Shown: one piece after another, positions 1 through 35,006 of the stretch
Position numbering within the stretch: the first letter of the stretch is position 1
Layout: each line of letters starts with the position of its first letter
Origin: Acidobacteriota bacterium
Lineage (GTDB): Bacteria; Acidobacteriota; Vicinamibacteria; Vicinamibacterales; CAVVIG01
DNA length: 35,006 nt
Assembly (NCBI GenBank): GCA_025358945.1
Contig: JANYHS010000003.1
Span: forward strand, 1 to 35,006
Direction: 5' to 3'
The notes under the pieces: model-generated
The model's input: only the letters and a program-made list of their open reading frames with translations
The model's database searches: none
Told to the model about the DNA's origin: nothing
Program-made: the position numbers and the translations under genes

Positions 1-2
1 GA

Positions 3-1094
3 AAACTCAAATCGGACAAAGTGCTGTTCATTGCGACCCTCCTGCTGGTCGCGCTGAGCGTCGTCATGGTCTACAGCGCCTCGGCGCCGATGGCCCTGGA
101 CAAGTACGGGCGGGCCACCAGGTTCCTGACCACCCAGGCCATGTGGGCCGTGCTGGGCATCGCCATGCTGACTATGGTGATGCGGATCGATTACCGCTTC
201 TACCGCGAGCCTCTTTTCATCTGGACAGCCCTCGCGTTCGTGGCGTTTGCACTCGTGGCCGTGTATTTCCGCGCGCCGGTGAACGGGGCGCGCCGCTGGT
301 TCGGGATCGGCGGCATCGGGATCCAGCCGTCCGAGCTCGCCAAGCTGATCGTCATTTTCTTCATCGCCGCCCTGCTCGAGCGTCGCATGCATCGCATCGA
401 CGAGGTGACGTACTCGCTGCTGCCGATCGGGTTCGTCGTGCTCGGACTCGTCGCGCTGATCCTGCCCGAGCCGGATTTCGGGACGTCGATGGCGATCATC
501 ATGATCACCGCCGTGATGATCTTCGCCGCCGGGCTGAACTGGCGGTACATCGCGGGCCTCGCGCTCGTCGGTCTTCCCGCGATCTACATCGTCGTGATGG
601 GGTCGGCCTACCGCCGTCGCCGCACGCTCGCGTTTCTCAACCCGTGGGACGACCCTCTCGGCGATGGCTTCCAGATCATTCAATCGCTGATCGCGATCGG
701 CACCGGCGGCGTCTGGGGCAAGGGGCTGATGAACGGCGTGCAGAAGTTGTTCTATCTCCCAGAGCCGCATACGGATTTCATCTACTCCGTGATTTCGGAG
801 GAGCTGGGGCTCGTCGGCGCGACCGCGGTCGTGATCTGCTTTTGCATCGTCACGTGGCGCGGCATGCGCGTGGCCGTGCGCGCGCCGGACACCTTCGGCT
901 CGTTCCTCGCGCTCGGGTTGACGACGATGGTTGCCGTGCAGGCATTTGTGAACATCAGCGTGGTGCTCGGGTTGATGCCGACCAAGGGCATCCCGTTGCC
1001 GTTTGTCAGCGCGGGTGGATCGTCGCTGCTGATCAATCTGATCGGGATGGGGATTCTGCTCAACGTCTCGCAACACGCGTCGACTGAGGCATGA
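3..1094 (+). CDS. ftsW: FtsW, lipid II polymerase of the divisome (5' end outside the window)
   Basis: SEDS-family integral membrane protein that polymerises septal peptidoglycan glycan strands from lipid II, together with a class B PBP. The visible part is about 364 residues and nearly all transmembrane. It has the early MVYSAS segment, the family signatures GARRWFGIG and QPSELAKL, and near the C-terminus GIPLPFVSAGGSSL. The frame is open to the first base and reads KLKSDK before the first GTG at 21, so the true start lies upstream and the gene is cut by the window edge. The stop is 3 bases before murG, so the two are almost certainly co-transcribed. FtsW rather than RodA is inferred from its place in front of murG. 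Confidence 0.95.
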   Translation, partial: KLKSDKVLFIATLLLVALSVVMVYSASAPMALDKYGRATRFLTTQAMWAVLGIAMLTMVMRIDYRFYREPLFIWTALAFVAFALVAVYFRAPVNGARRWFGIGGIGIQPSELAKLIVIFFIAALLERRMHRIDEVTYSLLPIGFVVLGLVALILPEPDFGTSMAIIMITAVMIFAAGLNWRYIAGLALVGLPAIYIVVMGSAYRRRRTLAFLNPWDDPLGDGFQIIQSLIAIGTGGVWGKGLMNGVQKLFYLPEPHTDFIYSVISEELGLVGATAVVICFCIVTWRGMRVAVRAPDTFGSFLALGLTTMVAVQAFVNISVVLGLMPTKGIPLPFVSAGGSSLLINLIGMGILLNVSQHASTEA

Positions 1095-1097
1095 CGC

Positions 1098-2207
1098 ATG
1101 ACCTCACCGTTACGCGTGGTGATGGCCGGCGGCGGCACCGGCGGTCATCTGTATCCGGGGATCGCGGTGGCCCGCGAGCTGCTGGCGCGCCGCCCGGATG
1201 CCGAGGTGTCGTTCGCGGGAACGGCGCGGGGCATCGAGGCGCGCGTGGTGCCGCGCGAAGGGTTTGCGCTGGATGTGATTCGCAGCAGCGGCGTGAAAGG
1301 AAAGTCGATCGTCGATCGCGTGCGCGGCGCCCTGCTGATTCCGCTCGGCCTCGCCGACGGATGGCGCATTGTGTCGGCGCGGCGTCCGTCGATCGTGATC
1401 GGGGTGGGTGGCTACAGCTCGGGGCCGGTCGTCCTCGTTGCGGCGCTCCGCGGCGTGCCGACCATGTTGCTCGAGCAGAACGCGGTGCCCGGGTTGACCA
1501 ATCGATTGCTCGCCCGGGTCGTGAAAGCGGCGGCGGTGACGTTCGATTCGACGCAGGCGTTTTTCGGAGCGACAGCGTTCGTCAGCGGTAACCCGGTCCG
1601 GCCGGAGTTCTTCGCGGCATCCGGACCTCATCAGGAGTCGGTGCTTGATGACCAGACGTCCGTCACGCAGGTTTTAGTTTTTGGCGGCTCTCAGGGCGCG
1701 CACGCAATCAACGTGGCCATGGTGGAGGCAGCATCGCAGTTGGCGGCCGGCGGTTCGCATCTTCGTCTCGTCCACCAGACAGGGGAACGAGATCTGGAGA
1801 TGGTCCGCGCCGCCTACCGACAGGCGGGGCTTCAGGCCGACGTCGAACCGTTCCTCTATGACATGGGACGGCAACTCGGACAGGCCGACGTAGTCGTCTG
1901 CCGCGCCGGCGCGACGACGCTGGCCGAAATCACCGCGGCGGGAAAAGCCGCGGTGCTGATTCCGCTGCCGACGGCGACCGACGACCATCAGCGCAAGAAC
2001 GCCGAAGCGCTGTCGGTCGCGGGCGCTGCGGAATTGCTGCTGCAGCAGGACCTGACAGGGCCGGTGCTTGCCGCGCGCGTACTGGCGCTGGCCGGCGACC
2101 GCGAGCGGCGTCGACGGATGTCGGCGGCGGCGCGATCGCTGGCGCGTCCAGACGCCGCCAGGCTGATCGTGGATCGCGCCCTGGAATTGGCGGAGGCTCG
2201 GCGGTGA
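1098..2207 (+). CDS. murG: MurG, lipid II-forming N-acetylglucosaminyltransferase
   Basis: Peripheral membrane GT28 enzyme that adds GlcNAc from UDP-GlcNAc to lipid I, giving lipid II, the substrate of FtsW. The 369-residue length is normal. The glycine-rich acceptor loop GGGTGGH lies at about residues 11-17. The C-terminal half has FGGSQGA and the CRAGATTLAEI donor-binding segment, followed by PLPTATDDHQ. The ATG start lies 3 bases after the ftsW stop. A 57-base gap with a short 7-base repeat separates it from murC. Confidence 0.96.
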   Translation: MTSPLRVVMAGGGTGGHLYPGIAVARELLARRPDAEVSFAGTARGIEARVVPREGFALDVIRSSGVKGKSIVDRVRGALLIPLGLADGWRIVSARRPSIVIGVGGYSSGPVVLVAALRGVPTMLLEQNAVPGLTNRLLARVVKAAAVTFDSTQAFFGATAFVSGNPVRPEFFAASGPHQESVLDDQTSVTQVLVFGGSQGAHAINVAMVEAASQLAAGGSHLRLVHQTGERDLEMVRAAYRQAGLQADVEPFLYDMGRQLGQADVVVCRAGATTLAEITAAGKAAVLIPLPTATDDHQRKNAEALSVAGAAELLLQQDLTGPVLAARVLALAGDRERRRRMSAAARSLARPDAARLIVDRALELAEARR

Positions 2208-2217
2208 AGGGCTCAGG

Positions 2218-2238
2218 GAACGCTGAACGCCGAACCCG
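2218..2238. repeat. Three 7-base units at the murG-murC junction
   Basis: Three consecutive 7-mers, gaacgct, gaacgcc and gaacccg, lie between the murG stop and the murC start. The tract is short and weak taken alone. It is listed because the same 7-base periodicity, with other core words, recurs at several gene junctions in this window. Confidence 0.5.
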
Positions 2239-2264
2239 ATCAGGAGTCGGTTCTGGGTGGCGCC

Positions 2265-3701
2265 GTGCTCGGTAAGACCCGGCACGTGCACTTTGTCGGG
2301 ATCGGTGGCATCGGGATGAGCGGCATCGCGGAACTGCTGGCCAATCTCGGTTACGCCGTCAGCGGATCGGACACCAAGCGTTCGGCGGTGACCGATCGGC
2401 TGCAGACGCTGGGCATTCGCGTGGACGCCGGGCACGACGCGCGGCACGTCGGCGACGCGGACGTGGTGGTGATTTCGTCGGCGGTGCCGGCGACGAATCC
2501 GGAAATCGCCGAAGCGGTGCGGCGGCACGTGCCGGTCATCCCGCGGGCGGAAATGCTCGCGGAACTGATGCGTCTCCGCTTCTCGATCGCGGTCGCGGGC
2601 GCGCACGGCAAGACGACGACGACGTCGATGATCGCGCTGGTCCTCGAACGGGCGGGCCTGGATCCGACGGCGGTGATTGGCGGGCGTCTCAGCGCCTTCG
2701 GCAGCAACGCGCGGCTGGGGCGCGGCGAACTGATGGTGGCCGAGGCGGACGAGAGCGACCGATCGTTTTTGAAGTTGTTTCCGACAATGGCAGTGATCAC
2801 GAATATCGACCACGAACATCTCGAGAATTACGGCGGCTTCGAGGACCTGCAGCAGGCCTTCGTCGACTTCGCCAACAAGACGCCGTTTTACGGCGGCGTG
2901 GTCGCCTGCCTCGACGATGCGAATCTGGCGGCTGTACTGCCGCGGATGACGCGCCGCGTGATCACCTACGGCCTGGACTCGGCGGCGGCTGACGTCGTCG
3001 CCACCGATGTGACGCTCGGGCCGATGAGCGTGACGGCGAGCGTTGCGCGCCGCGCGCGGCGGACGGATGCGACGGTGAAGGCGCTCGAACCGCTCGGCAC
3101 GCTGACGCTGGCGGTCCCTGGCCGCCACAACCTGCTGAACGCGCTGGCGGCGGTTGCGGTCGGCATGGAACTGGGCCTGTCGTTCGATCGCGTGGCCGCG
3201 GGACTGAAGGATTTCCGCGGGGCCGAGCGGCGGTTCGACGTGCGCGGCGAGGCCAACGGCATCCTCGTTGTCGACGACTACGGGCATCACCCGACCGAGA
3301 TTGCAGCCGTCCTCGCCGCCGCGCGCACGCTGGGGCGGCGCATCGTCGTCGTTTTTCAGCCACATCGCTACACGCGGACGGCGTCGCTGATGGAGGCGTT
3401 CGGCCCGGCGCTCGCCGCCGCCGACCACATCGTGCTCACTGACATCTATTCCGCCGGAGAGGATCCGATTGCCGGCGTGACGCTGGACGCCCTCGGCGCG
3501 GCTGTCCGTCGAGGTGTGACGGCGCCGGTCGATCTGGTGCCGCGTCTGGACGATGTGGTCTCGGCGATTGTGCGCGTAGCGAAGCCGGGCGATGTCGTGA
3601 TCACGCTCGGGGCTGGTTCGATCGGCAGCGTGCCCGATCGCCTGGTCGCGGCGCTGGGCGGTGGAGCCATTTCCGCCCCAACGACCGGAGCGCCGTCATG
3701 A
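2265..3701 (+). CDS. murC: MurC, UDP-N-acetylmuramate-L-alanine ligase
   Basis: Cytoplasmic ATP-dependent ligase that adds L-alanine to UDP-MurNAc, the first step of the peptide stem. It is 478 residues. An N-terminal Rossmann motif GIGGIGMSG lies at about residues 12-20, the Mur ligase ATP loop AGAHGKTTTT at 111-120, and the C-terminal domain has DDYGHHPTEI and FQPHRYTRT. The GTG start at 2265 places the protein at the usual MurC N-terminus (MLGKTRHVHF). A purine stretch, caggag, lies rather far upstream at 2241. The stop overlaps the ftsQ start in an ATGA junction, which indicates translational coupling. No murB follows, although many dcw clusters have one here. Confidence 0.96.
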   Translation: MLGKTRHVHFVGIGGIGMSGIAELLANLGYAVSGSDTKRSAVTDRLQTLGIRVDAGHDARHVGDADVVVISSAVPATNPEIAEAVRRHVPVIPRAEMLAELMRLRFSIAVAGAHGKTTTTSMIALVLERAGLDPTAVIGGRLSAFGSNARLGRGELMVAEADESDRSFLKLFPTMAVITNIDHEHLENYGGFEDLQQAFVDFANKTPFYGGVVACLDDANLAAVLPRMTRRVITYGLDSAAADVVATDVTLGPMSVTASVARRARRTDATVKALEPLGTLTLAVPGRHNLLNALAAVAVGMELGLSFDRVAAGLKDFRGAERRFDVRGEANGILVVDDYGHHPTEIAAVLAAARTLGRRIVVVFQPHRYTRTASLMEAFGPALAAADHIVLTDIYSAGEDPIAGVTLDALGAAVRRGVTAPVDLVPRLDDVVSAIVRVAKPGDVVITLGAGSIGSVPDRLVAALGGGAISAPTTGAPS

Positions 3702-4555
3702 GCGCGGTGGCGGCGCAGACCGATCGGCGTTTCCGGCGCGCGCACGTCAAGCCCGCGCACAAAAAGCGGAACTGGCGCGCCATCGTCAGGTCGCTGTTGA
3801 TCTGGATCGCCGTCGTCGGCGCGGTGGTCTACGGCGCGCTGCGGACCTCGGCGCTCGCGGCACACGCGCATGTGCTCGAGGTCGAGAAGATCGTCGTGCG
3901 GGGCAACGAGCGGTTGTCGAGAGGCGAAGTGCTCGCCGTGTTGAACGGCTTGCGCGGCGAGAACCTGATGTGGACGAATCTGGATGCATGGCGCACGCGG
4001 CTGATGGCGTCGCCCTGGGTGCGGGATGCGTCGCTGCGGCGCTCGCTGCCGTCGACCGTCGAGGTCATCGTCTTCGAGCGCCAGCCGATTGGGATCGGTC
4101 GCATCAATGGGGACATGTACCTCGTCGACGAGCGCGGCGTGATCATCGATCAGTACGGGCCGCAGTACGCGGACATCGATCTGCCGATCATCGACGGCCT
4201 GTCCGCGGCCCACAGCGGCGGCGGACCGATGACCGACGAAGGACGCGCGGAGCTTGCGGCGCGAGTGATCGCGGCGGTGAAGTCGAAGCCGGCGATCGCG
4301 CGTCGGTTGTCGCAGGTGGACGTCAGCGATCTGCACAACGCGGCGGTAATCCTCAGCGGCGACCCGGCGACGATTCAGCTCGGCGACGACCAGTTTCTGG
4401 CGCGGCTCCAGTCGTATCTCGACCTGGCGCCGACGCTGCGCGAACGCGTGGCCGATATCGATTCCGTCGACCTGCGCTTTGACGATCGGATTTACGTGAA
4501 GCCGACCAGGACCGCGAGCCCCGTGAAGACGGGCGCGCAAAAGAAGAACAAGTAG
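3698..4555 (+). CDS. ftsQ: FtsQ/DivIB-type cell division protein
   Basis: Bitopic inner-membrane divisome protein linking early and late division proteins through its periplasmic domains. It has 285 residues. A basic cytoplasmic tail (RRFRRAHVKPAHKKR) is followed by one membrane segment at about residues 28-50. A POTRA-like region begins VEKIVVRGNERLSRGEVL, and the FtsQ domain follows with the SPWVRDASLRRSLPSTVEV segment. The C-terminus is short and lysine-rich. It overlaps murC by 4 bases and ends 11 bases before ftsA. Primary sequence similarity in this family is low, so position between murC and ftsA is strong supporting evidence. Confidence 0.93.
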   Translation: MSAVAAQTDRRFRRAHVKPAHKKRNWRAIVRSLLIWIAVVGAVVYGALRTSALAAHAHVLEVEKIVVRGNERLSRGEVLAVLNGLRGENLMWTNLDAWRTRLMASPWVRDASLRRSLPSTVEVIVFERQPIGIGRINGDMYLVDERGVIIDQYGPQYADIDLPIIDGLSAAHSGGGPMTDEGRAELAARVIAAVKSKPAIARRLSQVDVSDLHNAAVILSGDPATIQLGDDQFLARLQSYLDLAPTLRERVADIDSVDLRFDDRIYVKPTRTASPVKTGAQKKNK

Positions 4556-4566
4556 GGAGAGCTCCA

Positions 4567-5805
4567 GTGGCGCGAAAAGAACGATACCTGGTCGGTTTGG
4601 ATGTCGGCACATCAAAGGTGACCGCCGTCGTCGGCGAAATGCTGGACGGCCAAGGGCTCGACATCGTCGGGCTCGGTGTGGCCGAGTCGCGCGGCATCCG
4701 GCGTGGCGTCGTGGTGAACCTCGAGGCCGCCGTCGATTCGATCAAGAAAGCGATCGAAGAAGCCGAGTTGATGGCCGGGGTCGAGATCGATTCGGTGCAC
4801 CTCGCGCTGTCGGGGCCGCACATCAAGGGGTTCAACAGCCGCGGGGTGATCGCGGTCGCCGGCAAGAACCGCGAGATCACCCGTGAAGACGTGCGGCGGG
4901 CGATTGACGCGGCCAAAGCCGTGTCGCTGCCGACCGGACGGGAAATCCTTCACGTGTTGCCGCAGGATTTCGTGGTCGATGAGCAGGACGGCATCGGCGC
5001 GCCGGTCGGCATGACGGGGGCCAGGCTCGAGGTGAACGTTCACATTGTGACCGGCAGCCAGAGCTCGACCCAGAACATCGTCGCCTGCGTGAACCGCGCG
5101 GGTGTCAGGGTGGCGGAGACGGTGGTCGAACAGCTCTGCGCGAGCGAATCCGTGCTCACCGAGGACGAGAAGGAACTCGGCGTTGCGCTGGTCGACATCG
5201 GCGGTGGCACGACCGACATTGCCATCTACGAGCGCGGCAGCCTGTGGCACACCGCGGTGATCGGCGTCGGCGGCGATCACTTCACCAACGACATCGCCGT
5301 CGGCCTGCGGACGCCGGTGCCTGACGCGGAAAAGATCAAGCGCAAGTGCGGCTGCGCGCTGTCCGGCATGGTCGACGAAGACGAGACCATGGAGGTGGCG
5401 AGCGTCGGTGGACGGAAGCCGCGCGTGATGGCGCGACGGATCCTGTCGGAAATTCTTCAGCCGCGCGCGGAAGAAATCTTCCACCTGGTGTGGGATGAAA
5501 TCCGACGCGCCGGCTACGAAAAGAGCCTCAACTCCGGGATTGTGCTCACCGGCGGCGGCGCGATCCTCGACGGCATGCCGGAAATCGCCGAGCAGATTTT
5601 CGATCTGCCGATCCGCCGCGGCTGTCCGACCAGCGTCGGCGGGCTTTCCGATCATGTGAACAGCCCGACGTTTGCCACAGGCGTCGGTCTCGTGCTCTAC
5701 GGCTATCGCAACTCGATGGGTGATTCGGCGCGCGCTCCGGTCGGCGCGGGTGCTTTGGTGCGGGCCGCGGGGCGGCTGCGCGGCTTGTTCAAGGAATTTT
5801 TCTAG
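4567..5805 (+). CDS. ftsA: FtsA, actin-like membrane tether of the Z ring
   Basis: Cytoplasmic actin-fold ATPase that anchors FtsZ filaments to the membrane and recruits later division proteins. It has 412 residues. The N-terminal phosphate loop region is [13 protein letters not shown]. The SHS2 (1C) domain starts around residue 80 with the segment [16 protein letters not shown]. The second phosphate motif [13 protein letters not shown] lies at about residues 210-222, and [10 protein letters not shown] near 328. The C-terminus [10 protein letters not shown] is the expected amphipathic membrane-targeting helix. Translation starts at GTG 4567, with AGGGAGAG at 4555-4562 as ribosome binding site. 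The stop codon is part of the ftsZ Shine-Dalgarno sequence. Confidence 0.96.
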
Positions 5806-5818
5806 GAGGAGCGGACGA

Positions 5819-7189
5819 ATGGACGACTACGCGAAACTCAGCGAGGAAGCTACCCGGATGAGACTGAGGCTCGACGAAGAGGGCAGCGGCGCCGCGCGCA
5901 TCAAGGTGGTGGGCGTCGGCGGCGGCGGCAGCAATGCGGTCAACCGGATGGTGCAGGCCGGGTTCGAGGGCGTGGAGTTCGTCGTTGCGAACACCGATCT
6001 GCAGGCGCTGCGCACCAACGCCGCGAGCGTCAAGCTGCAGTTGGGCGGCAAGCTGACCAAAGGACTCGGCGCCGGAGCCGATCCGAACGTCGGCCGTCAG
6101 GCGGCGCTCGAAGACACGGAAAAGATCATCCAGGCGCTCGACGGCGCTGACATGATCTTCATCACCACCGGCCTCGGCGGCGGGACCGGCACCGGTGCGG
6201 CGCCGGTGATTGCCAGCCTGGCGAGCGAACTCGGCGCGCTGACCGTGGCTGTGGTCACCAAACCGTTCAAGTTCGAAGGCAAGAAGCGGCAGATTCAGGC
6301 CGAGCGCGGCCTCGAGGCGCTGCGCGACTGCGTCGACACGATCATCACAATCCCGAACGAGCGGCTGCTGACAATCATCGATCGCACCACGTCGATGACC
6401 GACGCCTTTGCGACCGCAGACGATGTGCTGCGGCAGGCGATTCAGGGTATCTCGGATCTGATCCTCGTGCCGGGCCTGATTAACCTGGACTTTGCTGACG
6501 TGAAAACGATCATGGCCGGCATGGGCCTGGCGATGATGGGCACGGGTGTGGCGGAAGGAGCGGACCGCGCGATGGAAGCCGCGCGCCGCGCGATTTCGAG
6601 CCCGCTGCTCGAGGGCGCGTCGGTCAACGGCGCGCGCGGTGTGATCATCAACGTCACCGGTGGTCCCGACCTGTCGCTCGTCGAGGTGAGCGAGGCGTCG
6701 TGCATCGTGCAGGAAGCGGCCGATGAAGATGCCAACATCATCTTCGGCGCGGTCATCGATCCGGCGCTCAAGGGCAAGGTGAAGATCACCGTCATCGCCA
6801 CCGGGTTTGGCGCGCAGGCAAACGCGCGTCCGATCCTCTCGGCGGCGCAAACGCCCGTGGACATGTCGATGTACGCGGATCATGCGCGGATGCGCAACGA
6901 TGCCGTCCCGTCGCCGACGTCGATGTCGATGTCGTCGGCAAGACTGTCGATCGCGCGGCGTCCGTTGCTCGACCTGCCGATGGCGGCGAGCGGCGGCGGA
7001 ACGTCGATGGCGCTGCCCAGCTCAGCAGCGGCGTCCTCCGCGGCCGCCAGCACACCGGGGTCCGCCAGATCGAGCGATCCCGACGCGATGCGTCCGCTGA
7101 CGGATGCCGACGCGAACGTGTCCGATCCCGATTTCGACCTCAGTTCGACGTTTGACGTCCCGGCGTTCCTGCGCCGCCAGGAAGGCTGA
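5819..7189 (+). CDS. ftsZ: FtsZ, tubulin-like division GTPase
   Basis: GTP-dependent polymerising protein that forms the cytokinetic ring. From ATG 5819 it is 456 residues. The frame is open further upstream, but that part overlaps ftsA, and a perfect AGGAGG (5804-5809) precedes 5819. The GTP-binding region [15 protein letters not shown] starts at about residue 30 and the tubulin signature GGGTGTGAA lies at 120-128. The synergy region contains NLDFADV. A linker rich in Ser, Ala and Met, about 100 residues long, leads to the conserved tail DVPAFLRRQ that binds FtsA and other partners. The N-terminal extension of about 25 residues before the GTPase fold is modest. It is the last gene of the division cluster. 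Confidence 0.97.
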
Positions 7190-7196
7190 CCGCGCC

Positions 7197-7241
7197 GGGG
7201 ACTGCCTCGATGGCAGTCCCCCTACTCTTCAGGCAGTCCCC
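7197..7241 (+). terminator. Perfect 10-bp hairpin with a third arm after ftsZ
   Basis: Bases 7197-7206 (ggggactgcc) and 7212-7221 (ggcagtcccc) form a perfect 10-bp stem around a 5-base loop. The sequence ggcagtcccc is repeated at 7232-7241, so two right arms compete for one left arm. No T-run follows, so this is not a textbook intrinsic terminator. It could stabilise the ftsZ mRNA 3' end or be a small dispersed repeat. The rest of the 148-base gap to the radical SAM gene shows nothing I recognise. Confidence 0.5.
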
Positions 7242-7337
7242 TGCGATGGTAAAGTAGATAGATCCACGGCACACGCGAACGCCGACGTCTGAGCCTGAGC
7301 GGCCGGACCCCTCGATCTGCCTGACCGGCTACACCAC

Positions 7338-9083
7338 ATGAAATCCTGGGAACAACGCGAACGCGCACAAGTCACCCTGTCGAAAGAAATCGGCTACGTC
7401 AAAAAGCCGCACGGCCATCGTCTGCGCGTAGCCCTCGCGTTTCCGAATACCTACTGGGTCGGGATGTCGAATCTCGGCTTCCAGACCATCTACCGCCTCT
7501 TCAACGCTGAAGACGACATCGTCTGCGAGCGGTTCTTTCTGCCGCCGAAGCAGGAACTGGCGGAGCTGTCGGCGGCGAAAACTCCGCTGGTGACCCTCGA
7601 GTCGCAGACGCCGGTCAGCGACTTCGACATCATTGCGTTCTCGGTGTCCTTCGAGTGGGACTACGTGAACGTCCTGACGCTGTTGCGCCTCGCCGGCATT
7701 CCCAGCTACGCGACGGAACGCTCGCCCCGGCATCCGCTGATCGTGATCGGTGGCGCGGTGACGTTCGTCAATCCCGAACCCCTCGCGCTGTTCGCCGACG
7801 TGATCGCCGCAGGCGAAGGCGAGGTGCTCGTGCCCGGCCTGCGCCGCGCCGTGTCGGCCGCCACCAGCCGCGACAATCTCCTCGAACTCCTTGCCGTCGA
7901 ACGCGGTTTTTACATCCCGTCACTCTACGATCCGCAGTACGCCGCCGATGGGACACTGGCCGGGTACACGGTGCGCGCTGGCGTCACCGCGCCGTTGCCC
8001 GTGCGGAAGGCGGCGCTGAAGGTGACCGATGCGGTCGACCCGCCGGCGACCAGCATCTTCACGCCCGACACGGAGTTCGGATCACGCTTCCTTGTGGAAG
8101 TCGTGCGCGGGTGCGCCAACCTGTGCCGCTTCTGCTGGGCCGGCTACAACTACCTGCCGGTTCGCGCGTTTCCAGCCGATCGCATTCTGCAGCTCGCGCG
8201 CGAGGCGCGGACGCATGCGAGCCGCGTCGGCCTGGTGTCGATTGCGCTCTGCGATCATCCAGACATCGAACGCATTCTCGCGAACCTCCTGGAGATGGGC
8301 TACGCGATCAGTCCCGCATCGCTGCGTCTCGACGATCTGACGCAATCCATCGTCCAGGTGCTGAAGGAGAGCGGCGAGCGAACGATTACCATCGCGCCGG
8401 AAACCGGATCCGATCGTCTGCGTCGCGTGATCAACAAAACCGTGACCAACGACGAAATTCTCGATCGCGCCGATCTGATTTTTGCCAACGGCATCGAGAA
8501 CCTGAAGCTCTACTACATGATCGGCCTCCCCACCGAGACGGACGAGGACCTGGTCGCGATTCGCGATCTGACGCTGCAGATTCGCGAGCGCATGATGAAA
8601 TACGCGAAGGCCAAGGGCCAGGTCGGTCGGATCATCGGCAGCGTGAACCCGCTGATCCCGAAGCCGGGGACGGCCTATCAGTGGATCCCGATGGAGGATC
8701 CGAACGTCGTCGATCGCAAGATCAAACGGCTGCGTTCGCTGACGGCCGACATCGACAACGTGTACTTCAACATCAAGTCGGAGCGGCACTCCTATTTCCA
8801 GGCGCTGCTGTCCCTCGGCGATCGGCGCGTGGCGCCGGTGATTGCGATCGCCGAGCAAAACGGGCAGAACTGGCGCGCTGCGGTCGCCGAGGCCGGCATC
8901 GACGGCGACTTTTACGTGTACCGCGACCGCAGCAAGGACGCCGCGCTGCCGTGGGACATTATCGACGGCGGCATGAAGCGCCCGTTCTTCGAAGCGGAGT
9001 ACGCCAAGAGCCTCCGCGAGGAATGGACACTACCGCCCAAGCGCGCGCAGGAGAACATCAAGCTGCTGCCGGTGATCCAGTAG
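7338..9083 (+). CDS. Radical SAM protein with probable B12-binding N-terminal domain
   Basis: It has 581 residues. The N-terminal half (about residues 28-190) has the alternating strands and helices of a cobalamin-binding-like Rossmann domain, including VALAFPNTYWVGMSNLGFQ and the LIVIGGAVTFVNPEPL and FADVIAAGEGE segments. The radical SAM cluster motif follows as CX3CX2C (C259, C263, C266, in RGCANLCRFC). Further on are TIAPETGSDRLRR and YYMIGLPTETDED, typical of the radical SAM barrel. The layout resembles the uncharacterised B12-binding radical SAM proteins (TIGR03960-like), but without a long C-terminal fused domain. The substrate is unknown. It may use cobalamin for methyl transfer, but no residue here proves that. 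The ATG start has no strong ribosome binding site. Confidence 0.85.
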   Translation: MKSWEQRERAQVTLSKEIGYVKKPHGHRLRVALAFPNTYWVGMSNLGFQTIYRLFNAEDDIVCERFFLPPKQELAELSAAKTPLVTLESQTPVSDFDIIAFSVSFEWDYVNVLTLLRLAGIPSYATERSPRHPLIVIGGAVTFVNPEPLALFADVIAAGEGEVLVPGLRRAVSAATSRDNLLELLAVERGFYIPSLYDPQYAADGTLAGYTVRAGVTAPLPVRKAALKVTDAVDPPATSIFTPDTEFGSRFLVEVVRGCANLCRFCWAGYNYLPVRAFPADRILQLAREARTHASRVGLVSIALCDHPDIERILANLLEMGYAISPASLRLDDLTQSIVQVLKESGERTITIAPETGSDRLRRVINKTVTNDEILDRADLIFANGIENLKLYYMIGLPTETDEDLVAIRDLTLQIRERMMKYAKAKGQVGRIIGSVNPLIPKPGTAYQWIPMEDPNVVDRKIKRLRSLTADIDNVYFNIKSERHSYFQALLSLGDRRVAPVIAIAEQNGQNWRAAVAEAGIDGDFYVYRDRSKDAALPWDIIDGGMKRPFFEAEYAKSLREEWTLPPKRAQENIKLLPVIQ

Positions 9084-9091
9084 CGCATCGG

Positions 9092-9188
9092 GTAATCTGG
9101 TGGTCTGGTAATCGGGGAATGGGTCGGTCGATTGCCAATCAATTACCCAATTACCCAATTACCCAATTCCCCGATTCTCCAATTCAGC
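9092..9188. repeat. Two 8-base-period tracts in inverted orientation between convergent genes
   Basis: Bases 9092-9123 read as 8-mers (gtaatctg, gtggtctg, gtaatcgg, ggaatggg). Bases 9141-9188 read as aattaccc three times, then aattcccc, gattctcc and aattcagc. The second tract is close to the reverse complement of the first (aatcggggaat pairs with attccccgatt), so the RNA could fold into a long hairpin on either strand. The last unit contains the stop codon of the next gene (9184-9186, minus strand). It may serve as a bidirectional transcript end. Confidence 0.7.
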
Positions 9189-9486
9189 TTGCGATGGCGG
9201 CGCGCTCTTCGTACTCCTGAAACGCTTCCAGAATCAGATCGCGCAGCTTGCCCTGCGCCGTGGAGTCCACGATCGGGCGCAGCAGCGCGAAGCTGCGGCG
9301 ATCGCCGTTGACCACGTAGGACCGCGCCGGGAACGTGACGTTGCGGCCGTTGCCGCCGCGCCGTTCCCAGATGCTGAAGCCGATCAGCTTCAGGCCTTCC
9401 ATCGGGCCGTCTCCGAAATGCACTTCCGCGTCCGCGAGTTTTCCGGGAGGATTGCCTTTGTCGTTTGGCGTAATCTTGATCGTCAT
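9184..9486 (-). CDS. Small conserved-looking protein of unknown function
   Basis: A 100-residue acidic protein with no signal peptide or membrane segment. The central part, with WERRGGNGRNVTFPAR, then FALLRPIVD, and a C-terminal helix LRDLILEAFQEYEE, loosely recalls the fold pattern of SpoVG-like nucleic-acid-binding proteins. In those, a FVxMPSR strand is followed by HPI and a helix. The resemblance is weak and I do not assign the family. It lies 147 bases downstream of acpS on the same strand. Its coding support comes from a clean start, a composition like its neighbours, and the lack of any better frame opposite. Confidence 0.6.
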   Translation of the reverse strand: MTIKITPNDKGNPPGKLADAEVHFGDGPMEGLKLIGFSIWERRGGNGRNVTFPARSYVVNGDRRSFALLRPIVDSTAQGKLRDLILEAFQEYEERAAIAS

Positions 9487-9633
9487 GCCGAGAGGATGAT
9501 CAAGCGGGATGCCGGACGGCGGCTTCGACGGCGAGCCCGCAACTCACAGCGCGCGCGACTCTTGGCGACTGACCGCGAGTCTGGCCGCGCGTGTCGGTCC
9601 GCGCGGCGGCCTGAAATGCCAACCGCCGTTGCG

Positions 9634-10017
9634 TTACTCGCCGAGGATCAGGACCTGCGCCATGGCCAGCGCGTCGGAATGGGTGATGGTCAGCAGAGAG
9701 GAGCGGCCGCCCATGGCCGCAAATCTCCGCTCCGCGCCGCCGTGCAACCGCAGTTGCGGCGGTCCGCCGCGGCGGACCACCTCGACGTCACGCCAGAGGA
9801 CGCCCTGCGTGTGGCCGGTGCCGAGTGCCTTCATCGCCGCCTCCTTCGACGCGAAGCGCCCCGCAAAATGAATCGCCGGGTGGCGGCGGCGCATGCAGTA
9901 CGCGATCTCGCCTTCGGTGAAGATGCGTTGGATGAAACGCTGTCCATAGCGCTCCATGGTGCTGGCGATGCGGGGGATGTCGGTGGCGTCTAAGCCGAGG
10001 CCTATGATGTTTGGCAT
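9634..10017 (-). CDS. acpS: AcpS, holo-[acyl-carrier-protein] synthase
   Basis: Transfers 4'-phosphopantetheine from CoA to the serine of acyl carrier protein, activating fatty acid synthesis. It has 127 residues, the normal size. The N-terminal GLGLDATDIPRI carries the metal-binding Asp of the family. The second signature FASKEAAMKALGTG carries the metal-binding Glu and catalytic Lys region. ITHSDALAMAQVLI closes the fold. The start codon is only 5 bases from the start codon of the divergent pgeF, so neither gene has a promoter outside the other's coding sequence. Confidence 0.95.
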   Translation of the reverse strand: MPNIIGLGLDATDIPRIASTMERYGQRFIQRIFTEGEIAYCMRRRHPAIHFAGRFASKEAAMKALGTGHTQGVLWRDVEVVRRGGPPQLRLHGGAERRFAAMGGRSSLLTITHSDALAMAQVLILGE

Positions 10018-10022
10018 GACGG

Positions 10023-10904
10023 ATGACGATGTTTCCCAAGCCTAGCGACGGCTTTGGCTGGGTGCAAGTTGCGGGCGGACACGCGCTGGTGTGCGAAGCG
10101 CTTGCCGTGCCCCATCTCTTTACGACGCGATCCTGGGCGCTTGGATCCGCATCCGAGGCCGACCGGCCCGCCGCGTGGGACCTCGTCGGCCGATCCCTGG
10201 GCTCGGATGCGGGTTCGTTGTGCCGTGCGCATCAGGTGCACGGCGCCTCCGTGATCGTCAGGAGGATGAGCGAGCCGCCGTGCGGCAGCCAGCCGCTCGA
10301 GCAAGCGGACATCATCATCTCGGACGACCCGTCGCGGGTCCTCGCGATTCAGACCGCAGACTGCGTGCCGCTGCTGGTCGCCGATCGCCGCACCGGTGTG
10401 GTGGCCGCGGCGCACGCGGGATGGAAGGGGATGGCCGCAGGTGTGCCGCGGAAGACGATTGAGGCGCTCGCGTGCGAGTTCGGCAGCCGGCCGTCGGATC
10501 TCGTCGTCGTCGCGGGGCCGTCAGTCGGCGCGTGCTGCTATGAAGTGGGCGTCGAAGTCCGCGATGCGTTCGCGCAAGGCGGTTTCACCGAGGCGCTGCT
10601 CCCGCACTGGTTTTTCGCCGCGCCGCAGCCGACCGCCGGCAATCCGTCGATGCCGGGCCTGCCGGCGCAGCGGCGTGCCGATCACTGGTTTTTCGACGGC
10701 TGGTCGGCAACACGGCATCAACTCGAGGAGGCGGGCATTCCTGCGAGTCAGATTCATTCCGCGGCGCTCTGCACGGCGAGTCACCCCGAGATCTGGTGTT
10801 CGTATCGGCGAGGCGGGAAAACGGCGGGACGGATGGCGGCAGCAATCAGAGCTGCTTCGCCCCGTCCATCGCCGTGTTCGCGAGACGGTCGGCGTGCGCG
10901 TTGA
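10023..10904 (+). CDS. pgeF: PgeF (YfiH/laccase-domain family), peptidoglycan editing factor
   Basis: Members of this DUF152 family in other bacteria remove wrongly incorporated residues from peptidoglycan precursors, and some have purine nucleoside phosphorylase or polyphenol oxidase activity. It has 293 residues. Metal-site motifs are visible in order: HQVHG near residue 69, TADCVPLL near 110, AAHAGWKG near 128, and GACCYEVG near 166. A C-terminal DHWFFDG and SYRRGGKTAGRM close the fold. Starts at 10023 or the in-frame ATG at 10029 are both possible. The last 59 bases overlap the convergent RNase H gene, so the C-terminal 19 residues are unlikely to be part of the conserved fold. Confidence 0.92.
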   Translation: MTMFPKPSDGFGWVQVAGGHALVCEALAVPHLFTTRSWALGSASEADRPAAWDLVGRSLGSDAGSLCRAHQVHGASVIVRRMSEPPCGSQPLEQADIIISDDPSRVLAIQTADCVPLLVADRRTGVVAAAHAGWKGMAAGVPRKTIEALACEFGSRPSDLVVVAGPSVGACCYEVGVEVRDAFAQGGFTEALLPHWFFAAPQPTAGNPSMPGLPAQRRADHWFFDGWSATRHQLEEAGIPASQIHSAALCTASHPEIWCSYRRGGKTAGRMAAAIRAASPRPSPCSRDGRRAR

Positions 10905-11310
10905 GCGACCGGCCCACGTGTTCGAACGTGACCCTGCCGATCTCGCGCGCCAGCACGCGGGCTCGTGCGTGCAGCGGCTGCAGCCCGGCGTTCTTCACCT
11001 TGTAGTTGCCGAGCATCTGCTGCACGAGCAGGAGTGAATCGGATCGCACGTGGAGTTGCGCGTGATCGTGATGCTTCGCCCACTCGAGCGCAGCCAGCAG
11101 CGCCCGGTACTCGGCGACGTTGTTGGTCGCCACGCCAATGGACTCCGCAAACTCCTCGATCAACGTGCCGTCGGCCTGTTCCACGCGCACGCCGAAGCCG
11201 GCGGGACCCGGATTGCCGCGCGCGCCGCCGTCGATGTAGGCGACGATGCGCCCCTGCGGGCGTTGGGTGTCGAAGGGCAACGTCTGCCCCGAGGGTTCTC
11301 GAGAGGTCAC
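10846..11310 (-). CDS. rnhA: RNase HI-family protein
   Basis: Type 1 ribonuclease H, expected to cut the RNA strand of RNA-DNA hybrids. From GTG 11310 it has 154 residues. The catalytic acidic residues are visible: D in AYIDGGARGNPG, E in NNVAEYRALLAAL, D in VRSDSLLLVQQM, and the last D in LNAHADRLANTAMD. The start is chosen because GTG 11308-11310 overlaps the stop of the preceding zinc-ribbon gene (GTGA), the normal sign of coupling. The upstream extension of the frame lies inside that gene. It is the shorter RnhA-like form fused to nothing else. It ends inside the 3' end of pgeF. Confidence 0.9.
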   Translation of the reverse strand: MTSREPSGQTLPFDTQRPQGRIVAYIDGGARGNPGPAGFGVRVEQADGTLIEEFAESIGVATNNVAEYRALLAALEWAKHHDHAQLHVRSDSLLLVQQMLGNYKVKNAGLQPLHARARVLAREIGRVTFEHVGRSLNAHADRLANTAMDGAKQL

Positions 11311-12065
11311 GACGCGGGATGCGGCGGCGGATCGATCGGCGCGGTCGCGGCTGACGCCGGCACCGGCACGTAGTACAGGATCCGGTTGCAGTGATCGCAC
11401 TGCAGGATCGAATCGTTGCGCAGCACGTTGTTGAAGACCTGCGGGCGCAGCCGCACGTGGCAGATGGTGCAGACGCCGGCGCGCGCCTCGGACACCGCCA
11501 CGCCGTTTCGCTTGACCGAGACCCTCTCGAAGGTCGCGAGCACGTCCTTGTTCAGCCCGGCCACCACCACCGCGCGCTCGCCGGCAATCCGTTCCAGCGT
11601 CGCCTGCATCTCGATGTGCGCCGCGCTTCCCGTGCGACGCTCGGCTTCGACGGCCTTGGTTTCCGCCGCGAGCTGCGCTTCCGCGGTCTTGAGGGCAGCC
11701 GCCTGGTCGTCGGCCTCCATCATCTTCTCGAGGGTGGTGTCCTCGATTTTCTTGATCTCGGTCTGCGCGAAGGCAATTTCGTGCTGGATCGCGTGGTATT
11801 CCTGGTTGGTTTTGACGGCCATGCCCTGCTCGCGAAACTTCGAGAGGCGGCCTTGATGCAGCGCCACGTCCTTGTCGAGGGCGGCGCGCGCGTTCTTGTT
11901 GGCGGCCACCTGCTCCCTGGCGGCGGCGACCTGCTGCCGTTTCGCCTCGAGCCGCGCGTCGAGCGCAAGTTCGTGTTCCGGTTCAGCCGCCATTTTTCTC
12001 CGCGCGGCGTCCGCGGTGCTATCCAGCTTCTGTAAGGCGATGAGTCGTTCCAGGTCGGCGTTCAT
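11307..12065 (-). CDS. Zinc-ribbon coiled-coil protein (C4-type, PF02591-like)
   Basis: It has 252 residues. Residues 1 to about 185 are strongly helical with heptad-like Ala, Glu and Lys spacing, indicating a long antiparallel coiled coil. A C-terminal zinc ribbon follows with two CxxC pairs, CTICHVRLRP and CDHCNRILYY. This architecture is that of the widespread C4-type zinc ribbon family; homologues are often next to RNase H or NIF3-like genes, as here. The biochemical role is not established. The ATG at 12065 is preferred because the open frame upstream runs through a terminator hairpin and the CCA end of a tRNA. The ribosome binding site is poor. Confidence 0.88.
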   Translation of the reverse strand: MNADLERLIALQKLDSTADAARRKMAAEPEHELALDARLEAKRQQVAAAREQVAANKNARAALDKDVALHQGRLSKFREQGMAVKTNQEYHAIQHEIAFAQTEIKKIEDTTLEKMMEADDQAAALKTAEAQLAAETKAVEAERRTGSAAHIEMQATLERIAGERAVVVAGLNKDVLATFERVSVKRNGVAVSEARAGVCTICHVRLRPQVFNNVLRNDSILQCDHCNRILYYVPVPASAATAPIDPPPHPAS

Positions 12066-12079
12066 GTTTTGTTTAGGCC

Positions 12080-12107
12080 AAAAAAAAGGCCCCGCCAAAG
12101 CGGAGCC
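12080..12107 (-). terminator. Strong intrinsic terminator after the tRNA gene
   Basis: On the minus strand, GGCTCCGC and GCGGGGCC form an 8-bp stem with one G-U pair and a TTTG loop, followed at once by eight T residues (12087-12080). It should end the mutS2-dnaG-rpoD-tRNA transcript. The T-run lies only 14 bases before the ATG of the zinc-ribbon gene, so that gene must be reached by read-through or by a promoter inside this region. Confidence 0.85.
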
Positions 12108-12124
12108 TGAATCATCAATCGAGT

Positions 12125-12159
12125 GTCTGCAATCTGCATTCTGAAATCTGCATTCTGCA
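12125..12159. repeat. Five 7-base units between tRNA and terminator
   Basis: Consecutive 7-mers gtctgca, atctgca, ttctgaa, atctgca and ttctgca occupy the gap between the tRNA 3' end and the terminator. The core word is tctgca. The tract is non-coding on the assignment given here, and it belongs to the 7-base-period repeat class seen elsewhere in the window. Confidence 0.7.
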
Positions 12160-12173
12160 ATTGACGTAGTAAA

Positions 12174-12249
12174 TGGTGGGCCCACCAGGATTCGAACCTG
12201 GAACAGGCCGGTTATGAGCCGGCGGCTCTAACCGTTGAGCTATGGGCCC
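12174..12249 (-). tRNA. tRNA with CAT anticodon (elongator Met or Ile2)
   Basis: A 76-base tRNA folds with a 7-bp acceptor GGGCCCA/TGGGCCC, a 4-bp D stem (GCTC/GAGC), anticodon stem GCCGG/CCGGC with loop CTCATAA (anticodon CAT), and T arm CCAGG-TTCGAAT-CCTGG. A73 and the CCA end are encoded. The first base pair is G-C, not mismatched, and the anticodon stem lacks the three G-C pairs of initiators, so it is not initiator tRNA. Elongator tRNA-Met and the lysidine-modified tRNA-Ile2 share this anticodon. The short D loop is compatible with Ile2, but I cannot decide. The 5' end is 8 bases after the rpoD stop codon. Confidence 0.96.
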
Positions 12250-12257
12250 GGACAATT

Positions 12258-14042
12258 CTACGACGTCCTTCCTTCGAGGAACGCCCGAAGTTTACGCGAC
12301 CGCGAGGGGTGCCGCAGCTTGCGGAGCGCCTTGGCTTCGATCTGGCGGATGCGCTCGCGGGTGACCGCGAAGCTCTGGCCGACCTCTTCCAGCGTGTGCT
12401 CGCTGCCGTCGCCGACGCCGAACCGCATCTTGATGACCTTCTCTTCACGCGGCGTGAGGGTCTTGAGCACCGATTCGGTCTGCTCCTTCAGGTTCAGGTT
12501 GATCACCGCTTCGGCCGGCGACACCACCTGACGATCCTCGATGAAGTCGCCTAAATGCGAATCTTCCTCCTCGCCGATCGGGGTTTCGAGCGAGATGGGT
12601 TCCTGCGCGATTTTCAGGACCTTGCGGACCTTCGACACCGGGATGTCCATCCGCTTGGCGATCTCTTCCGAGGTCGGCTCGCGTCCCAGTTCCTGCACCA
12701 GCGCGCGCGACGTGCGAATCAGTTTATTGATCGTCTCGATCATGTGGACCGGGATGCGGATCGTCCGCGCCTGGTCGGCAATCGCGCGGGTGATCGCCTG
12801 GCGGATCCACCACGTCGCGTAAGTCGAGAACTTGTAGCCGCGGCGGTACTCGAACTTGTCGACGGCCTTCATCAGGCCGATGTTGCCTTCCTGAATCAGG
12901 TCGAGGAACTGCAGCCCGCGGTTGGTGTACTTCTTCGCGATCGACACGACGAGGCGCAGGTTGGCTTCGACCAGCTCTTTTTTGGCGCCTTCGGCCTGGT
13001 ATTCGCCCTTCAGGATGACGTCGAGGGTCTGCTTCAGCTCGTCGGGCGACTGCTCCAGGGTGTCGGTGATGCCCTTGATCTTGAGCTTCAGCTCCTTGAT
13101 CTGACGCGCGAGGTTCTTCTTCTCGTCTTCCTTCAGCTTCGATTTCTTGTTCTTCGGGTTGAGGATGCGATCGGTCGCATCCACTTCGCGCTGCACTGCG
13201 CGGACGCTCTCGACGGCGTCCTTCATCTCTTCGATCAGCCGGCGCTTCACCGCTTCGGTGAACTCGATCTTCCGGATGTACTGCGACACCTCGACCAGCG
13301 CGCGGTTGGTCAGCCACTTGGCCTTACGGTACTTGCGCTTGTCCTTGGTCGTCGCGCCCTTCGGCGTTTCCTGCAGCTTCTCGTCGAGCTTCTCGTAGAC
13401 CGCCCGCGCCTTGCGGACGGCGTCGATCTGCTTCTGCACCTGCTTCGACCGCTCGATAATGCGCTCGTCGGTGATTTCTTCGTCGTTGAAGATCACCAGC
13501 TCGCGGATGGTGCGGTCGCCGGTGTGCAGCTGATCCCCGAGGTGGATGACCTTCTTCGAGATCAGGGGCGTGCGCGAGATCGACTTGATCACCGCCAGCT
13601 TGCCGCGTTCGATGCGGCGCGCGATCTCGACTTCGCCCTCGCGCGTCAGCAGCGGCACGGTGCCCATCTCGCGCAGATACATGCGCACCGGGTCGTTGGT
13701 CTTGTCCAGCGCGCCCGGCGTGAGGTCGAGCTCGAGCTCTTCGGCCCCTTCCGACGTCCGGTCGATCGGCTTGGCATCGTCGCGCAGGTATTTCTGATCG
13801 GAGTCGATGACTTCGATTCCTGCGCTGCCGAAGATGCTGAGGAGCTCGTCCAGCTCGTCGGGAGACGTGATGTCTGCCGGCAACAGCTCGTTCACCTCGT
13901 CGTAGAGAAGGTAGCCCTTCTCCTTGCCGATGTTGATGAGCTGCTTGACCTCGTCGTACTTCTCGTCGATCGAGAGGTGCGGTGCGCCCGGTGCTACGTC
14001 AGTTCCTCGATGCGATGGAGTAGGTCTTTTTTCCGCTGCCAT
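12258..14042 (-). CDS. rpoD: RpoD, primary sigma-70 factor
   Basis: Group 1 sigma factor that directs RNA polymerase to housekeeping promoters. It has 594 residues from ATG 14042. Region 1.1 is present ([22 protein letters not shown]), and region 1.2 includes [11 protein letters not shown]. There is a non-conserved insert of about 200 residues. Region 2 has [17 protein letters not shown] and [15 protein letters not shown]. Region 3 has EPTSEEIA, and region 4 has [14 protein letters not shown] with the recognition helix [17 protein letters not shown]. The frame is open further upstream, but region 1.1 begins soon after this ATG. The start lies inside dnaG, 49 bases before its end. A tRNA follows directly. 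Confidence 0.96.
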
Positions 14043-15766
14043 AAAGTATTTATCTCGTTCCCGTGTTGAGTGGCGCCCAGCTCCTGAAGCCGGTCGATTT
14101 CCCGTTGAATAGCCGCCCGTTCGCGTTCCCACCTGAGCCGCTTAAGCGCGCGCGCACAGGCGGCGGGCGGGGCTTGGGAAACGTCGGTTGCTGCGATGCT
14201 CGTGACCAGTTGGGCGTTCACCGTACTTAGACGCTGCAATAGCGTTGATGGTAAGTGCTCCACCGGTTCATCGTGCAGGCTCCGGGCCATTTCCAGGATA
14301 TGGCGTCCGGCCAATTCTTCGAGATCGTCGTCGTCCAGCCCGGCGAGCGCCTCCAGCGCCACGCTGGTATTGTGGATCAGTCCCCAGATCAGTGCTTTTT
14401 CCGCGTGTTTGAGGTGCCCGACCGTGGGCATCTCCCGAGTGGTGACGACCGTTTTCTTGTTGACGGCCGCTTTACGGATTTCAGCCCGCACCACGTCTTC
14501 TGTAATCCTGGCTTTATGAGCGATCCGGTCCGCGAACTGGTCCCGCGCGGCCGCGTCCGGAATCCGCGCCGCAACCGTGAGCATTTTGCCGAGAAACTGA
14601 CGCCGACTGTCGTCGTGGTTCAAGTCGAGCCCTTCGGCCGCCTGATCCAATAAGTATTCCAGATACGGCCTCGACGACTTCAACCGGGCGCGATAGGTGT
14701 CGCCGCCGTTCCGCCTGATGAAGGTATCGGGATCTTCGCCCTTGTCCAGCACGAGGACGTTGACGTCAAACCCTTCTGCGACCAGAAGTTCACACGATCG
14801 CACGGCCGCGCCAAGGCCTGCCGCGTCGGGATCGAAGCTGAGGACGACTTTCGACGTGAAACGGCGGAGCAGTTGCGCCTGCTGCGGCGTCAGCGCCGTC
14901 CCGCAGGAGGCCACCGCCGGCGCCGCTTCGGACTGGAACACCTGCGCGAAATCGAAGTATCCCTCGACGAGCACGGCAAAACCGACTTTCCGGATCTGCC
15001 CCTTCGTCAGGCTCAGCCCGTAGAGTGTGCGCCCTTTGGAGTAAATCGGCGTTTCGGGCGAATTCAGGTATTTCGGACCGCCCTGGTCCGCGTCCATCTG
15101 CCGGCCGCCGAAGGCGATCACCGAGCCGGTGTCGCGGCAGATCGGCACCATCAGCCGGTTGCGGAAGCGATCGACCACTTCGCCGCTCTCACGCTGCACG
15201 ATCAGCCCGCTTTGCAGTAAAACGCCCTGCGCGAACCCCTGTTTCAGCAGACGCGCCTTCAGCCCGTCGCGCGAATTGGGCGCGAAGCCGAGGCCAAGCT
15301 CGTCGATCGTCTTCTGCGTGACGCCGCGCTCCGCCAGTTGCGCGCGGGCCCGTCCGCCGGCGGGCGCCGCCAGCTGTTCCTTGAAGTACGCCGCCGCAAT
15401 CTCGTGCGCCTTGAGCAGTCCCTCACGCAGCGCCGAATCACGCCGGGCATCGTCTCCTGTGCCATCGACCGGTTCAGGCAGCGAGACGCCGAATTTCGAC
15501 GCGAGCATCCGCACCGCGTCCTGGAATCCGACTTTTTCGTGCAGCTCGAGAAACTTGAACACGTCGCCGCCGACGCCACAGCCGAAGCAGTGGAAGAACC
15601 CCTTCTCGGGGTGCACGTGAAACGACGGCGTCTTCTCGTTGTGGAACGGACAGTTGCCTTTGTACGATGTGCCCGCGCGCTTCAGCGGCACGTACTCCTG
15701 CACGACCTGCAGGATGTTGGCCTGCAGCCGGAGGTCGTCGATGAACTGCTGCGGGAAGAGGCCCAC
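13994..15766 (-). CDS. dnaG: DnaG primase
   Basis: Synthesises RNA primers at the replication fork. It has 590 residues. The CHC2 zinc-binding domain is at the N-terminus, with ligands C39, H42, C60 and C63 ([11 protein letters not shown] and HCFGCG). The primase core has the motif KGRTLYGL and the TOPRIM Glu in VLVEGYFDF, then SFDPDAAG with the metal-binding Asp residues. The C-terminal helicase-binding part is poorly conserved, as usual. Translation starts at GTG 15766, whose G is the last base of the mutS2 stop codon (TAGTG), so the two are coupled. Its 3' end overlaps rpoD by 49 bases. Confidence 0.96.
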
Positions 15767-18183
15767 TAGTCCTTCAACTCCACAACGGTGACGCCGCCGC
15801 CGCCCTGGTTGGGTGGCGCCGTCGCGAATCGTGCGACGAGCGGATGCTGCGTCAGAAAGCCGGTGAGGGCGCGTTTCAGCTGACCCGTGCCGTAGCCGTG
15901 GATCAGGCGGATGACGCGCTGATCGGTCAGCAGCGACTCGTCCAGGAACCGTTCCGCGCGCGTGATGGCTTCATCGACCGTGCAGCCGATTACGTTCAGG
16001 TCGGACGGCGTGCCTTCGCGCGGTTGCAGTTCCACGTTCACGGTCACGCGGGCCGCGGGCGCCTGGCCGCCGATCACGCGCAGATCGCGGATGCTGGCGC
16101 GCATGCGCTTGCCGCGCACGTCGAGGTCGGCCGTGCCGTCGTGAACGGAGGTGACCGTCGCTTCCAGGCCGAGACCGCCGACGATGACTCGGCTGCCGAC
16201 GACGACGGCGGTCATCGCGGATTGTGGATTGCGGATTGCGGATTGCGGATTGGCGATTGGAGATTGGAGATTGTCAATTGTGGATTGCGCGTCGCCCGCG
16301 ATCACGCGCGCCGCGATCGCGTCGACGGCGGCGCGCGCCTCGCTGCGCGCCGTTCCTGTGTCGCCGGTGGAGACCAGCCGCGGCCCGCGCGCGATGGCGT
16401 CCGCTTTCGCCTTCAGCGCGGCAATCACCCCGTCGATTTCCTTGCGCGCCTCGCGGACCTGCGCGTTCAGCTCTTCGTTCAGCCGCCGCTTGAACGTCTC
16501 CTCGCGCTGGTGCAGGCCGTCTTCGCGGTGCTGCATCCGCGTCTCCGCCGCCTGCAGCGTCTCGCGCTCGCGGGTTGCCAGGCGATGCTCGTGTTCGAGC
16601 GCGCGCATGTCGTGGTCGATCTTCGCCAGGTGCTCGTGGAGCTGTGCGTCACGCGCACTCAGGTTGTCGCGCGCGGCGGCGACCACCGATGGGTTCAATC
16701 CGAGCCGGCCGGCGATTTCGAGTGCGAGGCTGCGCCCCGGGCTGCCGTAAATCAACTGGTAGGTCGGGGCAAACGTCTCGCTGTTGAACCCGAACGCAGC
16801 GCTGGCCACGCCCGCCGTCGTCGAGGCGTAGGTCTTGAGCTGATCGTAGTGGCTGGTGGCCATCACGGTCGCGCCGCGCTGGCGGAAGTGATCGACGATC
16901 GCCACGCCGAGTGCGCCACCTTCGACGGGATCGGTGCCCGATCCCACTTCGTCGAGCAGCACGAGCGACGGCGTCACCATCCCGCGGTCCATCGCCGCGA
17001 TGTTCATGATGTGCGCCGAGAACGTGCTGAGGCTCGCTTCGATCGACTGCTCGTCGCCGATGTCTGCGAACAGCGATCGGAACACCGGCAGACGCGATCC
17101 CTGCTCGGCGGGGATGCGCAGCCCCGTCTGCGCCATCATCGCGAGTAATCCGGCGGTCTTCAACGCGACGGTCTTGCCGCCCGTGTTCGGTCCCGTGACC
17201 AGCAGAATCGTCGCCGGCGGGATGATCTTGATCGTCACCGCCACCGGATTCTTCAGCAGCGGATGCCGCGCCGCCTGCAGTTCGAACGCGCCATCGGTCG
17301 AGAGCACGGGCTCGATGCCGTCTATGGACTCCGAGAAGCGCGCGCGTCCCTGCAGCACGTCGATGTCGGTGGCTGCGTCAATGGTCCGCTGCAGATCGTC
17401 CGGGCGCTGGCGGAACGCGTCGGTCAGCTCCAGCAGGATGCGCCGGACCTCTTCGTGCTCCTGCTCCTCGAGCGCGACGATGTCGTTGTTGATCTCGACC
17501 GTGCTGAGCGGCTCGAGAAACAGGCTGGCGCCGCTGGTCGAGGCGCCGTGCACGATGCCGGGGATGCCGCTGCGATGCTCGGCTTTCACCAGCAGCACGT
17601 AGCGCCCGTTGCGCTCGGAGACGACCTGATCCTGCAGGTATTTCGCCGTCTCCTTGCCGCGCAGATACGATTCGAGCGTCGTGCGCAAGCGCGAGCGCTG
17701 CTTGCGCAGGCGATCGCGGATGATCCGCAGCTCCGGGCTCGCATGATCCACGACCTCGCCCGACGGATCGATCTTCTCGCGCACCTGCGCCGTCTCGCCC
17801 TTGAACGACGCGGCGCCGCCGGTGGCGGCCTCGAGCAGCGGATACGATCCCGCGGCGCGGCGGATGCTGGCGCGCGCCTCGTCGACCGAATCGAGGAAGG
17901 TCGCGAGTGCGAGCAGCCGCAGCGACTCGAGCGCGCGCCCCTCGACCGCCAGCGACGCCAGGATCTGGGCCAGGTCGCTCGACGCGCGCAGCGGGAACAC
18001 ACCGTGCGCCGCGACGAAGCGCACCGTCTCGGTCGTCGCCGCCTGCCACTGCGCGACCTGCTGCGGATCGGTTGACGGCCGCAGCCGCGACAGACGGTCG
18101 GCGCCCATCGGCGTCAGCGCGAAACCGGTGACGGTCTCGACGATCCGATCGAATTCGAGGGCCCGCAGGGCGCTTGGTTGCAT
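15766..18183 (-). CDS. mutS2: MutS2, ATPase and Smr-domain endonuclease
   Basis: MutS-family ATPase without a mismatch-recognition domain. Homologues suppress recombination or rescue collided ribosomes through the C-terminal Smr nuclease. It has 805 residues. The core MutS lever region is followed by Walker A GPNTGGKT at 331-338 and Walker B LVLLDEVGSGTDP at 407-419. A coiled coil follows (about 500-620), then a KOW-like stretch (about 660-710), and a Smr domain with LNVIGCTVDEA and the HGYGTG loop. An unusual insert at about residues 632-657 (IDNLQSPIANPQ and following) is the translation of a 7-base tandem repeat. It starts at ATG 18183. It leads a block with dnaG, rpoD and a tRNA. Confidence 0.95.
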   Translation of the reverse strand: MQPSALRALEFDRIVETVTGFALTPMGADRLSRLRPSTDPQQVAQWQAATTETVRFVAAHGVFPLRASSDLAQILASLAVEGRALESLRLLALATFLDSVDEARASIRRAAGSYPLLEAATGGAASFKGETAQVREKIDPSGEVVDHASPELRIIRDRLRKQRSRLRTTLESYLRGKETAKYLQDQVVSERNGRYVLLVKAEHRSGIPGIVHGASTSGASLFLEPLSTVEINNDIVALEEQEHEEVRRILLELTDAFRQRPDDLQRTIDAATDIDVLQGRARFSESIDGIEPVLSTDGAFELQAARHPLLKNPVAVTIKIIPPATILLVTGPNTGGKTVALKTAGLLAMMAQTGLRIPAEQGSRLPVFRSLFADIGDEQSIEASLSTFSAHIMNIAAMDRGMVTPSLVLLDEVGSGTDPVEGGALGVAIVDHFRQRGATVMATSHYDQLKTYASTTAGVASAAFGFNSETFAPTYQLIYGSPGRSLALEIAGRLGLNPSVVAAARDNLSARDAQLHEHLAKIDHDMRALEHEHRLATRERETLQAAETRMQHREDGLHQREETFKRRLNEELNAQVREARKEIDGVIAALKAKADAIARGPRLVSTGDTGTARSEARAAVDAIAARVIAGDAQSTIDNLQSPIANPQSAIRNPQSAMTAVVVGSRVIVGGLGLEATVTSVHDGTADLDVRGKRMRASIRDLRVIGGQAPAARVTVNVELQPREGTPSDLNVIGCTVDEAITRAERFLDESLLTDQRVIRLIHGYGTGQLKRALTGFLTQHPLVARFATAPPNQGGGGVTVVELKD
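16221..16290. repeat. Ten 7-base attgNNN units inside mutS2
   Basis: Ten uninterrupted 7-mers begin with attg: attgtgg, attgcgg three times, attggcg, attggag twice, attgtca, attgtgg and attgcgc. Ten units of 7 bases give 70 bases, so the reading frame is kept only through its flanks. It encodes a Pro, Asn, Gln and Ser-rich linker between the coiled coil and the C-terminal domains of MutS2, where an insertion is tolerable. Confidence 0.85.
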
Positions 18184-18202
18184 GGGAGGGGAACCCTCAA
18201 TA

Positions 18203-18625
18203 CTACCGTACTGCCCTTAGCGTCGCTATAAGTGGTTGATGAGCGACGCGATGCTGGCCGCTCCGAACCCGTTGTCGATGTTTACGGCGGAGACCTCCCA
18301 GGCACAGCGGGTGTTTGGCAGGAAAAGGCGGTCCGCTCTTCGGGTCAGCGCGCAGAAACTGCGACCGCTGTGTCGTCAGCCTCTCGATCAGGCCAGATTT
18401 CCCCGATCGGTTGTTGGCACGGTGCGCGTGTGGATGTTGGCATCGCAGGACGACGCGGACCAAGACGAATAGCCCGGGCTTCCCCGTACGAGCTATGTAC
18501 GACCGGAGCACGGCGTTCATGCGCGTCTGGTAGCGCGGTCCAGTTTGTTTGAACCAATCGAGCACGTCCTCATCGACACGCAGGGAGATGGCACTTGATC
18601 GCTTTCTTGTAGGTTGCTCGTCCAC
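18203..18625 (-). CDS. BrnA-like antitoxin, orphan and probably with a decayed C-terminus
   Basis: From GTG 18625 the frame encodes 140 residues. The first 45 contain the BrnA/CopG-type antitoxin pattern: SSAISLRVDEDVLDWF, then GPRYQTRMNAVLRSYI. A good Shine-Dalgarno, AGGAG, lies 8 bases before the GTG, so the start is well supported. BrnA proteins normally end soon after the LRSYI helix. Here the frame runs on for about 95 residues of unlike, Arg- and His-rich sequence, overlapping an out-of-frame larB fragment, so the natural end is probably lost. No BrnT toxin gene is recognisable upstream, where the partner normally lies. It is a remnant or orphan of a type II toxin-antitoxin pair. Confidence 0.55.
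   Translation of the reverse strand: MDEQPTRKRSSAISLRVDEDVLDWFKQTGPRYQTRMNAVLRSYIARTGKPGLFVLVRVVLRCQHPHAHRANNRSGKSGLIERLTTQRSQFLRADPKSGPPFPAKHPLCLGGLRRKHRQRVRSGQHRVAHQPLIATLRAVR
18226..18327 (-). pseudogene. Second copy of the larB 3' end
   Basis: In this frame the minus strand reads CAWEVSAVNIDNGFGAA and then SIASLINHL followed by a stop. The intact larB at 24832 ends with VNIDNGFGAASIASLINHL and a stop. By hand alignment about 63 of 83 bases match, with many differences at third codon positions, and weak similarity continues some 14 bases past the stop codon. No larB sequence is seen upstream of about 18327. It lies on the same strand as intact larB, 6.6 kb away. Confidence 0.8.
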
Positions 18626-18783
18626 GGCGATTGCTCCTATGCGCTGAAATGATGCGGCGGAGGATCTATCCGTCGCTTCTGAGACGAGCGCGCGAATGAC
18701 CCAAGTGCTAAACAGCACGATCCATTCGATGAGGACCGCACCTCGCCAAGGCTTGACGCCAGGCAGGCTATAGTGTTCCCACC

Positions 18784-19245
18784 GTGCGCCGCCTCGGCAA
18801 GCTGACCCTCATTCTGGCGATCCTGACCGGCGCCGCCGCCGGCATCGGCGCCTTCACCTTCCGGTATGGCGAAGGCCTGAGCTACTTCTCCACCGATCCC
18901 CGTGCGTGCAAGAACTGTCACGTGATGAACGATCAGTACGCCTCGTGGACCCACGGACCGCATCACGCGGTGGCGCGGTGCGTGGACTGTCACCTGCCGC
19001 ACGAGTTCATCCCGAAGTACCTGGCCAAGGCGGACAACGGCTACCGCCATTCGAAGGGGTTCACCTTCATGGATTTCCACGATCCCATCATGATTACGCC
19101 GCGCAATTCGCGCATCCTGCAGGACAACTGTCTGCGCTGCCACGGCGACTTCGTCCACGACATCGTGCGCGGCAGCACGACGCACGAAGAGGCTGTCTCG
19201 TGCGTCCATTGCCATCGCGGTGTCGGCCATGGTGTGCGCTTCTAA
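18784..19245 (+). CDS. nrfH: NrfH-type tetrahaem cytochrome c, quinol-oxidising subunit
   Basis: NapC/NirT-family membrane cytochrome that takes electrons from menaquinol and passes them to NrfA. It has 153 residues. An uncleaved N-terminal membrane anchor spans about residues 7-25. Four CXXCH haem sites follow: CKNCH 42-46, CVDCH 66-70, CLRCH 116-120 and CVHCH 140-144. This is the NrfH count and length. The GTG start at 18784 has no convincing ribosome binding site. It ends 16 bases before nrfA, so the two form an operon. Confidence 0.94.
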
Positions 19246-19261
19246 TGCGAGAGAGGGAGGC

Positions 19262-20761
19262 ATGAGCGATTCTTTTTCAAACACCAGGCGCCGCCGGGCG
19301 CTGCTGCTGGGCGGCATCGCCGGAGTCTTTGCGGTGATGGTCTTCCTGATCACGGGGCTGCTGACGTCCATCTTTCAGCGGAAGCAGGAAGCCAAGAACC
19401 CGTACGTGCGACTGGTCGAGGTCAACGAGGAAACGACCGATCCGGCAGCGTGGGGCGTCAACTGGGCGCGCGAATACGACGACTACAAGCGCACAACCGA
19501 GTCGACCAAGACGCGGTTCGGTGGATCGGAGACGCTGCCTGCGGAAAAGGCGGCGGCAAACCCATGGCTGACCCGCATGTTTGCCGGCTACGCCTTCGCG
19601 ATCGATTATCGGGATCGGCGGGGACACGCCTACATGCTGCAGGACCAGGACCAGACACGGCGGGTAACCGAGAAGAAGCAGCCCGGCTCGTGCCTGCAGT
19701 GCCACACCGCGGTCATGCCGACCTACCGGCGTCTCGGCGGCGGCGATGTCTTCAAAGGTTTCGAGGCGCTCGGCCGGCTCTCGTACCAAGAAGCGCGTGC
19801 CGAGGTCGTCAAGACCGGGTCGTCGAACCCGATCGCCGGAGGTACGCAGGCCACCTTCCAGCACGCGGACGGCGCTCACCCTGTCGCGTGCGTGGACTGC
19901 CACGATCCGCAGAGCATGGAGCTGCGCGTGACGCGCCCGGGATTCATCCGCGGCATCCAGGCGCTCGCGGACGGTACGGCGCCGACGCCGCACCTCGAGA
20001 GCATCGAACGCTGGCGCGCCGGCGGCCGCGCCAAGCCGTACGATCCCAACGTCGACGCGTCGCGTCAGGAAATGCGCTCCTATGTCTGCGGGCAATGCCA
20101 CGTGGAGTACTACTGCGGGCCGAAGACCACGCTGTTCTACCCCTGGAACAACGGCCTGAAGGTGGACCAGATCGAGAGCTACTACGACCAGTACAAATTT
20201 CCCGACGGGCACCGCTTCTACGACTGGGCCCACGCCGAGACCGGCGCCGAGGTGCTCAAGGCGCAGCACCCCGAGTTCGAGACCTGGAGCCAGGGCATCC
20301 ATGCGCGCAGCGGCGTCTCCTGCGCCGACTGTCACATGCCGTACAAGCGCGAGGGCGCGATGAAGGTGTCGGATCACTGGGTGAGAAGCCCGCTGACTAA
20401 TATCTCCCGCGCCTGCCAGGTCTGCCACCCGTATTCAGAGACCGAGATTCAGGCGCGCGTCGGCGCGATTCAGGAACGCACCCACCAGCTGCTCGATCGC
20501 TCAGCGACGGCGCTGACGGCCCTGCTCGATGCAGTCGTCGCGGCAAAGAAGAGCGGCGTTTCGGAGGCGCAGCTGGCCGACGTACTCGCGCTGCAGCGCA
20601 AGGCGCAGTGGCGGCTGGACTTCGTCGCGGCGGAAAACTCGATGGGCTTTCACGCGCCGCAAGAAACGGCGCGGGTGCTGGCCGAGGCAATCGACTACGC
20701 CCGGCAGGGCCAGCTGGCGGCGAGCACGCGGTCGAGCGGCGCGCGGCCAGCGGCACGGTAG
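19262..20761 (+). CDS. nrfA: NrfA, pentahaem cytochrome c nitrite reductase (CXXCH-type first haem)
   Basis: Periplasmic enzyme that reduces nitrite to ammonium with six electrons. It has 499 residues from ATG 19262, which follows GAGAGGGAGGC. A membrane-spanning signal anchor lies at about residues 12-36. Haem sites are CLQCH 144-148, CVDCH 210-214, CGQCH 276-280, CADCH 354-358 and CQVCH 385-389. Calcium and active-site residues of the family are present: E282-Y283 after the third haem, and K333, Q335 and H336 in LKAQHPE. The RGHAY segment expected near the active-site Arg is also there. The first haem has His where E. coli NrfA has Lys (CWSCK), as in the CXXCH subgroup. Paired with nrfH. 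Confidence 0.95.
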
Positions 20762-20805
20762 ATTGTTTTTCACGTGTGTGCGCGACGTCGCGTCCGGGCT
20801 TGAGC

Positions 20806-22290
20806 TCAGAACTGAATCACGTTCTCCAGGTACGCGAACTTCAAGGTGTCGCCGCTGAACGCGTGCCGGACCACGTCGCCGCCGCGCAGTACGCCGACAT
20901 AGCCGTTGATCGACCAATGCCGGGCAATCGAACGGTCGGCCGAGCCCTCAATCATTGTGCCGAGCCGGGTCTGGCCGTTCGAGACCCGGCCGGCATAGCC
21001 GAAGTAGGTGCCGGTCGATTGCGTCGCTCCGCTGCCCGCGTACCAGCGATCGGCAGCGCTGACGAGGTCGAGCGCGTGCAACTCCATCCGAAGCGTCAGC
21101 TTCGGCGAGGGACGCAGCACCGCCTGCGCGAACGCGTCGTTGAGGTTCATCAGGCTGTACACGGTCGAGAGCGAGTACTTCCTGACGGTGGGCATCACCG
21201 GGAAATAGGTCTCATGACGGGTGTCTGCCGGGGCGTCGTCGCCCGAGGCACGGAAGATCCCGGCGCGAATCCATGGACGCCAGGGCAGCGCGGTCCACTG
21301 ATAGCCGGCCTCGCCGGCCGCCGACCAGGCGCGGTGCGTCTGCGCATACCACGATCCGGTCTGACCGGCCGCCCAGCCGACCACATCCCACCGGCCCGGA
21401 CCGGCCGGGTACTCACCCACCACACTGGTGCCAAACGTCTGGATCTGGACATCGACCGACGAGGCGGTGAGGCCGGAGTTGTCCGGGCGGGCCGCCACTG
21501 CCCGCGTGTCGTCGTACTGGTTGGCGAACAGTTGCCATTCCGTGTGGCGAAGCGCGGCGCCGGGCTTCAGCGTGAGAGCGCCGGTGAACAAGTCGACGTG
21601 CGTCATCTCTGCGTTCGCCGCGTTCTCGAATCCACCCTGGGTCGGGCGCACGGCCGACACCGTCGCGTGCCACCGCGGCCGATCGACGTCCACCCGGACG
21701 CCGTCAAACGCCCGCTGATACAACGACCACTCGAATTCGCCTATGAGGCGCGAGTCGAGCCGCAGCCGCTTGACCCCTTCGATCGCCGCGTCGCCCGATG
21801 CTGACTCCGCGCCCGAGGTGTAACCGAACCGTCCCACCTGGATCACGGTGCCAGGGATGACGTGCTTCAGTCGCGCGTTGAGATAGCGCAGGTACAGTTG
21901 ATGGCTGTCGGTCTGGCCGCTCGCGGCGAAGTACAAGGAGCCAGACCCAAGCGCACCCGGCCCGGTCGCGTTGGTGGGCAGGTTGCCGAACTGGACGTAT
22001 TGCAGCGCTCCGGCCAAATCGATGGCCGACGTTCGATGCTCGACGCCGACAAACAGCCGGTTGGCGACGTCGGTGTAGTCGGGATCGCCGCCGCCCGGTT
22101 TGGGCTCGAAGTAGTGCCAGGACTCGACCCGGGTCCAATCGCGCACCTGCCAGGTCGTGTTCGGGGCAGCAGCCGGCGCCGCGGGAGGTGGCGCCGGTGG
22201 TTGCCCCAACGTGACACGCGCGTGAAGCAACATCAGCGCGGCGGCGAATTGCGCGACGTGCAACGGCGGCCGGCTCGTGTGGATCAACAT
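20806..22290 (-). CDS. Outer-membrane beta-barrel porin, alginate-export family
   Basis: From ATG 22290 it has 494 residues. The N-terminus is a signal peptide (hydrophobic FAAALMLLHA, cleavage near LGQ), then a Pro and Ala-rich spacer. The rest has amphipathic strands typical of outer-membrane barrels. Family-like features include VGRFGYTSGAE, LIGEFEWSLYQRAFDGVRV and DNSGL near a large loop. The final residue is Phe (ENVIQF), the usual barrel-insertion signal. Alginate-export-like (PF13372) proteins are general porins as often as polysaccharide exporters. No alginate genes are nearby, so passage of a small anion or metal for the adjacent redox proteins is more likely, but this is inference. 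It converges with nrfA and diverges from the cytochrome-oxidase pair. Confidence 0.82.
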   Translation of the reverse strand: MLIHTSRPPLHVAQFAAALMLLHARVTLGQPPAPPPAAPAAAPNTTWQVRDWTRVESWHYFEPKPGGGDPDYTDVANRLFVGVEHRTSAIDLAGALQYVQFGNLPTNATGPGALGSGSLYFAASGQTDSHQLYLRYLNARLKHVIPGTVIQVGRFGYTSGAESASGDAAIEGVKRLRLDSRLIGEFEWSLYQRAFDGVRVDVDRPRWHATVSAVRPTQGGFENAANAEMTHVDLFTGALTLKPGAALRHTEWQLFANQYDDTRAVAARPDNSGLTASSVDVQIQTFGTSVVGEYPAGPGRWDVVGWAAGQTGSWYAQTHRAWSAAGEAGYQWTALPWRPWIRAGIFRASGDDAPADTRHETYFPVMPTVRKYSLSTVYSLMNLNDAFAQAVLRPSPKLTLRMELHALDLVSAADRWYAGSGATQSTGTYFGYAGRVSNGQTRLGTMIEGSADRSIARHWSINGYVGVLRGGDVVRHAFSGDTLKFAYLENVIQF

Positions 22291-22324
22291 GATCTCAGTG
22301 TGAGGGCATTCGTGGAAGTGCACC

Positions 22325-22340
22325 TATGACCGCCGTCATA
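22325..22340. promoter_or_regulatory. Inverted repeat TATGAC-N4-GTCATA before the porin gene
   Basis: A perfect 6-bp inverted repeat with a 4-base centre (cgcc), 35 bases upstream of the porin start. The half-site TGAC with N4 spacing is the form bound by FNR/DNR/NnrR-type regulators (consensus near TTGAC-N4-GTCAA). Binding is not shown, and one flanking base differs from that consensus on each side. Confidence 0.45.
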
Positions 22341-22437
22341 CTGCGCGCGGTCAGATCGATCTCGACAACCGAGGCGTCCGGATTGCGTTTGCGGGCCTCG
22401 ACCAGCAATCAGTTGTGGGCGGCCGAGCGGCATTGAG

Positions 22438-22453
22438 GTGAACAAATATTCAC
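22438..22453. promoter_or_regulatory. Inverted repeat GTGAA-N6-TTCAC before the cytochrome-oxidase operon
   Basis: A perfect 5-bp inverted repeat with an AT-rich centre (caaata) in an otherwise GC-rich region, 101 bases upstream of the cytochrome c start. It is followed by an A-run (ataaaaaa). It could be an operator or the core of a promoter. The half-sites are shorter than the CRP consensus and the spacing does not fit TGTGA-N6-TCACA exactly. The rest of the 263-base divergent gap (22291-22553) shows no recognised site. Confidence 0.4.
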
Positions 22454-22553
22454 ATAAAAAAGGGCGTTTCGGCATGGTCATTGCCCTCTCTCCCACAAGG
22501 TCGCTGTGTTTGCCGGATTCTCGGCAGTCCGCAACGGCCGAAGGGAGCTCTGA

Positions 22554-22973
22554 ATGGTCAGGTATGTTCTCGTCGCTATCGCGAGCGTCATGCTGCTGGC
22601 AGGCGCCGCTCGCGTCGCAGGAGCGCAGCAAAGAGTGGAGAAGGCGCCGATCAAACCGACGCCGGTCGGCGACGCCGGGAAGATGTTCGACACCTACTGC
22701 GCCGTATGCCACGGCAAGGAAGGCAAGGGCGACGGCCCGGCAGCGAAATCGCTCGCGAAGGTGCCCGCGGACCTCACGAAGATTTCGGCTCGGAACAACG
22801 GCACGTTCCCGGAAACCAGGGTCAAGCGCTACATCGAGGGCCTGGACGAAGTGGCGGCACACGGCACGCGCGACATGCCGATGTGGGGCGATCTGTTCAG
22901 ATCGCTCAATCGCGACACGGCCCAACTGCGCATCGCCGGGCTGTCGGACTACCTGAAAGCTATGCAAAAGTAG
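22554..22973 (+). CDS. Monohaem class I cytochrome c
   Basis: It has 139 residues. A signal peptide (MVRYVLVAIASVMLLAG) ends near AGAQQ. The single haem site is CAVCH at 49-53, followed by GKEGKGDGPAA. The distal Met ligand is expected in DMPMWGDLF (M108 or M110). It is a small soluble or periplasmic electron carrier. The ATG is preceded by AAGGGAG. It ends 4 bases before a multicopper oxidase, which it may feed or drain; the pairing suggests direct electron exchange, but the direction is unknown. Confidence 0.9.
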   Translation: MVRYVLVAIASVMLLAGAARVAGAQQRVEKAPIKPTPVGDAGKMFDTYCAVCHGKEGKGDGPAAKSLAKVPADLTKISARNNGTFPETRVKRYIEGLDEVAAHGTRDMPMWGDLFRSLNRDTAQLRIAGLSDYLKAMQK

Positions 22974-22977
22974 GAGG

Positions 22978-24345
22978 ATGACCCGTCGGCAGCTTCTCGC
23001 ATTGACGTGCTTCTGGACTTCGGCGCGTGCATCCGGCCTCGGCCAGCACGCGCCGAACGTCGTCCCACGCGCGCCGATCGCCCCGCAGCTGTTGGTCGGA
23101 AACGCCGACATCACACTCCGCATCGCCGAGCTGACGCTGGAGCTCGCGCCCCGCCGCACGATCAGAACGCTCGCCTACAACGGCCAGGTGCCCGGCCCCC
23201 TGCTGCGCGCCAGGCGCGGGACGCCCCTGACCGTCGACGTCTGGAACGACACGACAGAGCCCGACATCGTGCACTGGCACGGGTTTCACATTCCGTCGGA
23301 CGTGGACGGCGCGTACGAGGAGGGCACGCCGGGTGTTCCGCCCAACAGCCGCCGGCGCTACGTGTTCACGCCCGATCCGGCCGGCACCCGGTGGTACCAC
23401 AGCCACACGACGGCGGACCGGAATCTGAAGAAGAGCACCTACACCGGGCAGTTCGGCATGTTCGTGGTGGAGGACGGTGACGATCCCGGCGCCTACGATC
23501 TGGAAGTGCCGATCCTGCTGCATGAATGGGATCCGCGCTTCACGTCCGATGGCCCGATGGACGTGGAGTTTCGCGCATTCTCGATCAACGGCAAGATGCT
23601 CGGGGCCGGCGAGCCGATCCGCGTGCGGCGGTCACAGCGCGTGTTGTTTCGCATCCTCAACGCCAGTGCGACGATGCCGCACCGCCTCGCGCTGCCGGGG
23701 CATCTGCTCAACGTCATCGCGCTCGACGGCAACGCCGTGGCGACGCCGCGACAGGTTCCCTCGGTGGATCTCGCTCCGGGCGAGCGCGTGGACGCGATCG
23801 TCGAGATGAATCGGCCGGGCGTCTGGATCCTCGGCGAGCTGCGACCGGAACACCGCGCGGCCGGCATGGGCATCGTCGTCGAATATGCGGGGGAGCAAGG
23901 GCCACCACGGTGGCTGCCCGTGCCGGATTTCGCCTGGAGCTACGCGGCGTTCGGCGGATCAGCCGCGGTGCCCGAGCCCGACGGGCGGCAGACGCTGGTG
24001 TTTCGCGCCGCGGGCGACGGGCATCACTGGACCATCAACGGCAAGTCGTACCCGAAAACCGATCCGATCGTGGTCCGCGCGAACCGGCGCTACCGCTGGA
24101 CCTTCGACAACCAGAGCGCCAACGACCATCCGGTCCACCTGCACCGGCACCGGTTCGAGATCGTGCGGTTCGACGGGCGGCCGATGTCCGGCGTCTGGAA
24201 GGACGTCGTCGTCGTGCCGGCGTGGAAACAGGTGGAGGTGGACGTGCCCACCACCCAGCCCGGGCTGTCGCTGTTTCACTGCCATCAGCAGTTCCACATG
24301 GACATGGGCTTCATGGCGATGATGCGCTACACGGAACAAGAGTAA
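22978..24345 (+). CDS. Tat-exported three-domain multicopper oxidase (laccase-like)
   Basis: It has 455 residues. The N-terminus TRRQLLALT is a twin-arginine-like signal, fitting export of a folded copper enzyme. All four copper motifs are present: HWHGFH (99-104), WYHSH (139-143), HPVHLHRH (about 382-389) and HCHQQFHMDMGFM near the C-terminus, with the type 1 Cys at about 435. It therefore has full type 1 and trinuclear sites and is not a two-domain nitrite reductase. Likely substrates are phenols or metal ions such as Cu(I), Mn(II) or Fe(II). It shares a transcript with the cytochrome c gene. The purine run GAGG abuts the ATG directly, an unusually close spacing. Confidence 0.93.
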   Translation: MTRRQLLALTCFWTSARASGLGQHAPNVVPRAPIAPQLLVGNADITLRIAELTLELAPRRTIRTLAYNGQVPGPLLRARRGTPLTVDVWNDTTEPDIVHWHGFHIPSDVDGAYEEGTPGVPPNSRRRYVFTPDPAGTRWYHSHTTADRNLKKSTYTGQFGMFVVEDGDDPGAYDLEVPILLHEWDPRFTSDGPMDVEFRAFSINGKMLGAGEPIRVRRSQRVLFRILNASATMPHRLALPGHLLNVIALDGNAVATPRQVPSVDLAPGERVDAIVEMNRPGVWILGELRPEHRAAGMGIVVEYAGEQGPPRWLPVPDFAWSYAAFGGSAAVPEPDGRQTLVFRAAGDGHHWTINGKSYPKTDPIVVRANRRYRWTFDNQSANDHPVHLHRHRFEIVRFDGRPMSGVWKDVVVVPAWKQVEVDVPTTQPGLSLFHCHQQFHMDMGFMAMMRYTEQE

Positions 24346-24450
24346 GCCTGGCGGCTAGTGTGGCCTATCGTCTGGCGTACGATGTGGAGCAAGAAAGACA
24401 CGGGCGAGGTGGCTACGGGCATATCCTTCGAACCGCTGCACGATCGGATC

Positions 24451-24792
24451 GGTATGTACGAGGTGATCGGTCAGCGCGTATGCTGACTGCGACGGCCGCG
24501 AATCGACGATGAGGTACTTCGCGGACGCGAGATCGGCATCCGGCTGGTGTTAGGCGCCCCGACGGCAGGCGTATTGACGATGTTCGTGGGACAGGCGCTG
24601 AGACTTGGCGCGGTCGGCGCCGGCTGCGGACTCGTGGCCGCGTTGGCGATGACACATCTCATGTCATCCCTGTTGTTTCATGTCAGCGCCGCCGATTCCG
24701 TGACCTACGCGATGGTCACATCCGCGTTGATCGGCGCAACGCTGGTGGCAGCTACGTCCCTGCCCGGCGGGCGACGCGGATCCCGACGCTGA
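24451..24792 (+). pseudogene. C-terminal remnant of an FtsX/MacB-type (ADOP) ABC permease
   Basis: The frame reads GMYEVIGQRVC, an in-frame stop at 24484-24486, then LRGREIGIRLVLGA and a membrane segment ending ATSLPGG. This follows the C-terminal pattern of MacB/ADOP permeases (GLYGV, then REIGIRMALGA, two membrane helices, slLFxVsaxD, and P-x-R-R-A). The upstream 650 or so residues are absent and the frame is interrupted. No ATPase partner is near. The 105 bases before it, after the oxidase stop, show nothing recognisable. Confidence 0.7.
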
Positions 24793-24831
24793 GGTCTTGC
24801 GCGCGTCTCTGGCCGCAGTCCTTCGCGTTCG

Positions 24832-25593
24832 CTACAAGTGATTGATCAGCGACGCGATCGAGGCGGCCCCGAAGCCGTTATCGATGTTCACCACCGACAC
24901 TCCGGAGGCGCAGCTGTTGAGCATGCCGAGCAGCGCGGCGATACCGCCAAAACTGGCGCCGTAGCCGATGCTGGTCGGCACGGCGATCACGGGGGCGCTC
25001 ACCAGGCCGGCGACGACGCTGGGCAGGGCGCCTTCCATGCCGGCGACGACGATGATGACGCGCGCGGCGTCGAGGCGCTCGCGTTCCCCCAGCAACCGGT
25101 GCAGGCCGGCGACGCCGACGTCGTACAGCCGCGTGACTTCGTTGCCCATCAGCTCGGCCGTTCGCGCCGCCTCTTCCGCAACCGGCAGGTCCGAGGTGCC
25201 CGCGGCGGCGACGATGATTGTGCCGTTGCCCGGGCTCACGTCCTTCTGGCGCAAGGTGATCAGGCCCGCGTCGGCGTGATACGTCGCAGCGGGGACTTTC
25301 TCGCGCACCGCGGTGTAGGCCGCTTCTGTGGCGCGCGTCACCAGCAGCGTCGAGCCGCGTTTGACGATTTCCGCAGCGATCGCGGCGATTTGGGTGGGCG
25401 TTTTGCCCAGGCCGAGGATCACCTCCGGAAAACCCTGGCGCACGGCGCGATGATGGTCGACCCGAGCGAACCCCAGATCCTCGTACGGCCGGGCGCGCAT
25501 CGCCTCGAGCAGCCGTTGTTTGGCGGTGCCAGGATCGACTTCCCCCCGCGCCACCTGATCGATAAAATCCTCAAGCTGTTTGTTTGACGTCAT
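24832..25593 (-). CDS. larB: LarB, P2CMN synthase (NaAD carboxylase)
   Basis: Carboxylates and hydrolyses nicotinic acid adenine dinucleotide to pyridinium-3,5-biscarboxylate mononucleotide, the first step to the nickel-pincer cofactor of lactate racemase and relatives. It has 253 residues. The C-terminal PurE-like domain carries VAAAGTSDLPVAEEAA, VVAGMEGALPSVVAGLV and VPTSIGYGASFGGIAALL. The start is ATG 25593; the same frame stays open for 1.3 kb upstream, but that part is antisense to the glycosyltransferase gene. No larC or larE is in the window. The 57-base gap to the divergent gene includes an IR, GGTGG-N5-CCACC. Its last codons are duplicated at 18226. Confidence 0.92.
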   Translation of the reverse strand: MTSNKQLEDFIDQVARGEVDPGTAKQRLLEAMRARPYEDLGFARVDHHRAVRQGFPEVILGLGKTPTQIAAIAAEIVKRGSTLLVTRATEAAYTAVREKVPAATYHADAGLITLRQKDVSPGNGTIIVAAAGTSDLPVAEEAARTAELMGNEVTRLYDVGVAGLHRLLGERERLDAARVIIVVAGMEGALPSVVAGLVSAPVIAVPTSIGYGASFGGIAALLGMLNSCASGVSVVNIDNGFGAASIASLINHL

Positions 25594-25650
25594 CAGATAC
25601 CCAACAGTAATATAAGTGATTGAGTCGGTGGGGGTTCCACCTGTAAATAC

Positions 25651-27150
<1,500 letters not shown>

Positions 27151-27178
27151 AAGTCAGAAGGTCGGAACTTAGAAGTAG

Positions 27179-28351
27179 ATGGCAAAGTCACAGGTCGCCG
27201 TTCTCCGCGTCACGCCCGACACGATTCTCCCCGACATCGATCGTCTCATTGGCCTGGCCGGCGTCTCTGCCGCGCTCGCGCCAGGCAAGACGACGATTCT
27301 TAAAGACAACATCTCCTGGCACTTTCCGTTCCCCGCCGCCAACACCACGCCGTGGCAGCTCGAAGGGACGATCCAGGCGCTCGCGCGCCGCGGCTACGCC
27401 GACCAGGTCTGCGTGCAGAACAAGACGGTCGTCACCAACGCGTTCAAGGGTGAGGATCTCAACCACTACATTCCGATTTTCAAGAAATACCAGATCCCCG
27501 TCCTCTACAACTTCAAGGACGGCGACATGACGTGGGTGCGCTACGAGCCGAAGGCGCGCATGCGCGTCCTCAGCCGCATCTTCCCGGAGGGGATCCACAT
27601 CCCCGACTACTTCTTCGACAAGAACATCGTCCACCTGCCGACGACCAAGTGCCACATCTACACGACGACGACGGGAGCGATGAAGAACGCGTTCGGCGGA
27701 CTGCTGAACACGCGTCGGCACTACACGCATTCGTGGATCCACGAGACGCTGGTCGATCTCCTGGCGATCCAGAAAGAGATTCACTCCGGCCTGTTCGCGA
27801 TCATGGACGGCACCACCGCCGGCAACGGACCCGGACCGCGGACGATGTTCCCGGTGGTGAAGAACGTGATGCTGGCATCAGCGGATCAGGTGGCGATCGA
27901 CGCGGTGTCGGCGAAGATGATGGGCTTCGATCCGATGGCGCTCGACTACATCCGCCTGGCGCACGAGGACGGCCTCGGCACGGGCGATCCGCGCGACATC
28001 GAGATCGTCGGCGACGTGGATGCGGCGCAGGAGAACTGGAAATTTCACGTCGGCAAGAACCTGGTGCGCATCGGCGGCGGCGACCTGATCTGGTTCGGCC
28101 CGCTCAAGCGCTTCCAGAAACTGTTCTTCCACACGCCGCTGGTCAACGGCTTCATCCTCGCCAGCGACGTGTACCACGACTTCTACCGCTGGCCGCTCAT
28201 CGACCGCAAGGTGTTCGAGCGCTGGTGCGAGACGACCACGTGGGGGCAGATGTTCCTCGGCTACGCGCAGTCGGGCCCGCAGGGCGTGCCGATCGATGCG
28301 CTGGTGCCGCCGCTCGACCCCGCCGTTCCCCCGTCGAGCCGAATCCACTGA
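27179..28351 (+). CDS. DUF362-domain protein
   Basis: It has 390 residues with no signal peptide. The DUF362 pattern is visible: KTTILKDNISWH, IHIPDYFFDKNIVHLPTTKCH with the TTTGAMKNAFGGLL segment, FAIMDGTTAGNGPGP, and ASADQVAIDAVSAKMMGFDP. Homologues are sometimes fused to ferredoxin domains, but no CxxCxxC cluster is present here. The function of the family is unsettled. It lies 28 bases after the glycosyltransferase and is probably co-transcribed with it, suggesting a link to the same polysaccharide or envelope pathway. The start codon is immediately behind a repeat tract. Confidence 0.85.
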   Translation: MAKSQVAVLRVTPDTILPDIDRLIGLAGVSAALAPGKTTILKDNISWHFPFPAANTTPWQLEGTIQALARRGYADQVCVQNKTVVTNAFKGEDLNHYIPIFKKYQIPVLYNFKDGDMTWVRYEPKARMRVLSRIFPEGIHIPDYFFDKNIVHLPTTKCHIYTTTTGAMKNAFGGLLNTRRHYTHSWIHETLVDLLAIQKEIHSGLFAIMDGTTAGNGPGPRTMFPVVKNVMLASADQVAIDAVSAKMMGFDPMALDYIRLAHEDGLGTGDPRDIEIVGDVDAAQENWKFHVGKNLVRIGGGDLIWFGPLKRFQKLFFHTPLVNGFILASDVYHDFYRWPLIDRKVFERWCETTTWGQMFLGYAQSGPQGVPIDALVPPLDPAVPPSSRIH

Positions 28352-28353
28352 TC

Positions 28354-28385
28354 GAATCCTCAAATCCCTAAATCCTCAGATTGAT
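28354..28385. repeat. Four 8-base units before the citrate synthase gene
   Basis: Units gaatcctc, aaatccct, aaatcctc and a degenerate agattgat lie in the 53-base gap between the DUF362 stop and the citrate synthase start. A possible -10 box, TATGAT (28391-28396), follows. Confidence 0.6.
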
Positions 28386-28404
28386 GAGGGTATGATTACA
28401 AGTT

Positions 28405-29544
28405 ATGTCCACGGCCGAGAAGCCCAAAGCCGGGCTTGAAGACACCGTCGCCTGTTCGTCTGCCATCTGCTATCTCGACGGCGATCATGGCGTGCTGGCG
28501 TACTGCGGGTACGACATCCACGATCTGGCGCGGCACGCGACGTTCGAGGAAGTCTGCTATCTCCTCTGGCACCGGCGTCTGCCGACGCGCGCTGAACTCG
28601 GCGATCTGCAGTCGCAACTGGTCGCCGCGCGGGCGCTGCCCGAAGGGGTGCTGCGCCTTCTCCGTGCTCTGCCGGCCGGCCACAGCATGGACCTGCTGCG
28701 GACGCTGACGTCCGCACTCGGCCACTACGATCAGGACGCCAACGACCATTCCGCGCAGGCCAACTATCGCAAGGCAGTGCGGCTGACGTCGCAGATCAGT
28801 TCGCTGGTCGCGACGATGGGGCGGATGAGCAAGGGGTTGGGCCCGATCGAGCCGGACCCGGTGCTCGGCCACGCGGCGAACTTCCTCTATATGCTCACCG
28901 GCGAACGGCCGAGCGGGCTGGCGACGCACGCGTTCGACGTCGCACTCACGCTGCACGCCGATCACGAGCTGAACGCGTCCACGTTTGCGGCGCGCGTCGC
29001 CGCGGCCACGCTCACCGATATCCACTCGACGATTGTCGGCGCCATCGGCGCGCTGAAGGGGCCGCTGCACGGCGGCGCCAACGCCGACGTCATGCGGCTG
29101 CTGCTGGACATCGGCAAAGACGGCCCGGTCGAGAAGGCGGAAGAAGTCGTGCGCGCCAGGCTCGCGCGCAAGGAAAAGATTCCCGGCTTCGGCCATCGCG
29201 TCTATCACACCGAAGATCCGCGCGCGACGCACCTGCGGCAGATGTCGCGTGACCTCGGCCAGCGCGCCGGCGAGCCGATGTGGTTTGAGATGTCGCAGCG
29301 GATCGAGGCGCTGGTCAAGACAGAGAAGAAGCTGAACCCCAACGTCGACTTCTATTCGGCCACGACGTATCACGCGCTGGGCATCGATGTCGACCTGTTC
29401 ACGCCGATCTTCGCGGTCAGCCGCGTCTCGGGCTGGACGGCGCACGTGCTCGAGCAGTTCGCGAACAACCGCCTGATTCGCCCGCGCGCGGAGTACATCG
29501 GTCCGGAGTATCCGCAGCGGTATCAACCGCTCGACGCCAGATAG
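28405..29544 (+). CDS. gltA: Citrate synthase (small, type II dimeric form)
   Basis: Condenses oxaloacetate and acetyl-CoA to citrate, the entry step of the TCA cycle. It has 379 residues. Catalytic residues are clear: H222 in GPLHGGAN, H264 in GFGHRVYHTEDPRA and D315 in NVDFYSATTY. HADHELNAST lies at 184-193. The N-terminus lacks the beta domain of the larger hexameric enzymes, so it belongs to the short form, which includes CitZ and 2-methylcitrate synthases. The sequence alone does not exclude 2-methylcitrate activity, but no prp genes are near. The ATG has no Shine-Dalgarno and lies 9 bases after TATGAT, so the mRNA may be leaderless. Confidence 0.93.
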   Translation: MSTAEKPKAGLEDTVACSSAICYLDGDHGVLAYCGYDIHDLARHATFEEVCYLLWHRRLPTRAELGDLQSQLVAARALPEGVLRLLRALPAGHSMDLLRTLTSALGHYDQDANDHSAQANYRKAVRLTSQISSLVATMGRMSKGLGPIEPDPVLGHAANFLYMLTGERPSGLATHAFDVALTLHADHELNASTFAARVAAATLTDIHSTIVGAIGALKGPLHGGANADVMRLLLDIGKDGPVEKAEEVVRARLARKEKIPGFGHRVYHTEDPRATHLRQMSRDLGQRAGEPMWFEMSQRIEALVKTEKKLNPNVDFYSATTYHALGIDVDLFTPIFAVSRVSGWTAHVLEQFANNRLIRPRAEYIGPEYPQRYQPLDAR

Positions 29545-30023
29545 GAAGCGGCCGAGAGCAGGCGCGGGGCCGGAAGGGACCACGATTGGCGGGCTGGGGA
29601 GGTAGGTCCCGGTCAAGTTGGATTTAGTGTGATAGACCGCGCACCTGAACCTACCCAAGCTATTGACTCATTTCGTCTCAGCGGCAACAACCCGCGCGAC
29701 TTGATCCCTCGTCAATCTACAGGCCTTGTGTCTTTCCGACGCGCGGCGGCGTCGTAACTGATGGCGATTCCTGGGTACAAACTGCCGTGGTATCGGAACC
29801 TGGCTTTCGGTGCGTTCCTTGCTGACATAGCAATCGCGACGGGTGCTTTGCTATCCGCTGCAACAGGATTTCTCGCGAGGGGACTGTCGATGGCTCGGAG
29901 CTGGTCGCGCCTGCGGTTGTATTCGTCGCCGCGCTTGCGAAGGGCGGTCTGACGTGGCGCGACAAGGGCAAGACCTATCAGCATCATGGGCTGGTCGGCT
30001 GTCTGCACACACTGGACAGCGTT
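29545..30023. other. Gene-poor region after citrate synthase
   Basis: I see no gene here that I can support. A hydrophobic 63-residue plus-strand frame (29761-29952, PGYKLPWYRNLAFGAFL) starts well but ends in Arg and Ser-rich sequence and has no ribosome binding site. A 7-bp inverted repeat, GGTAGGT (29601-29607) and ACCTACC (29649-29655), encloses a 41-base loop and may be a transcript end or the scar of a mobile element. The region borders a truncated methyltransferase, so decayed defence or mobile DNA is likely. Confidence 0.4.
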
Positions 30024-30152
30024 CTACGCGCTTCGTCTGAGGAGTGCATCGATCCTAGGAAAGAGCCGCAGCAACTCCCGCCGCTTTTCCTCGGCGACGT
30101 CCAGCGACTCGAGGTCCACCTTCTCCGGTTCGTCATCGTTCTTCGTCGTCAT
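30024..30152 (-). pseudogene. N-terminal stub of a DNA methyltransferase (type III Mod-like)
   Basis: The frame encodes 42 residues. EKVDLESLDVAEEKRRELL and then RLFP match the usual first residues of Mod-like site-specific adenine methyltransferases found next to SNF2 helicases and Fic genes, where LFP is followed by an acidic TEGGKIDF-like segment. Here, after RLFP, the sequence turns to RIDALLRRSA and stops. No methyltransferase motifs (DPPY, FxGxG) follow in any frame downstream. Its ATG overlaps the fic stop codon (ATGA), so it was translated from the same mRNA. The family call rests on a short match that I recognise from memory. Confidence 0.6.
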
Positions 30153-31258
30153 GGTGTGTATGGCCGGACGATGTGATCGTCGGACTTAAGCAGAGTGATC
30201 AGTTTGGGGTGCACGAACAGTTTGTCACGGCCGACCTTGCGCTCCTCGAGGACGCCAATCGCGACGAGCTGCTTGAGGTATTCCGACGCGGTCTGGCGCT
30301 TGGCGATGCCGGCATCGACGAGGTTGGCGATGCGCGAGTACGGCTGGACGAAGATTAGCTCGACGAGTTCGCGCGTGTAGATCGACGGCGCCGCCGCCCT
30401 CACATGCGCGGTCGTCAGACGGAGCAGCTCGCGGATCGCATGGATCTTCAACTTCGTCTGGAGTGCCGTGTCCGCGATCGCCTTCAGCACGTAGAGCACC
30501 CACGGTTCCCAGCGGTTCACGGCGGTCACCTCGTTGAGCAGACGATAGTAGTCTGCCTTGGTTCCGATGATGGCTTTGCTCAGGTAGAGGATTGGCAGGT
30601 CGAGCAACTGCTGCTCGACAAGGAACAGCAGATTCAGAATGCGGCCGGTCCTGCCGTTGCCGTCCACGAAAGGATGGATGGCCTCGAACTGGTAGTGTGC
30701 GACCGCCATCCGGATCAGCGGATCGCCGGCGCTGTCGTCGTGGAGGTACCGTTCCCAGTTCGCGAGCAGGCCGCGGAGCGCGTCCTGGCCTTCGGGAGGT
30801 GTGTACACAGTCGCGCCGGTCGCGGCGTTAAGGAGCTTGGTCCCGGGAATCTTCCGAATGTCGAGTTGGTGGCCGGTCAGCGTCCTGCACACGGTGACCG
30901 CCGTCGCCGTCGTCAACGGCCGTGATGCGAGCGAGTCGAAACCCCGCTTGAGCGCGGTGCGATACTGCAGTGCTTCCTTGGTCGCGGGGTCGGTCGTCTG
31001 CGTCTCGTCCTGGGCGTACTGGAAGAGCTGGTCGGTGGTGGTCACGATGTTCTCGATCGCGGAGCTGGCCTGCGCTTCGAGTACCGGCAAGGTGTTGATC
31101 AGCATCGCCGGATTGGGAACCAGATGCGCGGCCTCTTTCAGTCCGGCGAGCGAGGCTCGGGCGGCGATGCACGCTCGAAGGATGTCCTTGGACTCCACGT
31201 CGTGCGCCGGCGGAAGCACCGGCAGGTCGTTGTAAGGGCGGTCAGGTGAGAATCTCAA
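30149..31258 (-). CDS. Fic-domain adenylyltransferase with inhibitory helix and winged-helix C-terminus
   Basis: It has 369 residues. The catalytic motif [12 protein letters not shown] at 195-206 is complete, with His195 and the anion-binding Asn-Gly-Arg loop, so AMP transfer from ATP to a protein hydroxyl is expected. The inhibitory motif SSAIEN (65-70, S/TxxxE-N/G) lies before the Fic fold, so this is a class II, self-inhibited Fic. The N-terminus has YNDLPVLPP, typical of the Fic/DOC N domain, and the C-terminus (about 290-369) looks like a winged helix. The start is TTG 31258, with AAGG 7 bases before it; no ATG or GTG keeps the conserved N-terminus. It lies between a broken helicase and a truncated methyltransferase but is itself intact. 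Confidence 0.93.
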
Positions 31259-31345
31259 TGTCGAACCTTGGCGATAGTATCGACATGTCCTGGCGATATG
31301 TCGATAGAAATAAAAAATATCGACATGTTTCCCTATTATGTCGAT
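31258..31345. promoter_or_regulatory. 40-base-period array of ATGTCGA / TCGACAT half-sites before fic
   Basis: ATGTCGA occurs at 31258, 31298 and 31338, and TCGACAT at 31280 and 31320, so each set is spaced by exactly 40 bases. Neighbouring half-sites make two inverted repeats with identical 11-base spacers: 31278-31306 (9-bp arms) and 31319-31345 (8-bp arms). Their centres are 40 bp apart, close to four helical turns. An AT-rich stretch (31307-31318) lies between them. The first half-site overlaps the fic start codon. It is most likely an operator array for a dimeric regulator. Confidence 0.7.
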
Positions 31346-31360
31346 GCCGCCGACGTACGC

Positions 31361-32240
31361 TCACGCGAGCTTTTCGGGAAGGCTCGGTGCCGATCGCGCG
31401 GTTTTGCGCAAATCCCGGAGCTTCGCGTCCAGATCGTCCAGCGCCGTCTTCAGCGACTGGCGACGATCCTCCGCCCATCGATCCAGCTTGTCCATCTCGG
31501 CGTCGAACCATCCGCTGTTCCGGCCGGCCACTGCATCCATGATGGGCTGCTCCACCTGCCTGCGAGCCTCAGGACGTGTCCCACCCGGAACGTATTGGCG
31601 TCCTCTACCTTCTGACCCATGCGGTGCGGGCCCGGATGCACGGCTTCGTCGGGGAACGGGTTGGTTCGGCATGGTCACGCAGCGCACCTTTTCGATCACT
31701 TCCTGATCGAAGTTGTTCAGCAGTTTCTCCCTCGCGTCGCGCTGGCCTTCGGCGATTTCCACCTCCAGTTCGCCCTGCAGCGCGTCGAACTCGAACGAGA
31801 TCTGTTCGGCGGTCCTGCATAGCTGATAGATGTGCGCGATCCGCTTCTCGAAATCAACTCCGGATTCCACCGCGCCGATCACCTCGTCGCTGGCCTCGAA
31901 GACACCGTCGATCGCCCGTGCGAATTGATACGAGCACAGCACTCCTTTGCTTTCTCAGATTGGCCGGGACAATGATCAAGAGACGACGCTTCCGCTCGGC
32001 CCATTTCTGCGCCAGGAGCACACCTGCCTCGATCGTGTTCCCGAGCCCGACTTCGTCCGCCAGGATTGCGCCCTTGGAGCGGACTATTGAAGGCGAACAG
32101 GGCAGCTTCCACCTGGTGCGGGTTGAGATCGACCTGAGCGTCGGCCAGCGCCGTCGCGAGTGTTTCGACGCTGTCGGACCGGGCCCGAAGGGTGAACTCG
32201 TGGCGAGATACTTCGCCTGGTAATCGGTCAATCCGCTCAT
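31361..32240 (-). pseudogene. Shattered SNF2-family helicase of a defence operon
   Basis: Pieces in several frames follow the order of one large helicase. They are [12 protein letters not shown], a frameshift near 32190, then DSVETLATALADAQVDLN and EAALFAFNSPL, a second shift near 32073, then GAILADEVGLGNTIEAG and QKWAERKRRLLIIVP. In the Walker A motif GLGKT the Lys is Asn. The next piece, VLCSYQFARA, is joined directly to GVFEASDEVIGAVESGVDFE, so several hundred residues of the motor are deleted. A last piece, DKLDRWAEDRRQSLKTALD, ends at APSLPEKLA. The intact protein would exceed 900 residues. The start is ATG 32240, 34 bases from the divergent lepA. Confidence 0.85.
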
Positions 32241-32246
32241 GGCGGA

Positions 32247-32252
32247 TATACT
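32247..32252 (+). promoter_or_regulatory. Possible -10 box of lepA
   Basis: TATACT matches the sigma-70 -10 consensus at five of six positions and lies 22 bases before the lepA ATG. The -35 position (TCGGTC at 32224-32229, 17-base spacer) is weak. Confidence 0.4.
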
Positions 32253-32274
32253 AGGCACATCGCCTCATCGCCGC

Positions 32275-34075
<1,801 letters not shown>

Positions 34076-34083
<8 letters not shown>

Positions 34084-34819
34084 TCCGTCAGGGCTCAAGG
34101 CTCAGGGCTCAGGGCTTCGGGCTGACTTCACCAAGTCGACGGCGCGCGAGTACTTCGAGTCGATCGTCATCGCGGTGATCCTGGCGCTGTTCATCCGCAC
34201 GTTCGTCGTGCAGGCGTTCAAGATCCCGACAGGATCGATGGAGAACAACCTGCTGATCGGCGATCACCTGCTGGTCAATAAGTTCGTGTTCGGGCCCACC
34301 GCGACGGGGCTCGAGCGCGCGCTGCTGCCGATCGGCCTTATCAAGCGCCGCGACGTCATCGTCTTCAAGTATCCCGAGGAGCCGGATCGCGATTTCATCA
34401 AGCGCGTCATCGGCCTGCCCGGCGAGACGGTGGAGTTGCGCGAGAAGAAGGTGTACATCAACGGGCAGCCGCTCGACGAACCGTACGTGCATTTCCTCGA
34501 GCCGCCGCGCTCCGGCGAGGACTCACGAGAGGTGACGTCGTTCGACGTCCGCGAGCGCTACGGCCCGGTGACGGTTCCCGCCGATCAGTACTTCATGATG
34601 GGCGACAACCGCGACAACTCCGCCGACAGCCGCTACTGGGGATTCCTGCGTCGCGATTACATCAAGGGCAAGGCGCTGGTGATCTACTGGTCGTATGAAG
34701 CCGAGCGCGAGGACTACCAGGACGAGAGTGCGGGCGCGACGGTGAAGGGCCTGGTGTCGGTGTTCGCGCACTTCTTCACGCGCACCCGCTGGGATCGGAT
34801 GCTCCACCAGATCCACTGA
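34076..34819 (+). CDS. lepB: LepB, signal peptidase I
   Basis: Membrane-bound S26 serine protease that removes signal peptides from exported proteins. It has 247 residues from GTG 34076, overlapping the end of lepA. One membrane segment lies at about 28-48. The catalytic Ser is S54 in [11 protein letters not shown] and the catalytic Lys is K109 in [12 protein letters not shown]. The last box [12 protein letters not shown] is complete. Residues 5 to about 16 ([12 protein letters not shown]) are the translation of a 7-base repeat and are not part of the family; no later start keeps the membrane segment. Confidence 0.95.
34090..34124. repeat. Five 7-base units in the lepB start region
   Basis: Units agggctc, aaggctc, agggctc, agggctt and cgggctg follow the lepA stop by 6 bases. 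They are translated as the N-terminal tail of LepB when GTG 34076 is used. Confidence 0.8.
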
Positions 34820-34824
34820 GCCAA

Positions 34825-35006
34825 TTGCAGACGATCAAGACCGTCATCAAGCTCGCGCTCGTCGCGCTCGTGGCCAACGCGACATGGCGCCTCTTTGGCG
34901 CCTACTCTCCACATTTCAAGTTCAAGGACGCGGTGCAGTACGCCGCGCAATATCGCGGGGATGCGACGGACGAGGATCTGCGCCAGCGGATTCTTGATTC
35001 GGCGCT
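34825..35006 (+). CDS. Start of a small membrane-anchored protein, cut by the window end
   Basis: From TTG 34825 the frame is open to the last base (60 codons). It shows a hydrophobic segment LALVALVANATWRLFGAY, then a polar part with FKFKDAVQYAAQYRG and DEDLRQRIL. The first residues form a membrane anchor or signal. It starts 5 bases after lepB and is probably in the same operon. I do not recognise the family; short proteins of this form (possibly DUF4845-like) occur after lepB in related genomes, from memory only. Confidence 0.6.
   Translation, partial: MQTIKTVIKLALVALVANATWRLFGAYSPHFKFKDAVQYAAQYRGDATDEDLRQRILDSA

Follow-up and report, generated by a model that had tools for sequence, protein, structure and literature searches.

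The window, the whole 35,006-nt stretch of DNA that was analysed, contains a five-gene neighbourhood that comprises two separately distributed, conserved modules: (1) nrfHA with an outer-membrane porin and (2) a cytochrome c gene with a multicopper oxidase (MCO) gene. Both lie within a 6.6-kb block inserted between larB and mutS2. Our interpretation, in which we place about as much belief as doubt, is that two accessory nitrogen-oxide respiration modules make up this composite neighbourhood, in the genome of a soil-type Acidobacteriota bacterium, and that they entered the larB-mutS2 junction as a single block. In module 1, electrons would pass from quinol via NrfH to NrfA for the reduction of nitrite to ammonium, with nitrite/nitrate passing the outer membrane through the porin. 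In module 2, the periplasmic cytochrome c would pass electrons singly to the MCO, which would take them up at its type 1 copper and relay them to the trinuclear cluster, where O2 would most likely be reduced to water. Module 2 would act as a soluble cytochrome c oxidase, removing O2 or draining electrons where nitrogen-oxide enzymes run at low oxygen. We infer that cytochrome c is the donor, that O2 is the acceptor and that both modules cooperate in this cell; nitrogen-oxide enzymes operate without O2 and an MCO normally requires it, which leaves a tension within the proposal. The features of the region are as follows:

15766..18183, minus strand: mutS2, native gene flanking the block on the left (PF00488, PF01713); adjoins larB in relatives
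18223..18313, minus strand: larB 3′ remnant on the mutS2 side (91 bp, last 29 codons plus stop; 76 % identical to the end of intact larB)
18494..18679, minus strand: putatively orphan BrnA antitoxin domain inside ORF 18203–18718 (PF14384, 61 bits vs cut-off 26)
18784..19245, plus strand: nrfH, tetrahaem quinol dehydrogenase (TIGR03153, 171.3 bits vs cut-off 134.2; match to PDB 2j7a_C)
19262..20761, plus strand: nrfA, encoding a CXXCH-type pentahaem nitrite reductase that has a hydrophobic N-terminal stretch (PF02335, 411.6 bits)
20806..22323, minus strand: outer-membrane porin of the Alginate_exp family (PF13372, 103.4 bits vs cut-off 25.2)
22554..22973, plus strand: exported monohaem cytochrome c with CAVCH and a conserved DMPMWG (PF00034, 25 bits vs cut-off 21; 17-row alignment)
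22978..24345, plus strand: three-domain MCO with a Tat-like signal (TRRQLLAL) and Phe as the axial residue of the type 1 copper site (PF07732, PF00394 and PF07731, all over cut-off)
24547..24792, plus strand: C-terminal piece of an FtsX/MacB-type permease, at the block's right end (PF02687, 22 bits, slightly below the cut-off of 25.5)
24832..25593, minus strand: intact larB, native gene flanking the block on the right (NF033503 LarB, 295 bits vs cut-off 175)

All five genes (18784–24345) are intact, with nrfA and the porin convergent and the porin and cytochrome c divergent, a gene content and layout that agree with the initial annotation. That annotation had also treated the five genes as a single set and had named confinement of the set to this genome as part of what would refute it; across 162 genomes of the order Vicinamibacterales, the set occurred in the window genome and in no other. 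NrfA is encoded in 22/162 genomes and a close MCO in 15/162; two genomes encode both, against an expected 2.0 (Fisher p = 1), and the two genes are neighbours in the window genome only. Because the set is confined to one genome and the overlap of NrfA and MCO is what chance would give, we rejected a conserved five-gene unit. The missing association between NrfA and MCO also counts against our composite proposal. Co-regulation is likewise without support, since no FNR-like box was detected before nrfH, in the porin/cytochrome promoter region or upstream of any of the five genes; the 12 weak matches across the window are a number reached in 1 of 100 shuffles. A sigma-70 promoter scan returned no hits (0.7 expected).

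Within module 1, NrfH passes the cut-off of the NCBIfam equivalog TIGR03153. NrfA, which probably starts at ATG 19262, carries five haem motifs (CLQCH, CVDCH, CGQCH, CADCH and CQVCH), and alignment to Wolinella succinogenes NrfA (1fs9), with residues placed by the W. succinogenes numbering, located the distal-pocket Arg, Tyr and His (motifs KAQHP and HVEYY). The roles of these three residues in NrfA are named in PMC12285233. The window NrfA was not filed as a classical CXXCK NrfA, because haem 1 is bound by CLQCH, with no Lys, and the cut-offs of NF008339 (275 vs 595 bits) and TIGR03152 (211 vs 692.5 bits) are not reached. Rather, judging by its sequence, it belongs to the already known CXXCH clade, which PMC10716430 describes as monophyletic and dominant in soils, and which it resembles in family scores, the five haem motifs and the Arg/Tyr/His pocket. 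All 22 NrfA of the order have CXXCH at haem 1; the window NrfA groups with that of G083 in a deeply branching clade, separate from the remaining 20, and in both proteins the segments from haem 1 to haem 3 are longer. Identity to the NrfA of other families within the phylum is close, ranging from 57 to 64 %.

The porin lies 51–244 bp from nrfA in 6/22 NrfA genomes, in two orientations, and this adjacency requires at least three changes on the NrfA tree. Further copies of the porin adjoin narK-type genes (G103 and G089) or napAB (G106, G107 and G097). This context points to nitrate/nitrite rather than alginate, the substrate of the family name, and the porin may be specific for these anions. A word search of open-licence papers retrieved no description of a PF13372 porin with nrfHA.

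Module 2 is compact, with 4 bp separating the cytochrome c gene, whose product has a single CXXCH, from the MCO gene. The AlphaFold2 model of the MCO (pLDDT 86) aligns to laccases with a VIA-align Z of ~40; the best fold matches among those listed, Thermus thermophilus laccase (2xu9) and a Pseudomonas MCO (6vow), share its three cupredoxin domains and all copper ligands. It differs from both in sequence (26–30 % identity), in its conserved cytochrome c neighbour and in having Phe instead of Met as the type 1 axial residue. The His and Cys ligands of the type 1 and trinuclear copper sites are conserved in the MCO alignment, and the axial Phe is found in 74/76 readable rows. NirK was rejected as an identity for this protein (TIGR02376, 38.5 bits vs cut-off 296.3), as were CueO (128 vs 525 bits) and CopA (138 vs 479 bits); the Met-rich segment of metallo-oxidases is absent, with one Met in residues 285–350. 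A cytochrome c gene adjoins the MCO gene (8–95 bp) in 12/15 MCO genomes of the order, in tandem, convergent and reversed arrangements, and the pair is also present at locus L081, outside the 15-genome set.

This pair is linked to nitrogen-oxide respiration by its genomic company. NosZ over the family cut-off was detected in 8/12 genomes with the pair vs 26/150 others (Fisher p = 0.0005), a p-value that overstates independence, as does the one below, because the genomes with the pair are small in number and include relatives (four from one genus and three from another). In five of the eight paired nosZ genomes, nosZ lies 8–17 kb from the MCO gene, while HAO-like, napA and napB genes are positioned directly upstream of the pair in G135 and near it in G106. 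No nitrogen-oxide gene was found near the pair in 4/12 paired genomes (G104, G011, G110 and G024), three of which have a short contig at this point. A search of genome contigs for MCO homologues returned 75 loci, ten with an adjoining cytochrome c gene, nine of which are not independent of the order-wide set because they come from the same genomes. NosZ, NapA, HAO-like or RIC-like markers were present within 10 kb of 4/10 paired vs 1/65 unpaired MCO loci (p = 0.0008), a comparison biased by the choice of markers after some paired loci had been read; the count excludes matches to further nos-linked proteins, including a cytochrome b and a radical SAM protein. The nosZ test, which applied a publicly available family to each of the 162 genomes, is the fairer of the two. 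Most likely, nitrogen-oxide respirers use the pair as a periplasmic oxidase that would be fed by cytochrome c. In a word search of open-licence papers, none was retrieved that described such a pair in a nos, nap or nrf neighbourhood.

The meeting of the two modules could instead be accidental, the block being a shuffle in which nrfHA and cytochrome c-MCO are functionally unconnected. This is a real possibility, although one that we lean against: the occurrence of the five genes in 1/162 genomes, the chance-level co-occurrence of NrfA and MCO and the gene debris in the block (the BrnA domain, FtsX fragment and larB remnant) are all as it would predict, yet each module occurs independently in nitrogen-oxide neighbourhoods, so that their meeting is not a random pairing of functions. 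It is unlikely that the pair serves copper handling, with the MCO oxidizing periplasmic Cu(I), its proximity to nosZ reflecting copper loading of NosZ and its adjacency to nrfHA incidental. The nearest NCBIfam names are those of CopA copper resistance (138 bits) and CueO (128 bits), CueO carries a Tat signal like that predicted for the MCO, and nosZ, to which the pair is linked, encodes a copper enzyme. However, both scores fall far under the cut-offs, the Met-rich segment is missing, Cu(I) oxidation needs no cytochrome c partner, and napAB, nrfHA and a RIC-like gene, also found as neighbours, do not encode copper enzymes.

An MCO that takes electrons from cytochrome c to reduce N2O, NO or nitrite, and not O2, would also fit the proximity of nos, nap, nrf and RIC-like genes. 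We regard this as very unlikely, since the trinuclear cluster is canonical for O2-reducing MCOs, the protein is not NirK (38 bits vs cut-off 296) and NosZ is already present in most paired genomes; there is nonetheless a precedent in the MCO of Pyrobaculum aerophilum, reported to have N2O reductase activity according to a reference entry in PMC11111587. A broader conjecture, decidedly improbable in our view, is that the Acidobacteriota pair represents an undescribed copper system of nitrogen-oxide respiration, in which a cytochrome c-fed, laccase-type MCO, recruited beside nos, nap or nrf genes, either uses its trinuclear cluster to reduce N2O, NO or nitrite or protects the reductases of these compounds from O2. 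Nitrosomonas europaea offers a comparison by gene content: its ncgABC-nirK, a nitrite-related operon, includes an MCO and two cytochromes c, whereas the block has one cytochrome and no nirK.

The initial annotation had suggested that the exported oxidase, cytochrome and porin together move substrate or electrons across the envelope, for example for oxidation of Mn(II) or another metal coupled to nitrite reduction. Part of this intuition stands: nitrite/nitrate genes repeatedly have the porin as a neighbour, and the cytochrome c-MCO pair is a conserved one with a statistical tie to nitrogen-oxide respiration. Metal oxidation or extracellular electron transfer is scarcely credible: the block contains no multihaem outer-membrane conduit, most cytochrome c-MCO pairs have no neighbouring porin, the MCO lacks the Met-rich segment and the five genes are not found as a set elsewhere in the order. 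In its favour, the cytochrome c gene beside the MCO gene is reminiscent of mofC-mofA of Leptothrix, and such adjacency is a feature of the mofABC/ompB clusters of Leptothrix and Geobacter as described in PMC5566968, a likeness of gene arrangement; unlike mofABC, the block has no mofB-type isomerase.

According to PMC10716430, the CXXCH clade accounts for ~90 % of soil nrfA placements, yet it is poorly characterized. The modules provide two accessory partners to seek near Acidobacteriota nitrogen-oxide genes, namely the porin recurring at nrfHA, narK and napAB and the nosZ-tied cytochrome c-MCO pair. If the MCO takes electrons from cytochrome c, soil bacteria that ammonify nitrate or reduce N2O would have in this pair an additional sink for electrons in the periplasm.

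Finally, the flanking genes mark the site of insertion, with the larB 3′ remnant at the junction. larB and mutS2 lie ≤1 kb apart in 22/26 family relatives and are separated by 132 bp in G001, a member of the same genus, whose larB 3′ end (locus L280) is 86 % identical to that of the intact window copy. The larB 3′ ends on the two sides of the block form direct repeats (91 bp, 76 %), and no integrase was recognized among the block ORFs. Base composition carries no sign of transfer, because the GC content of the block (65.4 % vs 64.5 % in the remaining window) and its GC3 match the surroundings; a foreign base composition was ruled out on these grounds. Over the last 20 codons of the larB remnant there are 11 base differences from the intact copy, all of them synonymous. 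The mutS2 and larB flanks and this remnant had been passed over in the initial annotation.

The nrfH, nrfA, porin, cytochrome c and multicopper oxidase (MCO) genes proposed as a five-gene neighbourhood in the initial annotation exist in the layout described, as shown by the ORFs, their translations and protein-family scans. They lie in a 6.6-kb block, with these features:

18223–18313, second larB 3′ end (91 bp) on the mutS2 side; direct repeat with 24829–24919, flanking the block
18494–18679 (−), orphan BrnA antitoxin domain, left end of the block
18784–19245, nrfH
19262–20761, nrfA
20806–22323, strand opposite to nrfHA, porin (PF13372)
22554–22973, monohaem cytochrome c
22978–24345, three-domain MCO
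24547–24792 (+), C-terminal part of an FtsX/MacB-type permease (below threshold), probably gene debris

The block was inserted between larB and mutS2, which are 6.6 kb apart in the window and at most 1 kb apart in 22/26 family relatives (one small ORF intervenes in three of these); of the remaining four, three have the genes where a contig stops and G008 does not show the larB–mutS2 adjacency. The larB remnant differs from the intact end at 22 bases over 29 codons, and all 11 differences in the last 20 codons are synonymous, so it derives from a larB that stayed under selection after the split. Because the two ends diverge largely at synonymous sites, an outside origin is indicated for this larB; of 24 comparisons, 23 place the intact end closer to the relatives than the remnant is, and one is a tie. 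We infer that the block arrived by recombination at larB with DNA of another bacterium. No integrase was recognised in the block, and its base composition is ordinary.

The five genes are not a single unit. In the 162 genomes of the order (window's own counted), NrfA occurs in 22, a close MCO in 15 and the porin in 35. NrfA and the MCO occur together at chance level (2 genomes observed vs 2.0 expected, Fisher p = 1), namely in the window's genome, 2.2 kb apart, and in G104, on different contigs. NrfA proper was found in none of the 11 genomes reached via the closest MCO loci, which gave a single fragmentary match (E = 4e-4); the named records holding these MCO relatives are Acidobacteriota. 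The genes fall into two modules, nrfHA–porin and cytochrome c–MCO, and their chance juxtaposition is the main structural rival to the working set out below. The cytochrome c–MCO pair keeps company with nitrogen-oxide genes. NosZ (34/162 genomes over the TIGR04246 cut-off) is enriched both in genomes with NrfA (13/22 vs 21/140, p = 2e-5) and in those with an adjacent cytochrome c–MCO pair (8/12 vs 26/150, p = 0.0005). In five of these eight paired genomes, NosZ lies 8.0–17.0 kb from an MCO, with a probability of 2e-9 to 6e-8 under uniform placement in 5-Mb genomes; this model takes no account of the clustering of respiratory genes, and G017/G026 and G040/G103 belong to shared genera. The pair in G135 is immediately preceded by genes for an HAO-like multihaem protein, NapA and NapB, which in G106 separate the pair from the porin. 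In G040 the MCO is followed by genes for a RIC-like hemerythrin and a Crp/Fnr regulator. Porin and MCO share a contig, 9–30 kb apart, in G106, G099, G135 and G103. Counting against the linkage, no nitrogen-oxide gene was found near the pair in G104, G011, G110 or G024. On another contig of the window's genome (C257), a nosZ-like gene (L340, 5040–6869, −; 580 bits vs the 625 cut-off of TIGR04244) may be a divergent NosZ, and its neighbours, judged by eye, resemble genes of the ABC-type, Crp/Fnr and radical SAM kinds.

In the most likely working, NrfHA would use quinol electrons to reduce nitrite to ammonium, the porin would be the anion's entry route, and the cytochrome c–MCO pair may provide nitrogen-oxide respirers with a soluble oxidase or an electron drain. 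The cytochrome c gene lies 8–95 bp from the MCO in 12/15 MCO genomes, the other three having the most distant MCOs. By coordinates, eight pairs are cytochrome-first tandems and four convergent, and at L081, outside this set, the MCO precedes the cytochrome; adjacency kept while gene order changes argues for a working pair. Copper handling by this pair is the main functional rival, and a nitrogen-oxide reductase the bold reading. Type 1 and trinuclear copper ligands are conserved in at least 75 of 78 aligned MCO rows, the axial position is Phe in 74 (Leu in 2, gaps in 2), and the structure model (pLDDT 86) matches laccases (Z about 40). Met-rich segments are described as a feature of prokaryotic metallo-oxidases (PMC11111587), and none was found in the window's MCO sequence; metal oxidation, suggested initially, found no support here. 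G135 carries a second, distinct three-domain MCO (L265, 14561–16063, −) beside the porin and a RIC/YtfE gene.

The window's NrfA has CXXCH rather than CXXCK at haem 1. Aligned to the W. succinogenes structure, it retains Arg, Tyr and His at the distal positions, and it belongs to the CXXCH clade already described (PMC10716430, PMC12285233). The motif recurs in 22/22 NrfA of the order; elsewhere in the phylum, 29 NrfA loci of other families yielded 28 usable ORFs, and all have it. In the order's NrfA tree, the sequences of the window and G083 are set off from the remaining 20 (support 100/100). Across 396 sampled genomes of the phylum, 89 carry NrfA (E ≤ 1e-60), and many proteins from other families match the window's at 57–64%; its nrfHA thus departs from the order's usual type. 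Directly upstream of nrfHA in G083, whose NrfA is the order's closest to the window's, is a plastocyanin/azurin-type copper protein (PF00127; L271, 9538–10017, +).

A porin of the PF13372 family seen in the window occurs in 8/22 NrfA genomes vs 27/140 others, a weak co-occurrence (p = 0.09); in six of the eight it lies 51–244 bp from nrfA, in two orientations, and this adjacency requires at least three changes on the NrfA tree. At the 29 loci of other families, nrfH is always present and no porin lies within 1.5 kb of NrfA. Among 30 porin loci surveyed with flanks up to 1.5 kb, neighbours include nrfA (6), napA/napB (3; L242–L244), narK-type transporters (2) and a nitrate reductase delta-like gene (1), and a Crp/Fnr gene flanks some. 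Other members of this porin family make up a second group, repeatedly located with nadA, sodB and moeA (L252, L254, L256–L258), so the family overall is not tied to nitrogen.
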